The translations under genes and the position numbers were made by a program. From contig CP096136.1 of assembly GCA_023213215.1 (NCBI GenBank), positions 3,038,001-3,102,000 on the forward strand: a stretch of 64,000 nucleotides of DNA, in the 5' to 3' direction. Positions 1 to 64,000 of this stretch are shown in pieces (the first letter of the stretch is position 1; every line of letters starts with the position of its first letter). The stretch comes from Flavobacterium sp. JAD_PAG50586_2. GTDB taxonomy: Bacteria; Bacteroidota; Bacteroidia; Flavobacteriales; Flavobacteriaceae. Under the pieces are notes generated by a model that saw nothing but the letters and a program-made list of their open reading frames with translations, made no database searches and had not been told where the DNA came from.

Positions 1-1
1 T

Positions 2-1351
2 GAATTTTTTCCACGTTCGGCTTCTCCCGAAAAAGGAAAGCACGGAACTTTTAAGGATTGCGAAAAGCTGTTGCCGAGAGTTTCAGCAATGGGATTTGAT
101 ACCTTATATTTCCCACCAATCCATCCTATTGGAGAAGTAAACAGAAAAGGAAAAAACAACGCAACAAATGCTGAAAAAGGAGACGTTGGTTCCCCTTGGG
201 GAATTGGTTCCAAACACGGTGGGCACAAAGCAACGCATCCCGAATTGGGAACTATAGCCGATTTTAAATCTTTGGTTAAAACCGCAAAATCTTTGGGCAT
301 TGAAGTCGCAATGGATTATGCCCTACAGGCTGCGCCCGATCATCCTTATGTGAAGGATTTTCCGCAGTGGTTCAAATGGCGTCCCGACGGAACGGTGCAA
401 TATGCCGAAAATCCGCCAAAGAAATACCAGGATATACAACCGATTTATTTTGAAAGCGGTGATTGGAAAAACCTTTGGAAAGAGTTACTAGATGTAGCTT
501 TGTTTTGGGTAGAAGAATGTGATATCAAGGTTTTCAGGGTTGATAATCCGCATACAAAACCGTTTTATTTTTGGGGTTGGCTAATAGCCGAAGTGAAGAA
601 AAAACATCCCGATGTTTTGTTTTTGGCAGAAGCCTTTACACGTCCAAAAATTATGCATGAGCTTGCCAAACAGGGATTCACACAATCTTACACTTATTTC
701 ACCTGGCGCAACACCAAAGCTGAACTGATTGAATATGTTGAAGAATTAACCAAAACGGAACAAAGCGAATTCTTCCGTCCTAACTTCTGGCCCAACACTC
801 CTGATATATTGCCTTATGCTTTACAAAGTGGAAACGAAAGTATCTACCTTCACAAATACTTTTTAGCAGCAACACTAAGTTCAAGCATCGGGATTTATGG
901 ACCGGTTTACGAATACATGGTTTCGGAAGCGATGCCGGGAAAAGAGGAATACCACAACTCAGAGAAATACGAAGTTGTTAACTGGGATTGGACGGTTCAG
1001 AACAAATTAATTACAGTGATTTCCCGATTGAATAAGATTCGCCACGAACAACCTTCATTACAGCAGACCAATAATATACAGTTTTGTGCGACTGATAATG
1101 ACCAGGTTTTAGCGTATTACAAATATGATGATGACAAGCTAGACGAAACACTGATGATTTGCAGCATTGATCCTTATTATGCCAAACAGGCTTGGGTTCA
1201 ACTGCCTATACAATCTTTGGGAATTCAACCCGGACAGCCAATTCGCGTGATTGAATTGATTACAGGGAACAGCTATATTTGGGATAAGGAATGGAATTAT
1301 GTAGAGCTCAATCCAGCGTTGCCATTCCATTTGTTTAAAATACAGAAATAA
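2..1351 (+). CDS. glgE: Alpha-1,4-glucan:maltose-1-phosphate maltosyltransferase (5' end outside window)
   Basis: GH13 enzyme of the GlgE pathway; it moves maltosyl units from maltose 1-phosphate onto the non-reducing ends of cytoplasmic alpha-glucans. The frame is already open at base 2 (reads EFFPRSAS, a typical GlgE stretch), so the N-terminal domain and true start lie upstream and the TTG at 71 is not a start. Visible catalytic-barrel signatures are YFPPIHPIG, the nucleophile Asp in FRVDNPHTKP (about residue 181 of the visible part) and the acid/base Glu in FLAEAFTRP (about 210), followed by a C-terminal beta domain. It stops 2 bp before the maltokinase ATG, so the two are surely co-transcribed. 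Family assignment is firm; only the 5' part is missing. Confidence 0.93.
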   Translation, partial: EFFPRSASPEKGKHGTFKDCEKLLPRVSAMGFDTLYFPPIHPIGEVNRKGKNNATNAEKGDVGSPWGIGSKHGGHKATHPELGTIADFKSLVKTAKSLGIEVAMDYALQAAPDHPYVKDFPQWFKWRPDGTVQYAENPPKKYQDIQPIYFESGDWKNLWKELLDVALFWVEECDIKVFRVDNPHTKPFYFWGWLIAEVKKKHPDVLFLAEAFTRPKIMHELAKQGFTQSYTYFTWRNTKAELIEYVEELTKTEQSEFFRPNFWPNTPDILPYALQSGNESIYLHKYFLAATLSSSIGIYGPVYEYMVSEAMPGKEEYHNSEKYEVVNWDWTVQNKLITVISRLNKIRHEQPSLQQTNNIQFCATDNDQVLAYYKYDDDKLDETLMICSIDPYYAKQAWVQLPIQSLGIQPGQPIRVIELITGNSYIWDKEWNYVELNPALPFHLFKIQK

Positions 1352-1353
1352 TT

Positions 1354-2975
1354 ATGGAAAACGATAACCAGGATACTTTTTCAACTCCGTTTATCTTTAA
1401 GACAGACTGGAAAACTGCTTTTGAGGATGAGGAATTTGTTAAGGTATTTTCTTCCGATATTTTAGAACAGTATATCATCAATAAACGATGGTATGGTGGG
1501 AAAGCAAGTACTTTGAAATATATTGAAGTGGTTGATCATTTCAAAATTACATCAAAGAATAATAGTTATTACGGAGTACTTCTGGAAGTGAACTTCAAGG
1601 AAGCATTCTATCAGCATTACTTTATGCCGCTCGCTTTTATGTCTGAAGAGGAATTGGACACCAGTACAATTATCGCTCCTGTTAAAATGGGAAAACAGCA
1701 GGGTTTTTGGTAGACGCGCTGCATCAGGAAGACTTTAGGAAACTGCTTTTTGATAACATTGTACAATCTAAAAATAATCCCGAATTAAAACTGGTTTTCC
1801 ACAAAGGAACCAAGTTTGAGGATAAGGAATACAAGACTTCCAAATTCATGGGAGTCGAGCAAAGCAATACTTCCATTATCTATAATGATTCGTTTGTATT
1901 GAAAATTTTCCGCCGCATATATGTGAGCACCAATCCCGATTATGAAATCAGCCGCTTCCTCACAGAACGTATGAATTTTAAGAGTTCACCGGCTTACACA
2001 GGAAGTATCAATTTAGCCTTACCGGAGGGAAATATTACGTTGGGTTTAATGCAGGAATTGGTTCCAAACCAAGGCGATGCCTGGCAGTTTATGCTAGAGG
2101 AAATTGATGGCGTTTTCAGTAATCTGAAGACTAAAAAAATCAAGATCGATAAGCTTCCCGATATTCCATTATTCAAAAGGGTTAAGATCAATGAAATTCC
2201 GCCTGAGATTATTGACTGGGTTGGACTGAGTTTGTTTCTTCGCTTACAGACTTTGGCCAAACGCACTGCAGAAATGCACATAGCCCTGGGTGGCGATATA
2301 CATGATACGGCCTTTACGCCAACAACTTACAACGGAGATTACACCGTCTGGCTCAAAAACAGGATGTTGTACCAATTCCAGAACCGATTGAATATTATCG
2401 AAAACAGCCTTCATAAATTAGATGGTTTAGCGCTCGAACTGGCACATCAGTTTATGGAAAACAAAAAGATGGTCCGTAAGCATTTTGTGGATTTTGACTG
2501 GACCAAAATGAAATCAGAACGTATCCGAATACACGGCGATTATCATTTGGGTCAGATTCTGGTAAACGGAGATGATTTCTACTTACTCGATTTTGAAGGC
2601 GAACCCGAAAGTACCATCCGTGACCGAAAGGTAAAACAGCCACCATTGAAAGATGTTGCCGGTTTGTTCCGTTCGTTTCATTACGCCATTTATGCTACGA
2701 TTTTCAATAACAAAGACAAATATCCATACGACCAGGAACACCTTTTCAAGGCCGCAGAAATATTGTTCAATTACTTCGTAGGTGCGTTTTTGGAAACTTA
2801 TGTAGAGAAAGCACAATCAGGAAACCTAAACATTGGCTATAACCACGAAATTGATTTCCTGTTGAAATACTGCTTAATTGAAAAAGCGGTTTATGAATTG
2901 GGTTATGAATTAAACTCACGTCCACGTTGGGCTGTGATTCCGTTGAGAGGGATTCAGAGTATAATGGGGTATTAG
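1354..2975 (+). CDS. Maltokinase (frameshifted)
   Basis: ATP-dependent maltokinase that makes the maltose 1-phosphate used by GlgE just upstream. The N-terminal part (1354-1713) has the maltokinase cap sequence (INKRWYGGKA); the C-terminal part has the phosphotransferase loop HGDYHLGQ near 2534 and the metal-binding LLDFEGEP near 2590. The frame breaks at a run of five T (1704-1708): as written it reads GFW-stop, while one more T gives GFLVDALHQ and joins the two halves into about 540 residues, the usual maltokinase size. Adding the base restores one intact gene, so I read it as a sequence error or a very recent mutation. No trehalose synthase domain is fused to it, and treS is not in the window. 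Confidence 0.87.
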
Positions 2976-3026
2976 AATTACGAATTTGAAATTACGAATA
3001 TTAATTAAATATTTAAACACCATAAT

Positions 3027-3110
3027 CCCTTCTCCCGAAGCTGCGGGATGCGCTCAGGTTGACAAAATGACTAATGAATAACATATGTCATCCCGAGCGC
3101 AGTCGAGGGA
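3027..3110. repeat. Palindromic repeat, left copy flanking the GIY-YIG gene
   Basis: Two inverted arms: a gcgctcaggttgaca arm at about 3050-3064 and tgtcatcccgagcgcagtcg at 3086-3105. The same motif recurs as an inverted pair at 3438-3524, on the other side of the GIY-YIG gene. Dispersed palindromes of this kind are common in flavobacterial genomes. The left arm carries a small extra hairpin (cccgaagctgcggg). Confidence 0.7.
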
Positions 3111-3124
3111 CGTAAAAGAAAAGA

Positions 3125-3388
3125 ATGAAGTTTTATTACGTATACATTTTAAGATGCAAGGATAATTCACTTTATACCGGAATTACTAATGATTTAGAAA
3201 GAAGGTTAAATGAGCATAATGGAGGAAAATTGCGCGATGCATACACATTTAAAAGAAGGCCGGTTGTGTTAGAATGGTTTCAGGATTTTACAGAACCAAA
3301 CCAGGCAATATATTTTGAAAAGAAATTAAAGCGTTGGTCAAAAGCAAAAAAAGAAGCATTGATAAAAGGCGATTTTGATATGATCTAA
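3125..3388 (+). CDS. GIY-YIG nuclease family protein
   Basis: Small (87 aa) single-domain GIY-YIG protein of the UvrC/UPF0213 fold. The signature is seen as YYVYILRC at residues 4-11 and YTGITN at 18-23, followed by the conserved Arg in LERRLNEHN and the Glu in YFEKKLKRW (about residue 69). Such proteins could cut DNA at short palindromes; the in vivo role of this subfamily is not settled. The gene lies between mak and glgB and is bracketed within about 15-50 bp by the same palindromic repeat, so it looks inserted into an otherwise continuous glycan operon. It may be a repeat-associated nuclease that moves or maintains the palindromes (inference). Confidence 0.88.
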   Translation: MKFYYVYILRCKDNSLYTGITNDLERRLNEHNGGKLRDAYTFKRRPVVLEWFQDFTEPNQAIYFEKKLKRWSKAKKEALIKGDFDMI

Positions 3389-3437
3389 ACATTAGCTGAG
3401 TGTAGGAATGCAACACATTATAAATACAAACCATAAG

Positions 3438-3524
3438 CCCTTCGACTGCGCTCAGGGTGACAAACCGCTGAAATGAGACAGTTCAGATTTTATAAATACT
3501 GTCATCCTGAGTGCAGTCGAGGGA
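3438..3524. repeat. Palindromic repeat, right copy flanking the GIY-YIG gene
   Basis: Inverted pair: cccttcgactgcgctcaggg... at 3438-3462 and tgtcatcctgagtgcagtcg... at 3500-3524, each 25 bp, about 84 percent complementary, with a 37-bp loop. It matches the copy at 3027-3110 upstream of the GIY-YIG gene. Confidence 0.8.
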
Positions 3525-3563
3525 ACATAAAGAAATAGAAACAACATACATAACCTAACAAAA

Positions 3564-5468
3564 ATGAACCAAGTACAAACACATTCCCTTTTCACCGACG
3601 TTGACATCGATTTATTCAAGGCAGGTAAACATTTCAGGTTACACGAAAAAATGGGCGCACACCTTATGGAAGTCAACGGTGTCAAAGGCGTTTATTTTGC
3701 TGTTTGGGCTCCGTCTGCGCGTTCGGTTTCTGTGGTTGGTGATTTCAATTACTGGATACAGGGCGAACATCAGCTGAATGTGCGTTGGGATGCTTCGGGC
3801 ATTTGGGAAGGTTTTATTCCAGGAGTGGAAAAAGGTACAACCTATAAATATAAAATACAGTCCAATAATGGTGGAGTCATAACTGAAAAAGCCGATCCGT
3901 TTGCGCTTTATTGCGAACATCCGCCACAGACAGCTTCTGTTATATGGGATTTGGATTATAAGTGGAAAGACAAAAAATGGATGGATACCCGAAAGGATAA
4001 AAATGGATTGGATAAACCATTTTCAGTCTACGAAGTGCATTTGGGTTCATGGCGAAGAAATGCGGAAGGCAAATTTTTGACCTATCTTGAACTGGCTGAC
4101 CAATTAGTAGATTACGTTAAAGAAACTGGTTTCACTCACGTAGAGTTCATGCCGATAATGGAATATCCTTATGATCCTTCATGGGGTTATCAATTGGTGG
4201 GTTACTTTGCACCAACATCCCGATTCGGAAAACCGCAGGATTTTATGGTTTTGGTAGACAAACTCCACCAGGCCGGAATTGGCGTAATCCTCGATTGGGT
4301 TCCGTCACACTTTCCTGATGATGCGCACGGTTTAGGGTTCTTTGATGGTTCTAATTTATATGAACATCCGGACAGGAGAAAAGGATACCATCCCGATTGG
4401 AAAAGTTTGGTGTTCAATTATGGTCGTAATGAAGTCCGCTCGTTTTTGATAAGCAATGCCATTTTCTGGCTTAGCCAATACCACGCAGATGGTTTACGTG
4501 TCGATGCTGTTGCTTCGATGCTTTACCTGGACTATTCCAGAAAAGAAGGCGAATGGGAAGCTAATATTTACGGAGGAAGGGAAAATTTAGATACCATCAG
4601 TTTCTTAAAAGATTTTAATGAAGCGGTGTATTCTAGTTTCCCTGATACACAGACAATAGCTGAGGAAAGTACCAGTTTTCCCATGGTTTCACGTCCAACA
4701 TTCATTGGAGGTTTAGGCTTCGGAATGAAATGGATGATGGGTTGGATGCACGACACGTTACAGTATTTTAAAAAAGAAAGCGTTTACAGGAAATACCATC
4801 AAAATGACCTGACTTTCTCTATGACTTATGCTTTTACAGAGAATTTTATGCTGCCGTTATCGCACGATGAAGTGGTTTATGGAAAGCAATCCATATTGGG
4901 CAGGATGACTGGCGACGAGTGGCAGAAATTTGCAAATCTTCGTTTATTATATGGCTATATGTTTACGCATCCGGGAACCAATTTATTGTTTATGGGTGCC
5001 GAATTCGGGCAAAGCTCTGAATGGAATTTTGAAGGAAGTTTAGACTGGCATCTGTTGCAGTTTGGCTATCACGAGGGCATCAAGAAATGCATTACGGATT
5101 TGAATAATCTCTATAAAAATAATCCGGCCTTGTATGAAAAACAATTCCACGCCGATGGTTTTGAATGGATTAATTATTCAGATAGCGAAAATGCTGTCCT
5201 GAGTTACATCCGCAAAGGAAACAACGAAAAGGAAAGCCTGGTTGTTGTTTGTAATTTTACTCCGGTTGTAAGGGATAATTACAGGATTGGAATTCCGGCA
5301 AAAGGAAAGCTGACACAGATTTTCAACTCCGACAGTACCGAATATGGCGGAAGTGGAGTCGTAACAACAAAGCCAATCAAAATCGATAATGAACCATGGA
5401 ACGGCAGGGAGTTTTCGGCAGCATTGCTATTACCGCCATTAGGAGTTTCGGTTTATAAAATTTCGTAA
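3564..5468 (+). CDS. glgB: 1,4-alpha-glucan branching enzyme
   Basis: GH13_9 branching enzyme (634 aa, normal for the short-N-terminus type); it introduces alpha-1,6 branches in the polymer made by GlgE. An N-terminal CBM48 (about 30-130; YFAVWAPSARSVSVVGDF) precedes the catalytic barrel: ILDWVPSHFP near 243, nucleophile Asp314 in LRVDAVASM, acid/base Glu in IAEEST (about 367), and the LSHDEVVYGK motif, then a C-terminal beta domain. Start ATG at 3564 is the first in frame after the repeat. Together with glgE and the kinase it gives three of the four steps from trehalose to glycogen. Confidence 0.96.
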   Translation: MNQVQTHSLFTDVDIDLFKAGKHFRLHEKMGAHLMEVNGVKGVYFAVWAPSARSVSVVGDFNYWIQGEHQLNVRWDASGIWEGFIPGVEKGTTYKYKIQSNNGGVITEKADPFALYCEHPPQTASVIWDLDYKWKDKKWMDTRKDKNGLDKPFSVYEVHLGSWRRNAEGKFLTYLELADQLVDYVKETGFTHVEFMPIMEYPYDPSWGYQLVGYFAPTSRFGKPQDFMVLVDKLHQAGIGVILDWVPSHFPDDAHGLGFFDGSNLYEHPDRRKGYHPDWKSLVFNYGRNEVRSFLISNAIFWLSQYHADGLRVDAVASMLYLDYSRKEGEWEANIYGGRENLDTISFLKDFNEAVYSSFPDTQTIAEESTSFPMVSRPTFIGGLGFGMKWMMGWMHDTLQYFKKESVYRKYHQNDLTFSMTYAFTENFMLPLSHDEVVYGKQSILGRMTGDEWQKFANLRLLYGYMFTHPGTNLLFMGAEFGQSSEWNFEGSLDWHLLQFGYHEGIKKCITDLNNLYKNNPALYEKQFHADGFEWINYSDSENAVLSYIRKGNNEKESLVVVCNFTPVVRDNYRIGIPAKGKLTQIFNSDSTEYGGSGVVTTKPIKIDNEPWNGREFSAALLLPPLGVSVYKIS

Positions 5469-5926
5469 AAAATTATATTCAATAAACCTGTCCGATTTTT
5501 AAAACCTGACAGGTTTAAAAGTAGTTCCTAACGTATTTAAAGTGGTTCTTAACGTATAAAAATACGTCCATCCACGTATTTAAAGTGGTTACGAACGTAT
5601 AAAAATACGTCCACCAACGTATTTAAAGTGGTTCTTAACGTATAAAAATACGTCCACCAACGTATTTAAAGTGGTTCCGAACGTATAAAAATACGTCCAT
5701 CCACGTATTTAAAGTGGTTCTTAACGTATAAAAATACGTCCACCAACGTATTTAAAGTGGTTCCGAACGTATAAAAAGTAGTTTTTCGCTAACACAGTGT
5801 CCAAGATTTAAGAGCTTTATTGTTTTATCATTAACCGCAAACGTTGTAGTTAAAAACTACTATACCAACTTAATAGGTTTTAGGTTTCAACTTTGTAAAT
5901 TTGGCACTCGACATTAAAAAATCATT
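5469..5926. other. 458-bp gene-free region with hairpin and tandem array
   Basis: No credible coding sequence. From left to right it holds a 9-bp-stem hairpin (AAACCTGTC 5484-5492 with GACAGGTTT 5508-5516) just after glgB, a 43-bp tandem array (5532-5781), and the leader of the GH31 gene. A TAAATTTG box at 5896-5903 fits the Bacteroidota -7 consensus, but no good TTG lies 19 bp upstream of it. Confidence 0.6.
5532..5781. repeat. 43-bp tandem repeat array, six units
   Basis: Units begin with cgtatttaaagtggtt at 5532, 5575, 5618, 5661, 5704 and 5747, an exact 43-bp period; the sixth is truncated. Each unit contains the near-palindrome acgtataaaaatacgt. Units differ mainly in two short positions (ttctta, ttacga or ttccga; ccatcca or ccaccaa), and similar variants recur in a non-random order. 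There are no spacers, so this is not a CRISPR array. Confidence 0.95.
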
Positions 5927-8326
5927 ATGATTACCAACCAAGAACTTGAATTTAAAGGCGATCAATTCCCTTCCAAAATAATTAGCATGGAACAGGATGT
6001 AGACAGTATTTATTTCCATACTGTGAACAACGTAATCCTGAAAGTTACTATCCTTCGCGATAGCCTGATCCGTTTCAGATATACTACCAAAGGTTATTTC
6101 AGCAATGATTTTTCCTATGCCATCGATAAGACACAATCCCATGGTTATAACCAATTAGAGGTTGTAGAAGAACACGCATTTTATCTGATTAAAACCAGTA
6201 AAGTATTTTGTAAAATCCAAAAGAAAGACTTAAAGATATCCATTCACGATATCGATGGTTTTACAATTTTGGAAGACGAAATCGGTTTCCATTGGGAAGA
6301 ACATTACGAATTTGGAGGAAACATTGTAAAAATGAGTAAAGTCTCTAAAGACGGGGAAAGTTTTTACGGAATGGGCGACAAGCCAACGCATTTGAACCTA
6401 AAAGGTAAACGAGTTGAAAACTGGGCGACCGACCAATACGCATTTCATAAAGACCAGGAGCCACTTTATAAAGTTGTTCCGTTTTATATAGGATTGCATC
6501 ACCATAAAGCTTACGGTGTTTTCTTTGACAATACGTTCCGGACATTTTTTGATTTCTGCCATGAAAAAAGAAACGTAACCAGCTTTTGGGCAGAAGGTGG
6601 CGAAATGAATTATTACTTTGTTTATGGCCCAAAAATGTCAGATGTTGTTACTACTTATACCCATTTGACCGGGAAGCCCGAATTGCCGCCCATGTGGACT
6701 TTAGGTTACCATCAATGCAAATGGAGTTATTATCCGGAAAGCAAAGTCAAGGAAGTTACCAGAAAGTTTAGAGAGTTAAGAATTCCGTGCGATGCTATTT
6801 ATTTAGACATCGATTATATGGAAGGTTTCCGTTGTTTCACCTGGAGCAAGGAGTATTTCCCCGATCCAAAAAGAATGGTAGCCGAATTAGCAAAAGATGG
6901 TTTCAAGACGGTTGTAATAATCGATCCAGGAATAAAAATCGATAAGGATTACTGGGTGTATCAGGAAGCATTGAAGAATGATTTTTTCTGCAAACGTGCA
7001 GACGGCCCATATATGAAAGGAAAAGTATGGCCGGGAGAATGTAATTTCCCAGATTATACCAATCCCGAAGTTCGTGAGTGGTGGGCTGGATTATTCAAGG
7101 AATTGATTTCAGACATTGGAGTAAAAGGCGTTTGGAACGATATGAACGAACCAGCCGTAATGGACGTTCCGGGAAAAACTTTCCCTTATGACGTTCGTCA
7201 CGATTATGACGGAAACCCATGCAGTCACAGAAAAGCACACAATATTTACGGAACCCAAATGGCAAGGGCAACCTATGAAGGTGTAAAGCGTTTTGCCTAT
7301 CCGAAAAGACCTTTCATTATCACCCGTTCGGCATATTCAGGAGCACAGCGTTATACTTCATCTTGGACTGGAGATAACGTAGCAAGCTGGGAACATTTAT
7401 GGATTGCCAATATTCAAATGCAAAGAATGTCAATTTCGGGAATGGGATTTACAGGTTCTGATATTGGTGGATTTGCGGAGCAGCCTTCGGGCGAATTGTA
7501 TGCACGATGGATTCAGCTTGGCGTATTTCATCCCTTTTGTAGGACACATTCTTCGGGTGATCACGGCGAACAGGAACCTTGGTCCTTTGGAGAAGAAGTG
7601 ATTGATATTACCAGAAAGTTTGTTGAATTACGATATCAATTATTACCATATCTGTATACCATGTTCTGGCAATATGTAAATGAAGGAACGCCGATGCTCA
7701 AACCTTTGGTTTATTTCGACCAGGATGATATGCACACGCATTACAGAACGGACGAATTTATTTTTGGGAATCAAATTTTGGTTTGCCCAATATTAGAGCC
7801 AAACGCACAAGGCCGCAGAATGTATATCCCGAAAGGAAATTGGTACAACTACTGGACAAACGAATTGATTGAAGGTAAAAAAGAACTTTGGGTTAAAACC
7901 GATTTTGATCAGATTCCGATTTTTGTTAAAGAAGGAGCTATTATTCCAAAATATCCTGTGCAGCAATATGTTGGAGAATTGCAGTTTGACGAATTGACGT
8001 TGGATGTTTATTACAAATTAGGAAAAGAAAAATCAGTTGTTTATGAAGATGCCGAAGATGGTTATGACTATAACAAAGGACGTTTTTCGTTACGCACCTT
8101 TACGCTAAACGGAAAAGAGAAAGAGCTTATCATTCAGCAACATAAAGAAGGTACCTTTGAAACAGGGTATTCTAACTTTAAGATTAATCTAAAAGCCCTG
8201 CCTTTCAAAGTAAAAAAGATAGAGGTCGATAATGAAAAGATATCTTTGGAGTCACTTCAGTTTAATGGAGGAAATACATTGATATTATATAAAGATTTTA
8301 CAGAATTACATATAATCGGAGTTTAA
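5927..8326 (+). CDS. GH31 alpha-glucosidase
   Basis: Glycoside hydrolase family 31 enzyme of 799 aa. An N-terminal beta domain (DUF4968-like) leads to a barrel with WTLGYHQCKWSY, nucleophile Asp at about 405 in GVWNDMNEPAV, acid/base Asp at about 483 in SWTGDNVASWEHL, and a C-terminal DUF5110-like beta region. There is no signal peptide at the chosen ATG (MITNQELEF), so a cytoplasmic role releasing glucose from alpha-glucans or maltooligosaccharides is likely. It follows glgB in the same direction but is separated by the repeat array, so it probably has its own promoter. Confidence 0.94.
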   Translation: MITNQELEFKGDQFPSKIISMEQDVDSIYFHTVNNVILKVTILRDSLIRFRYTTKGYFSNDFSYAIDKTQSHGYNQLEVVEEHAFYLIKTSKVFCKIQKKDLKISIHDIDGFTILEDEIGFHWEEHYEFGGNIVKMSKVSKDGESFYGMGDKPTHLNLKGKRVENWATDQYAFHKDQEPLYKVVPFYIGLHHHKAYGVFFDNTFRTFFDFCHEKRNVTSFWAEGGEMNYYFVYGPKMSDVVTTYTHLTGKPELPPMWTLGYHQCKWSYYPESKVKEVTRKFRELRIPCDAIYLDIDYMEGFRCFTWSKEYFPDPKRMVAELAKDGFKTVVIIDPGIKIDKDYWVYQEALKNDFFCKRADGPYMKGKVWPGECNFPDYTNPEVREWWAGLFKELISDIGVKGVWNDMNEPAVMDVPGKTFPYDVRHDYDGNPCSHRKAHNIYGTQMARATYEGVKRFAYPKRPFIITRSAYSGAQRYTSSWTGDNVASWEHLWIANIQMQRMSISGMGFTGSDIGGFAEQPSGELYARWIQLGVFHPFCRTHSSGDHGEQEPWSFGEEVIDITRKFVELRYQLLPYLYTMFWQYVNEGTPMLKPLVYFDQDDMHTHYRTDEFIFGNQILVCPILEPNAQGRRMYIPKGNWYNYWTNELIEGKKELWVKTDFDQIPIFVKEGAIIPKYPVQQYVGELQFDELTLDVYYKLGKEKSVVYEDAEDGYDYNKGRFSLRTFTLNGKEKELIIQQHKEGTFETGYSNFKINLKALPFKVKKIEVDNEKISLESLQFNGGNTLILYKDFTELHIIGV

Positions 8327-8363
8327 AAAAATCATAAATTTGAACTATCTAAAACCAAATGTT

Positions 8364-9182
8364 ATGAAAAATAGAATTTTAATTGGTGGAATCTTTTTGG
8401 CAGCTCTGATTGTAGCCTGTTCCACAAATCCGTTTACAGGAAAAAATACTTTAGCCTTAGTTCCAAATAGCGAAATTTTACCTTCTGCATTTGCACAATA
8501 CGGAACATTCCTTAAGGAAAACAAAGTCATTTCAGGAACTGGAGATGCCAATAAGGTAGTGAATGTAGGAACCAAAATTAAAAATGCTGCTGAAAAATGG
8601 TTAAATGCTAATGGTTATCAGGGATATCTTAAAGATTATCAATGGGAATATAAATTGGTTGAAAGCAAAGAAGTAAATGCGTGGTGTATGCCTGGCGGAA
8701 AAATTGTGGTTTATTCCGGAATTCTACCCATTACTAAAGATGATGCAGGTTTGGCAACAGTGCTTGGACATGAAGTTTCGCACGCCTTGGCCAATCACGG
8801 TCAGCAACGTATGAGTGCCGGAATGTTGCAACAACTTGGAGCAGTAGGTGTAGCTGCGGCAACGGGAGGGAAAAGTGCCGAGACACAGCAAATAGCAATG
8901 ACAGCTTATGGTGCAACAACAGAAATAGGAGGTATGCTGCCTTTTAGCAGAAGCCACGAAACAGAAGCCGATCAAATTGGATTAACATTGATGGCCATTG
9001 CGGGTTATAATCCGGAACAGGCAGTACTTTTTTGGTCTAGGATGTCGGCAGCGTCAGGTGGAAACAAACCGGCAGAATTTATGAGTACCCACCCTTCAGA
9101 TGAAACCAGGATTGCAAACCTCAAAAAACTTGTGCCAATAGCGAAAGCCGAAGCAGCTAAGTATGGCGTAACATTTAAATAA
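8364..9182 (+). CDS. M48 family metalloprotease, lipoprotein
   Basis: About 272 aa from ATG 8364. I prefer this over an in-frame start at 8340 because it puts a lipoprotein signal peptide (MKNRILIGGIFLAALIVAC) at the N-terminus, with the lipobox Cys at 19. The peptidase core has the zinc motif HEVSHALANHG and a third ligand Glu in HETEADQIGL, then an end motif STHPSDETRIANL typical of the LoiP/YcaL-like M48 group. It is probably an outer-membrane-attached periplasmic quality-control protease. A terminator follows directly, so it ends the transcription unit. Confidence 0.92.
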   Translation: MKNRILIGGIFLAALIVACSTNPFTGKNTLALVPNSEILPSAFAQYGTFLKENKVISGTGDANKVVNVGTKIKNAAEKWLNANGYQGYLKDYQWEYKLVESKEVNAWCMPGGKIVVYSGILPITKDDAGLATVLGHEVSHALANHGQQRMSAGMLQQLGAVGVAAATGGKSAETQQIAMTAYGATTEIGGMLPFSRSHETEADQIGLTLMAIAGYNPEQAVLFWSRMSAASGGNKPAEFMSTHPSDETRIANLKKLVPIAKAEAAKYGVTFK

Positions 9183-9212
9183 CATTTCCAATTCCAAAAA
9201 AAGAGTATATTT

Positions 9213-9238
9213 AATCCCGATTTGAGTCGGGATTTTTT
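9213..9238 (+). terminator. Rho-independent terminator after the M48 protease gene
   Basis: Perfect 8-bp stem aatcccga/tcgggatt with a 6-nt loop followed by a run of six T. Confidence 0.9.
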
Positions 9239-9255
9239 ATTTAATTATACTTTAT

Positions 9256-10644
9256 ATGCCAACACTTCCAAAAGGCCATCCAAAATTACTTAATGCCTGG
9301 GCTTTCTATGACTGGGCTAATTCAGTTTATAGCTTAGTTATAGCTTCTGCTGTTTTTCCAATTTATTATGAAATGATTTTCAAGGAAAGCGACCGCAATT
9401 ACGTCACTATTTTTGGAATGCAATGTAAAGATACTGCTATGATTAGCTTTGTTACGGCATTTGCATTTTTAATGGTTGCCATTTTCTCTCCTTTCCTCTC
9501 AGGAATTGCTGATTACATCGGAAACAAGAAGGCTTTTATGCGTTTCTTTTGTTATATAGGTGGTATTTCGTGCATTACCTTATATTGGTTTGACATCGAT
9601 AATTTGTTTTGGAGCTACACTTCGTATTTTTTTGGATTGATTGGATTTTGGTCCAGCTTGGTATTTTATAATTCATATCTTCCGGACATTGCTTTTCCCG
9701 AACAACAGGACAGGGTCAGTGCGCGAGGTTTTTCTATGGGATATATTGGTAGTACATTATTGCTTATCTTTAATTTGGCAATGGTTATGTTTCCTGATTT
9801 TTTTGGAATTGAAACGGCTAAGGAAGCCATGAAGATTTCATTCCTCACTGTTGGAATCTGGTGGATAGGCTTTAGCCATGTTACTTATTATTATTTGCCA
9901 AAAGGAAACAAGAATGATGCTAAGCTAACTAGGGATTTTATCTTTAAAGGATTCAATGAATTAAAGAAAGTTTGGAAACAGCTTCAGCAGAATCTACCCT
10001 TAAAAAGATACTTATACAGCTATTTTGTTTTCATAATGGCAGTACAGACAGTAATGCTTATAGCCACTTATTTTGGTGCCACCGAAATCAACTGGAAAAG
10101 TTCAGATGACCCAACACTGGCCGGATTGGATAAAATATTCCAGGTGAAACAGACAGGCTTGATAATCTGTATACTATTGATACAATTGGTTGCAGTTATC
10201 GGAGCCGTAATTACCTCAAGGGCGTCCGAAAAGTTCGGAAACATTAATACTCTGATCTTTCTGAATGCCTTTTGGGCTATTTTATGTGTTTTTGCTTACT
10301 TTGTAGAAACGCCAAATGAATTTTATGGCATAGCTGGCTTTGTTGGTTTGGTTATGGGTGGAATTCAGTCGCTGGCACGCTCAACCTATTCGAAGCTGCT
10401 TCCGGAAACAGAAGATACAGCTTCGTTCTTCAGTTTTTACGATGTGACGGAAAAAGTAGGAATTGTAATTGGAATGTCAATTTATGGAACAGTAGACCAA
10501 ATCACTGGCAGTATGCGAAATGCTATAGTATTTCTGGGCGCTTTTTTCATTATTGGATTACTACTTTTATTAAGAGTTCCAAAAAAGCATTGTCATAAAT
10601 TTAAAAAAAATTATATTTGGTCTTTATTTATAAAATTAATATGA
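9256..10644 (+). CDS. MFS transporter, UMF1/Atg22-like
   Basis: Polytopic protein with about 12 membrane segments. The N-terminal signature LLNAWAFYDWANSVYSLVIASAVFPIYYE is typical of the UMF1 (Atg22-like) branch of the major facilitator superfamily; the substrate is unknown. The written frame ends in an unusual basic tail (KKHCHKFKKNYIWS) that runs 4 bp into the next gene and through that gene's promoter. One more A in the A6 run at 10581-10586 would give PKKALS-stop at 10598, a much more natural end, so the last 15 residues may be an artefact of a one-base deletion. Confidence 0.88.
   Translation: MPTLPKGHPKLLNAWAFYDWANSVYSLVIASAVFPIYYEMIFKESDRNYVTIFGMQCKDTAMISFVTAFAFLMVAIFSPFLSGIADYIGNKKAFMRFFCYIGGISCITLYWFDIDNLFWSYTSYFFGLIGFWSSLVFYNSYLPDIAFPEQQDRVSARGFSMGYIGSTLLLIFNLAMVMFPDFFGIETAKEAMKISFLTVGIWWIGFSHVTYYYLPKGNKNDAKLTRDFIFKGFNELKKVWKQLQQNLPLKRYLYSYFVFIMAVQTVMLIATYFGATEINWKSSDDPTLAGLDKIFQVKQTGLIICILLIQLVAVIGAVITSRASEKFGNINTLIFLNAFWAILCVFAYFVETPNEFYGIAGFVGLVMGGIQSLARSTYSKLLPETEDTASFFSFYDVTEKVGIVIGMSIYGTVDQITGSMRNAIVFLGAFFIIGLLLLLRVPKKHCHKFKKNYIWSLFIKLI
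10590..10619 (+). promoter_or_regulatory. Bacteroidota-type promoter of the 10641 lipoprotein gene
   Basis: TTG at 10590-10592, exactly 19 bp, then TATATTTG at 10612-10619: a full match to the TTG-N19-TAnnTTTG consensus. It ends 21 bp before the ATG. Confidence 0.75.
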
Positions 10645-11534
10645 AAAACATAAAATTTTTAGCGGCGATATTTTTAATTTTTGCTGCCTTCACTTTCACT
10701 TCGTGTGAAAATGAGCCCATTGATAGCGCTATCGATTTAGATGATTTTGAACCTCCAACGAACGGACCAACCGTTTTTAAAGCTGATTTTGGTGGTGAAA
10801 CATGGACTTCGACTGTAGCACAGGCTTTAATTTCCGGGAATTTTATTTCGATTGGAGCTACCAAGGCTGATGGATCAACATTTTCTTTTTTAGTTGAATC
10901 AAATTCGGTAGGAACTTATCCGGCAAATACCAATATATTGGCTTACACTCCTGCTGGTTCAGAATATGGATATTGGTCAGTTAATTTTGCCAATGAAGCA
11001 GAAAACACAGGTTCGATTACGATTACAAATATTAATACGGTAAACAAAACTATTTCAGGAACATTCACATATAAAGGATTCTGGTCCGATCTGGATAATA
11101 CTTCAATCATTCCAGTTGACTTTACGAATGGTGTGTTTACTAACGTGCCTTACATTACGCAGACAGAAACTGGTGATACTTTTTTTGCTAAGGTTGGCGG
11201 GACAGAATTTGCAGATGTTGATATTTTAACTGTTATAACTGATATTAACGGTCAGGAATTCATAAGCGTTGGTGCTCAGACTGCTGCTTTGGATGACATG
11301 ACTATCTCAGTCAGAAGCAGTTTAACAACTGGAACTTATCCTATTACAGGAGACATTGCGGTTGATAATGTTCAGGCAATTTGTACTATGAACAGTGTTG
11401 AACAACAAGCCGTTTCAGGAAGTATAACGATAATCAGCAAAACCGCAGATCATATTAAAGGAACATTCCAATATGTGACTAATGGAACATCACCATTTAC
11501 GGTTACCGAAGGTGCCTTTGATGTAGATTATTAG
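10641..11534 (+). CDS. DUF6252-like lipoprotein with duplicated domain
   Basis: Lipoprotein of about 297 aa from ATG 10641; signal MKNIKFLAAIFLIFAAFTFTSC with Cys22 as lipidation site. The mature part holds two related beta-rich halves: the first starts with FKADFGGETW and contains FISIGATKADGSTF, the second starts with FFAKVGGTEF and contains FISVGAQTAALDDM; both have a GTYP turn. This layout resembles the DUF6252 lipoproteins of Flavobacteriia, whose function is unknown. It has its own promoter and terminator, so it is monocistronic. Confidence 0.8.
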   Translation: MKNIKFLAAIFLIFAAFTFTSCENEPIDSAIDLDDFEPPTNGPTVFKADFGGETWTSTVAQALISGNFISIGATKADGSTFSFLVESNSVGTYPANTNILAYTPAGSEYGYWSVNFANEAENTGSITITNINTVNKTISGTFTYKGFWSDLDNTSIIPVDFTNGVFTNVPYITQTETGDTFFAKVGGTEFADVDILTVITDINGQEFISVGAQTAALDDMTISVRSSLTTGTYPITGDIAVDNVQAICTMNSVEQQAVSGSITIISKTADHIKGTFQYVTNGTSPFTVTEGAFDVDY

Positions 11535-11560
11535 TAGAAAGCCGAATTATAAAAATTATA

Positions 11561-11595
11561 AATCCGTCTCGTTGCATAACCTGACGGATTTTTTT
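11561..11595 (+). terminator. Rho-independent terminator after the DUF6252-like gene
   Basis: Stem aatccgtc/gacggatt with a 14-nt loop and a following T run. Confidence 0.85.
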
Positions 11596-11767
11596 ATGGC
11601 ATAATACTTGACAGATTAAGATGCTAATCGGTACTATATGTTCGTATAGCGATTTTAACCAAAAACAAATGCTATACATCGATTTTAATTAATTTGTAGG
11701 GAAAGATGTCCTACATTTGTTTAGCATTATATAATTTCTAATGTCATTTTGACTTTAATAAAAAAGT

Positions 11768-14218
11768 ATGTCAAGCCAAAATATTATTTCCTTTGACAAT
11801 TTGTCACTACAGGAATTCGATACCGAAACAGATTTAATTCCACTTCTAACACCAGAAGACGAGGAAGAAATGAACAAAGAGGAACTACCAGGTTCTTTGC
11901 CTATCTTACCTCTGAGAAACACCGTTTTATTTCCGGGAGTGGTTATACCCATTTCGGCCGGAAGGGACAAATCCATCAAGCTGATTAATGATGCCAATGC
12001 GGGAAACAAGATCATTGGTGTTGTTGCCCAAAAAAATGAAGAGGATGAAGATCCAACCAAAAATGATATTTACACCGTTGGAACGGTAGCCCAGATTCTG
12101 CGTGTCCTTAAAATGCCAGATGGAAATATCACGGTTATCCTGCAAGGTAAAAAGCGTTTCGAAATTGACGCTGTCACTTCTGAGATACCCTATCTTAGAG
12201 CCAGTATAAAGGAAGTCGAAGAAAAAAGACCTGGCAAACAAGATACTGAATTTAATGCAATTACTGATTCCATAAGGGAATTGGCAATCGAAATCATAAA
12301 AGAAAGTCCAAACATTCCAACCGAAGCTACTTTTGCTATCAAGAATATTGAAAGCCAATCGTTTCTGATCAATTTTGTTTCTTCCAATATGAATCTCACG
12401 GTTAAGGAAAAACAAGATTTACTAGCAGTAAATGTCTTAAAGGAAAGAGCTCTAGAGACCTTGCGTTTCATGAATATCGAGTTACAGAAACTGGAACTTA
12501 AAAATGATATTCAATCCAAAGTGCGTTTTGATTTAGACCAGCAACAACGTGAATATTTCCTGCACCAGCAAATGAAAACCATCCAGGAAGAATTGGGTGG
12601 CGTTTCCAATGAACAGGAAATTGAGGAAATGCGAATGAAAGCCAAAACCAAAACATGGGACGCAAAAACAGCCAAGCATTTTGATAAGGAAATTTCAAAA
12701 ATGCAGCGAATGAATCCACAAGCTCCTGATTTTGGAATACAACGAAATTATTTGGAGTTATTCTTAGAACTTCCATGGAACCATTATTCGAAAGATAACT
12801 TCGATTTGCAACGTGCTCAGAAAATCATCGACCGTGACCATTTTGGTTTGGATGATGTGAAGAAAAGAATCATTGAACATTTGGCAGTCTTAAAGTTGCG
12901 AAATGATATGAAATCACCAATATTATGTTTAACCGGACCTCCGGGAGTTGGAAAAACATCTATTGGCAAATCTATTGCTGAAGCATTAGGAAGAGAATAT
13001 GTACGTATTTCCCTTGGCGGATTACGTGATGAAGCGGAAATACGTGGACACCGTAAAACCTATATCGGTGCTATGCCGGGAAGAATTATCCAAAGCCTTA
13101 AAAAAGCAGGAACATCGAATCCTGTTTTTGTTTTGGATGAGATTGATAAATTGTCAAATAGCAATCAGGGTGATCCGTCTTCAGCTCTGCTTGAGGTTTT
13201 AGATCCTGAGCAAAACAGTGAGTTTTATGACAACTTCCTTGAGATGGGGTATGATTTGTCAAAAGTGATGTTCATTGCAACTTCCAATAATATGAGCACA
13301 ATCCAGCCTGCATTGAAAGATAGGATGGAAGTAATCAAGATGACAGGTTATACAATCGAGGAAAAAATTGAAATCGCACGCAAACATTTGTTTCCAAAAC
13401 AATTGAAGGAACACGGATTAAAGCCGAAGGATTTATCTATTGGTAAAAAGCAATTGGAAAAGATTGTAGAAGGATACACCCGTGAATCAGGAGTCAGGAG
13501 TTTGGAACAAAAATTAGCGCAGGTTATCCGAAATGCTGCCAAATCTGTAGCTATGGAAGAAGAATATAATCTAAAGGTTACAGATGAAGATATTGTAAAG
13601 ATTTTAGGTGCACCCAAATTATCGCGGGACAAATCAGAAAGCAATGATGTTGCCGGCGTTGTAACGGGCTTAGCATGGACTTCTGTTGGTGGTGATATTT
13701 TGTTTATTGAGTCATTGATTTCGGCAGGAAAAGGGAATTTAACTTTGACTGGGAATTTAGGAACCGTAATGAAAGAATCGGCAACGATTGCATTGGAATA
13801 CATAAAATCTAATGCAGATCTTTTTGGTTTGCAACCTGAAATGATATCCAAATACAACATCCACCTCCACGTTCCGGAAGGCGCAACGCCCAAAGATGGT
13901 CCAAGTGCCGGAATTGCGATGCTTACTTCATTGGTTTCCCTTCTGACCCAACGAAAGGTAAAGAAAAACTTAGCCATGACAGGAGAAATAACGTTGCGTG
14001 GAAAGGTTTTACCGGTTGGCGGAATTAAGGAAAAAATCCTTGCTGCAAAAAGAGCAAACATCAAAGAGATTATCCTCTGCCACGAAAATAAAAGTGACAT
14101 CGAAGAAATCAAAGCGGAATATATTGCAGGACTGACTTTCCATTATGTAAAGGAAATGAGCGAAGTAATTGATTACGCATTGACAAAAGAGAAAGTGAAA
14201 AACGCTAAGAAGCTCTGA
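11768..14218 (+). CDS. lon: Endopeptidase La (Lon protease)
   Basis: Cytoplasmic ATP-dependent protease, 816 aa (normal length). An acidic N-terminal extension precedes the LON substrate-binding domain (LPILPLRNTVLFPG near 44), then a coiled coil, an AAA+ module with Walker A GPPGVGKTS and Walker B FVLDEIDK, and the Ser-Lys protease domain with Ser713 in KDGPSAGIA and Lys about 756 in GGIKEKILA. Start ATG 11768 is the first in frame after a 230-bp leader. A TACATTTG box at 11712-11719 may be its -7 element, although the nearest TTG is only 15 bp upstream. Monocistronic, with a terminator after it. Confidence 0.97.
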   Translation: MSSQNIISFDNLSLQEFDTETDLIPLLTPEDEEEMNKEELPGSLPILPLRNTVLFPGVVIPISAGRDKSIKLINDANAGNKIIGVVAQKNEEDEDPTKNDIYTVGTVAQILRVLKMPDGNITVILQGKKRFEIDAVTSEIPYLRASIKEVEEKRPGKQDTEFNAITDSIRELAIEIIKESPNIPTEATFAIKNIESQSFLINFVSSNMNLTVKEKQDLLAVNVLKERALETLRFMNIELQKLELKNDIQSKVRFDLDQQQREYFLHQQMKTIQEELGGVSNEQEIEEMRMKAKTKTWDAKTAKHFDKEISKMQRMNPQAPDFGIQRNYLELFLELPWNHYSKDNFDLQRAQKIIDRDHFGLDDVKKRIIEHLAVLKLRNDMKSPILCLTGPPGVGKTSIGKSIAEALGREYVRISLGGLRDEAEIRGHRKTYIGAMPGRIIQSLKKAGTSNPVFVLDEIDKLSNSNQGDPSSALLEVLDPEQNSEFYDNFLEMGYDLSKVMFIATSNNMSTIQPALKDRMEVIKMTGYTIEEKIEIARKHLFPKQLKEHGLKPKDLSIGKKQLEKIVEGYTRESGVRSLEQKLAQVIRNAAKSVAMEEEYNLKVTDEDIVKILGAPKLSRDKSESNDVAGVVTGLAWTSVGGDILFIESLISAGKGNLTLTGNLGTVMKESATIALEYIKSNADLFGLQPEMISKYNIHLHVPEGATPKDGPSAGIAMLTSLVSLLTQRKVKKNLAMTGEITLRGKVLPVGGIKEKILAAKRANIKEIILCHENKSDIEEIKAEYIAGLTFHYVKEMSEVIDYALTKEKVKNAKKL

Positions 14219-14240
14219 TTTTTTAGAAGAAATAAAAACA

Positions 14241-14275
14241 AAGGCATAAGTAAAACAACGCTTATGCCTTTTTCG
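14241..14275 (+). terminator. Rho-independent terminator after lon
   Basis: Stem aaggcataag/cttatgcctt with a 10-nt loop and a T run. Confidence 0.9.
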
Positions 14276-14350
14276 TTTAACTTTTTTTCATCCGATATAA
14301 AATAATATCTTCGCATTTCCGTTATAGTATATTGCATAAGCCATTTTTTA

Positions 14351-15382
14351 ATGTTTAAAAAAGTAATTTGTATTGGGTTTTGTCTCGCCAGTCTGATCAG
14401 TTTTGGTCAAATTGGAGGAAAATCAATATACCAATTCCTGAACTTAGTGACTTCGCCGAGACAGGCAGCTTTAGGCGGAAAAGTGATTACTTTTTATGAC
14501 AGCGATGTCAATCAGGGACACTTCAATCCTGCGAATATAAATGCTGAAATGGATAATAAACTTTCCTTAAACTACGGAAGTTTATTTGGTGAAGTAACTT
14601 ATGGCACAGCTTCTTACGCTTATACTTATGACAGGCACGTCCAGACTTTTTTCGGTGGGGTGAATTATGTGAACTACGGAAAATTTGACGGTTACGATGA
14701 AAACGGTGTCGAAACATCAAGTTTTACAGGAAGCGAGGTTGCACTAACATTTGGTTATGCCTATAACATCCCTTTCTCTGATTTTTATGTGGGTGCGAAC
14801 GCCAAATTAATTTCCTCTACTTTAGAAACTTATAATTCATTTGGTGCTGCAATTGATATTGGAGCCATGTTCATTGATACCCGAAACGATGTAAACTGGG
14901 CAATTTCGATTAGGAATGTTGGAACCCAGATTACCACTTATGCCGATACAAGAGAGAAATTACCGTTGGAAGTTTTACTTGGAGTGTCTCAATTGATGGA
15001 AAATGTTCCAATCCGCTGGCACTTAACGCTCGAAAATATGCAGCAATGGCAATTGGCATTTTCCAATCCAAATAGGGCAGAAGGGTCGTTGGATGGAGGT
15101 TCAACTCCTGAAAAAGTTTCTGTTTTCGGAAATGCATTGCGACACGTTATCGTTGGCATCGAATTGTTTCCTGAGAAATCCTTTAACCTGAGATTGGGCT
15201 ATAATTTCAGAAGAGCCGAAGAATTGCGTATCTTGGAGCAGCGAAATTTCTCAGGGCTTTCGGTAGGTTTCGGACTGAAAATGAATAAGCTGAAATTCAA
15301 TTATTCCTATTCCCGTTACACACTTGCCGCAAATACCAGCTTATTTGGCCTGACCATAGATTTTGCAGATAATCAATATTAA
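14351..15382 (+). CDS. porQ: Type IX secretion system protein PorQ
   Basis: Outer-membrane beta-barrel of 343 aa in the FadL/PorV-like group; PorQ works with PorU, PorV and PorZ in the attachment complex that finishes type IX export. The signal peptide is MFKKVICIGFCLASLISFGQ. The N-terminal motif IYQFLNLVTSPRQAALGGK is characteristic of PorQ. It is followed 13 bp later by cmk, a porQ-cmk pairing that implies one transcript. Its presence agrees with the two T9SS-sorted proteins encoded at 25109 and 53121. Confidence 0.93.
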   Translation: MFKKVICIGFCLASLISFGQIGGKSIYQFLNLVTSPRQAALGGKVITFYDSDVNQGHFNPANINAEMDNKLSLNYGSLFGEVTYGTASYAYTYDRHVQTFFGGVNYVNYGKFDGYDENGVETSSFTGSEVALTFGYAYNIPFSDFYVGANAKLISSTLETYNSFGAAIDIGAMFIDTRNDVNWAISIRNVGTQITTYADTREKLPLEVLLGVSQLMENVPIRWHLTLENMQQWQLAFSNPNRAEGSLDGGSTPEKVSVFGNALRHVIVGIELFPEKSFNLRLGYNFRRAEELRILEQRNFSGLSVGFGLKMNKLKFNYSYSRYTLAANTSLFGLTIDFADNQY

Positions 15383-15395
15383 ACATACAATACAG

Positions 15396-16087
15396 TTGAA
15401 AAAATTACCATTGCCATCGACGGATTTTCCTCTACGGGAAAAAGTACATTAGCCAAACAGTTAGCCAAACATTTGGGTTACGTCTATGTTGATACTGGTG
15501 CGATGTATCGGGCGGTCACTTTTTTTGCGATGCAGAATGGCTATATCCATAAAGATTTTTTCGATAAACAAACGCTGATAAACAGCCTGCCGTACATCAA
15601 ACTTCATTTCGAATTCAATGCCGATTTAGGTTTTGCCGAAATGTACCTGAATGATGTCAATATCGAAAAGGAAATCAGAACTCTCGAAGTTTCTAATTTT
15701 GTAAGCCTTGTTGCCGAGGTTTCCGAAGTTCGTGCCAAATTGGTGGAACAGCAGCAGGAAATGGGTAAGGGAAAAGGGATTGTAATGGATGGCCGGGATA
15801 TTGGAACCGTAGTTTTCCCGAAAGCCGAACTCAAGATTTTCATGACAGCCAGTTCAGAAACCCGTGCGCAAAGACGTTTTGATGAGCTACAGGAAAAAGG
15901 CCAGGAAGTGTCTTTTGAGGAAGTTTTAAAAAACGTAGAAGAGCGGGATTACATTGATACACACCGCGATGATTCTCCACTCCGCAAAGCCGATGACGCT
16001 ATCGAAATAGATAATTCCTACCTCACTCGCGACGAACAATTCAACGCCGTTTTGGAAATGGTGGACGATGTGACGAAATCGTTATAA
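15396..16087 (+). CDS. cmk: (d)CMP kinase (start affected by a one-base deletion)
   Basis: Cytidylate kinase, about 230 aa, which phosphorylates CMP and dCMP. The P-loop is DGFSSTGKSTLAKQ near 15419, followed by VDTGAMYRAVT and VMDGRDIGTVVFP, both standard for Cmk. In the coding frame there is no start codon between the porQ stop and the P-loop. A TTG at 15396 followed by seven A would give MKKITIAIDGF, the normal N-terminus, but the run (15399-15404) has six A. I therefore place the start at TTG 15396 with one missing A; a conservative in-frame start would be TTG 15473, which would lose the P-loop and cannot be right. Confidence 0.9.
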
Positions 16088-16091
16088 ATTT

Positions 16092-16121
16092 TTGTATATC
16101 TCAATTATAATAGTAGATTTA
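16092..16121 (+). promoter_or_regulatory. Promoter of the nucleoside permease gene
   Basis: TTG at 16092-16094, 19-bp spacer, TAGATTTA at 16114-16121 (one mismatch to TAnnTTTG), 32 bp before the ATG. Confidence 0.55.
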
Positions 16122-16153
16122 CGGGTTGTTATTTTAAAACCTAAACCACTATT

Positions 16154-17410
16154 ATGAGTATAAAAAACAGATTAATCGCCATGAACTTCTTTCAGTTCTT
16201 TGTTTGGGGTGCTTGGCTTATTACGATTGCTAACTTTTGGTTCGGAACCAAACAATGGGACGGAACACAGTTCGGATTGGTTTTCGGTACAATGGGAATA
16301 GCTTCTTTATTCATGCCAACCTTAACCGGAATCCTTGCAGACAGATGGATTAATGCCGAAAAATTATATGGGATACTTCATATTTTGTATGCCTTCGTTC
16401 TGTTTTATCTTCCTCAGGTAGAAACGCCGACAAACTTTATTTATGTGATGCTTTTGGCCATGTGTTTTTACATGCCAACTATAGCGCTATCAAATTCTAT
16501 TTCCTACACCGCTTTAAAAAACAATGATGACAGCGATGTTGTTAAAGATTTTCCTCCAATTAGGGTTTGGGGAACCATAGGTTTTATTGCTGCGATGTGG
16601 TTAACTAATTTATCAGGAAATAAAGCAACAGCTTATCAGTTTTACATTGCCGGAATTGCTGCAATTTTACTTGGATTGTATTCTTTTACTTTACCAAAAT
16701 GCAAGCCGCAGCATATAAAAGGTGGAAAAGAGACGTTTATTGAATCTTTAGGATTGGAAGCTTTTAAATTATTTGGGACTTATAAAATGGCGTTGTTTTT
16801 TATATTTTCTATGTTTTTAGGTGGAGCATTACAGTTGACAAATGCTTATGGCGATGTTTTCTTAGATGAGTTCAAAAATATTCCCGAATATTCTGATTCA
16901 TTCGTGGTAAAATATTCTACCATAATTATGTCGATCTCACAGATTTCTGAAACCTTATTTATTCTTGCTATTCCGTTTTTCTTAAAACGATTTGGAATCA
17001 AACAGGTTATGCTGATTTCAATGCTGGCTTGGGTTTTACGTTTCGGTTTATTCGCTTACGGAAATCCAACTGACGGATTATGGATGATTATAATGTCTTG
17101 TATTGTTTATGGAATGGCATTTGATTTCTTCAACATTTCAGGATCTTTGTTTGTTGAAACAACAACTGATTCTAAAATCCGCGCGAGTGCACAAGGATTG
17201 TTTATGATGATGACCAATGGATTCGGAGCCATATTAGGAAGCTATACTTCTGGTTGGGCAATCGATAAGTTTTTTACACATGACAAAGTAAGAGACTGGC
17301 ATAACATATGGCTTGCATTTGCTGTATATTCTTTAGTGATTGCAATTGCTTTTGCCGTTTTATTTAAGCATAAACACAATCCAAAAGATGTTGCAGAAGT
17401 AACACATTAA
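16154..17410 (+). CDS. Nucleoside permease, NupG/XapB-like MFS
   Basis: Inner-membrane nucleoside:proton symporter family protein of 418 aa with about 12 membrane segments. The N-terminus MNFFQFFVWGAWLITIANFW and the loop IRVWGTIGFIAAMWL match the nucleoside_H+ symporter (NHS) branch of the major facilitator superfamily. It probably imports nucleosides for salvage; specificity cannot be read from the sequence. It converges on the symporter gene that ends at 17446, with a shared terminator between them. Confidence 0.9.
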   Translation: MSIKNRLIAMNFFQFFVWGAWLITIANFWFGTKQWDGTQFGLVFGTMGIASLFMPTLTGILADRWINAEKLYGILHILYAFVLFYLPQVETPTNFIYVMLLAMCFYMPTIALSNSISYTALKNNDDSDVVKDFPPIRVWGTIGFIAAMWLTNLSGNKATAYQFYIAGIAAILLGLYSFTLPKCKPQHIKGGKETFIESLGLEAFKLFGTYKMALFFIFSMFLGGALQLTNAYGDVFLDEFKNIPEYSDSFVVKYSTIIMSISQISETLFILAIPFFLKRFGIKQVMLISMLAWVLRFGLFAYGNPTDGLWMIIMSCIVYGMAFDFFNISGSLFVETTTDSKIRASAQGLFMMMTNGFGAILGSYTSGWAIDKFFTHDKVRDWHNIWLAFAVYSLVIAIAFAVLFKHKHNPKDVAEVTH

Positions 17411-17420
17411 AATAAAATGA

Positions 17421-17449
17421 AGGGCCTAAGTAATTAGGCTCTTTTTTAT
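17421..17449 (+). terminator. Terminator between convergent transporter genes
   Basis: Stem gcctaa/ttaggc (17424-17439) extended by G-C and G-T pairs, followed by six T on the plus strand; only a weak T-rich tail on the minus strand. Confidence 0.8.
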
Positions 17450-18660
17450 TCCAATTCCATTGGATGTTCCGGATTGACAAATTCATTTTCATTTTTGGAG
17501 ATTACTATTGCTGCCACACCGTTTCCAATAAAATTGGTGATTGCCCTTGCCTCGCTCATAAATTTGTCAACGCCTAAAAGAAAAGCCAATCCTTCCACCG
17601 GGATTTTATGGATGGCTGTGAGTGTAGATGCCAATACAATAAAACCACTTCCGGTAACTCCGGCAGCACCTTTTGAAGTAATCATCAAAAGTCCAATTAT
17701 TGTCAGGATTTCAGAAAATGAAAGCTGCACATTATACAACTGCGCCAAAAAAATGACAGCCATTGAAAGATAGATGGATGTTCCGTCAAGGTTGAAGGAA
17801 TATCCGGTTGGCACTACCAATCCCACTACCGATTTACTGCAGCCCATGCGTTCCAGTTTATTCATCAAGTTAGGCAAAGCAGGCTCTGATGAAGAAGTTC
17901 CAAGAACAATCAGCAGTTCCGCTTTCAGGTATTTGATAAAATCCAGAATGTTTATTTTGTAATATCTGAGAATGCTTCCGAGTACAAGAAATATAAAAAT
18001 AGCCATCGTGACATAAACGGTAAGCATTAGTTTTCCTAAAGGTATCAGCGTGTGAAGTCCGAACTTACCAACGGTGTATGCCATTCCGCCAAAAGCACCA
18101 AGTGGAGCTAAATACATAACGAATTTTAAAGCTTTAAAAACAAACTTCGACCAATTATAAAGTGTAGCTACTATTGCTTCCCGTCTTTTGTGATAGTTCA
18201 AAGCGATGCCACAGATGATGGCAACTACTAAAACCTGAAGTGTAAAATTGCTTAGGAAGAAATCAATCCAACTAAAAGCTTTTGGACTGGAAATGTATTT
18301 ACCGGCATCTTCAATTGCTAACCCTGATTTGTCGATTTTTCCGGGTTGGATGATATACGCAGCTGCCACTCCAATTATCAAAGCGAATGTGGTTACGATT
18401 TCGAAATAGATAAGTGATTTGATTCCGATTCGGCCCACTTTTTTCAAATCACCCATGCCTGCAATTCCCAAAACGATGGTCAGGAAGATGATTGGCCCAA
18501 TAAAAATCTTAACGAGTTGTATGAAAGAATCGCCAACGATTTTCATTTTTTGTCCGTTTTCAGGATTGAAATGCCCTAACAGAACACCGCAAATTATGGC
18601 AATCAAAACCCAGAAGGTTAGGTTGGTTGTGACTTTGAATAAAAGCGATTCTTTTTTCAT
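17446..18660 (-). CDS. Dicarboxylate/amino acid:cation symporter (DAACS family)
   Basis: Secondary transporter of about 404 aa from ATG 18660 (MKKESLLFKVTTNLTFW). A longer reading from 18720 adds a 20-residue tail with no support. Signatures are the serine-rich hairpin LGTSSSEPALPNLM, the unwound-helix motif FNLDGTSIYLSMAV and SKGAAGVTGSGFIVLAS, all diagnostic for the GltP/DctA fold. The substrate is likely a C4-dicarboxylate or glutamate/aspartate. It is a single gene facing away from rpsA. Confidence 0.92.
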   Translation of the reverse strand: MKKESLLFKVTTNLTFWVLIAIICGVLLGHFNPENGQKMKIVGDSFIQLVKIFIGPIIFLTIVLGIAGMGDLKKVGRIGIKSLIYFEIVTTFALIIGVAAAYIIQPGKIDKSGLAIEDAGKYISSPKAFSWIDFFLSNFTLQVLVVAIICGIALNYHKRREAIVATLYNWSKFVFKALKFVMYLAPLGAFGGMAYTVGKFGLHTLIPLGKLMLTVYVTMAIFIFLVLGSILRYYKINILDFIKYLKAELLIVLGTSSSEPALPNLMNKLERMGCSKSVVGLVVPTGYSFNLDGTSIYLSMAVIFLAQLYNVQLSFSEILTIIGLLMITSKGAAGVTGSGFIVLASTLTAIHKIPVEGLAFLLGVDKFMSEARAITNFIGNGVAAIVISKNENEFVNPEHPMELE

Positions 18661-18967
18661 TGCCCGAATGTAACATTTTATTCCATACAAATCCCAATCT
18701 AGCCCCGATAGTAGTGGCACGCAGTAGAACGGATAGCGGGAAAATGGAAACCAAAAAAGCCCAAGCCATTCGCTTCTTATTTTTTACAGAATATTTAACT
18801 TTTTTCTTTTGTTAATTGTTTTGTAGTTAGGAAATTATGTTTAATTTTGCAAACCTTTTGGCGAAGAAGAGTTTCCATTAGGTATCAACTATTTAAAACT
18901 AACACTGTTGTGTTTTTAATCGCATTAAGAAACTCGAAGGACATGACATACAAATTATTTTATCAGC
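18661..18967. other. 307-bp divergent intergenic region upstream of rpsA
   Basis: No coding sequence supported. It contains the 5' leader of the symporter gene on the minus strand and the rpsA promoter and a long (about 110 nt) rpsA leader on the plus strand. Confidence 0.6.
18821..18849 (+). promoter_or_regulatory. rpsA promoter
   Basis: TTG at 18821-18823, 18-bp spacer, TAATTTTG at 18842-18849 (full TAnnTTTG match). The resulting leader is about 110 nt, long enough for the autogenous control known for S1 in other bacteria (inference). Confidence 0.65.
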
Positions 18968-20746
18968 ATGGCTGTATTAAACAAAGAACAAGAAGCGTTT
19001 TTAAATGATTTTAACTGGCATAATTATTCAGAAGGAATTGACGCAGTAGACCAGAAAAATTTAGAAGAGTTTGAAAGTTTAGTAACTAAAACCTTTATTT
19101 CAACGGACCAAGAGGAAGTTGTAGAAGGAGTAGTTGTTAGAATTACAGACAGAGACGCAATTGTTGACATCAACGCGAAATCAGAAGGTGTAATTTCATT
19201 GAATGAATTCCGTTACAACCCAGGTTTAAAAGTGGGTGACAAAGTAGAAGTATTAATCGACGTTCGTGAGGACAAAACAGGTCAATTGGTATTATCTCAC
19301 AGAAAAGCAAGAACTATCAAATCATGGGATAGAGTTATTTCTGCAAATGAAACTGGAGAAATTGTTACCGGTTTTGTTAAATGTAGAACTAAAGGGGGTA
19401 TGATTGTAGATGTTTTCGGAATTGAAGCATTCTTACCAGGTTCACAAATTGATGTGAAACCAATCCGTGATTATGATGTATACGTGAACAAAATGATGGA
19501 GTTCAAAGTTGTGAAAATCAACCACGAATTCAAAAATGTTGTAGTATCGCACAAAGCGCTTATTGAAGCAGATATCGAAGTTCAGAAAAAAGAAATCATT
19601 GGTCAATTAGAAAAAGGACAAGTATTAGAAGGTATTGTTAAAAACATTACTTCTTATGGTGTGTTTATTGACTTAGGTGGTGTTGATGGATTAATCCACA
19701 TTACTGACCTTTCTTGGAGTAGAATTAACCACCCAAGTGAAGTTCTTGAATTAGACCAAAAATTAAACGTTGTAATCCTTGATTTCGATGATGAGAAAAC
19801 AAGAATTCAATTAGGATTGAAACAATTAAACGCTCACCCATGGGATGCCTTAAGTGCTGACCTTAAAGTTGGTGATAAAGTAAAAGGTAAAGTAGTTGTA
19901 ATCGCTGATTACGGTGCATTTATCGAAGTTGCTGAAGGTGTTGAAGGTTTAATCCACGTTTCTGAAATGTCATGGTCTACGCACTTGCGTTCGGCTCAGG
20001 ATTTCGTAAAAGTGGGTGATGTTGTTGAGGCAGTTATCTTGACTCTTGATAGAGATGACAGAAAAATGTCTTTAGGTATCAAACAATTATCTCAGGATCC
20101 TTGGACTGATATTACTTCTAAATACCCAGTAGGTTCTAAACATACAGGTATTGTTAGAAACTTTACAAACTTTGGTATTTTCGTAGAATTGGAAGAAGGA
20201 ATTGATGGATTAGTTTACATCTCTGACTTGTCCTGGACTAAGAAAATCAAGCACCCATCTGAATTTGTAAACGTTGGAGACAAATTAGATGTAGTAGTAT
20301 TAGAATTAGATGTTGATGGACGTAAATTATCTTTAGGCCACAAACAAACTACTGATAACCCATGGGACAAACATGAAGATGCTTACGCTGTTGGAACTAT
20401 CCACAACGGAACTATCGCTGAGATTGTTGACAAAGGAGCTACTGTAGATTTCGGAGATGATGTGGTTGCATTTATTCCAACCCGTCACTTAGAAAAAGAA
20501 GACGGTAAGAAATTGAAAAAAGGTGAAGTAGCTGACTTTAAAGTTATTGAATTCAACAAAGAATTCAAAAGAGTTGTAGCTTCTCACACGGCTATCTTTA
20601 GAGAAGAAGAAGAGAAAAATGTTAAAGCTGTTTCTGAATCAGTTGCTGCTTCTAACAATAATGCTCCTGCTCAAACTCTTGGAGATAACAATGATATCCT
20701 TGCCGGATTAAAAGCAAAAATGGAAAAAACAGAGAAAAAGAAATAA
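18968..20746 (+). CDS. rpsA: 30S ribosomal protein S1
   Basis: Ribosomal protein S1 of 592 aa, which binds mRNA and helps load it on the 30S subunit. Six S1 (OB-fold) repeats are visible, with motifs such as GVVVRITDRDAIVDINAKSEG, GIVKNITSYGVFIDLGGVDG, GKVVVIADYGAFIEVAEG and GIVRNFTNFGIFVELEEG. The C-terminus is a polar, Lys/Glu-rich tail. Codon choice is strongly biased, as expected for a highly expressed gene. It is monocistronic between a promoter at 18821 and a terminator at 20768. Confidence 0.97.
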   Translation: MAVLNKEQEAFLNDFNWHNYSEGIDAVDQKNLEEFESLVTKTFISTDQEEVVEGVVVRITDRDAIVDINAKSEGVISLNEFRYNPGLKVGDKVEVLIDVREDKTGQLVLSHRKARTIKSWDRVISANETGEIVTGFVKCRTKGGMIVDVFGIEAFLPGSQIDVKPIRDYDVYVNKMMEFKVVKINHEFKNVVVSHKALIEADIEVQKKEIIGQLEKGQVLEGIVKNITSYGVFIDLGGVDGLIHITDLSWSRINHPSEVLELDQKLNVVILDFDDEKTRIQLGLKQLNAHPWDALSADLKVGDKVKGKVVVIADYGAFIEVAEGVEGLIHVSEMSWSTHLRSAQDFVKVGDVVEAVILTLDRDDRKMSLGIKQLSQDPWTDITSKYPVGSKHTGIVRNFTNFGIFVELEEGIDGLVYISDLSWTKKIKHPSEFVNVGDKLDVVVLELDVDGRKLSLGHKQTTDNPWDKHEDAYAVGTIHNGTIAEIVDKGATVDFGDDVVAFIPTRHLEKEDGKKLKKGEVADFKVIEFNKEFKRVVASHTAIFREEEEKNVKAVSESVAASNNNAPAQTLGDNNDILAGLKAKMEKTEKKK

Positions 20747-20767
20747 TTCACTGTTTCCTATAAATAG

Positions 20768-20796
20768 AAAGCCCCGAGTAATCGGGGCTTTTTTTG
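20768..20796 (+). terminator. Rho-independent terminator after rpsA
   Basis: Stem aagccccga/tcggggctt with a short loop (gtaa) and seven T; a strong terminator. Confidence 0.95.
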
Positions 20797-20914
20797 TGAG
20801 TTGATTTTTATGCAATCAGTTCCAGAATGTTAATTAAATCCTAAAAGCAGTTTTTCCAAAAACCAATATAAAAGCGCTGGCGTAAATGACTTCATAACTT
20901 TAAAAAAATTAACC

Positions 20915-21481
20915 ATGAAGACTAGAAACATTTTAACCGCTGCATTTTTTGCATTAACCTTATTTGTAACTACTGCCACATTTGCTCAGAAAGAAAAAAC
21001 CGTGATGGTTGGCGGTGCTGCCATGTATACATCGAAAAACATCATTGAAAATGCTGTAAATTCTAAAGACCACACAACCTTGGTTGCGGCTGTAAAAGCT
21101 GCAGGCTTAGTGGAGACTCTACAAGGAAAAGGTCCTTTCACCGTTTTTGCTCCAACAAATGAAGCTTTCGACAAATTACCAAAAGGAACAGTAGAAACAT
21201 TATTGAAACCTGAAAACAAGAAAATGCTGCAAACAATCCTTACTTACCACGTAGCCGCCTGAAAATGGCAGGCAGCAGATATTGTTAAAGCTATAAATGA
21301 CGGTGGAGGTAAAGCTGAAATAAAAACGGTAAGTGGTGGAACCTTAACTGTCTGGATGAAAGGTTCATCAGTATATCTAACCGATGAGAATGGTAAAAGT
21401 GCCAAAGTTACCATTGCCGATGTAAATCAATCTAACGGTGTAATCCATGTTATAGATATCGTAGTGACTCCAAAATCATAA
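20915..21481 (+). pseudogene. Secreted fasciclin-domain protein interrupted by an in-frame TGA
   Basis: The intact frame would give 188 residues: a signal peptide (about 1-24, ending TFAQ), then one FAS1 domain with [15 protein letters not shown] and the H-box region LTYHVA. A TGA at 21260-21262 stops translation after HVAA, but the same frame continues to 21481 with the second half of the domain (AADIVKAINDGGGKAEI and VTIADVNQSNGVIHVIDIVV). The family normally reads HVVAGK at this point, so an insertion of three bases (cct) before gaaaa, or a substitution, would explain it. Unlike the other breaks in the window this is not a homopolymer slip. Confidence 0.85.
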
Positions 21482-21518
21482 TTTATACTTGTACTTCGAA
21501 ACTATTTAGTGTAAAAGA

Positions 21519-21554
21519 AAAGTCTCCATCTTTAGGTTATGGAGACTTTTTTAT
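21519..21554 (+). terminator. Rho-independent terminator after the fasciclin gene
   Basis: Stem aaagtctcc/ggagacttt followed by T; lies between convergent genes. Confidence 0.85.
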
Positions 21555-21571
21555 TTAAAATCGATTAGTTT

Positions 21572-22063
21572 TTATTTTTTTATTACGCTCAACTCTCCGG
21601 AACGGTCCATGTAAATTTCCTTAACATGGGTCATCTCATCAACGTTTAGATTTTTTCTAACGGTTTCCAGCAAATCATTTTCTGTAATATGCACGCGGCT
21701 TAAATTTTTAAAAACGGGTTTGTTATTTTGAAAAAGGATAATCGATTTCCCTTTTAGGATCCTCCCAATCCAACTACTTTTAAAAGTTAGCCATGCCACT
21801 AACCGGTGTAAAATCATTATAACGAACGCTGCCAGAAGTGTACCTAAGAAGGAATCATGACTTATTACAGCCTTACCTAAAATTGCCCCTAACATCAGAG
21901 CAGTCAGCGAGTCGAAAGCGGATTGCCTGCCAAGCATACGCAAACCACCAGTTCGGACATAGGCAAGTGCAATAAAAAACACAACGGCTGCGCGAACTGC
22001 CATTTGATGCGCTTCAACGTAATTTTCATCAAACCCAAGCAGGTGGTTTAAATATTCTTTCAT
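21572..22063 (-). CDS. DUF421/YetF-like membrane protein
   Basis: Protein of 163 aa with three membrane helices (about 25-45, 55-75, 80-100) and a small soluble C-terminal DUF421 domain. The motifs GRQSAFDSLTALMLGAILGKAV and LFQNNKPVFKNLSRVHIT are typical of the YetF family. Function is not known; Bacillus homologues are linked to sporulation or stress. Genes on both sides face other directions, so it is probably monocistronic. It converges with the fasciclin gene. Confidence 0.85.
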   Translation of the reverse strand: MKEYLNHLLGFDENYVEAHQMAVRAAVVFFIALAYVRTGGLRMLGRQSAFDSLTALMLGAILGKAVISHDSFLGTLLAAFVIMILHRLVAWLTFKSSWIGRILKGKSIILFQNNKPVFKNLSRVHITENDLLETVRKNLNVDEMTHVKEIYMDRSGELSVIKK

Positions 22064-22126
22064 GTAATTTTAATTATTATTTCTAAAGATAACAAAATTT
22101 CAACTTTAAGCTACGGCTTACAGTAT

Positions 22127-22199
22127 GTTTCAAAATTTTCATTTCAAAAAAAATGAAACAAAAAGTGTTTCAAAATTTTCATTTTGAAATATTTGAAAC
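22127..22199. repeat. Two copies of a gtttcaaaattttcattt hairpin repeat
   Basis: Direct repeats begin at 22127 and 22167 (40 bp apart). Each forms an inverted TGTTTCA...TGAAACA pair. Position is between the YetF-like gene's start and the 3' end of pheT, in the promoter region of the former. Confidence 0.7.
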
Positions 22200-22228
22200 A
22201 GCAAATTATTGCAGGAAATGAAGTCCGC

Positions 22229-22258
22229 AAAAAAGCCCCGATATTTCGAGGCTTTCCT
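22229..22258 (-). terminator. Terminator after pheT
   Basis: On the minus strand: stem agcctcga/tcggggct (one wobble pair) and a run of six T, directly after the pheT stop. Confidence 0.85.
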
Positions 22259-24682
22259 TTATTGTCTTAAGCTGGCACCAACTTCTGTTTCCAGGTTCTT
22301 TTGGAGCTTGCCCATGATTTTATCAATCTGTTCTTCAGTTAAGGTTTTTGTATTGTCCTGCAACGTGAAACTCACCGCATAGGATTTCTTGCCTTCGGGA
22401 AGGTTTTTACCTTCATAAACGTCGAATAGGTTTATATCTTTCAATAAGGACTTTTCAGTCTGGCGTGCGATGTTGTAGATAGTATCGAAAGCTACTGAAT
22501 TATCAACCAAAAGTGCTAAATCCCTTCTGACTTCAGGATATTTCGGAATATCGGTAAACTTGATTTTATTGTTGATTAATTTCAAGATCAGGTTCCAGTT
22601 AAAATCAGCAAATAAAACTTCCTGCTTGATGTCGAAATGTTTTAGTATGGATTTTTTTACGGTACCAAATTCCACCAAAGTATCAGTACCATAAGCAATC
22701 GCAATTCCTTCCGCAAATACATCAGAACTTACCGGTTTGTTTTGAAGTTTGGTAATTCCCAAACGAGCCAAAACCGAATCTACATAACCTTTAAACAAAA
22801 AGAAATCAGAGGGTTTCTGAACATTCGTCCAGTTTTCTGCCGAACGGTTTCCGGAAACGAATAAGGTCAAATGTTTAGGCTCATCATATCCTGAAAGCAA
22901 TTTATGATAGGTTTTTCCGAATTCGAATAATTTCAGATCGCCATTTCTTCGGTTGATATTATAGGAAACGGCTTCAAGTCCGGAAAACAACATCGACTGA
23001 CGCATCGCAGCCAAATCACTACTCAAGGGATTCAGCATCATCACATTGTAATCTTCCTTCAGCATATCCGAAAGTTTTACATATTCAGCGGTAGTCAGCG
23101 AATTGGCCATCATTTCATGGAAGCCAATCGAATTCAATTGAGTAGCTACAATGTTCTGTACTTTATAATCTTCTGTACGGCCCGAATTAGCAACCGTAGC
23201 GTTTAGTTTTTTGGTAAAATTAATATTGTTGTAACCGTAAACACGAAGGATTTCCTCTACGACATCAACTTCACGCTGCACATCTACACGATACGATGGA
23301 ATAATTAATCCCAAACCGGCATCGGAAACACTGTTTACCTTTATATCGAGCGACACCAATATTTTCTTGATGGTCTCCTTCGACAATTCCTGCCCAATCA
23401 ATTTGGCCGTTTTATCAAAATGAAGGAACACCGGAAAATCCTCAATTTTCTTTGGATATATATCTACAATGTCCGAAGTGATTTCGCCACCAGCCAATTC
23501 CTTAATCAAAAGAGCGGCGCGTTTCAATGCAAATTCAGTAATATTGATATCAATCCCTCTTTCAAAACGGAAAGAAGCATCGGTATTCAATGAATGTCTT
23601 TTAGCTGATTTCCTAATACTTATTGGATTAAAGTAGGCACTTTCCAAAAAGATAGAATTGGTCGTTTCTGTCACTCCCGAACTTTTTCCGCCAAATACAC
23701 CAGCCAGGCAAAGTGGTCCCTTTTCGTCGCAGATCATTAAATCCTCTTCGCTTAAACTTCTTTCAACATCGTCAAGCGTGACAAACTTAGTTCCTTCGGC
23801 AACCGTTTTTACAATAATTTTACCATTGATTTTCGAAGCGTCAAAGGCATGCAAAGGCTGTCCTAAATCGTGGAGTATATAATTAGTTACGTCAACAATA
23901 TTATTTTTTGGCGTAAGCCCAATAGCTTTCAGTCGGTTTTGCAGCCACGCCGGAGATTCCTTTACGGTAATTCCGGAAATAGTGACGCCACAATATCTCG
24001 GTGCCAGTTTGCTGTCCTTAACGTCAACATCAATCTTCAGCGTTCTTTTGTCGATACGAAACGTACTCACAGATGGCGTAATCAATTCGATATTACTGTT
24101 TTTCTGTAATAGGCTCGCACGCAAATCACGCGCTACTCCGTAATGAGACATGGCATCGGCACGGTTTGGCGTTAATCCGATTTCAAAAACTTCGTCATTT
24201 TCTACATTAAAGACTTTGGCAGCCGGAGTTCCGGGTTTTAGTTTATCATCCAGAACCATAATTCCGTCATGGCTTGTGCCTAGTCCTAATTCGTCTTCAG
24301 CGCAAATCATTCCGTGGCTTTCCTGACCTCGTATTTTACCTTTTTTGATTTCAAATTCAACGCCGTCTTTGTCGATTAATTTAGTTCCAATGGTCGCAAC
24401 AGGCACTTTTTGTCCTTTAGCAACATTACTCGCACCACAAACGATTTGCACTGGAGTCCCATCGCCAAGGTCAACGGTAGTAATGCTTAATCGGTCAGCA
24501 TCAGGATGTTTTTCACAAGTCAGTATATGCCCAACCACAACACCTTCCAAACCGCCTTTAACCGATTGGTATTTTTCAACTACTTCCACTTCCAAACCTA
24601 AGTCGGTCAGGATAGCCGCAGTGTCTTCTGATTTTAAATCTATTTTAATGAATTGCTTTAACCAATTGTATGAAATCTTCAT
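22259..24682 (-). CDS. pheT: Phenylalanine--tRNA ligase subunit beta
   Basis: Beta subunit of the alpha2-beta2 phenylalanyl-tRNA synthetase, 807 aa, normal full length. Domains in order: N-terminal B1 and tRNA-binding OB fold (about 40-155; ILTCEKHPDADRLSITTVDLG), B3/B4 editing domain (about 210-390, with LHAFDASKI), B5 domain (about 400-475), core module and C-terminal FDX-ACB domain (YPEVRRDLALLVD). pheS is not adjacent. The start ATG at 24682 gives the standard MKISYNWLKQFI N-terminus. Monocistronic with its own terminator. Confidence 0.97.
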   Translation of the reverse strand: MKISYNWLKQFIKIDLKSEDTAAILTDLGLEVEVVEKYQSVKGGLEGVVVGHILTCEKHPDADRLSITTVDLGDGTPVQIVCGASNVAKGQKVPVATIGTKLIDKDGVEFEIKKGKIRGQESHGMICAEDELGLGTSHDGIMVLDDKLKPGTPAAKVFNVENDEVFEIGLTPNRADAMSHYGVARDLRASLLQKNSNIELITPSVSTFRIDKRTLKIDVDVKDSKLAPRYCGVTISGITVKESPAWLQNRLKAIGLTPKNNIVDVTNYILHDLGQPLHAFDASKINGKIIVKTVAEGTKFVTLDDVERSLSEEDLMICDEKGPLCLAGVFGGKSSGVTETTNSIFLESAYFNPISIRKSAKRHSLNTDASFRFERGIDINITEFALKRAALLIKELAGGEITSDIVDIYPKKIEDFPVFLHFDKTAKLIGQELSKETIKKILVSLDIKVNSVSDAGLGLIIPSYRVDVQREVDVVEEILRVYGYNNINFTKKLNATVANSGRTEDYKVQNIVATQLNSIGFHEMMANSLTTAEYVKLSDMLKEDYNVMMLNPLSSDLAAMRQSMLFSGLEAVSYNINRRNGDLKLFEFGKTYHKLLSGYDEPKHLTLFVSGNRSAENWTNVQKPSDFFLFKGYVDSVLARLGITKLQNKPVSSDVFAEGIAIAYGTDTLVEFGTVKKSILKHFDIKQEVLFADFNWNLILKLINNKIKFTDIPKYPEVRRDLALLVDNSVAFDTIYNIARQTEKSLLKDINLFDVYEGKNLPEGKKSYAVSFTLQDNTKTLTEEQIDKIMGKLQKNLETEVGASLRQ

Positions 24683-25108
24683 ATATACCTACTCTTTTTT
24701 AACGAGTGCAAATATAATCAATGCAGTTGGGTGGATGAAAGTTTTAAATGTTTTTTTGTCAGCAATTTTTGTGTGAAGCACATAATAAAACGATGTGACA
24801 TGAGATTGGATAAAAAACCTTGTTCAAAATGTTTGGATAAACGAAACGATTTAAAGTTTGAAATATTTGCATTTATAGGAAATAGAATATTAAAATAAAA
24901 TTTATATGCACTTAATCGATTTTAAAGCACATTTAAACCGCAATTTGCGACTTTTGATTTACATTCGCAATATAATTACAAGCCTATAATTTTTGCTTTT
25001 CGATTTGCCTAAATATAAAAGTGCAGATTGAAATAGTATCATTAAACGCGCGCTATTGTTTAAAAATATCCCCAGATTTAAATAAACATTAACCTTAATT
25101 TCAAGAAA
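24683..25108. other. 426-bp gene-free divergent region
   Basis: Very AT-rich region between pheT (minus) and the T9SS cargo gene (plus). I see no ORF, hairpin terminator or convincing TTG-N19-TAnnTTTG promoter. It presumably holds both promoters. Confidence 0.5.
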
Positions 25109-27640
25109 ATGCAATTAAATTACTTCAACACTCCTGCATCGCGGGAAGCGACGACCATTGTCGAAATGTTTCGAAATGCGAACATCTTGTCAACAAAACT
25201 AATCCTCAATTTGCTAATGCTATTGACAGTTTTTTCGTTAAGGGCTCAGTGTCCATCACCACCTGGAAATCCTTCTGTTTTTGGTAATAACCAGTGGAAT
25301 GCTTATGTTTATGATAATAATGACATTTCGCTTGTTACTGCAGTTTACTCGGGCTATTACGTTCAGTATACTTTAGGTTTTGATACTCTTGACAATTGGA
25401 ACCTAGATTCATCCCCGTCAAATGCTGAAGGATGGTCGGGATGCTCAGTGGATAATGATGCCTTTACCTATGTTTATAAAAGAAAAGGATTTCCGTGTGG
25501 GAATTATACAGTTGCAATGACAAACTGGGATGATGTAGCAGAAGTTTACGTTGATGGTGTAGCACTATGGTCTTGTTCAAGTCCGAGTAGTTTGGGAATT
25601 TGCAATGGTTATGTTGGCGATATTTTGCTTAATGAAAATTCCGAAATTGAAGTCCGTGTTCGTGAAGACGGCGGCGATTCATTTGCAAGCTTAAGTCTGG
25701 TTAACAATACACCTAGCATTGCGGGAATACTCACTGCTTCAGGAAATTCAACAATTTGTCCAGGGATTGCTCCGTCACCGATCACGTTGTCAGATTTTTC
25801 AGGAAGTATTGTCAAATGGCAATCAGCCGAAGATGCTTCGTTTACAACGGGAGTTGTGGATATTTTATCTACTTCGGCTATATTGACTTCTGTTGACATG
25901 GGTATACTAACTGTAACTCACTATTATCGTGCTGTAGTACAGGATGGAAGCTGCAACCCCGAATATACGAATCCACTTGAGGTCACTGTTGGCTTGCCTG
26001 TTACCTATGCTGCCGGAATGTGGAGTGAGACACCTACAGAGACAAACCCTATCATCATAGATGACAACATATTGCTTGTTGACGACCTTACTGTTTGTTC
26101 CTGTCAGGTTAAAAGCGGGAAAACCTTAACTATAGCTTCAGGGACCAACCTTACAGTTGTAAATTACATTACTGTAGAAACGGGTGCTGATTTGATAATA
26201 AATAATAATGGAAGCCTCCTTCAGACAGACGATTCAGCAATCAATTCGGGAAGCGTTAAAGTTAAGCGCGATACACAGCCTATGAAAGCCTATGATTATA
26301 CTTATTGGTCTTCACCTGTAGCCAATAACACTTTATTTCAATTGTCTCCATTAACTGCGGGCGATAAATATTACCGTTTCAATCCAATAATCAACAACTG
26401 GGTTTCTATAATAGGAGGTACAGAGGTTATGCAGCCAGGCTTGGGTTACATTGTGAGGGCTCCACAGGGCTGGACAGTGAATAATGCCAGTTCAGGTGTA
26501 TATAGTGGCGAATTTAATGGAATACCAACAAATGGAGTTGTTTCCACTACTATTCAAAAAGGTGCTGGAACGTATAATCTTATTGGGAATCCTTATCCCT
26601 CAGTTATTGATATTGATTTATTTCTTACCGATCCTGCAAATAGCGGTATTGTAAACGGTACGATTTATCTGTGGACGCACAACACGGCCATTAGCAGTAC
26701 AATACCGGGCAATGTAGTCTATAATTACACAGCCGATGATTATGCAAAGTACAACCTCACTGGTGGTATCAGAAGTGCTGCTGCTGCAATTACAGGCGGG
26801 ACAGTTCCTGATGGAAAAATTGCCATAGGACAAGGATTCTTTATTGAAGCGGCAACCGGACTTGCCGATGGCACCTACAGCGCAACTTTCAGGAACAGTA
26901 TGCGCGTAGATGGTAATGGACGCTTCTACCGTACAAGCCCAACGCTACCTACCAATACGAACACCTTGGAGAAAAACCGACTGTGGCTGAATATTTCCAA
27001 TACGAATGGTGCCTACAATCAGATATTAATCGGATATGTTGCAACCGCTACTAATGGTTTCGATCCTTTGTTTGACGGTAAGACTATGGTAGCCGGCAAT
27101 GTGCTGTCGATGTATTCCATTATTGGAACTGATAATTTTTCTATTCAGGGAAGGTCGCTTCCTTTTGAAATTAGTGATTCGGTAGTTGTAGGTTATAAAA
27201 CTACGATTGCCGGTAGCTTTACTGTAGCACTTGAAGATTTCGACGGACTATTCCAGGATCAGGATGTGTATCTTTTCGACAAATTACTCGGTATCTCACA
27301 AAACCTAAAGGAAGGTTCTTATGCATTCCTTTCAGAGGTTGGAACGTTTAATGACCGTTTTGAAGTCCGATTTACGAACTCGACTTTGGGAATTGGCGAA
27401 GTAAACTTCGATGAAACTAATGTATCTATTTCAATCAAAGACAGGAAGGTTAGTGTACATTCTCCGTTATTAATTGAAGGCATGGAAATATTTGATTTAC
27501 TCGGAAGAAAAGTCTATAGTCAGGAAAATATCGGTGCTATGGAATTTACAACACCAGAATTTATGCTTTCACCTCAGGTACTAATCGCAAAAATAAAACT
27601 TATGGATTTTGAAATAACCCGAAAAATAATAATGAAATAG
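25109..27640 (+). CDS. Secreted protein with T9SS type A sorting domain
   Basis: Large cell-surface or secreted protein (843 aa). A signal peptide with hydrophobic core LILNLLMLLTVFSLRAQ ends near residue 47. If translation starts at Met20 (25166) the signal would have a more normal length, so that start is equally possible. A PA14-like/lectin-type front part (about 50-200), a middle beta-helix-like section (SGKTLTIASGTNLTVVNY) and a long extracellular region precede the C-terminal type A sorting domain, in which MEIFDLLGRKVYSQ is the hallmark. No catalytic motif was recognised. It is exported by the type IX system of which PorQ (14351) is part. Confidence 0.85.
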   Translation: MQLNYFNTPASREATTIVEMFRNANILSTKLILNLLMLLTVFSLRAQCPSPPGNPSVFGNNQWNAYVYDNNDISLVTAVYSGYYVQYTLGFDTLDNWNLDSSPSNAEGWSGCSVDNDAFTYVYKRKGFPCGNYTVAMTNWDDVAEVYVDGVALWSCSSPSSLGICNGYVGDILLNENSEIEVRVREDGGDSFASLSLVNNTPSIAGILTASGNSTICPGIAPSPITLSDFSGSIVKWQSAEDASFTTGVVDILSTSAILTSVDMGILTVTHYYRAVVQDGSCNPEYTNPLEVTVGLPVTYAAGMWSETPTETNPIIIDDNILLVDDLTVCSCQVKSGKTLTIASGTNLTVVNYITVETGADLIINNNGSLLQTDDSAINSGSVKVKRDTQPMKAYDYTYWSSPVANNTLFQLSPLTAGDKYYRFNPIINNWVSIIGGTEVMQPGLGYIVRAPQGWTVNNASSGVYSGEFNGIPTNGVVSTTIQKGAGTYNLIGNPYPSVIDIDLFLTDPANSGIVNGTIYLWTHNTAISSTIPGNVVYNYTADDYAKYNLTGGIRSAAAAITGGTVPDGKIAIGQGFFIEAATGLADGTYSATFRNSMRVDGNGRFYRTSPTLPTNTNTLEKNRLWLNISNTNGAYNQILIGYVATATNGFDPLFDGKTMVAGNVLSMYSIIGTDNFSIQGRSLPFEISDSVVVGYKTTIAGSFTVALEDFDGLFQDQDVYLFDKLLGISQNLKEGSYAFLSEVGTFNDRFEVRFTNSTLGIGEVNFDETNVSISIKDRKVSVHSPLLIEGMEIFDLLGRKVYSQENIGAMEFTTPEFMLSPQVLIAKIKLMDFEITRKIIMK

Positions 27641-27663
27641 ATATTTAGGTTAATTAAGGAGAA

Positions 27664-27696
27664 GATCGCCATCAGCAATGATTGGCGATTTTTTTT
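27664..27696 (+). terminator. Rho-independent terminator after the T9SS cargo gene
   Basis: Stem atcgcca/tggcgat with a T8 run. Confidence 0.88.
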
Positions 27697-27890
27697 GAAT
27701 GATTTTGATTTATCGACAGTATATTGAGATCCGTAAATTCCGTATTTATAGCCTTAAATAATTATCAATTCTGCAAATTAATTTTCTTAAAATTATTGAT
27801 ATGGCAATTTAGTGCTATCAGTTGGCTGATTTGTGCTATTCAAACAATAGTGATAAAACTAAATTTGAAAGAACAATCAAATCAAACATT

Positions 27891-29408
27891 ATGAGTAATA
27901 TAGCCAAAAGACCTGATTTTAAGGCAAAGTATGATAATTATATCAACGGGAAATTTGTACCACCAATAAAAGGGAACTATTTTGATGTCGTTTCTCCAAT
28001 AGACGGCAAAGTCTTTACACAAGCAGCACATTCCTCTAAGGAAGATTTAGAATTGGCTGTAGATGCAGCGCATGCCGCATTTGAAAGCTGGGGAAAAACA
28101 TCAGTAACGGAAAGAAGCATTTTACTGAACAAAATCGCTCAGGTCCTCGAAGACAATCTTTCTTATTTGGCAGCAGTAGAAGCAGTGGATAATGGTAAGC
28201 CAATTCGGGAAACTACCTACGCAGATATGCCATTGGCCATCGATCATTTCAGGTATTTTGCGGGTGTAATCCGTGCTGAGGAAAGCTCGATTACGGAATT
28301 GGATGCTAATACGGTCTCAATCGCACTAAGTGAACCATTAGGTGTTATTGCTCAAATCATTCCGTGGAATTTTCCAATATTAATGGCAGTTTGGAAGCTG
28401 GCTCCGGCATTGGCAGCAGGAAATACGGTAGTTCTAAAGCCTGCAGAAAGTACTCCAATTTCCATTATGGTTATGATGGAATTGATTGGCGATTTACTGC
28501 CTCCGGGAGTGGTGAATGTCGTTAACGGATTTGGTGCCGAATTGGGAAGAGCCTTGGTAACGAACAAAAAAGTTTCTAAAGCAGCATTCACCGGTTCTAC
28601 TACAACCGGGCGTTTGGTAATGCAGTATGCTACCGAAAATATCATTCCCGTAACCTTGGAACTAGGTGGAAAATCGCCAAATATCTTTATGAAATCGGTA
28701 GCGGATGCTGATGATGATTTCTTTGATAAAGCCATAGAAGGAGCCGTTTTATTTGCGTTAAATCAGGGTGAGATTTGTACCTGTCCGTCCCGACTTTTAG
28801 TGCATGAAGATATTTATGATAAGTTTATAGCGAAAGTTATCGAACGTACAGAAGCCATCGTCGCAGGAAATCCATTGGATATGACCACCATGATTGGAGC
28901 TCAGGCTTCCTTGGTGCAGAAGGAAAAAATTATGGCGTACATTAAGTTAGGCAAAGAAGAAGGAGCAGAAGTATTAACTGGTGGAGATGAAAATGCTTTT
29001 GAAGGCGATCATGCCGGTGGATATTATATCAAACCAACCATTTTTAAAGGAAATAATAAGATGCGGATTTTTCAGGAAGAGATTTTCGGACCGGTATTGG
29101 CCGTTACGACTTTCAAGACTACAGAGGAAGCCATCGCCATCGCCAATGATACGATTTACGGATTAGGAGCCGGAGTGTGGACGCGTGATGCACATGAAAT
29201 TTACCAGGTTCCGAGAGCCATTCAGGCGGGTAGGGTTTGGGTCAATCAATACCATTCGTATCCGGCTGGAGCACCATTTGGAGGTTATAAGCAATCGGGA
29301 ATTGGACGTGAAAATCACAGGATGATGTTAGGGCATTACCGACAGACCAAAAATATGCTGATTTCATACGATAAAAAGAAACTAGGTTTTTCTAGGATTA
29401 GTTGTTAG
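27891..29408 (+). CDS. Aldehyde dehydrogenase (acetaldehyde dehydrogenase-like)
   Basis: NAD(P)-dependent aldehyde dehydrogenase of 505 aa. I chose ATG 27891 ([10 protein letters not shown]) over an in-frame 27822 start because the family begins there. Seen: cofactor-binding [23 protein letters not shown], general base Glu257 in [10 protein letters not shown], and the nucleophile Cys296 in [11 protein letters not shown]. The NQGExCTCPSR form and a DUF779 neighbour are typical of the ExaC/AldB acetaldehyde or chloroacetaldehyde dehydrogenase group. In related genomes an AraC-type regulator commonly sits nearby; here it is about 5.5 kb away (34895). Confidence 0.93.
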
Positions 29409-29411
29409 GTT

Positions 29412-29445
29412 AAAGGGCAGTACTTCACAGTATTGCCTTTTTTTA
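29412..29445 (+). terminator. Hairpin terminator or attenuator between ALDH and DUF779 genes
   Basis: Stem gggcagtact/agtattgcc(t) with a tcac loop and seven T. It separates two genes that normally act together and may set their expression ratio. Confidence 0.8.
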
Positions 29446-29458
29446 AAAGATATAAATC

Positions 29459-29833
29459 ATGATAAAGAGAATTGACGCGACACAAGAGGCAAAAGAACTT
29501 ATCCAAACATTAAAGGATTTACACGGCGATTTAATGTTCTATCAGGCCGGAGGATGTTGTGAAGGAACCCAGCCGCAATGCTTTGAAAAAGGCGGATTTT
29601 ATCAGCGAATGGGAGATGTCTGTATCGGAACTATTGAAGATACGGAGTTTTGGGTCGATAAGGATTTGTTTGAATACTGGAAGCACGCCCATTTTACCTT
29701 AAAGGTTATCGATGCTTTTGGTGTAGGCGGATTTTCATTGGAAACACCATTAAAGAAAACCTTCCAGATCGAATACCGCATTTTTACCGAAGCGGAAGAA
29801 CAGGATTTAGAGCCTGTAACTTATATCGAATAA
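29459..29833 (+). CDS. DUF779 domain-containing protein
   Basis: Small protein of 124 aa in the DUF779 family, almost always encoded beside an ExaC-type aldehyde dehydrogenase, as here (51 bp downstream). Three Cys lie in a conserved segment, QAGGCCEGTQPQC (residues about 31-43), suggesting metal or redox chemistry; the biochemical role is not established. The start ATG 29459 gives the usual IDATQEAKELIQ N-terminus. Confidence 0.9.
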   Translation: MIKRIDATQEAKELIQTLKDLHGDLMFYQAGGCCEGTQPQCFEKGGFYQRMGDVCIGTIEDTEFWVDKDLFEYWKHAHFTLKVIDAFGVGGFSLETPLKKTFQIEYRIFTEAEEQDLEPVTYIE

Positions 29834-30065
29834 CGTTTCGCGGCTTCAACAAGTGGTGACGAACCAAAACCAAGCCTTTAAATTAAAAACCTTTTTCTAT
29901 TTCTGATAAATACCATGCCTCGCCATTTCTTGAATACTGTGGCAGTTTTTATTTTTGTCTTGCGGTCTTTTTGTATTGGGCAATATGGTAAAACTGTTTC
30001 AATATTTTCAATTGTCAGGAATGGATTGAATAAAACTGTAAACAAACAACAGAGAAGTTATTTTC
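29834..30065. other. Gene-free region, 232 bp
   Basis: No ORF or clear terminator. It begins with a GC-richer patch (cgtttcgcggcttc) unlike the neighbouring DNA, which may be a scar of the recombination that brought in the minus-strand genes to the right. Confidence 0.35.
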
Positions 30066-30587
30066 TTATTTAGTGTTTACGTCAATTTCAAATAAACTTA
30101 CTGTTGCGTTGTCATAATGCGCAGGAAGTCCTTCAGTGTTTTTAAGTTTCAGTAAACCTAAAAACTCAAAGCCACATTTTGTGTAGTGATTAATTAATCC
30201 TGAATTATCGCCAACTGTATCCATTCTAATGAATTGTTTTTGATTTTCTTTAGTATATATTTTTGCCCATTCTACAATTTTGCCCACTAAATTTTGTCCG
30301 CGAAAATCGGGATTTGTTGCTATGCGGTGAATGTAAACAGCTGGATCTTCGTTACGTTCCTCCCAAATTTGTGGATCATTAAATGTTGTCGCCCAAACAC
30401 AAGCAATTTTTCCATCTGCAACTATTTTCCATTGTCTGTTTTCTGAAATTTCAGTTTCAATAAGTTCTCTATCAAATTCTGGCCAATGATGGGTAAATCT
30501 CGTCTTCTGAAAATCAGTGGCGATTTTGTATAAACGGAAAATTTCCTCTGTGTCGTTACTGCTGCTATTTTGTATTTGAAAGTTCAT
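30066..30587 (-). CDS. GNAT family N-acetyltransferase
   Basis: Acetyltransferase of 173 aa with the GNAT fold. Acetyl-CoA-binding motif A is seen in YIHRIATNPDFRGQNLVGKIVEWA (about 95-115), and motif B in HYTKCGFEFLGLL near 140. Substrate unknown. It is the last gene of a minus-strand run that includes a PhzF-like protein and an SDR; the 85-bp gap to the upstream gene suggests it may have its own promoter. Confidence 0.85.
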   Translation of the reverse strand: MNFQIQNSSSNDTEEIFRLYKIATDFQKTRFTHHWPEFDRELIETEISENRQWKIVADGKIACVWATTFNDPQIWEERNEDPAVYIHRIATNPDFRGQNLVGKIVEWAKIYTKENQKQFIRMDTVGDNSGLINHYTKCGFEFLGLLKLKNTEGLPAHYDNATVSLFEIDVNTK

Positions 30588-30672
30588 TTTTGATTTTCTT
30601 TTTAATTTTCTTTTATTTTGAAGCGAGTCGGTTACAATGACAATCGATATTTTGTTGTTTCAAGAAATTGTT

Positions 30673-31461
30673 TTATTCTATCCAAAAGTTCCCAACAGAA
30701 TAGGTTTTTGCTGTTCCGCTAATAATAACTCGGTCACCTTTGTCTTCACAATATAGTTTGCCCATTCGTTCCGAAACTTGTTGCCCATAAAGTACTTTTT
30801 TATCAAGTCTTTTTGACCAAAATGGCACTAAAGAACAATGAGCAGAACCCGTTACAGGATCTTCTAAAATGGATGCTTGTGGTGTAAAAAAACGAGAAAC
30901 GAAATCACAGTCATCTCCAATTGCTGTTACAATTATTCCGCCTGGATCAAGGTTGATTTGGTCAAACAATTGTCGGTCAATTTTAATATTTCTAATTGCT
31001 GTTTCGTTTTCATAAACCAAAACATAGTCTCTTGATTTTAAAATTTCCCTAGGTTGGATATTTAAAGATTTTGAAATTGTCTCGGGTAAAGTATCTGCAA
31101 TAGGCATTCTTGATGGGAAGTCCATTTTGTATAGTCCATCTTCAACTTTAACAATTAAGTCGCCACTTAATGTTTCGAAAACAATTTCATCTTTTTTGTA
31201 ATCTAAAATTGTCTTTAAACAATGTGCTGTTGCAAGTGTGGCATGTCCACACAAATCCATTTCAATTTCTGGCGTAAACCATCGCAAATGGATTTTTTCT
31301 CCTTTATCTACAAAAAAAGCGGTTTCTGCAACGGCATTTTCTTTAGTTATTTTCAACAAAATGTCGTCTGATAACCAATTGTCAAGAGGCACCACACAAG
31401 CAGGATTTCCACCAAAAATGGTATCTGTAAATGCGTCAATTTGGTAAAGTTTTAATTCCAT
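30673..31461 (-). CDS. PhzF family isomerase
   Basis: Protein of 262 aa with the PhzF/diaminopimelate-epimerase-like fold. The N-terminus LYQIDAFTDTIFGGNPACVV and the motifs NAVAETAFF (containing the catalytic Glu), WFTPEIEMDLCGHATLATAH and EDPVTGSAHCSLVPFW are all conserved in the family. The reaction is probably an isomerisation on a small metabolite; the specific substrate cannot be inferred. Phenazine synthesis itself is unlikely because no other phz genes are near. Confidence 0.92.
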   Translation of the reverse strand: MELKLYQIDAFTDTIFGGNPACVVPLDNWLSDDILLKITKENAVAETAFFVDKGEKIHLRWFTPEIEMDLCGHATLATAHCLKTILDYKKDEIVFETLSGDLIVKVEDGLYKMDFPSRMPIADTLPETISKSLNIQPREILKSRDYVLVYENETAIRNIKIDRQLFDQINLDPGGIIVTAIGDDCDFVSRFFTPQASILEDPVTGSAHCSLVPFWSKRLDKKVLYGQQVSERMGKLYCEDKGDRVIISGTAKTYSVGNFWIE

Positions 31462-31537
31462 TTTTCTTTTTATTTTATAATAAACAGCATATAGTCAATT
31501 TCTTTTTGAAAAGACTATATGCTGTAATTTTTGTTAA

Positions 31538-32146
31538 TTATGCATCAACAAGTATCACTTGACCAGTAATAAATCCATCAACCGAGCGCTCAAACGCTTT
31601 ACCAACCAATGCACTTGGTACAGGTTGAAATCCTGGCATCATATCGCCGTAAACATCCCAAGCCTCCGCTAAAACTGTTGGATTTACTGAATTTACACGA
31701 ATACCTCTTGGCATTTCGAAGGCTACACATTTTACAAAGGTATCAATGGCACCACTTGTAGTTGCATCTGCAATAGCAAAAGGAATAGGCTTTAAATTTA
31801 GTATACCTGTAATAAGCGTAAAGGAACCTTTATCAGCAATGTATTCCTGACCTATTCTAACAATATTGATTTGCCCCATCATTTTACTCATTACTGTAGT
31901 CATCCATTGCGCTTCAGTCATTTCCTCGAAGGTTGCATATTCACATACGCCAACTGTATTCACAACTGCATCAAAGTGACCAACCTCCTTGAATAATTTT
32001 CTCAAAGATTCTTCACTGGTAATGTCAACTTGGTAGTCGCAACCGTCTTTTGAACGACCAGCTGTAATCACTTTGTGTTTTCCTAAACCTGTAAGTGCTG
32101 CTTTTCCCATTTTCCCATTAGCACCTATTAAAATTACTGTTTTCAT
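31538..32146 (-). CDS. Short-chain dehydrogenase, atypical
   Basis: Rossmann-fold protein of 202 aa. The nucleotide-binding loop is IGANGKMGKAALTGL (residues 7-21) and the structural motif VNTVGV (about 64) replaces the usual NNAG. Where classical members have the catalytic Tyr-x-x-x-Lys, this one reads TTSGAIDTFVK, so the Tyr is absent while the downstream Lys is kept; the C-terminal MPRGIRVNSVNPTVL is normal. This belongs to the Tyr-less small SDR group, whose activity is uncertain. It follows the Crp/Fnr gene by about 76 bp and may be controlled by it. Confidence 0.88.
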   Translation of the reverse strand: MKTVILIGANGKMGKAALTGLGKHKVITAGRSKDGCDYQVDITSEESLRKLFKEVGHFDAVVNTVGVCEYATFEEMTEAQWMTTVMSKMMGQINIVRIGQEYIADKGSFTLITGILNLKPIPFAIADATTSGAIDTFVKCVAFEMPRGIRVNSVNPTVLAEAWDVYGDMMPGFQPVPSALVGKAFERSVDGFITGQVILVDA

Positions 32147-32222
32147 CTATTTAATTATTTTTAATTTGAAGTGCAAAATTACACTCCTGCCCTACTAAGC
32201 ACGTAGGACATTTGTCTAAAAA

Positions 32223-32797
32223 TTAAATCGATGCTCTTATTCTACTTAAATGTCTTTGAGTAATTCCAAGATAGGAAGCTATGTAGTGAAGTGGAATTTG
32301 TTGCACAAATTGTGGATAGTTGTTTATCAAATCTACATATCGTTTTTGGGCGTTGGATTTTTGATGATTAAATATCCATTTTTCGAGTTCAACATATTCT
32401 TTTTCAGCAATTATTTTTAAAAAATTTAACCATTTATTGTTTGATTCCGCAAGGTTTTCTAATTCTTTTTTGAAATTGAAATTATTTCAGAATCGGTTAA
32501 AGCTTGTAAATTTTCTTCTGATTTATTCTGTGTAATAAATGAAGAATAAGCCACTAATAATGTATTGGGAAAGGTAAAACAATAGGTTATTTCTTCGTCA
32601 TTATTAGAATAATAGAATGATCGAAAAATACCAAAATTCACGAAGGAAAGCGTGGTACACATTTCATCATGTTTAATGAAAAAATCTCCTTTTTTTATCG
32701 TAGAAATAGTCGCTAAACTTATAAATTCATTTATTTCACTATCTGTAAATAAATTGTATTGTTTTAAGTATTCCAACAGTTGATTTTTCTTAAACAT
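32223..32797 (-). CDS. Crp/Fnr family transcriptional regulator (frameshifted)
   Basis: Regulator of about 191 aa split by one missing base. The N-terminal cyclic-nucleotide-binding-like beta-roll is at 32459-32797 (KKGDFFIKHDEMCTTLSFV). At a T6 run on the plus strand (32466-32471) the frame ends KKN-stop, while one more base continues as KKELENLAESNNKWLNF and on to a C-terminal helix-turn-helix (IPLHYIASYLGITQRHLSRIR) that stops at 32223. The organisation matches the flavobacterial Crp/Fnr proteins that control single neighbouring genes; here the SDR gene is downstream. It has no obvious cysteine cluster or heme motif. Confidence 0.85.
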
Positions 32798-32966
32798 AGT
32801 ACTTGTTTTAAGCTTTAATTCTATAATTCGTATTTATATTTTGCTGCTTTGCAAGTTAGCAATTACAAGTGTAGAATTTTAAATCCCTTTCAAATCATTG
32901 ATGATATAAAAAATATGACATTGATTTACTGGCTGTTTTTCTATAAAATCATTTGTACTTAGTTTA

Positions 32967-33731
32967 TTAAAAGACTTTACTTTCTCCATCATTTGGAATA
33001 AAAACCTTGTCAGAAAGTCCAATTTTTGAAACTTCTGCTTTTAATTGTTTTCTTGTTGTTGGACAATGATTTACAGCTTCTAAATGATTAGCGATTACTT
33101 GGTTTGGTGCATTTTTTACGAATTTTAAAATGTCGTCCATTCGCATTAATAAAGGTTGAAAAAGATCCAATTGCGCCGTTCCGCAAGCTACAACTGAAAT
33201 TTCAGGTTTTAACTGTGTTAATGTTTTATGCACATCATCTGTGTAAATAGTATCCGCACTTAAATACATCGATTTTTCATTCGGTAATTCGATGTAAAAG
33301 CCCATCACATTTCCCATGGGTTTTGCTACAAATCCATACCCGTGAACTGCTGGAATGCCTTGAATAATTCCACCTAAAAAACTGGTTTTTTCCAATAATC
33401 AACAGTTTGGGAAACATTTAATCCTTTTTTCTTAAGGTAGCTTCGTCTTTTATGCTACAAATAACAGGAATTCGTTTAGAACGTAGAAAATTCTCTGCTT
33501 CCTTGTCTAAATGGTCTGGATGCAGATGCGTAAGTAAACAATGTGTCGTTTTTTCAACTAAGTTCATTGCATTACTTGGTAAATCTACTATAGGGTTTCG
33601 TTGTGGTTTAAAACGAAAAAGTGTAAAAGTTGGTCCAGCTGTTCCTTTTTTCCAAGCATTGGATCAACAAGAATGACTTTATTTCCAGTTTCTATTACCA
33701 AAGTGGCGTTTCGCAAATGATGTACTTTCAT
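32967..33731 (-). CDS. MBL-fold metallo-hydrolase (two frameshifts)
   Basis: Metallo-beta-lactamase-fold hydrolase of about 255 aa. The N-terminus MKVHHLRNATLVIETGNKVILVDPMLG begins at ATG 33731, the metal motif THLHPDHLD lies near 33530, and AVHGYG, SADTIY and NHLEAVNHCP come from the intact 3' part. Two A-runs on the coding strand are each one base short: 33646-33651 (after DPMLGKK) and 33386-33391 (before TSFLGGIIQG). Adding one A at each gives an uninterrupted frame. It resembles UlaG-like or YtkL-like hydrolases. Its ATG overlaps the stop of the upstream Crp/Fnr reading frame (ATGA). Confidence 0.85.
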
Positions 33732-34375
33732 TTTCTATATTTTCTATTGAAAGTGCAAAGTTGCTCAATGCTAAAATAGATTCCATTGATTGAAATCAAG
33801 AAATTACATTTTTTTCTAATTCTGCTTAATGTTTCTGGTGTAATTCCTAAATAGGAAGCAATATGATATTGTGGAATTTGAAGTAACCAATCCGGTTTTG
33901 TCTTCATAATATCGAGATATAATTCTTCAGCAGTATTTACAAAATGGCTGAACTCTTCTCTTTCCTTATTAACCACTATTCTTTGGAAAATAGTTTCAAT
34001 AAATAGTTTGCCACATTGGTATTGATTGGTAAAAGTCAAGAATTTTTCTTTGGATAAAACCCTCAAATCTACATCAGTTAAACATTCTTGATGTTTTCTT
34101 GTTGCTGTGGAATGTGTAAACGAAGAAAAGTCGGTTATAAAACCTGAATTTGTGTAAAAATTTATATTTTTTTCTTTGTCATTGGTTGCATAAAATTCTC
34201 GGATAATACCTTGGTCTAAAAAACGAAGTTCATTTTCTATAGTTCCATTTTCTAAAATGATTTCTCCTTTTTTGAATGATTTAATAACAAAAGTATTTAC
34301 AAATTCTTCTAAACCTTCTTTATTAAAAGGAAATTCATTGCTAAAAAGTAAAGATAATTTGTCTGCTTCTGTCAT
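33728..34375 (-). CDS. Crp/Fnr family transcriptional regulator
   Basis: Second Crp/Fnr-type regulator, about 215 aa from ATG 34375 (MTEADKLSLLF). Longer in-frame starts run into the lipoprotein gene upstream and are not credible. It has the beta-roll (KKGEIILENGTIENELRFLDQG) and a C-terminal helix-turn-helix (IPQYHIASYLGITPETLSRIRKK). After RIRKK the written frame carries a 24-residue tail; one more A in the run at 33809-33815 would give RIRKKM-stop, the usual family end. It probably controls the MBL hydrolase gene next to it. It is a paralogue of the regulator at 32223. Confidence 0.87.
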   Translation of the reverse strand: MTEADKLSLLFSNEFPFNKEGLEEFVNTFVIKSFKKGEIILENGTIENELRFLDQGIIREFYATNDKEKNINFYTNSGFITDFSSFTHSTATRKHQECLTDVDLRVLSKEKFLTFTNQYQCGKLFIETIFQRIVVNKEREEFSHFVNTAEELYLDIMKTKPDWLLQIPQYHIASYLGITPETLSRIRKKCNFLISINGIYFSIEQLCTFNRKYRK

Positions 34376-34433
34376 TTTTATAGTTAAAGTTGTTTCTTCG
34401 GTTTGTTTCGGTAAAATTGCCACCAACTTACGC

Positions 34434-34883
34434 TTAGTCGTTGTCATAGGTCTTGAAAATGTATACTTTGTCATAGCGCCTGAAGTTTCCAACAGAATCC
34501 GATATAACCCTGACATTTTTTACCGCACTGGCTTCTATAGCTGTAGTTTCAAAATCATTGCTTTCGACTGCAATGCCATCAATGAGGATTAGCTGATTTT
34601 CTAACGGCTTACTGTTGTCGGCTATGGTCGATAAATTGACACGGTTTAGGATAGTGTCTTTTCGCGTAAGGTTAATTACTTTGCGTTCTTTGTCTATTTC
34701 GATTTTGCTGATGGCTCTCTTATCCAAAAAGAGATCCTTAATTTTAATAGTTTTCGTTTTATTGATTACAATAGAATAGCCATTCGACTCATATTCGAGA
34801 AGCCGTTTCCGCGAATATTCCATTTCGTTAGGATGACAGCCTGATAAGACAACCAAAAGGAAAAGAGTGGTGATGGATTTCAT
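34434..34883 (-). CDS. Hypothetical lipoprotein
   Basis: Lipoprotein of 149 aa: signal MKSITTLFLLVVLSGC with lipidated Cys16. The segment LILIDGIAVESNDF followed by IEASAVKNVRVISDS looks like the IDG...I..I.V...S turn of TonB-dependent-receptor plug domains, here without a barrel. It is 11 bp downstream of the AraC-type regulator gene, so probably in the same transcript. Function unknown. Confidence 0.65.
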   Translation of the reverse strand: MKSITTLFLLVVLSGCHPNEMEYSRKRLLEYESNGYSIVINKTKTIKIKDLFLDKRAISKIEIDKERKVINLTRKDTILNRVNLSTIADNSKPLENQLILIDGIAVESNDFETTAIEASAVKNVRVISDSVGNFRRYDKVYIFKTYDND

Positions 34884-34894
34884 ATTTCCTTTTA

Positions 34895-35815
34895 TTAATT
34901 CACGTGAAGCAACTGATATTGTTTGGGCGTAATTCCTTCATACTTTTTAAACAATCTGGTGAAGTAATTCGCATCTTCAAATCCCGACAGATAACAAACT
35001 TCATTAATCTGAATCGTTGGGTTTTTAAGCAGTCTTTTGGCACATTTTATTTTTTCATTCAGTACAAATTCTATTGGGCTCATGCCGATTTCCCTTTTAA
35101 AGAAACGATAGAACGAAGTGGTACTCATACAGGCTTTATCACTTAGGCTTTTGAGGTTGATATTCTCTTTCAGATTCAATCGGATGAATGCAATAACTTC
35201 GGATATCGGATTATTGGGATTAAAAATGCCTTCCTCAATAGATTTTGCGGTCTGCGTTTGAATGATCCTTATCAATAATTCCTGCAATGTCAAATCGGCC
35301 AAAGCATCTTTGGTAATTGATGTGCTCATGCATTCCTTGATTAATTTATTGATGGTCGAAGCCAAATCTACATTGTTATAGAAGAAATAATTCTGATAAT
35401 TCAACTGCCAATACCTATCGTTACCTTCTTTTGGATAACGTTCATTTAGAAAATCTAAAGTACCGGTTATCTTAGACTGATCGATGGCAAGTGCTAAGCA
35501 TTGTGTCGGATTGTGTTTTGTCGCTTCGGGAAAATCAATCTTCATTTCTACGTTGGATGGAATTACAACAGTTTCACCAGGTAAGTAATCAAAACCCGGT
35601 TCGTCAAAAAGATGCATTACCTTTTTACCACGCAACATGCTGGTTACTACCAAATCATTGAATTTCAACGGTACCAACTGTGATTCCTGATAGGTTTCGA
35701 AAAGATTCAGCTCACAATTGTTCAGCGAATAAACAGTGCGGTTTTCCACTAAAGTCTTCAGCGATTTTTCAGAGGACAATTGCGGTGCGCAAAGCAGGGA
35801 TCTTTGGTTGTTCAT
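34895..35815 (-). CDS. AraC family transcriptional regulator
   Basis: Regulator of 306 aa: an AraC_N-type ligand/cupin domain at about 20-180 (LPGETVVIPSNVEMKIDFPEA) and a C-terminal double helix-turn-helix at about 205-300 (NLKSLSDKACMSTTSFYRFFKREIG, then INEVCYLSGFEDANYFTRLFKKYEG). This form is commonly linked to ExaC-like aldehyde dehydrogenase plus DUF779, which lie at 27891-29833. I infer that it regulates them, and that the genes between were inserted later. A TTG-N17-TAAATTTA sequence upstream on the minus strand is a plausible promoter. Confidence 0.9.
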   Translation of the reverse strand: MNNQRSLLCAPQLSSEKSLKTLVENRTVYSLNNCELNLFETYQESQLVPLKFNDLVVTSMLRGKKVMHLFDEPGFDYLPGETVVIPSNVEMKIDFPEATKHNPTQCLALAIDQSKITGTLDFLNERYPKEGNDRYWQLNYQNYFFYNNVDLASTINKLIKECMSTSITKDALADLTLQELLIRIIQTQTAKSIEEGIFNPNNPISEVIAFIRLNLKENINLKSLSDKACMSTTSFYRFFKREIGMSPIEFVLNEKIKCAKRLLKNPTIQINEVCYLSGFEDANYFTRLFKKYEGITPKQYQLLHVN

Positions 35816-35892
35816 AGCAGGAATTATAACGAACTAAATTTAGGCAAAAAATGGTTACTCAAAGACAAACAACTGTTATAATTCGCAGAAAC

Positions 35893-36756
35893 TTAAATTA
35901 ATTCCTCCACATGCTTTTTGATATTCTCTGCGATTTTATGCGTAGGCAAATCGTTCTCATCACCACCAAACGGATCTTCGATTTCTTCCGCAATCAATTC
36001 TAAACTTGCTAAAACGTAAAAGATAAAAACGACAACAGGTGCTGTATAATATCCTAAGCTAAAGGAATAACCGAAAGGCAAAGTCATGACATAAAAGAAA
36101 ATAAACTTTTTGATGAATGCACTGTAAGAGTAGGGAATAGGTGTATTTTTGATTCGTTCACAGGCACCGCAGATTTCGGTAAACGATTGAATTTCGGCGT
36201 TAAGGATGATCAATTGGTCACCCGAAATTTTCTTGTCCAGATATAATTCATTGATTTTGCAAAACATTTTTTTTGCTACCTGATTCGGTTTGTGCTTGTG
36301 ATGGTCAATTTCCAAATCGACATCGTCGAATAATTGTTTGGTAACCTCTGTATTATTCAAATGCTTGTGAAGAATCATGGCGTAATTTGGAATCAGTTTC
36401 CTAAAATAATCTTTGTCTTTTTCATCCTGCAGGATAACTGCGAGTTTTATGGCGAAATTACGGCTGTTGTTTACCAAACTTCCCCATTGCCTTCTGCCTT
36501 CCCACCAACGGTCATAAGCTGTATTGGTTCGGAAAACCAGCAATAACGAAATCACGAAACCTAACATTCCGTGCATGATGGTAATGTTTTTTACATAGCT
36601 GTTTTCGGCAATTTTCCAAAATTCCACTTCCATATACCCAATAAACGCAGCATAAACACCTATTGCAACCATGATTGGAAAAAGTGTCCGAACCGTATCG
36701 GCTTTGTGGAATCGGAAAATAAAGGTAAACCAGTCTTTGGTGTTGTAGGATATCAT
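35893..36756 (-). CDS. Bestrophin-like anion channel
   Basis: Bestrophin/UPF0187 family membrane protein, about 287 aa from ATG 36756 (MISYNTKDWFTFIF); the 10-residue upstream extension is not conserved. It has four hydrophobic segments; conserved pieces are LLVFRTNTAYDRWWEGRRQWGSLVNNSRNFA (about 60-90), NTPIPYSYSAFIKKF and the late acidic EIEDPFGGDENDLP, which in the family forms the calcium-binding/gating belt. Bacterial members conduct cations or anions; the physiological role is unclear. Confidence 0.92.
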   Translation of the reverse strand: MISYNTKDWFTFIFRFHKADTVRTLFPIMVAIGVYAAFIGYMEVEFWKIAENSYVKNITIMHGMLGFVISLLLVFRTNTAYDRWWEGRRQWGSLVNNSRNFAIKLAVILQDEKDKDYFRKLIPNYAMILHKHLNNTEVTKQLFDDVDLEIDHHKHKPNQVAKKMFCKINELYLDKKISGDQLIILNAEIQSFTEICGACERIKNTPIPYSYSAFIKKFIFFYVMTLPFGYSFSLGYYTAPVVVFIFYVLASLELIAEEIEDPFGGDENDLPTHKIAENIKKHVEELI

Positions 36757-36834
36757 TTTGACTTTGAATTTAGGCCAAAAATACAAAAAGATGTTCTGTT
36801 TATGTGGGAGATCTAAATGGTTTTTATGGATAGT

Positions 36835-38232
36835 CTATTTTATTATATTGTTTGGGAATTTTTTCTTCATTAAATCTTCAACACTGGATTGATGCCTGTT
36901 AATGATAATAAGTTTCGTTCTGTCACGAAGCGTAACTACTTCTATAAACTCCTTTTTATAATTCATTTTTCTTTCCTTCAATTCTGTAAAACTATTTTTA
37001 AGTAAGCCTAATTTTTGTTTATGGTCAATAGAAATTACAAAGCACTTTGTTAATGGATTATCTTTTGCTTTTTCTATTTCTGATAAAGATATATTGCTGG
37101 ATAACCTGTTATTTGAATAAAAACGGAATGTTTTTTTGAGATATTGCAGGTCACTTCTTGTATCTGCAACAAGATATCGATACATAAATAAATGGCCTAA
37201 TTCATTATTCCAACCAGAAAAATTCATGTCGTATAAATGAACATAGGTTTTTACAAAATCTTCGTCGATGGCTTTTTTGTTTTCAATATACTGCTTTACC
37301 GTCGGATAAATTGTTTTTGACATCTCAGAAATATATTTATTTCCATACCAATCATCTTCCTCTATTTTCCCATTAAGCTGTTCCATAATGTAGGCATTTC
37401 CTAATGAGGTAGCAAGAACTTCATTAAGTAATAACAAAGCATATTGACTGTTTGGTGAATTTGTTTTATTAAACCATTGTTGAATATTATTTTTTAATTC
37501 AAGTGATTGATTGTCATATGCGATATGATATATTTCGTGCATAGCGACGCTAAAGAATGATTTGTGGTCTTTCAGATTCAGCATTGCTTCACAAACGGCT
37601 ACATTAAAAAATGCTCTTGCTCCTAAGTTTCCTTTGTCAAGTGAAGGCAGGAGGTTTAGTTCAAAAGGTATGCTTTTATCCCAGTTGGTATTATAAAATG
37701 ATAACCCTATTTGAAAGAAACCTGAAAATTGATTGTTATTAACGTAGTTTAAAAGATTCTCTTTCTGGTCTTGAAGCGCGGCAATATTAGGCTGGATTAC
37801 TAACTCGTGATATATGGGTTGAAATTTTTCTATCGTTTCAGAGAAAGCAATTAAGTCTTCATTTGGAATGATACCCACAGACTTATTTTTGAATTCTTGT
37901 ATGGTTTGGCTGGTTGCTAAATTTTTTTCTAATAAATCAACAGACATCATCGCTACTTTTAGGGGTAATGGATATTGATCGTAGGTGTAAGTATAATTTA
38001 AACGGATTTTTTCAAAATCCAAAATCAACTTTCTGTAATTTTCTGTATTATACTTTGAGTTTGTGTAAATTGACTTTAAAGCATTATCTGGGTAATTCTC
38101 CGATATTTTGGCAAGGAAATCATAAGTTGCATATGGTTCTGAACTATGTAACTTAAATTCTACTCGATCTTGTGCTAAAAGAGTTAGAGTATTGGTGACC
38201 AGGCAAATTATAGTTATAAATGTTTTATTCAT
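36835..38232 (-). CDS. Secreted HExxH protein, putative zinc metallopeptidase
   Basis: Protein of 465 aa with a Sec signal (MNKTFITIICLVTNTLTLLAQ). The motif MHEIYHIAYDN (about residue 226) followed about 38 residues later by LLNEVLATSLGNAY gives an HExxH plus distal Glu, the arrangement of gluzincin-type metallopeptidases (DUF2268/DUF5700-like). No family name is certain. The rest is largely helical. It is a single gene between the bestrophin and efflux loci and probably acts in the periplasm or on the surface. Confidence 0.7.
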   Translation of the reverse strand: MNKTFITIICLVTNTLTLLAQDRVEFKLHSSEPYATYDFLAKISENYPDNALKSIYTNSKYNTENYRKLILDFEKIRLNYTYTYDQYPLPLKVAMMSVDLLEKNLATSQTIQEFKNKSVGIIPNEDLIAFSETIEKFQPIYHELVIQPNIAALQDQKENLLNYVNNNQFSGFFQIGLSFYNTNWDKSIPFELNLLPSLDKGNLGARAFFNVAVCEAMLNLKDHKSFFSVAMHEIYHIAYDNQSLELKNNIQQWFNKTNSPNSQYALLLLNEVLATSLGNAYIMEQLNGKIEEDDWYGNKYISEMSKTIYPTVKQYIENKKAIDEDFVKTYVHLYDMNFSGWNNELGHLFMYRYLVADTRSDLQYLKKTFRFYSNNRLSSNISLSEIEKAKDNPLTKCFVISIDHKQKLGLLKNSFTELKERKMNYKKEFIEVVTLRDRTKLIIINRHQSSVEDLMKKKFPNNIIK

Positions 38233-38329
38233 TTCTTCTCAAATGTTTCTATATGGCATATATCTGTTTATACTCCTATAATTTCAGTATCAGTCAAATA
38301 TAGAAAAAATCCTTCAATATCTTTAATCT

Positions 38330-39633
38330 TTAAAGACTCAAATTCCCAGCCAGTTCCTTTAAGGCAATTTCAGATAATTTGGCCTGGAACTGTGCGTTGC
38401 TGTTGCGCACTTTTGCGTTGATGTAATTTAATTGGGCGGTTCTGAATTCGATGGTTGGAATGGTTCCGATTCGGAATTTTTCCATCGTAATGTCTAAGTT
38501 TTGTTTGGCAATGGCTTCGTTTCTTTGCTCGAGTTTGGTCAGTTCGAGATTCGTTAGATACGTTTGGTACGAGGTCATCAATGTACTCTGCAATATTTGG
38601 TTCTGCTGTTCTATCGCAATATTGGCATTGTCAACCAATAGCTTCGCGACCTTTTCATTCCGTCTTTGATTGAATCCGTCAAACAAGTTTAGAGTGGCTG
38701 TGAATCCATAGTTCAATCCTTTTCCTGATGATTGGGTTACGAATCCGAGACTCGATTCACTTTCGGTAAAATTATAACCTGAATTTACCTTTACTACAGG
38801 ATATCTGTCGCCTTTTATCTGCTTCAGCTGTAATTCGGCAATCTTTTTATTCAGCACCTGCGCCTCTAATTGCGGGTTTTGTTTTTCGGCAAGCGAGGTC
38901 AGTTCCGGCAGCAATAATTTGTCATCAACAGTGATGGAATCAATTACCTTAAAATCGGTTTTAACATCACGCGCAAGCATCTGATTGAGCAAGGTTTTGG
39001 TATTGGCATACAATTCCTTCTGCCTTAAATAAGTTGTTGTATCGGTATTCAAATCAACCTGCGCATTCAACAGTTCAAGTTTGGAAGCTCTACCAATTGT
39101 AAACCGGTTTTGTGCCAATTCAACTCTTTGGTTCGAAATTACAATGGTGCTGTCCAAAGCCGAAAGCTGTTGCTGTTGCTGAACCAAATCGTAATAAGTT
39201 GAAGTAACATCGCTTATTTTGGTAATGACTGTCAATTTGAGTTCGGCTTCCCTAATTTCTGCAACGCCTTTAACTGATCATATCGGGCAAACATCCTGAA
39301 GCCGTCAAAAACAGTCCAATCTAGTCCAACACCGTAGGTAATACTGTTGTTTTTAGCATTGTCGAGTGTAGTTGTGGTTCCGTCAGATCGTGTTTGAGTT
39401 GTATTTTGAATATTGTTGTTATCTACAACATTAGCGGCAACCTTTGGCAGCATTCCGGCATAACCGACAGAAACGTTTGTTTTATCGATAGTCAGATCGT
39501 TTTTGGAAATTCGGATTTCATAATTATTCTCCAACGCAATTTTCACAGCCTCTTCGAGTGTCAATATTTCTTGAGCCTGTATTTTGGTCAGGCCAAATAA
39601 TACTATGGTTATATATATAAATCTAATTTTCAT
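38330..39633 (-). CDS. TolC family outer-membrane efflux protein (frameshifted)
   Basis: Outer-membrane factor of about 433 aa, last gene of a three-gene RND efflux operon. The signal peptide is MKIRFIYITIVLFGLTKIQAQ; LTLEEAVKIALENN and then two OEP repeats with long coiled-coil helices follow. The frame breaks at CCC 39250-39252 (plus strand): it reads LGKPNSN-stop, while one more G on the coding strand gives LGEAELKLTVITKIS and connects to the second half. The start is 3 bp after the RND gene's stop. Confidence 0.9.
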
Positions 39634-39635
39634 AA

Positions 39636-42600
39636 CTATTTTTCTAATGCTTCCAGATTATCAAATTCCGGCCTGTGTTTTTTCTCTCTCGACCACATTA
39701 AATAGATGGATGGAATTACAAATAAAGTAAGGATTAAGGAGAAAATCGTCCCACCTACAATCACAACTCCCATTCCGATCCTGCTTGTTGATGCTGCTCC
39801 AAGCGACAGGGCAATTGGCAATGCTCCTAAGGCAATAGCTAAACTCGTCATCAGGATAGGTCGTAACCTGGCTTCAGAAGCTTCCAAAATCGCTTCAAGC
39901 TTTGGTTTTCCCTGTTCCCTTAACTGGTTTGCAAATTCGACAATCAGGATTCCGTTTTTCGTAACTAATCCAATCAGCATTACGGTTCCTATCTGGCTGA
40001 AGATATTCCACGTTTGGCCAAACAGCCATAATGAGAATAAGGCTCCGGCAACAGCCATTGGTACCGTTAATATAATAATAAACGGATCAATAAAACTTTC
40101 GAATTGCGCTGCCAATATCAGGTAAATCAATAATAAGGCTAAGCCAAATGCGAAGGCAGTATTCGAGCTGCTTTCAACAAAATCCCTCGATTCGCCACCC
40201 AAATCGGTTGTAAAACTGCTGTCCAATACTTTTTCCTTGATTGCATCCATCGCGTCAATTCCGTCATTAATGCTTTTTCCCGGAGCTAAACCTGCAGAAA
40301 CCGTGGCCGACATATAACGGTTGTTGTGGTACAATTGCGGTGGATTGCTTTGTTCATCCACCTTTACCACATTGTCTAACTGAATCAGTTCGCCTTTATT
40401 GTTTTTGACAAACATCGAAGTCAGATCGAGTGGGGCATCACGGTCTTTTTCGTCAAACTGTCCGATAACCTGATATTGTTTTCCATTTCGCATAAAATAA
40501 CCGAAACGTTGTCCGCTAAGGGACAATTGTAAAGTCTGGGCTACATCCAAAACAGAGATTCCAAGGGTTTCGGCTTTTTCCCTATCGATGGTAACATTGA
40601 TTTCGGGTTTGTTAAATTTCAGATTGACATCGACGTTAGAAAACGTATCATTCTGATTGGCCAAATCCATAAACTGTGGAATCTTTTCGCGTAATTTCTC
40701 AAAATTCGGTGCCTGGATAATGTACTGAATCGGCAATCCTCCACGTTTGTTTACCGCAATGGTTGGCTGTTCGGTAACGGTAACTTTCGCCTGTGAATAT
40801 TTTTTGGTCCATTTCGTAAACTTTTCCGCCACCTCTTTCTGGCTTAATTCCCGTTCGTCTACATTTTTTAGCGCCATACGCACCCTTCCACTGTTAACCG
40901 AAGCTGAGGCAAATCCGGGAGCCGTTATCACTAACGCAATTTTTTCTCTGGAATTGAATCGTCTATCAGCTGTGATAACTCCTGCATAAACCTATCCGTA
41001 TATTCATAAGTCGAACCTTCGGGAGTGGTCACTCCAACCGTAATCAGGTTCCGGTCGTCATAAGGAGCCGTTTCTTTCGGAATGAGTTTAAAAAACAAAA
41101 CAATCAATCCGATACAAACAATGATGATGGGGAAACTTATCCATTTTCGATTCACAAACCTTGCTAGCGAATTGGCATATCCGGTGTTCATTTTTACAAA
41201 ATACGGTTCGGTAAAGTTGTAAAATCTCGTTTTTTTCTGTTCGCCACCTTTCATTAAATAAGCATTCAGCATCGGCGTAAGCGTTAACGAAACAAAGGCC
41301 GAAATCAATACGGCAGCGCCAATAACGACGCCAAATTCCCTAAACAGCCTTCCGACAAATCCTTCCAAAAGATGATTGGCAGAAACACTGCGGCAAGTGT
41401 AATAGAAATAGAGATTACAGCAAAAAATATCTCATTTGAACCTTTAATAGCGGCTTCTATGGGCGACATGCCTTCTTCTACTTTTTTGAAGATGTTTTCG
41501 GTAACTACGATTCCATCATCCACCACTAAGCCCGTTGCGAGAACGATGGCTAAGAGCGTTAGTACATTTACCGAGAATCCACACAAATACATAATGAAAA
41601 AGGTAGCAATCAGCGAAACCGGAATGTCAATCAAAGGCCTGAAGGCAATCGACCAATCCCTAAAAAACAGGAAGATAATCAGGATTACCAGAATTATTGA
41701 AATCAATAAGGTTTCGGCAACTTCAACAACCGATTTTTTGATAAAAAGCGTATTGTCAAGGGCAACATTCAGTTTTATGTCGGCAGGTAAATCTTTTTGG
41801 AAGGTCTCAAATTGTTTGTAGAATTGGTCGGCAATATCCAGATAATTAGTGCCGGGTTGTGGAATGATGGCCAATCCGACCATTGGTTTTCCTTCCGCTA
41901 CCAATCGGGTTTCGAGGTTTTCCGGACCTAATTCGGCCCGACCGATATCACTTAAGCGTACAATCTTATCGCCTTCAGCAAGGATTACGATATTGTTGAA
42001 TTCTTTCTCATCGGATAAATTCCCCATCGTTTTAACGGTAAGTTCCGTATTGGCACCTGTTAATTTCCCGGAAGGCAATTCGACGTTCTGTTTGTCTAAT
42101 GCTGTTCTGACATCGGAAACCGTAACACCATAGGAAGAGAGTTTTATCGGATCGATCCAGATACGCATCGAATATCTTTTCTGTCCCCAAATCTGGACAC
42201 TACTTACACCAGGAATGGTTTGTAAACGTTCGGCAATAACATTTTCGGCATAATCACTTAATTCTAAAGCATTTTTAGAATCACTCTGAACCGTCATGGT
42301 TATAATTGCATCAGAATCGGCGTCAGCTTTAGAAACTACTGGCGGAGCATCAATATCCTGTGGCAAACTACGAACGGCTTGAGAAACTTTATCACGTACA
42401 TCATTTGCCGCTTCTTCGAGGTTTTTTCAAGCTTGAATTCGATGGTAATATTGCTTGAACCCTGATTACTTGAAGAGGTAATATTTCGGATTCCATCGAT
42501 GGAATTTATTGCTTTTTCTAAAGGTTCAGTAATTTGAGATTCGATAATGTCGGCGTTCGCACCGGTATAATTGGTACGCACCGAAATTTGTGCCGGATCG

Positions 42601-42719
42601 ATGGAAGGAAATTCACGTACGCCAAGGTAACTGTAACCAATGATACCAAAAAGAATGATGGTAAGATTTATTACAATGGTAAAAACCGGTCGTTTGATGC
42701 TTAGGGTTGATAAACTCAT
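39636..42719 (-). CDS. RND efflux transporter permease, HAE1/AcrB type (three frameshifts)
   Basis: Inner-membrane proton-driven drug exporter, about 1028 aa when repaired. N-terminus MSLSTLSIKRPVFTIVINL, porter-domain FPSIDPAQISVRTNYTGANADIIE, TM4 region VVDDGIVVTENIFKKVEEG (proton-relay Asp pair) and C-terminal GLVTKNGILIVEFANQLRE are all typical. Three one-base losses break the frame: 42422-42427 (A run on the coding strand before NLEEAAND), 41367-41370 (T run at FLEGFVGRLF) and 40940-40945 (A run at PEKKIALV). One added base at each site gives one clean ORF. The ATG overlaps the HlyD stop (ATGA). Confidence 0.92.
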
Positions 42720-43779
42720 GGTTTACTGATTTTTACTTTTACATCGGCTTCGTCCTTTAATGACATCATTCCCGATGTTAAGACGGTATCGCCCACTTTT
42801 AGGCCAGAGGTAATTACAACATCCTTATCAGTCCTTGCCAGTGTTTCCACTTTTACTTCCTTGGCTTTACCGTTATTGGCAATGAAAACTTTTTTCCGTC
42901 CTGTATCGGAATAACCGCTTCGGTTGGAATAATGATGGCATCCTGAATGTTGCCTAACGCCAATTCAATGTTAGCGAAAGTTCCGGGTAATAATTTGCCG
43001 TTTGAATTTTCTGTTAAGGCTCTGATTTTCATGGTTCGCGTTGTCATTTCGATGGCTGGTTCCAAAGCGTAGATTTTGGCTGTGAATTTGTCAGCTACAT
43101 TCGGAACGGTAAAGTTGATTTGCGAACCTTTAACGATTTGGGAAGCATATTTTTCGGGGATGGAAAAAGTGATTTTTAATTGATTTGTGCTGACTAGGTT
43201 GGCAATCAATGTGGTTGGAGTTACATAAGTTCCGGGAGAAATATTCCGTAAACCGATACGTCCCGAAAATGGAGCACGAATGCTGGTTTTTCCGATTTGA
43301 GCCTGAATTAATTGGGTTTGCGCTTTCATTGTCCTAAAATCGGCGCTTGAGATATCGTATTCTTCCTGGCTTATGGCTTCTTTCTGAAGTAAAAGTTTGG
43401 CTCTTCTTTCGTTTTCTGAGGCTAAGTTTTCTTTGGTTTTGGCCTGAATCAATTGCGCTCTTAATTCGACATCATTAACCTTTAATAAAACCTGTCCTTT
43501 GCTTACCTGGCTTCCTTCGGTAAAGGAAATGCTTTCGACAATGCCGGAAACTTCGCTGCGGATTTCGATTTGTTCATTGGCATCAATGGAACCGGAAAGT
43601 GAAATGGTATTGGAAAAATCCTGAGGTTTTACGACGACACCGCTAACGGTTACGGCTGGTTTTTTGCCTTTTTTATCGCCTTCCTTTTCGTTTTCAGATT
43701 TGTTTTTTGTGATTCTATAGATTATCATTCCGCCAAGGGCAACAGCGAGAATTGTTATAACGATGTATTTTACTTTCAT
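42716..43779 (-). CDS. RND efflux periplasmic adaptor (HlyD/AcrA family, frameshifted)
   Basis: Membrane fusion protein of about 354 aa: one N-terminal membrane anchor (IVITILAVALGGMIIY), lipoyl/biotinyl half-motifs (VSGIVESISFTEGSQVSKGQVLLKVND and SIRAPFSGRIGLRNISPGTYV) around a coiled-coil hairpin, then beta-barrel and membrane-proximal domains. The A6 run at 42890-42895 is one base short; with it restored the sequence continues VFIANNGKAKEVKVETL to a stop at 42716, overlapping the RND ATG. First gene of the efflux operon. Confidence 0.9.
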
Positions 43780-43879
43780 CTAAAATAGTATTGTAGAGGT
43801 TTTCTACAAAACTACCTCATACCAATGAAAGGGGCATTGCTGTTAGTTTTTATTTAACAATTGTTTGCTTCGGAATTAA

Positions 43880-45987
43880 TTAGCTGATATAATTCCAAAT
43901 ATTCTTCTTTTTTGAAAGCTCAATAAAAACCGCTCTTAAAGCCTGATGTTCAGGCAACGACATAGATGCATCGCGTTTTAGTAATTTGAGGGCTTCATTT
44001 CGGGCAACTAAAAGGATGTCTTTGTCCCGCACCAAATCCGCAATCTGAAGGTGCAATACACCACTTTGCTGTTTTCCCATAATATCGCCTGGACCTCGCA
44101 GCTTTAAATCTACTTCGGCTATTTCGAAACCGTCATTGGTTTTGCACATCGTTTCCAAACGTATCTTACTGTCATTCGATAATTTAAACGAAGTCATTAG
44201 AATACAGTAACTCTGTTCGGCACCACGACCCACACGGCCACGAAGCTGATGTAGTTGGGATAATCCAAAACGTTCGGCACTTTCAATAATCATTACGCTT
44301 GCATTCGGAATATTGACACCTACTTCAATAACGGTGGTTGCCACCATAATATTGGTTTTTCCTTCTGAAAAACGTTTCATTTCAACATCTTTATCAGCGG
44401 GTTTCATTTTTCCGTGTACAATCGAAATGCTGTATTGCGGTAACGGAAAATCCCTCGAAATGCTTTCGTAACCATCCATCAGATCTTTATAGTCCATTGT
44501 TTCACTTTCCTGGATTAGCGGATAGACAATATAGATTTGTCGCCCTTTTGCAATTTCATCCTTAATGAATTTCCAGACTTTCAATCGGTTGCTGTCGAAA
44601 CGATGCACGGTTTGAATTGGTTTTCGTCCCGGTGGCAATTCGTCGATAACAGAAATATCCAAATCGCCATAGAGACTCATTGCCAATGTTCGCGGAATAG
44701 GAGTGGCGGTCATCACCAAAATATGTGGCGGAATATCATTTTTCTGCCAAAGCTTCGAGCGCTGTTCTACACCAAACCGATGCTGCTCGTCAATAATGGC
44801 TAAGCCTAAATTTTTAAATTTCACTTTGTCTTCCAATAGGGCATGTGTCCCAATCAGAATGTGAAGATTTCCACTTTCGAGCTCTTCGTGGATAATTTTT
44901 CTATCGGCAGTTTTGGTTGAGCCGGTCAGTATTTTTATGTTGATATTTAAATCTTTAGCCAATTCGGTTAAACCGTTGAAATGTTGGTTCGCTAAAATTT
45001 CAGTTGGCGCCATTAAGCAACTCTGAAAGCCATTATCCAACGCAATCAGCATCGCCATCAGTGCCACAATTGTTTTTCCCGAACCCACATCGCCCTGCAA
45101 TAATCGGTTCATCTGGGCATTGGTTCCCATATCATTCCTGATTTCCTTCAGTACTTTCTTCTGGGCGTTTGTCAGTTCAAATGGAAGATGGTTTTGGAAA
45201 AAATTATTGAAATTATCCCCAACAACCGTAAAGGCATGTCCTTTAATTTTATGTTTTCTGACAAGGTTTTTCGTAATCAATTGCAATTGTATAAAAAACA
45301 ATTCTTCGAATTTCAATCGAAATTGAGCCTTAGACAAGAGATCCTGACTCTTCGGGAAATGAATATTGAAAAGCGCGGCATTTTTGGGAATCAATTTTAA
45401 CTCCTCTAAAAGATAAGCGGGCAGTGTTTCCGAGAATTTGGCTTGTGTTTCTACAAATAACTGTTGCATCATTTTGTTGATGACCCGATTCGAAATCCCA
45501 CGATTCGTAAGTGTTTCCGTTGATGGATAGACAGGTTGCATCGCCGAACGGAGGCTTTGTTCATGTTCACTAAACAATTCCATTTCAGGATGCGCCATGT
45601 TATAAGTGTTTCCAAAATGCGCTACTTTTCCGAAAATTACATAGGGAATATTAATCTTTAGGCTGTCGCGAATCCATTTGTGCCCCTGAAACCAGACCAG
45701 TTCTATTTCTCCGGTTTCATCCACGAAAGTGGCCACCAGGCGCTTTTTGGCCTTACCAAATTCAACTGTCTTTACATTGATAATCTTACCAATAATCTGT
45801 ACTTCACTCTCGTTTTTCTGCAGTTCGTTTATTTTGTAATAACGCGTCCTGTCGATGTAACGATTAGGAAAAAATTGATTAAATCTTCATAACGGTGAAT
45901 GTTCAATTCCTTGCGCAACAACTCGCCACGTTGAGGTCCAACGCCTTTTAGGTATTCAATGGGAGTTTGCAGAAGCTGATATGACAT
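43880..45987 (-). CDS. recG: ATP-dependent DNA helicase RecG (frameshifted)
   Basis: Branch-migrating helicase that remodels stalled forks and Holliday junctions, about 702 aa when repaired. An N-terminal wedge/OB domain begins at ATG 45987 (MSYQLLQTPIEYLKGVGPQRGELL). Helicase motifs include I RLLQGDVGSGKT, Ia MAPTEILANQHF, II DEQHRFGVEQR, III MTATPIPRTLA and VI QLRGRVGRG. The A6 run at 45869-45874 (plus strand) is one base short: as written the N-terminal part ends FFLIVTSTGRVITK, while one more T on the coding strand gives FFPNRYIDRTRYYKINELQ and joins the helicase ORF. Confidence 0.95.
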
Positions 45988-46172
45988 TTGTTTTTTTTAG
46001 ACCAAAGAAGCAAGAGTAAAGAAGCAAGAGAATAGCAGTGGGGTCAATTTTTTGTCTTTCTTCTTGCTTCTTTTTTCTATTTTTTCTTAAAGCGAAGATA
46101 GTTTTTTAATTTGAAAATTTGAAAATGAGATAATTCGAAAATGATTATATTCGTAATCCAATACCTTAGTAA

Positions 46173-48230
46173 ATGCGCCTACTGTTTTTTCTTTTATTTA
46201 GCTTTATTTCTTTTGCACAGCAAACCACCAAAGTCGATTTTATCGAATGTAAGGGAAGGGTCAAACCCGAATTTTCGACCAAGTCAATATTGGGTGAGGG
46301 CTTATATACTTTTGTAGTGAAATCGGCAATTGATACTATAAGGGTTGATGCCAAAAACATCGAATTTTTAGCTGTTGCCATCAATGGAAAAACAGTAGAT
46401 TTTAAGAACAATAAAAAAGAACTACTGCTTTTTGAAGGTTATAAAGCTGGGATGAACAAATTGACCTTTAGCTACAAAGCCGTGCCTAAACAAACAATGT
46501 ATTTCAATGCAGGGAATAATCAAATCTGGACACAAGGCCAGGGCAAATACACCAGCCATTGGTTTCCAAGTTTTGACGATGTGAATGAAAAGGTGATTTT
46601 TAGTATGGATATTTCATTTGATTCAAATTATCAGGTAATTGCGAATGGAGTTTTGAAAAAAGTTTCGGTTGATGGCAATGATAAAATCTGGAAATACGAG
46701 ATGAAAAAGCCTATGAGTTCGTATTTACTGGCGATGGCGATCGGAGATTTTGTCAATAAGGTTATTCCGTCAAGGTCACATATTCCTTTACAAATGTTCA
46801 TCCAGCCGAAAGACACGTTCAAATTTGAGCCTACCTATCGCTATTCAAAACAGATTTTTGACTATTTAGAGAAAGAAATCGGGTTTAAATATCCGTGGCA
46901 GATCTACAAGCAGATTCCGGTGGAGGATTTTCTTTATGCCGGAATGGAAAACACAACGTGTACCATTTTTGCACAGGAGCATGTTGTAGATGAAATTGGT
47001 TTTAATGACCGCAATTATGTGAACGTCAATGCGCACGAATTGGCTCACCAATGGTTTGGCGATTTGATTACGGCCAAATCAGGGAAACACCATTGGTTGC
47101 AGGAAGGTTTTGCTACCTATTATGCTTTATTGGCCGAAAGGGAAGTATTTGGGGCTGATTATTTTTACCATCAGATGTACCGGAATTCCCTTCAACTAAG
47201 GAATGCAGCTAAAACCGATACGGTTCCGGTGATGAATGAAAAAGCAAGTTCGTTATCGTTTTATCAAAAAGGTGCGTGGGCTTTACATTTTATACGTGAA
47301 TCCATCGGAGCAAAGGCATTTCAGAAGGCAATAAAAACCTATCTGAAAAAGTATCAATATCAAAATGTAGAAACCGATCAGTTTTTGGCCGAAATCAAGA
47401 GAATAGCTCCGGCATTTGATACCGAAAAGTTCAAAAAAATATGGTTGGAGGATTATCATTTTCCGACAGAAACTGCTAATGATCTGCTGAAGAAAAATGA
47501 ATTCATACGAACACTTTTTGAAGCCCAGCAACTCCGTAAAAATTCGTTTGCAACTAACAAGGCAAGATTTACGGAATTGCTTAAAGCAACTGTTTTTTAT
47601 CCGGTGAAAACCGAAGTTATTTACCAGATGAAAGATATCCCATTTGAAGATAAAAAGGAATTACTGCAATTAGCCTTACAAACAAATGACATCGAGGTAC
47701 GTCAGGCTGTTGCTGAGTTTACAACTGATGTTCCGCAAAATTTTAAATCGGATTATGAAGGTCTTCTGGATGACAAATCCTATGATACAAAGGAAATTGC
47801 ATTTATGAATTTGTGGAAAAACTTTCCAAATGATAGGAATACTTATTTGTCTAAAATCCAAAAATGGATTGGCAGTAATGATAAAAGCCTACGGATTTTA
47901 TTTTTGACATTTTCGATTCAAAACGAAAGCGCCCAAGCCTCTGATTATTATAAGGAATTAGTGAATTATACCTCACCTAAATATGAAACTTCAGTACGCC
48001 AAAATGGGATTATAAACCTTCTCGCCATTAATCCGAAAGAGGAATTGGTTTTGAAAAATTTAGTGAATGCGACAACGCACTACAAATGGCAATTCAGTAA
48101 ATTTGGACGGGATAAAATTAGGGAATTACTGGTTCAGGAGAATTACAGAAGCCTTTTTGAATTGCTGCTTCCCCAACTTAATGATACTGAGAAAACAAAC
48201 CTACAAAAATTATTAGCCGAGAAATTATGA
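46173..48230 (+). CDS. M1 family aminopeptidase
   Basis: Zinc aminopeptidase of 685 aa with a signal peptide (MRLLFFLLFSFISFAQ), so periplasmic or surface-located. It has the substrate-binding GMEN motif (GMENTTCT), the zinc motif HELAHQWFG with His288 and His292, and the third ligand Glu311 in WLQEGFATYY. The C-terminal HEAT-like helical domain is present but short. It overlaps the next gene by 4 bp (ATGA), so the two are translationally coupled. Confidence 0.95.
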   Translation: MRLLFFLLFSFISFAQQTTKVDFIECKGRVKPEFSTKSILGEGLYTFVVKSAIDTIRVDAKNIEFLAVAINGKTVDFKNNKKELLLFEGYKAGMNKLTFSYKAVPKQTMYFNAGNNQIWTQGQGKYTSHWFPSFDDVNEKVIFSMDISFDSNYQVIANGVLKKVSVDGNDKIWKYEMKKPMSSYLLAMAIGDFVNKVIPSRSHIPLQMFIQPKDTFKFEPTYRYSKQIFDYLEKEIGFKYPWQIYKQIPVEDFLYAGMENTTCTIFAQEHVVDEIGFNDRNYVNVNAHELAHQWFGDLITAKSGKHHWLQEGFATYYALLAEREVFGADYFYHQMYRNSLQLRNAAKTDTVPVMNEKASSLSFYQKGAWALHFIRESIGAKAFQKAIKTYLKKYQYQNVETDQFLAEIKRIAPAFDTEKFKKIWLEDYHFPTETANDLLKKNEFIRTLFEAQQLRKNSFATNKARFTELLKATVFYPVKTEVIYQMKDIPFEDKKELLQLALQTNDIEVRQAVAEFTTDVPQNFKSDYEGLLDDKSYDTKEIAFMNLWKNFPNDRNTYLSKIQKWIGSNDKSLRILFLTFSIQNESAQASDYYKELVNYTSPKYETSVRQNGIINLLAINPKEELVLKNLVNATTHYKWQFSKFGRDKIRELLVQENYRSLFELLLPQLNDTEKTNLQKLLAEKL

Positions 48231-49129
48231 GAGCATTGGTAATATCAGGTGGTGGAAGCAAAGGTGCTTTCGGAGGTGGTGTTGCGCAATACCTGCTTCA
48301 GGAAAAATTCCATAAATACGATATCCTGATCGGAAGTTCCACCGGAAGTTTGCTTATTCCGCATTTGGCTTTAGGCGAAGTAAGTAAAATATACGACGCC
48401 TATACTAATGTTGATATGGGAAAAATATTCAATATTAATCCGTTTGTGGTAAAACATAAAGATGATGTGGATGTTGTCACGATCAATCACTTCAACGTTT
48501 TGCTCCAGTTTTTAAAAGGCAAAAGAACATTTGGCGAAAGCTCGAACCTCAGAAGCTATATCAAGGAAACTTTCACCGAAGTAGAATTCTACCGACTAAG
48601 AGCATCCTTTTGCGATGTGATTGTAACGGTAACCAATCTTTCCAAAAATGATGTAGAATACAAATCGATTAAAGATTTTGAATATGAAGCGTTCTGCGAC
48701 TGGATATGGATTTCGTGTAATTATATTCCGTTTATGAGTTTGGCCAGCCATGACAACTGCGAATATGGCGATGGCGGTTTTTCGAGCCTGGTTCCGATTC
48801 GGGAAGCCATTCAGCGTGGCGCGAAAGAAATTGACGTTGTTATCCTCGAAACCGAAATGCAGATGACACCGAAAAGCGTTGGTAAAAATCCCTTTTCACT
48901 AATGATTGATTTGTTTCAGACATTGCTAAACCAGGTTGAAAAGCATGATATTACCATCGGAAAGCTCGCTGCAAACAATAAAAACGTAAAGCTGAATTTA
49001 TACTACACACCAACCAATTTGACAAACAATGCGTTGATTTTTAACAAGGAAAAAATGAAAATCTGGTGGCAGCAGGGCTATGATTATGCTAAAAACAAGA
49101 GTGAGATTATGAGTGATAATTTGCAGTAG
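48227..49129 (+). CDS. Patatin-like phospholipase
   Basis: Lipid acyl hydrolase of 300 aa. The oxyanion loop is ISGGGSKGAFGGG (7-18), the nucleophile Ser38 is in the GSSTG elbow, and the catalytic-dyad Asp is about residue 182 in YGDGGF. No signal peptide, so cytoplasmic or injected. It starts inside the stop of the M1 peptidase gene. Substrate unknown (phospholipid or lysophospholipid likely). Confidence 0.92.
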   Translation: MRALVISGGGSKGAFGGGVAQYLLQEKFHKYDILIGSSTGSLLIPHLALGEVSKIYDAYTNVDMGKIFNINPFVVKHKDDVDVVTINHFNVLLQFLKGKRTFGESSNLRSYIKETFTEVEFYRLRASFCDVIVTVTNLSKNDVEYKSIKDFEYEAFCDWIWISCNYIPFMSLASHDNCEYGDGGFSSLVPIREAIQRGAKEIDVVILETEMQMTPKSVGKNPFSLMIDLFQTLLNQVEKHDITIGKLAANNKNVKLNLYYTPTNLTNNALIFNKEKMKIWWQQGYDYAKNKSEIMSDNLQ

Positions 49130-49217
49130 TTAAATATTCCTGCATTATCAAAATGTACACTTTTTGCCTACTTTCCATTTATAGCTTTCTTTTACTTTTA
49201 GCTTGTAAATAAAATGA

Positions 49218-49289
49218 ATGTTAGTAAAGGTTTTTGGAAGCGCGGTTTTCGGAGTCGAAGCGACAACGATTACAGTTGAAGTGAATATT
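49218..49289 (+). pseudogene. comM: comM 5' fragment (24 codons) left of the inserted element
   Basis: ATG 49218 begins the classic ComM/YifB N-terminus: MLVKVFGSAVFGVEATTITV then EVNI. It stops matching after AATATT (49284-49289); downstream DNA belongs to the inserted element and adds 16 unrelated codons (IYLLLLKINIK...) to a TAG at 49338-49340. The gene resumes at 62464 (NIDKGVGYHLVGLP). Its promoter must be in the 88 bp after the patatin gene. Confidence 0.93.
49284..49289. other. attL core of the comM-inserted element
   Basis: AATATT shared with 62464-62469. Left flank gtgAATATT is chromosomal, right flank is element DNA. The core is palindromic. Serine recombinases recombine at a 2-bp core within a short identity, so a 6-bp overlap is consistent with that mechanism. 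Confidence 0.75.
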
Positions 49290-49390
49290 ATTTACTTGTT
49301 GCTTCTGAAAATTAATATTAAATCCTTTAAAATCAAGTAGTCTAGGCTTTAACAAAGTTGTAAGAAAATAAATATTTTAATATTTATTCC

Positions 49391-49421
49391 TTGCAACCAT
49401 TGTTATTTATACATAATTTTG
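49391..49421 (+). promoter_or_regulatory. Promoter of the first element gene
   Basis: TTG at 49391-49393, 20-bp spacer, TAATTTTG at 49414-49421, 28 bp before the ATG at 49450. Confidence 0.6.
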
Positions 49422-49449
49422 TGAAACAACCCAACTAAAAATTAATTAT

Positions 49450-49713
49450 ATGACAGGTATAAATCTTAGCATTAAAAAGGATGGAATAACAAAGCCTTAT
49501 GGAATTTTTTATTCACAAGTTTTGAATTTTCACATTGCTCAAATTTTTGATGAAACAATGAAAATTATTTATAATGAAACTAGTAGAGAACAGGAAGATT
49601 GTTTTAAAAATTTATTAACTGCAGTTGATACACTAGGTATAATTATTACAATTTCCGAAAGTACACCAGATGAAGAGTTTCTAAATATGATAAAGAAACT
49701 AAAGGAAGATTAA
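49450..49713 (+). CDS. Hypothetical protein, 87 aa
   Basis: Soluble protein with no signal peptide or membrane segment and no motif I recognise. It has its own promoter (49391) and terminator (49724), which supports it as a real gene. It is the first gene inside the left end of the element. Confidence 0.65.
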   Translation: MTGINLSIKKDGITKPYGIFYSQVLNFHIAQIFDETMKIIYNETSREQEDCFKNLLTAVDTLGIIITISESTPDEEFLNMIKKLKED

Positions 49714-49723
49714 TCAAAAAATC

Positions 49724-49751
49724 GGATGCAAGCAATTGCATCCTTTTTTTT
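49724..49751 (+). terminator. Rho-independent terminator after the 87-aa gene
   Basis: Palindrome ggatgcaagcaattgcatcc followed by eight T. Confidence 0.88.
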
Positions 49752-49871
49752 ATCTTTATAAAATGATAAATCAGAAACCATATTCAGGATGTTCACCTGA
49801 CAATAATTTCTAATACCCAAGAAACTGGGAATGTATGAAATCTCAACCTTCTGGTTAAAAACATAAAGCTT

Positions 49872-50348
49872 ATGAAATTCATTTTACCAATAATTACATT
49901 ACTTCTTTTCACAATTACCTCAACAGGTCAAAATGTTAATTTGACCGAAATGATAAAATTAAATAATCTTGGAATTGAAGAATTTGATACCTCTGTTACA
50001 AGAAAAGGGTTCACTTATAAAGAAACCCAAAAAAATGATAGTGCTGAAAGTACTGTATATAAAAATGGCAAAGGAAGAAATACGTCTTATATAACTAAAG
50101 CTATTTATAAAACTGACAATTGGGAAATGGTATCATATCAGACTAATGATGAATCTACCTATTTAAAGTTTAAAACAGAATTGAAAAATCTTGGATTTAA
50201 TTATGTAGGTAAGAATGTTTCGGATGATGATACAATAATGTTCTATTATAAAAAAGATAATTTAAAACTGACCCTTTCTTCTTGGTTGAATAAAGCAGAA
50301 GAAAAGTATACAGTTTATGAAATATCAATTATTAAAGATAAAGACTAA
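49872..50348 (+). CDS. Hypothetical secreted protein, 158 aa
   Basis: Signal peptide at 1-19 (MKFILPIITLLLFTITSTG), then a small alpha/beta domain with charged repeats; no lipobox. No family recognised. It ends 8 bp before the DUF4393 gene, so the two are one transcript and the secreted protein may work with, or be controlled together with, the Abi-like protein. Confidence 0.7.
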   Translation: MKFILPIITLLLFTITSTGQNVNLTEMIKLNNLGIEEFDTSVTRKGFTYKETQKNDSAESTVYKNGKGRNTSYITKAIYKTDNWEMVSYQTNDESTYLKFKTELKNLGFNYVGKNVSDDDTIMFYYKKDNLKLTLSSWLNKAEEKYTVYEISIIKDKD

Positions 50349-50356
50349 AGAATAGG

Positions 50357-50971
50357 ATGGAAACAAAAATAGATATTTCTTCAACAATGGTTGAAAAAGG
50401 AATTGATTTAGTGAAAGGTTTTGTTGAGAAAATAGTTGGCTCAACACTTGAAGAAACTGGTTTATTATTAGGTGATAAAGTTAGAGTATACCGTTTGAAA
50501 AATCAAATTAAAATGCTGGGAATGACTCAGCAAATTTGCAATGATAACAATATATCCATTAAACAGATTTCTTTAAAAACATTGGTTCCATTATTAGAAT
50601 ATGCTTCTCTTGAAGACGAAGAATCTATACAAACCAAATGGGCAAAACTTCTATCAAATTATGTTGATTCGAGGAAGAATTTGGAATCATCAATCTTTCC
50701 TTTTATCCTTAGTCAACTTTCTACTAAAGAATTAGAAATTCTCGATACGATGTATAATAGTCCACTAATTGGAAGTCGATTCGATAGGCTACAAATAGAT
50801 GGTGTTATAAAATCAAATCTTATAAGATTAGGTCTTGCTGAAATTATTATACCACCACCAAAAAATGAAAATTCTTTAAGTCTAAGAATTCAAAGAGGTT
50901 TTGGTATCAATTATAAAATAAAGCTCACTCCTTTAGGTAATGAATTCTATAAGTGCTGTTCAACAGACTAA
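50357..50971 (+). CDS. DUF4393 (Abi-alpha-like) protein
   Basis: Protein of 204 aa. The core TLVPLLEYASLEDEESIQTKWAKLLSNYVDS (about 78-108) is the recognisable signature of DUF4393/Abi_alpha proteins, a family tied to abortive phage infection in Lactococcus. An amphipathic helix at 10-35 (KGIDLVKGFVEKIVGSTLEETG) may touch membranes, and a winged-helix-like region (KELEILDTMYNSPL... VIKSNLIRLGLAEI) follows. It is co-directional with the secreted protein and faces the small recombinase gene. The defence role is family knowledge, not shown here. Confidence 0.7.
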   Translation: METKIDISSTMVEKGIDLVKGFVEKIVGSTLEETGLLLGDKVRVYRLKNQIKMLGMTQQICNDNNISIKQISLKTLVPLLEYASLEDEESIQTKWAKLLSNYVDSRKNLESSIFPFILSQLSTKELEILDTMYNSPLIGSRFDRLQIDGVIKSNLIRLGLAEIIIPPPKNENSLSLRIQRGFGINYKIKLTPLGNEFYKCCSTD

Positions 50972-51001
50972 TGTTTTTCTGTAAGTCAAGACCCTTTGCG
51001 A

Positions 51002-51607
51002 TTACTTATCCAATATTGCTTTAACCTTCTTAACTGTATTAGGTGCGCAATTAGCTATCATCGCAATAGCTCTGTAACTAAGTGTAGGATGCTTTTTAAT
51101 GGATGACACTACTTTTTTATATTTTGTTAGAACGACCTCATCTGATTCGATGCTACCTAAAACCCTTCCTTTGTAAGTATCAGGATTCTTAGCCTTGGCA
51201 GATTTAATTCCCTCACGTTGACGTTCCAATAGATTCTCTTTTTCCATCTGAGCAACGTTGCTAAGAACATCACAAATCATTTTAAAAATTGGATTTGGCT
51301 TGCCGTTAACAATTGATGATAAGCCTAGATTGTCAACATTAAGGGTAACGTTAGCCTTGTTGAATAATTCAATCGTTTCTTGAACATTAAAGGCATTACG
51401 CCCCAAACGGTCAACCGATGAACATGATACAGTATCTATAGTTTTCATCGTTATTTCAAATAGCAAATCTTTTGCAGAAGGGCGTTCATTAAAAGGAACT
51501 GAACCAGAAATAACATCAATGAAAAGTTTTTCATCTGGATGCTGTCTGTCCAGCTGTCTGAGAGTTGATTGTGTGGCGGTGCTAATTCGGATGTATCTAC
51601 TTTTCAT
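51002..51607 (-). CDS. Small serine recombinase (resolvase/invertase)
   Basis: Recombinase of 201 aa. The catalytic Ser9 lies in YIRISTATQS; the family's conserved DRLGRNAFNVQETIELF and MEKENLLERQREGIKSAK follow, and a C-terminal helix-turn-helix (LSYRAIAMIANCAPNTVKKVKAILDK) binds DNA. This is a resolvase/invertase-size enzyme, distinct from the large recombinase at the element's right end. A perfect Bacteroidota promoter and a 15-bp inverted repeat lie directly upstream (51647-51756), a good candidate recombination or operator site for this protein. Confidence 0.92.
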   Translation of the reverse strand: MKSRYIRISTATQSTLRQLDRQHPDEKLFIDVISGSVPFNERPSAKDLLFEITMKTIDTVSCSSVDRLGRNAFNVQETIELFNKANVTLNVDNLGLSSIVNGKPNPIFKMICDVLSNVAQMEKENLLERQREGIKSAKAKNPDTYKGRVLGSIESDEVVLTKYKKVVSSIKKHPTLSYRAIAMIANCAPNTVKKVKAILDK

Positions 51608-51646
51608 TTGTTTAATTTAAAATACAAATGTAAATAAATTATTTTT

Positions 51647-51756
51647 ATTGTGCAAATTTAGGGTGGTATATTTTGCACACAAATATTTAATGCTTTTATT
51701 AGGATTCTGGGAATAGTTAATGAGCATGATAAGACTTTAATCTAAATTTGCACAAT
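51647..51756. promoter_or_regulatory. 15-bp perfect inverted repeat overlapping divergent promoter boxes
   Basis: attgtgcaaatttag at 51647-51661 and its exact complement ctaaatttgcacaat at 51742-51756, 80 bp apart. Each arm contains TAAATTTG pointing outward. On the minus strand TTG (51680-51682) lies exactly 19 bp from TAAATTTG (51653-51660), a full consensus promoter for the small recombinase. On the plus strand the equivalent -33 is TGA. The motif agggtgg recurs next to each arm and again near 51802. Confidence 0.85.
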
Positions 51757-51938
51757 AGGGTGGACTTGTAATTTTTATATTAAAGTTTAAAGCAATTTAA
51801 TTGGGGTGGATAGGGTAAAAAAAATACCCAGATTTCGATGCCCTTTTTTTAGAGCGTAAAAAATGTGCGCTTTCGCCAATTTTTTGGTCATATCTAGATG
51901 GAATTTATATTTTGTAAATGCTTAATTACCATTACTTT

Positions 51939-52042
51939 GAAACGATTTTGAAACGATTTTGAAACGTTTGTGTATCGTTTATGTCACGTTTGTGTATCGT
52001 TTGTGTATCGTTTGTGTATCGTTTCTGTCACGTTTGTGTCCC
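51939..52042. repeat. 11-bp tandem repeat array
   Basis: About nine units with an 11-bp period, starting gaaacgatttt twice, then gaaacgtttgt, then cgtttgtgtat and variants (cgtttatgtca, cgtttctgtca, cgtttgtgtcc). Near one helical turn per unit, so a protein bound at each unit would sit on the same DNA face. Iteron or phased-binding array (inference). Confidence 0.9.
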
Positions 52043-52184
52043 TTTTTTTATTTTTTTATTTCTCTTGTATCTCTTATTTGGCGGTTGTTTTCTGTTATTT
52101 CTACGTTTATTTTATTTATTCCTCTTGTTAAATAATTTTTGTTTCAAACAAAATAATATTTATTTTGCTTTATATTTGTAAAGC

Positions 52185-52432
52185 AAATACAAACCTACCA
52201 GAACCGCTAGAGGGGTCTATAAAAAAACCCTCCATGAAAATGAAGGGCTAAAAGGTTTAAGATTTACAAGCTTCGATAAGCTTTCTCAGTTCTTTTATAA
52301 ATTTAATTATCCTTAATCTGGATAACCAACTAATAAGAAAAAAGATTTCCATGTCTAGTGGGATTTTTTATTACAGTTAAGAGCAATCTGACTGTGCAAA
52401 GACCGAAGCTCCAACTTCGGTTTTTTTGTTTT
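52185..52432 (+). ncRNA. Possible short non-coding transcript
   Basis: A TATATTTG box lies just upstream (near 52170), although without a TTG at the right spacing. The region contains no ORF, has several hairpins (accctccatgaaaatgaagggc) and ends in a strong intrinsic terminator. A terminator with no gene before it suggests an RNA. Low confidence. Confidence 0.3.
52402..52427 (+). terminator. Rho-independent terminator with no upstream CDS
   Basis: Stem accgaag/cttcggt with a tccaa-type loop and seven T. Confidence 0.88.
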
Positions 52433-52778
52433 GATATTCCGTCAGTCGAATTATTAAAACATCTTAGGTCAAAGATAACATATTCTGTTTGTACAAAAAA
52501 GCCACATTATAAAATTTGATGTTTACAAGTAAGTATTTTTTGTTGATAACTTCTTAAAGGATATGTACAGTAACCTTTACCATACAACCATGAATGCCAT
52601 CTAGATACTTTTGATTAGTAACTATTTAATTTTTAATATTATAATAGCGATTTTGTTGATGGATATATATAAACGTGAAAATCGAAAAATGTAACGTTTC
52701 ACTTTTCGATTTGCGGTATTATATTGTTTATAACTTCTTAGTATTAAAAAGATTATTTATAAATCTTTGGCGAAAAGT

Positions 52779-53024
52779 CTATTCTTCTTTTTTGAATTCT
52801 AAACCTTCAAGAAGTTTACTAGGACTTACTTTAATAGCTCTTGCAATTTTAAATAATAAATTTAATGTCATCCCTTGATTGTGGTCGAATAAAAATCTAA
52901 TAGTTTTTTCATTACAACCGACCGCTTTAGCAAATTTTCGATTGTTCCCATCAAAATCTCTCTGGAATACAATATGTATCCTTTGAACTACTTCTTTTTT
53001 GATTTTGTCAAGTTGCTTCTGCAT
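52779..53024 (-). CDS. Small XRE-like helix-turn-helix regulator
   Basis: About 81 aa from ATG 53024 (MQKQLDKIKKEVV). The HTH reads NRKFAKAVGCNEKTIRFLFDHNQGMTLNLLFKIARAIKVSPSKLLEGL, the standard lambda-repressor/Cro fold. It is divergent from the gloVer-repeat gene and separated by about 95 bp that include the palindrome ttgcggg-ttttt-ccccgcaa, a likely operator for it. Typical of regulators controlling an integrative element's lysogeny-like state. Confidence 0.85.
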   Translation of the reverse strand: MQKQLDKIKKEVVQRIHIVFQRDFDGNNRKFAKAVGCNEKTIRFLFDHNQGMTLNLLFKIARAIKVSPSKLLEGLEFKKEE

Positions 53025-53066
53025 TAAACAAAATTGCAGAAGTAACAACTAATTAGAGAATTTTAC

Positions 53067-53099
53067 TTGCGGGTTTTTCCCCGCAATTTAATATCTTTG
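53067..53099. promoter_or_regulatory. Divergent promoter region with palindrome
   Basis: The hairpin-forming ttgcgggtttttccccgcaa is at 53067-53086 and TATCTTTG (full -7 match) at 53092-53099, 22 bp before the ATG at 53121. TTG at 53067-53069 is 22 bp from the -7, slightly long. Probable operator overlapping the promoter. Confidence 0.55.
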
Positions 53100-53120
53100 T
53101 TTTAATCAAAAAAATCAAAA

Positions 53121-54536
53121 ATGAGAAAAACTTTATTTTCAATTGTATTAATTTTATTAGGCGTTTCGGGTAAAGCACAATTTACAAATTTGCATAATTT
53201 TCCAACTGCTGGTGGTTATAGCTCTTTAACTTACGTGAATGGTGTTTTATATGGTACAGTTAATTCGGGCGGAACGAATAATGTGGGATACATCTATTCG
53301 ATGAATTCTAATGGTACAAGCTTTACAGTTTTATATAATTTTGTTGGCGATGCCAGTTTTCCTTGTGGTTCATTGTTATACGATAACGGAACACTTTACG
53401 GTATGACATCACAAGGCGATGGTGTTAATACGGGTGGGGGAACAATTTATAAATTAAACATTGATGGAAGTGGATATGCTATTTTACACTCTTTTACATA
53501 CCAAAATCCTAATGATGGGTTTAGTCCACAAAACTCATTGATTATTCTAGGTAATACATTATATGGTATGACACGAAAGGGTGGGGCAGTTTTTCCAGAA
53601 ATTGGTGGCGAGGGTACAATTTTTAAGATTAATACAGATGGTTCAAATTTTTCAATTTTACACAGTTTCGCTTATGGTGAAGAAAATCCATACGGCTCAC
53701 TTTTATTAAGTGGAAATTATTTATATGGGATGACCTCAACCTATAGCTCAAATACAAATGCTGGTAAAATTTTTAAGATAAATGTTGATGGAACTGGCTA
53801 TGTGATACTATATAATTTTAATGGCGCAGATGGGGCAAAGCCAAATGGCAGTCTTGTTATATCAGGTAATACTTTATATGGAATGACGGCGTTAGGCGGG
53901 AATACATTCACAGGAATAAGAAAAGGTAATGTATTTAAAATTAATACTGATGGTTCAGGTTTTCAAAGCATATATAATGATTTAAATGGCTCTACTAATT
54001 ATACATGGTCATACGGTTCATTGGTGCTTGTGGGAAATGTACTGTTTGGAAAATCAAATGTAAATTTATATTCATTAAATACTGATGGTTCAAATTACCA
54101 ATGGTATAATTGGGGAGGATATGGTTCAACGACTGGAAGTTTTGACCCAATGGAAAATGGAAATTTAACTTTTGGAGGTGGAGTATTATATGGAGTTAAT
54201 AATCGCTTTGGTGGTGATTCTGGCGGAGGGGTAATTTACAAATTTGCTCCCTCAACATTAGGTGTCGATTCAAATAATTCAATAGAAAATTTAATAGAAA
54301 TATACCCAAATCCAACAAATGATAATATAATAATCGATTTTCGAAGCGAAGTTAGTATAAACAATTATAATGTTAAAATTTATACTATGTTAGGTCAAGA
54401 GGTGTTGAATAGTATAATTAATCAAGAACAACAATCTATATCATTGAATAGCCTATGCGGAAAAGGAATTTATCTAGTTAAAATATTTAACGATTCAAAT
54501 TCTTTAATCGCATCCAAAAAAATTATGCTCAAATAG
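53121..54536 (+). CDS. Secreted gloVer-repeat protein with T9SS type A sorting domain
   Basis: Protein of 471 aa: signal MRKTLFSIVLILLGVSGKAQ, about eight repeats of roughly 45 aa with LYGMT and KINTDGSGF cores (the TIGR03803 gloVer type, probably a beta-propeller) over residues 25-370, then the T9SS type A tail starting at IYPNPTND and ending KIYTMLGQEV...KKIMLK. It would be exported by the host's type IX system, so this mobile element carries host-specific surface cargo. Function unknown. Confidence 0.9.
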   Translation: MRKTLFSIVLILLGVSGKAQFTNLHNFPTAGGYSSLTYVNGVLYGTVNSGGTNNVGYIYSMNSNGTSFTVLYNFVGDASFPCGSLLYDNGTLYGMTSQGDGVNTGGGTIYKLNIDGSGYAILHSFTYQNPNDGFSPQNSLIILGNTLYGMTRKGGAVFPEIGGEGTIFKINTDGSNFSILHSFAYGEENPYGSLLLSGNYLYGMTSTYSSNTNAGKIFKINVDGTGYVILYNFNGADGAKPNGSLVISGNTLYGMTALGGNTFTGIRKGNVFKINTDGSGFQSIYNDLNGSTNYTWSYGSLVLVGNVLFGKSNVNLYSLNTDGSNYQWYNWGGYGSTTGSFDPMENGNLTFGGGVLYGVNNRFGGDSGGGVIYKFAPSTLGVDSNNSIENLIEIYPNPTNDNIIIDFRSEVSINNYNVKIYTMLGQEVLNSIINQEQQSISLNSLCGKGIYLVKIFNDSNSLIASKKIMLK

Positions 54537-54841
54537 TCATTTTTAAATGTATTTAAAATATATAATAGGATGTTTTGTGTGTTTATTTTGTACCATAATG
54601 TAGTTGATTCTCACCTATTAGCTATATAGGTGCAACAAGCTAATCAATCTGCAATGTATCAGATTTGTATATGCCTCCCTACTTTTTGAGCCGGAAATCG
54701 AAGATTTCCGTTTTTATTCTGAGTTACCAGCCTCACTAGTTTGAAAAAAATAAAGTATAGCTACTAACACTCTATATGCCTTTCAAATTTTTTTGGTTTT
54801 TTCAGTTTAATTTTTCAGTTGATATTTATATTAAAAAAAAC
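54537..54841. other. 305-bp gene-free region with terminator
   Basis: Only a hairpin terminator (54692-54715) is recognisable. No ORF, promoter or repeat of note. Confidence 0.5.
54692..54715 (+). terminator. Rho-independent terminator after the gloVer gene
   Basis: Stem cggaaatc/gatttccg with a gaa-type loop and five T. Confidence 0.88.
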
Positions 54842-55003
54842 ATGAAAGTAAAATTAACCTTATCACAATTAAAAAAGATACTCAGAAATAACAAAATTAA
54901 GTATCCCATCAATTTCAAAAGAACAGATTTCACCGAAAAAGAATTCTTAGATTTTCAACAATTAATTATAAATAAAAAAGAAACTATCCATGAAAGAATT
55001 TAA
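54842..55003 (+). CDS. Small hypothetical protein, 53 aa
   Basis: Basic peptide MKVKLTLSQLKKILRNNKI... from ATG 54842; Lys-rich, predicted helical, possibly DNA-binding. A longer in-frame reading from 54776 is hydrophobic at its start and less likely. It overlaps the next small ORF by 14 bp, the pattern of paired small genes on plasmids and mobile elements. Confidence 0.45.
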   Translation: MKVKLTLSQLKKILRNNKIKYPINFKRTDFTEKEFLDFQQLIINKKETIHERI

Positions 55004-55130
55004 AGTTATAATGTGGATTGGAGCTAGTAAAACAGAAATTTTAGTTATAGCTCAAAATTCACCTAATGCTATGCAAATTGCTAAAAAACTATATCCATCT
55101 GCCAACGTAATTAGTGCAAAAAAATCTTAA
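54990..55130 (+). CDS. Small hypothetical protein, 46 aa
   Basis: ATG 54990 to TAA 55130; reads MKEFKVIMWIGASKTEILVI and NAMQIAKKLYPSANVI, a compact alpha/beta peptide resembling small modification-of-sequence proteins seen in Bacteroidota elements. Overlaps the previous ORF by 14 bp. No function assigned. Confidence 0.5.
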   Translation: MKEFKVIMWIGASKTEILVIAQNSPNAMQIAKKLYPSANVISAKKS

Positions 55131-55641
55131 AAATACAGCTTCTAATTTTCACAGAAAATGTGAATGGGCTGGGTAATTTTTACATTGATGTTTTGGCTTC
55201 GCCAATTCGCTTCCAGCAGTTGAGATGGTGTAATCCTTTTCAGTTGAGATGGTGTAACCTTTTCAGTAAATATAAATTTTCTAAAAATAAATTGTAGTGA
55301 ATAAATCTAAGTTGAATTGGAGTAACTTAACAATTGTAAACAGTCAATTAACTTTTATATAATATTTTTAATTTATTTATTAAGTATTGTTTTTATAATA
55401 TAGTTATTTAGGATAGTTATATAGGGGTTATATGACAGCAGAGTAAGCATTTAACTGACTGCTGGTTGAACAGACACCTGACTGTTAGTGATAAAATAAG
55501 CTTCTTTCAACTCACTCCTAGAATTAACTATTAGTTCAGCTAAGTATTTCTTTTTAAAATTTACTATTAAAAAAAATGGTAAAAAAAGTTGGTGGTGGAG
55601 CTTTTGTGTAGTTTACTTGCATAAATTAAATACAAGCAATA
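55131..55641. other. 511-bp gene-free region with direct repeats
   Basis: It contains a tandem direct repeat of cagttgagatggtgtaa at 55217-55240 and 55241-55263, a related imperfect copy (agttgaattggagtaac) near 55310, and several ctgactg motifs between 55450 and 55490. It precedes the winged-helix gene and looks like a replication origin or regulatory repeat region. No ORF supported. Confidence 0.55.
55217..55263 (+). repeat. Tandem direct repeat, about 23 bp, two copies
   Basis: Copies at 55217-55240 and 55241-55263 share cagttgagatggtgtaa and then (t)ccttttt-like ends; one base difference. Confidence 0.85.
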
Positions 55642-56250
55642 ATGCCAAATACATTAACAATTCAACAAACTTATCATGATGCATTAAACTATGCTTCAGC
55701 ATCCATCAACAAGAAAAATAAATTTTATATAACACCTTCTGAGCATAAGGTTTTAATTAAGCTTATTCATTATTCTAAAACTTATAATGACATAACCTTC
55801 CAAAATATTCACATAGCAAAGCACTTATTCCTGGCAGAATCAACAGTAAAAGATTCATTAGAAAGCTTGAATCGAAAGAACTTTATTAGAACGGAATTGG
55901 ATATTTTTAATAATAGACTAGGTTACAAATCCCGAAGAACAATATATATCAATTGGTTAACTATTAGTGATGTTAAAAATCAGATGGAACAATTTCAATT
56001 AAATGATAAAGAAAATGTTCCTGAAATACAACCACATGCATATATTGAGCAAGTTATAAAAGAAGAGCCAAAAACAAATTTATCAGATTTTGATGCAGAA
56101 GAGGAATACGCTGATTTGTTGGATTTTGTTAATGAATATCAGAAAACATATACGGGAGCAAAAGGTAGGCATTGGGTAATTCAAAATCTTTTGAGAAATA
56201 AACAAATAAAGACCAAAAAACAGATTATTGAATTATTTGAAAAAGATTAA
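55642..56250 (+). CDS. Winged-helix protein, possible replication initiator or regulator
   Basis: Protein of 202 aa with a helix-turn-helix of the HTH_36/replication-protein type: FYITPSEHKVLIKLIHYSK, then IHIAKHLFLAESTVKDSLESLNRKNFIRTELD (about residues 30-95). The C-terminal half is acidic and then helical. Its position beside the direct-repeat region at 55217 suggests it binds there, as initiators bind iterons. There is no primase or helicase domain, so I cannot call it a Rep protein. Confidence 0.7.
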   Translation: MPNTLTIQQTYHDALNYASASINKKNKFYITPSEHKVLIKLIHYSKTYNDITFQNIHIAKHLFLAESTVKDSLESLNRKNFIRTELDIFNNRLGYKSRRTIYINWLTISDVKNQMEQFQLNDKENVPEIQPHAYIEQVIKEEPKTNLSDFDAEEEYADLLDFVNEYQKTYTGAKGRHWVIQNLLRNKQIKTKKQIIELFEKD

Positions 56251-56300
56251 TTCTTTTTATAAATTTATAACTTTAAAAATCGCCCAATTTTCCACAATGG

Positions 56301-56327
56301 AAACCACCAGAGATGGTGGTTTTTTTA
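56301..56327 (+). terminator. Rho-independent terminator after the winged-helix gene
   Basis: Stem aaaccacc/ggtggttt with an agagat loop and T7. Confidence 0.9.
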
Positions 56328-56348
56328 TTTGGTAGAAATTACTTCCTA

Positions 56349-57368
56349 TTAAAATTTAATGAATCCAGTTGTATATGTTTTTTCAGAAAGGATTCTAATA
56401 TAATACCAAGTTCTAAATTTCCTTAACACTTTAAAATTACTTCCTGATTCCAAAATTAAAATAGTTTGTGAACGAATATCTTTCTCTGTTTTGACAGTTA
56501 TTTTATTTCTATTTGAATAAATTACGTTAACTTTTATCTGTGATTCGTCTTCAATATCATTTTCAACGAAGGGCAAATTCAAATTGTTTATTCTCATTCC
56601 CATCAATAGTATAATCGGTGGATAAATAAACAAAGCCAAAGTCAATAAAATAAATTGAACATTTTTTGAATGATAAAATTGATTTAGAAATATTATAAAT
56701 TCATCTAACATTTCAAAAATTTTGTCCGAATCAGTATTGTCTGCATTACTAACTTTGTCAAAGAATTTGTTAGTTGCATCAATCATTTCATTAACTTCTT
56801 TTTGAACGACTTCTCTACCATTTTTATCCAAATCTTGAACAACAGCAACAGTTAAACTATCGGTAAAATTTTTATTTTCGGTTGTTATATACCTACCATA
56901 GTTAGTATTTAAAAATGATAAATTTCCAACAAGTGCTTTAGCGATATTTTCCGTGTCTGGAAGAAACATTTGTGGAAATTTATCACGCCATTCAATTTGA
57001 GAAATTGCAAATTTAGTAGCATAATCCATTCCAGTAAATACTTTTTGAGCTGTTAGACTAGATAAAAATTGTTGAGTTGACAACCCTAATAATGGCGGTT
57101 GTGGAGTGTATAACTGGCTAATTTTATTTGGGATTTTATAAAATGCTGAATTAACTGAACCAGCTAATGCAGCTCCAATTGATTTGTCAAATACTGGATT
57201 TTCATATTGGGTAAGCAATTTACCTAACTGATTGGAAATTGCAAATGACGGTGAAATTGAATCAATTTTACTTTGAACATCACTCAACATTTTAAACATA
57301 GGGTTATTTAAAAAATCCATATTCATTTTTAAAAATTTATTGGTTGATTTTGCGCCATAAAGACACAT
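56349..57368 (-). CDS. Uncharacterised membrane protein with SH3-like C-terminus
   Basis: Protein of 339 aa. A long soluble N-terminal region (1-230) is rich in Asn, Ser and Phe; residues about 238-258 (VQFILLTLALFIYPPIILLMG) form one membrane segment; the last 60 residues read like a bacterial SH3 domain (KITVKTEKDIRSQTILILESGSNFKVLRKFRTWYYIRI). The conserved family is unknown to me. Start could also be a Met at residue 15 or 17. It is the last of three closely spaced minus-strand genes that probably form an operon (9 bp from the gene before it). Confidence 0.65.
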   Translation of the reverse strand: MCLYGAKSTNKFLKMNMDFLNNPMFKMLSDVQSKIDSISPSFAISNQLGKLLTQYENPVFDKSIGAALAGSVNSAFYKIPNKISQLYTPQPPLLGLSTQQFLSSLTAQKVFTGMDYATKFAISQIEWRDKFPQMFLPDTENIAKALVGNLSFLNTNYGRYITTENKNFTDSLTVAVVQDLDKNGREVVQKEVNEMIDATNKFFDKVSNADNTDSDKIFEMLDEFIIFLNQFYHSKNVQFILLTLALFIYPPIILLMGMRINNLNLPFVENDIEDESQIKVNVIYSNRNKITVKTEKDIRSQTILILESGSNFKVLRKFRTWYYIRILSEKTYTTGFIKF

Positions 57369-57377
57369 ATTTAATTT

Positions 57378-58016
57378 TTATTTTCGTTTTGATGGGTCAA
57401 TTTCTGGATAAATTTTATCAAGTGTTTCATATAACAATTCCACTTGATATTTATGAACTCCAAGTACTATTGCGTCAGTATCTGCATTGAGTATTTCAGC
57501 TGTCTTATTGTGACAAAGTTCCATCATATTGTTGATTATAAATTTATCGGATAAGGAATTTTGAAACTCACCTATTTGTTTATAAACTTCATCACTAAAA
57601 ATTCCTTTCATCAATATGCAATTTGTAACAAATTCATTTTCATAAGTTACTGATTCCTCAAACTTTGCAAATTCTATAGGAAGTTTTTCTTTTAGTTTGT
57701 AAGTAATTTTATCATTAAACTTTGGTGGTAATAGGGTAATTTTTAAACTGTCTTGAATTTTTACATCTTCTTTCATGTACAACATCCTAATTTTGGCTCT
57801 ATGCTCACATAATGAAATCATCGTTAGAGACGATTTCGTAAATTTTTCTAGTAATTCAATTTTATAGTTATCAAGACTTTGGTTTTGCTCGATTTGATTT
57901 TGTTTTTTCCAAACAAAGTAATTAATAAATGAAACAAGTATAGCAGTAATTACTGCGGTTATAACAGCAATCAAAATGGATTTATATGTTGATTCAGTTT
58001 TAGTTGGCATAAACAT
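57378..58016 (-). CDS. Uncharacterised membrane-anchored protein
   Basis: Protein of 212 aa with one N-terminal transmembrane helix (SILIAVITAVITAILVSFINYF, about 13-34) and a mostly helical cytoplasmic or periplasmic domain. No recognisable motif. It lies 9 bp before the SH3-like protein gene and 37 bp after the gene for the five-helix membrane protein, so all three are likely co-expressed. Confidence 0.65.
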   Translation of the reverse strand: MFMPTKTESTYKSILIAVITAVITAILVSFINYFVWKKQNQIEQNQSLDNYKIELLEKFTKSSLTMISLCEHRAKIRMLYMKEDVKIQDSLKITLLPPKFNDKITYKLKEKLPIEFAKFEESVTYENEFVTNCILMKGIFSDEVYKQIGEFQNSLSDKFIINNMMELCHNKTAEILNADTDAIVLGVHKYQVELLYETLDKIYPEIDPSKRK

Positions 58017-58053
58017 TATCTATTAAAGTTTGATAAATGTAATTATAATAAAT

Positions 58054-58815
58054 CTATTCAGAATCAGTTAGTTTATCGAAAGCAATAATTTTAATCAGTC
58101 CCGTATTGCCTATACTATAAAACAAATATTTGTCATTGAAATACAATAGTTCAACCTTTTCAACCTTATATTCTTTTTTTAAGTTTTTTTCGATTGGTTT
58201 GACATTAATAAGATTACTAGGTAAGAAAAATTTTTTGTGAAATTCTATTGCGATAAGTGAAAAATTGAATAACAGAAACAACAATCCAAAGGTGAAAATA
58301 TATCCTGCCAACTTATTTTTATCTTCAAATGTAACTTTCCAACCGACGACGAACCCGAAGTAAATTATTAAGAAAATAAAAACAAACTTAATTAAGCTAA
58401 GTACGAATGGATTAACTTGCGGAAAGCTTTCAGTTGAAAGAACAAAAGCATATTCAAAAAGTAAAAAAGACGCTATTGCCACCAGAAAATATAACGACAT
58501 ACTAAGGATTGGATACTTTTTTATGAATGCTAATCCTGATTCACTCATTCCTTTGCGTTCCGAAAAGTCAGTAGTCACTTTTTGATAATAGACCGTTATT
58601 ATAAAACTAGAAGCGATAATTATCAAAATCAACAATCCATCCGCAACAAGTTGAGTTCCTGAAAAAAATCTTACGAAAGAAAACGACATACAAGATAATG
58701 CAACAATCTGCCAAATGCCACCAAGCAAAACTGGAATAAGGATTATAACGCCTACATAGTCTTTTAAAAAAGCTAATGGGTCGGTAATAAAGTCGGTTCT
58801 TATTTTCGTAATCAT
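58054..58815 (-). CDS. Uncharacterised polytopic membrane protein
   Basis: About 253 aa from ATG 58815 (MITKIRTDFITDPLAFLKDYVGV); an upstream in-frame Met at 58875 is less likely. About five transmembrane helices occupy residues 20-190, followed by a soluble C-terminal domain (KVEKVELLYFNDKYLFYSIGNTGLIKIIAFDKLTDSE). No family recognised. First gene of the three-gene cluster in the element. Confidence 0.65.
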   Translation of the reverse strand: MITKIRTDFITDPLAFLKDYVGVIILIPVLLGGIWQIVALSCMSFSFVRFFSGTQLVADGLLILIIIASSFIITVYYQKVTTDFSERKGMSESGLAFIKKYPILSMSLYFLVAIASFLLFEYAFVLSTESFPQVNPFVLSLIKFVFIFLIIYFGFVVGWKVTFEDKNKLAGYIFTFGLLFLLFNFSLIAIEFHKKFFLPSNLINVKPIEKNLKKEYKVEKVELLYFNDKYLFYSIGNTGLIKIIAFDKLTDSE

Positions 58816-58896
58816 ATTCAAAAGTTTAAATTGTTGGTTAGGTAAATATACTAACCAACAATTAACGATTGACAAATTTTTTAAATATCTTCTGGA

Positions 58897-59133
58897 TTAT
58901 CTCGGTTGATATTCGCTAGGATAAGGAATATTATTATCCCTAACATAGGTAAATAGGTTATAGAAATTGTTGTGAGCCATTTGGAAATCTATATAGGCAA
59001 TTTGATAATCAGGAATAAGGTTTAGTTCAGAGAATCCATCTGCTTCCACTAATTCTTTATCAAGCTTAAGTAATGCTTGAGATTTTGAAGCATAATCATC
59101 ATATAGTTCTTGTAATTTTTCTTTGTAAGTCAT
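58897..59133 (-). CDS. Small hypothetical protein, 78 aa
   Basis: Soluble, helical and acidic: MTYKEKLQELYDDYASKSQALL then YQIAYIDFQMAHNNFYNLF. No homology I can name. It is upstream of the membrane-protein cluster by about 80 bp and could be its small regulatory partner (weak inference). Confidence 0.5.
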   Translation of the reverse strand: MTYKEKLQELYDDYASKSQALLKLDKELVEADGFSELNLIPDYQIAYIDFQMAHNNFYNLFTYVRDNNIPYPSEYQPR

Positions 59134-59203
59134 AATGTGTTGTTTTAGAAGTACAAAGTTATCTGGAAGTTATAACCTAATCAAGGAATTTAAAATTTAT
59201 TTA

Positions 59204-59440
59204 CTATAAATCTCGAATAACGTGCTTAACAATCCCAAGGCATCTAACCTCATCATTTTCTTCAATCTTAATTGGTTTATGCTCTGCATTATCAGAAGTG
59301 AAGCTGTTGGATTTTTTGTTATAACGTTTAACGCTGTAAGCTGAATTGTTGATTGATATTACAGCAATACAACCATCCGTAAAATCTTTCCAAGATTTGA
59401 CGCTGGATTGAATAATCTTTCGCAAGAAACATAGCAATTG
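59204..59440 (-). pseudogene. S24 peptidase (UmuD/LexA-like) C-terminal scrap
   Basis: The frame ending at 59204 reads DFTDGCIAVISINNSAYSVKRYNKK then SDNAEHKPIKI and RCLGIVKHVIRDL, which matches the C-terminal half of S24 peptidases: the Lys in YSVKRY is the catalytic Lys and SDNAEHKPI is the family's SENPxYxPI loop. The upstream half with the catalytic Ser is missing; the frame instead opens into the umuC start. A remnant, not a working protease. Confidence 0.5.
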
Positions 59441-59463
59441 TTGACATCGACAAGGGCAATCAT
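59362..59463 (-). pseudogene. umuC 5' scrap (33 codons)
   Basis: ATG 59463 begins MIALVDVNNCYVSCERLFNP, the unmistakable N-terminus of a Y-family polymerase UmuC/DinP. After NP the reading goes to a stop (59362) and the DNA joins the S24 frame. The normal gene order is umuD-umuC, so a umuC start lying upstream of a umuD-type end indicates a deletion or rearrangement between two such operons. Confidence 0.7.
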
Positions 59464-59548
59464 AATTTGGGTTTTGAAGTACCACAAAATTACTAAAAAA
59501 CTCAAGGTCAAATTTGAATGTTGATAAATAAAACTACGTAGTATATTT

Positions 59549-60399
59549 TTAAATCACGTCATTAAAATTAACTTCTTCTGCATCGTTTTTCTTATCCATT
59601 CTATAAAAATTATATAAAGCATCCATCTGTGCTTGAAATTGGATAGGATGATTTTTCTGTGATTTCAACAATTCTAAAAAATAATTAAATTTAGAATAAT
59701 AAATAAATTTAGACAATTCCTCAAGTTCAGTTCGATATTCATCTTTCAAATCACAATTATTTATTGAATCAAATACATTGTAAAATGACGATATTATATT
59801 CGTGATGTGAAAGTAAATTGATAGATATGAATCGTTATATGTTATATCAACTTTTGTTCCTTTGTCTTCTTGCTCTTTTTTATTTCTAAAAATTCCACCA
59901 GAAATAAATTTATTCCTTGAATTCCAATGAAGTTATATTTCTTGTCATTTTTATCGTCTAAGTATTCAATCTTTGAAATTAATTTGTTGCCGTGAAACGA
60001 AATGTTGAAATTGTTGATTTCGTTAATTATCATAAGTAACCTAGACTTGTAGTTATTGAAAACAAAGTCAATATGTTCAGATGCCATATTTTTATTAAAC
60101 TGTTCTTGGATAATATCATTTGCTTTTTTTTGCATATAGAAAGCCAAGAAAGTAACTAAGGTTGCGGCTATTCCAACAATTGGGTTTAATATTCCTCCAA
60201 GTGCATCACCAACAACTCCGAAATTATCTGGTATACTTTGAAAGAATAATAATTGAATTAAAATTAAGGCAAAGCCAAAAACACCCAATCCTAGTAGTAC
60301 GAAGCTTAGATATGAAGTGTTATAAATTTTTTGGTCAGTCGTCATATTTGAAATGTTTACATACAAATATATAGAAAATGGGTTCATAGTTGAACCCAT
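59549..60399 (-). CDS. putAbiC-like membrane protein (frameshifted)
   Basis: Reassembled protein of about 280 aa. Two N-terminal membrane helices (SYLSFVLLGLGVFGFALILIQLLFF and ILNPIVGIAATLVTFLAFYMQ), with VGDALGGILNPIVG between them, then a charged helical domain: the layout of putative phage abortive-infection proteins (putAbiC). At the A6 run 59876-59881 the written frame ends KKSKKTKEQKLI, while one more A on the coding strand gives KKEQEDKGTKVDITYNDSYLS and joins the C-terminal part ending at 59549. The true start may be a Met at 60345 (MTTDQKI). Anti-phage role is family inference. Confidence 0.65.
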
Positions 60400-60421
60400 T
60401 ATGTACTATTGAAATTAGTTA

Positions 60422-62337
60422 TTATATATCGCATTCACTTATGTAGATATAGTTTTCTTTTTTAATTGTAGTTAATTGATTGCCTAGAAATCCATCACTT
60501 TCAATCCCATATTTTAATTGTTCTTGGAATTGATTATATAATTCTAGGGTATCTACAGTAAGGATGTTTGTATTTTCCTTATCAATCATCTGGTAGTTTT
60601 CCAGAATGTCCTTTGAATGGTCAAATTCAAATTGGTCATCTTTGTAGGCTGGTGCATTTTCCATATTAAGAATTGGTAGGTATTGATATTTTTTTCACTT
60701 CTTCCACCGTAAACCCTAACTCCATTCGCATTGATAAACAACTTTAGCGTGTTGTTTAGCCTTACACCGTTCACTTTGACAAAGGTGTTTGCCAAAACAT
60801 AACCATTGCCCACATCATTAAGGATAATCTTATCAATGAACTGTTTGAAGATGCTTCTTAATTCTGGTCTGTTATGCTTTGCATTCTCAAACATTTCAGA
60901 TGTTGCAGTTTTTTGATTGTAGTTTGCAATTGTGGTTTTTTTCGATAGAATATCTTTCGTAAGCCTTCTGATTTTTTCCTTGATTCCATCAATTTCAGAT
61001 TGAATTTCACCTTCCAACTTGGCAAATCTTTCGAAGTTTGGATTGGTACTAGCAGTAGTTACTTTCAAAAGGTTATCAATTTGCTTTTCCTTGCCATCCA
61101 ATGCTGATTTTTCATTTTTCAAAAGCTGTTCTTGGATACTTAACTCAGCTTGGATTTGCTTAAGGATGTCATTTGGATTATCCAAGTACTTTAGAAGTCC
61201 ATCTGCATTAGAAATCTGGTCATAAATAACACTTTCGATTAGGCTAATGTTAATGCTTCTGTTTCCACAACCACGCCCAGCAACCAGATATGAAGTGCAT
61301 TTGTAAACCTTATCACCATTGAGTTGATACTTGCCTGAGTATTTGCGACCGCAAACACCACAACGCATAAGGTCTTTCAACAAGTATTCATTTACAGTAA
61401 GCATATTTCTACTTGATTTGTTTTGTCTAAGATGGTTGCATTCATCCCAGATTTCAGTAGATACAATTGGTTCAACTGGAATTTCAATGTATTCAGCTGG
61501 TTCAAGGATTACATTTTTATCATCTATGATTTCAATTATAGCATCCTTAACTTTATGCCTTCTTATTCCTTTATAAGTTGGATTTTTCACCATCTGTCTT
61601 ATCACCACATCAGACCATTTAATTTCACTCCCAGTTATTGTTATATTTTCATCTAAGAAATTAAAGCTAACATCAGCTTTAAGTTTGTTGAATTTTGTTG
61701 GAACTTCCATTTCATTAAGTGAATTGGCTATTACTCTAAAACCAATTCCAGATTTATAATCTTGAAATATTTGTTCGACTATGCTAGCTTCATCTGGATT
61801 GATGATTACCTTACCAGTTTCATCGGTCATATATCCATAAGCTTGAGTGTTAGTATTTGATTTACCGTCAATAGCCCTTTGACGCTTTCCAGATTTTGCA
61901 CGTCCTTTGAATAACTCCGCTTCAATATGTGCAAACTCCATAAGCACTTGTAGAATGATTGAAACAATTGGGTCAACTTTTCCATCATCTTTGATAGTTT
62001 TTAATTGAAGTGTTCCAATATATACTGGTACTTTCAAGTCAGATAGTTCATCAATGATTTCCCTTGTGTGTCTTGGATTCCTTCCTATTCTTGAAATCTC
62101 AGTTACATAAATGCAATCATAAGCTTTTGGATTCGCTCTTAAGATTTCCATTATACGATTTAGTTCTGGTCTTTCATTGCACTTTTTATATCCAGAAAGT
62201 TTTTCAGCATAAATTTCAATCTGGTCTTCTTTGTAATCGTCTTTCAAAATCGCTCTGGTGCAATCAGAAATTTGACGCATGTATTCTTGATTGTCTTGAG
62301 TTGAAACCCTTGCATAAATTGCTACTTTTTTTTCCAT
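60422..62337 (-). CDS. Large serine recombinase (integrase of the element; frameshifted near C-terminus)
   Basis: Resolvase N-terminal domain with catalytic Ser12 in YARVSTQDNQEY and EISRIGRNPRHTREI, recombinase domain (YKSGIGFRVIANSLNEMEVP, NPTYKGIRRHKV), zinc ribbon (LMRCGVCGRKYSG then CTSYLVAGRGCGN) and a coiled coil (about 395-470). The written frame stops at 60586, but a T7 run (60689-60695, plus strand) is one base short: with it restored GRSEKKYQYLPILNMENAPAYKDD continues to 60422, giving about 638 aa. It sits at the right end next to comM, as integrases do, and is the likely enzyme for insertion at AATATT. Confidence 0.93.
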
Positions 62338-62463
62338 AATTTTTAAAATTTATTTGTTGTTTACTGGCAATCCTACTACAGAAAAATTCAGCCAACAAGT
62401 TTTTAATTGTATTATTTGCTTGTATAAATGTAAAGCCTCAAGTTTACTATACCAACTGAGGTC

Positions 62464-62469
62464 AATATT
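62464..62469. other. attR core of the comM-inserted element
   Basis: AATATT, identical to 49284-49289; left flank (actgaggtc) is element DNA, right flank (gataaagg) is comM. Confidence 0.75.
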
Positions 62470-63932
62470 GATAAAGGTGTCGGCTATCATTTAGTCGGAC
62501 TGCCGGATAATGCCATTAAGGAAAGCAGTTACCGGATTGCCGCTGCACTAAAAAACAATGGTTACAATCTGCCGGGAAAGAAAATAACAATCAACATGGC
62601 ACCAGCTGATTTGCGAAAGGAAGGTTCCGCCTATGATTTGACTTTGGCTGTGGGAATCCTTGTTGCTTCAGGTCAGATAAAGGCTGATGAAGTGGACAGG
62701 TATATTATTATGGGCGAAATGTCGCTTGACGGAGGTTTACAACCCATAAAAGGAGCATTGTCTATCGCCATCAAAGCGAAGGAGGAAGGTTTCAAAGGTT
62801 TTTTCTTCCGATTCAGAATGTAAAAGAGGCAGCGATTGTCACCGGATTGGATGTGTATGGAGTTGAGAATGTAATTCAGGTCATCGATTTTTTTGAAGGC
62901 AACGGTACTTTAGACCCAACAGTTATTGATACCAAAGAAGAGTTTTATAAAACCTTAGATTTTCCTGAATTTGATTTTGCTGATGTAAAAGGCCAGGAAA
63001 GCATCAAGCGCTGTATGGAAATAGCCGCTGCAGGTGGTCATAACATTATACTTATTGGGCCTCCGGGTTCAGGAAAAACAATGCTCGCAAAACGATTGCC
63101 TAGCATTTTACCACCAATGACTTTAAATGAAGCCTTGGAAACTACAAAAATACACAGCGTCGCGGGAAAAATAAAAGATATTGGTTTATTGAATCAACGT
63201 CCATTTAGGAGTCCGCATCATACAGCTTCATCGGTTTCTTTAGTTGGTGGTGGAAGTTATCCTCAACCCGGAGAAATCTCGTTAGCACACAACGGCGTTT
63301 TGTTTTTGGATGAATTGCCGGAATTCAAAAGAGAAGTCCTCGAAGTGATGCGGCAACCGTTGGAAGACAGGGAAGTGACTATTTCGAGAGCCAAGTTCAC
63401 CATTACTTATCCGTCGTCGTTTATGTTGGTAGCGAGTATGAATCCAAGTCCCGGAGGTTATTTTAACGATCCTGATGCGCCTGTAAGTTCATCTCCTGCA
63501 GAAATGCAGCGTTACCTCAGTAAGATTTCCGGGCCATTATTAGATAGAATTGATATTCATATTGAGGTAACTCCGGTTCCTTTCGATAAACTTACCGAAA
63601 CTAGAAAAGGGGAGAGCAGTGTTGAAATCAGAAAACGTGTCACCGTTGCGCGGGAAATACAGTCAGTTAGGTTTGTCGATTTTGATAACATCCATTACAA
63701 TGCGCAAATGAGTTCAAAACAGATTCGCGAATATTGTGCTTTGGATGAAAGTTCGTTACAGCTTTTAAAAACCGCTATGGAACGCCTGAATCTTTCCGCA
63801 AGGGCTTTTGACAGAATCCTAAAAGTCTCAAGAACCATCGCCGATTTAGAAGCATCGGAAACCGTAAATTCAAACCATATTGCTGAAGCGATTCAGTATA
63901 GAAGTTTGGATAGGGATGGATGGTTGGGTTAA
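62464..63932 (+). pseudogene. comM: comM main body (right of the element; one frameshift)
   Basis: Continues ComM/YifB from codon 23: NIDKGVGYHLVGLPDNAIKES, then the Lon-like N-terminal domain, AAA+ ATPase with Walker A GPPGSGKTM, the Mg-chelatase signature (FRSPHHTASSVSLVGG), Walker B VLFLDELPEF, and a C-terminal domain ending LDRDGWLG. The T6 run at 62799-62804 is one base short: the frame reads FFFRFRM-stop, while one more T gives FFLPIQNVKEAAIVTGLDVYG. Apart from this probable sequence error the only real lesion is the insertion. ComM promotes branch migration during natural transformation. Confidence 0.93.
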
Positions 63933-64000
63933 TCCAGCAAAGCCGAAAAAGTATCGCCCTGTTTGATATCTCCCGAATTATAGCCTTTCATAAACCACTC
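63929..64000 (-). CDS. Unidentified gene, C-terminal end only
   Basis: The last 23 codons of a minus-strand gene (EWFMKGYNSGDIKQGDTFSALLD) run off the window edge; its stop overlaps the comM stop. Too short to name. Confidence 0.4.
   Translation of the reverse strand, partial: EWFMKGYNSGDIKQGDTFSALLD

Follow-up and report, generated by a model that had tools for sequence, protein, structure and literature searches.

Several described systems bear on the locus reported here. In the Sin system, the two Sin dimers of each res are bound at site I and site II, and the spacer takes an architectural protein, as described in the available portions of two reports (PMC2428073, PMC2764113); pairing through site II is thought to come first, and cleavage occurs at the center of site I (PMC2428073, available portion). 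The same portions give a length of 86 bp for the Sin site resH and a head-to-tail arrangement of its site II motifs (PMC2428073, PMC2764113). In Tn3, gamma-delta, and SGI1, the promoter of the resolvase gene overlaps the res site, and the central dinucleotide is AT in Tn3 and gamma-delta and AC in SGI1, according to the accessible part of PMC12217951, which further describes an island-borne resolvase and res in SGI1 and the elimination of island multimers by the reactivated system.

The window, i.e. the whole stretch of 64,000 nucleotides analyzed here, comprises bases 3038001-3102000 of a one-contig genome of 3.81 Mb, whose promoter type and gene content suggest a relative of Flavobacterium. 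A perfect inverted repeat lies in it next to the gene of a small serine recombinase, and we consider it likely that this repeat forms the outer framework of a res site with two subsites, used by the recombinase encoded at 51002-51607 to separate copies of the island that carries it. The features on which this reading is built are as follows (positions are those of the window).

49218 to 49289, plus strand: comM, 5' fragment encoding residues 1-24, on the left side of the island
51002 to 51607, minus strand: gene of a small serine recombinase of the resolvase type, 201 amino acids
51625 to 51632, minus strand: TACATTTG, the -7 element of the probable promoter of the recombinase; the TTG of the arm (51653-51655) is at a distance of 20 bp
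51646 to 51661, no strand assigned: inverted repeat, left arm, which is the half-site of site II nearer the gene; the TTG within it at 51653-51655 (minus strand) is the likely -33 element
51649 to 51679, minus strand: site II, a 31-bp dyad TGTGCAAAATATACCACCCTAAATTTGCACA, putative accessory subsite
51680 to 51720, no strand assigned: spacer between the sites, hardly conserved, candidate place for a DNA-bending protein such as HU or IHF
51721 to 51754, minus strand: site I, a 34-bp imperfect dyad TGTGCAAATTTAGATTAAAGTCTTATCATGCTCA centered at 51737/51738, candidate crossover site
51742 to 51757, no strand assigned: inverted repeat, right arm, which is the outer half-site in site I
60586 to 62337, minus strand: gene of a large serine integrase, 583 amino acids, with Resolvase, Recombinase, and zinc-ribbon domains, adjoining the comM remainder
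62446 to 63932, plus strand: remainder of comM, right of the island, with a frame change near 62757-62787

The recombinase and its inverted repeat

Pfam recognizes a Resolvase domain in the small recombinase (2.7e-19) and names no C-terminal domain. Residues Y5, R7, S9, R42, R67, and R70, which we take to be the catalytic Tyr/Arg/Ser and Arg residues of this domain, are invariant in 20 sequences. The best sequence match in the PDB is Sin (1.7e-10 over residues 4-196), with gamma-delta resolvase next. The AlphaFold2 model (mean pLDDT 84.2, pTM 0.59) contains a long helix at residues 106-140 and C-terminal helices within residues 156-200, corresponding to helix E and the DNA-binding helices, and its top Foldseek matches in the PDB are Sin (E 5.8e-08) and a gamma-delta resolvase:Hin chimaera (7.4e-08); the TM-scores of the full-length resolvase matches are low (about 0.4-0.6, and with a large rmsd when both domains are included), which probably reflects a different placement of the domains. 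In NCBIfam, the Mpi-type invertase match is weak (25.7 bits against a cut-off of 272), and the best match, XisF, likewise scores far short of its cut-off (47.5 against 375).

The sequence-only reading of this DNA had described two arms of 15 bp at 51647-51661 and 51742-51756, exact complements with 80 bp between them, and this holds, the perfect match extending one base further to 16 bp (51646-51661 and 51742-51757). The 64-kb window contains no other perfect inverted repeat of at least 15 bp with a spacer of up to 200 nt; 60 dinucleotide shuffles of the window gave three inverted repeats of at least 15 bp in total (mean 0.05), and a second set of 60 gave none of at least 16 bp. Also as described, TAAATTTG is present in both arms, and on the minus-strand side a TTG precedes it by exactly 19 bp, the plus-strand side being without TTG by eye. 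The arm 16-mer has no further occurrence in the genome at zero or one mismatch; at up to three mismatches the arm gives 104 matches genome-wide, against 73 for the reversed control, with none other below two mismatches. At the same tolerance of up to three mismatches, a 22-nt pattern made from the outer half of site I finds itself and one match with three mismatches in the genome (reversed control, none), and the site II pattern finds itself alone (reversed control, one). As far as these searches show, the genome holds one full copy of the putative res site.

Two paired dyads in related loci

At E 0.001 the recombinase has matches in 34 of 150 related genomes, and at 1e-30 in 46 of 398 genomes of the genus; both counts include the window's own genome. 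The scan covered up to 900 bp of DNA upstream of the gene at 65 of 66 loci (L039 was excluded, having no tblastn match at 1e-10) and used a motif taken from 13 loci that had been picked by eye with the aid of arm matching; only the inner cores entered the motif, and scoring was leave-one-out. The sequence-only reading had proposed looking for the same arrangement beside homologous recombinases, and two blocks above the 99% shuffle level were indeed found in 37 of the 65 upstream regions; relative to the gene, 36 share one orientation and one (L063) is reversed. This level was 18.1 in 390 full-length dinucleotide shuffles, and 25 of the 52 loci outside the motif set passed it; 35 of the 65 regions scored above the highest of the 390 shuffles, and an earlier null of 195 mononucleotide shuffles of 400-nt pieces likewise left 37 of 65. 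Some of the 28 regions below the level belong to distant relatives (26-33% identity), some have the module turned round or lying behind an extra gene, and L018, L026, and L088-L090 are also among them.

The counts that follow refer to 49 loci, made up of the 36 passing loci in the same orientation, five weaker ones added by eye (L030, L031, L060, L069, and L091), and eight turned-round loci with anchors set by eye (L016, L020, L061, L063, L064, L066, L071, and L080). Sixteen loci were dropped (L018, L026, L028, L032-L038, L077, L078, L088-L090, and L092); the recombinase of L078 is identical to that of L071. Positions thus rest on inspection by eye in 13 of the 49 loci (the eight turned round and the five weak) and in L029, which was set to a spacing of 80 (score 14.1) instead of 104, and the anchoring of L016 and L020 is ambiguous. 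Many loci are close kin, the 49 forming 28 clusters.

In 15 representatives that we chose from loci with a spacing of 79-81, conservation falls into two blocks of about 32 and 31 columns, one spanning positions -12 to +19 with respect to the distal arm's TAG (site I) and the other positions -17 to +13 with respect to the proximal arm's CTA (site II). Conservation in the middle is near the null except for three isolated columns, and no third conserved subsite was seen in the spacer of these 15 representatives. On this anatomy, the arms of the inverted repeat are the outer half-sites of two separate dyads, site I and site II. The distance from TAG to CTA is 79-81 in 34 of the 49 loci, 68-69 in 10, 101-102 in three, and 65 in two; the last two, L016 and L020, are likely mis-anchored, as a TACACTT anchor that they share would by eye give about 79. 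By arithmetic, the three main classes correspond to center-to-center distances of about 73.5, 62, and 94.5 bp, or about 7, 6, and 9 turns of 10.5 bp, and in the window itself the centers of site I and site II are 73.5 bp apart, about seven helical turns. The central dinucleotide of site I is AT in 41 of the 49 loci, AC in five, AA in two (the window and L079), and TT in one; because the window has AA and not the usual AT, the activity of its own site is less certain.

The sequence of the arms varies among loci, yet the two arms of a locus agree with each other. Over the outer ten arm bases, which had been excluded from the motif, the arms match within a locus at 189 of 280 positions (28 clusters) against 130.5 expected, and none of 200,000 permutations, in which arms were dealt out among loci, reached as high a value. 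As the arms had been taken into account in choosing some anchors, the test was repeated on loci placed by the scan alone: the 35 such loci gave 117 of 170 (17 clusters) against 84.7 expected (0 of 100,000 permutations as high), and the 24 of them outside the motif set gave 92 of 130 (13 clusters) against 67.2 (1 of 100,000).

The AGGGTGG word that the sequence-only reading had placed beside each arm is present at 51660-51666 and 51757-51763, but the two copies have the same direction and so do not belong to the inverted repeat. A CCACC-like word, loosely defined and on the minus strand, occupies the place of the first copy in 33 of the 41 loci of normal orientation; a counterpart of the second, lying outside site I, occurs in one of the 41, which is the window.

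By its sequence anatomy, then, the locus presents a candidate crossover site and a putative accessory site upstream of the recombinase gene, and the proposal of a res site with recombinase subsites, which the first reading had offered beside a promoter switch, is well supported by the comparison among loci. The recombinase would bind as a dimer at site I (51721-51754) and at site II (51649-51679). Resolvase/res systems act on directly repeated sites in supercoiled DNA, and the substrate here would be the island in two directly repeated copies, in the form of a dimeric circle, a tandem array, or a cointegrate; the two res sites would pair through site II, and strand cutting and exchange at the center of site I would then separate the island copies. 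A single copy of the res site is expected of the resolved state, so the substrate would presumably be a dimer or tandem array arising from transfer or integration. Binding at site II would cover the -33 region of the recombinase promoter, and the enzyme should therefore repress its own gene.

Such a system would work like the Sin and Tn3-type resolution systems, and the window site is probably the res site of a Sin-like but distinct variant. The likeness to Sin lies in the enzyme, for which Sin is the best match in the PDB by both sequence and Foldseek, and in the presence of two recombinase sites only, since the relatives show two blocks and a spacer near the null. By eye, the letters TTAGGGTGTATATT of a Sin site II construct, given in the available portion of PMC2428073, also resemble TTTAGGGTGGTATATT here. 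On the other hand, the span in the window is 106 bp (51649-51754) against the 86 bp given for resH in the portions available, center distances of about 62, 73.5, and 94.5 bp occur within the window's family, and site II forms a dyad here and, judged by eye, in the relatives, whereas that of Sin is described as head-to-tail. With Tn3 and gamma-delta, as far as the accessible part of their description goes, the locus shares the enzyme fold, a site I dyad with central AT (in the family), and a promoter overlapping res, but it shows two conserved blocks in place of three dimer-binding subsites, and no Tn3-family transposase was noticed by eye among the ORFs of the island. SGI1, in the part of its description available, resembles the present system in carrying a resolvase and a res on an integrated island, but it is a gammaproteobacterial island with a three-box, Tn3-like res, whereas here there are two boxes and a large serine integrase in comM. 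Because one feature of Sin and one of Tn3 are absent, we regard the locus as a variant of the resolvase/res kind and a member of neither group. The striking repeat would be explained as a recombination site whose anatomy can be recognized in the sequence next to many recombinases of the genus.

A contig scan with the single recombinase protein picked out 29 stretches, with no relative among them, and a search of viral contigs with the recombinase alignment gave three loci. Plasmids (the best 5000 records) and phages (44 records) yielded only relatives below 60% identity; in two Persicobacter plasmid homologues (34% identity) the res arrangement was absent by eye. A search of an open-access library for papers on Flavobacterium or Bacteroidetes resolvases, res sites, and comM islands gave, among the matches listed, no title naming this system.

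Promoter, orientation, and other readings

The -33 element of F. psychrophilum sigma-A promoters is TTG. Their -7 box is TAnnTTTG, as given in the available part of PMC9723704. In 26 of the 49 loci a TAnnTTTG lies beyond the proximal arm at no more than 75 nt, against 4.6% of shuffles, and the full pattern of TAnnTTTG with TTG 18-21 bp upstream of it occurs beyond the proximal arm in 22 of the 49, against 0.33% of shuffles, and is absent in the other 27. In 14 of these 22 loci, including the window, the TTG lies within the arm and the -7 box at +27 to +29 nt from the arm start, whereas in the other eight, which belong to the group with 68-69 spacing, the -7 box is at +14 and the TTG inside site II. 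It follows that in the window, where the -7 element is outside the 80-bp segment and the TTG of the -33 element is in an arm that is repeated identically, inversion of the segment would change neither; this inversion-neutral layout does not hold for the 68-69-spacing group, where the TTG is inside site II. The alternative promoter formed by TTG, 19 bp, and TAAATTTG is found in one of the 13 loci that have TAnnTTTG in the arm, namely the window itself.

Orientation of the module is constant within groups. Among the 107 pairs of inner segments more than 70% identical, 106 are concordant in orientation, and the discordant pair (L069/L080, 70% identical) spans the two orientation groups. In the turned-round group, the dyad with central AT adjoins the gene and the other dyad is distal, with a spacing of 79-80 in six of eight loci. 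On the recombinase tree, a single change accounts for the nine turned-round rows among the 50 labelled rows: a 10-row clade (support 97/94) contains them, its tenth member, L077, being turned round by eye, and a tree grouping the nine without L077 was rejected (p-AU 0.0185), L077 sitting among them. The module thus appears to have changed orientation a single time and kept the new one, and the single change, together with the 106 of 107 concordant pairs, argues against an active switch. The turned-round clade is the sole observation that leaves room for rare inversion between the arms.

A broader account of these data, which we put forward tentatively and regard as possible but on balance improbable, is that the loci form a family of two-site res elements in which the outer arms match and hold the -33 element, enabling the module to drive the recombinase gene either way round, that one clade has been turned round, possibly by rare inversion between its own arms, and that the sites are spaced in nearly whole helical turns (about 6, 7, and 9). 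If this were true, the spacings of about 6, 7, and 9 turns would constitute a natural series of synapse geometries for serine resolvases; if the spacing series and the turned-round module hold, they would provide natural variants for studying how accessory sites and DNA bending control strand exchange and would suggest how islands that break comM might stay single copy.

An operator function alone, in which the repeat would be bound by the recombinase or another repressor for control of the promoter, recombination having been lost in this genome, appears unlikely. It would fit with the overlap between the arm and the -33 element of the likely promoter, with AA in place of AT at the center of site I in the window, and with a genome that offers no good second copy as a recombination partner, but the catalytic residues are intact, the conserved 34-bp dyad with its central AT and the fixed distance between the sites exceed what an operator needs, and the site lies about 455-830 bp upstream of the recombinase in L067, L068, L079, and L083. 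Quite unlikely, in our view, is an attachment site, at which the small recombinase would insert or exchange DNA modules at site I, the block beyond it being acquired DNA. The similarity between L024 and L086, which are 90% identical over 1.4 kb, does end at the outer edge of site I, and that between L059 and L062 (79%) ends about 10 bp outside the arm and resumes further out. However, the window island has its own large integrase and ends at comM, and similarity crosses site I in nine pairs of 83-100% identity (L023/L082, L017/L021, L017/L076, L075/L076, L011/L012, L013/L094, L070/L073, L071/L078, and L027/L093); with the L024/L086 break set against these nine, we treat exchange at site I as a lead only.

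Invertible promoters of the Mpi/Hin type have two inverted crossover sites flanking a promoter that is found in both orientations. The locus resembles the Mpi-type invertases of Bacteroides in having a small serine recombinase, with the weak NCBIfam match mentioned above, but the cores of its two dyads differ and are not both crossover-like, the genome contains no good second site, sites of the window type are paired at a fixed spacing, and orientation is fixed within groups. The switch favored by the sequence-only reading, in which the recombinase would flip 51662-51741 and so move the -33 element and redirect transcription from the recombinase to the rightward region, is therefore very improbable and was rejected: although a perfect inverted repeat adjoins a serine recombinase, TTG stands at 19 bp on one side only, and one clade has the module opposite relative to the gene, the two arms belong to different dyads, the conserved promoter of the window (not that of the 68-69-spacing group) would be unaffected, the proposed promoter is confined to one of 13 loci, and orientation agrees in 106 of 107 pairs with one change on the tree.

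The island and its surroundings

The recombinase gene lies between the comM fragments at 49218-49289 and from 62446 onward, which delimit an island of about 13.1 kb. Fragments of comM with other break points occur near relatives in G038, G261, and G056, and G150 has a comM ORF of 487 amino acids. Around the relatives in L044, L050, and L095 there are comM fragments, which directly adjoin a large serine recombinase in the latter two; comM may thus be a repeated target of serine-integrase islands in the genus.

Other genes of the surroundings are recorded here as separate observations. An Abi_alpha-domain gene (50357-50971 in the window), a candidate defense gene, stands beside the recombinase, and such candidates near the closest relatives are AbiLi/AbiLii (RloB-like) at 3294-5421 of L098 and an SspE-like gene at 364-4264 of L096. 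Also on the island, at 53121-54536 in the window, is the gene of a repeat protein that ends in a type IX secretion sorting tail. Next to the recombinase there is often a small gene (about 100 amino acids), whose place relative to res varies by eye: it lies between res and the recombinase in L016, L061, L066, L071, and L077 and just outside site I in L015, L017, L021, L075, and L076.

A search of 49000-63000 for Rfam families gave no match. About 175 bp outside site I, at 51931-52040, the window has an array of 11-bp tandem repeats of the AAACGATACAC type, which is iteron-like, and repeats of period 11 in two or three copies are also present upstream in L080, L067, and L013. Micro-ORFs of 31-34 amino acids with K-x-[IL]-R-K-L-I were found near the repeats and res in three of the loci searched, the window (52257-52352, minus strand), L064, and L080.
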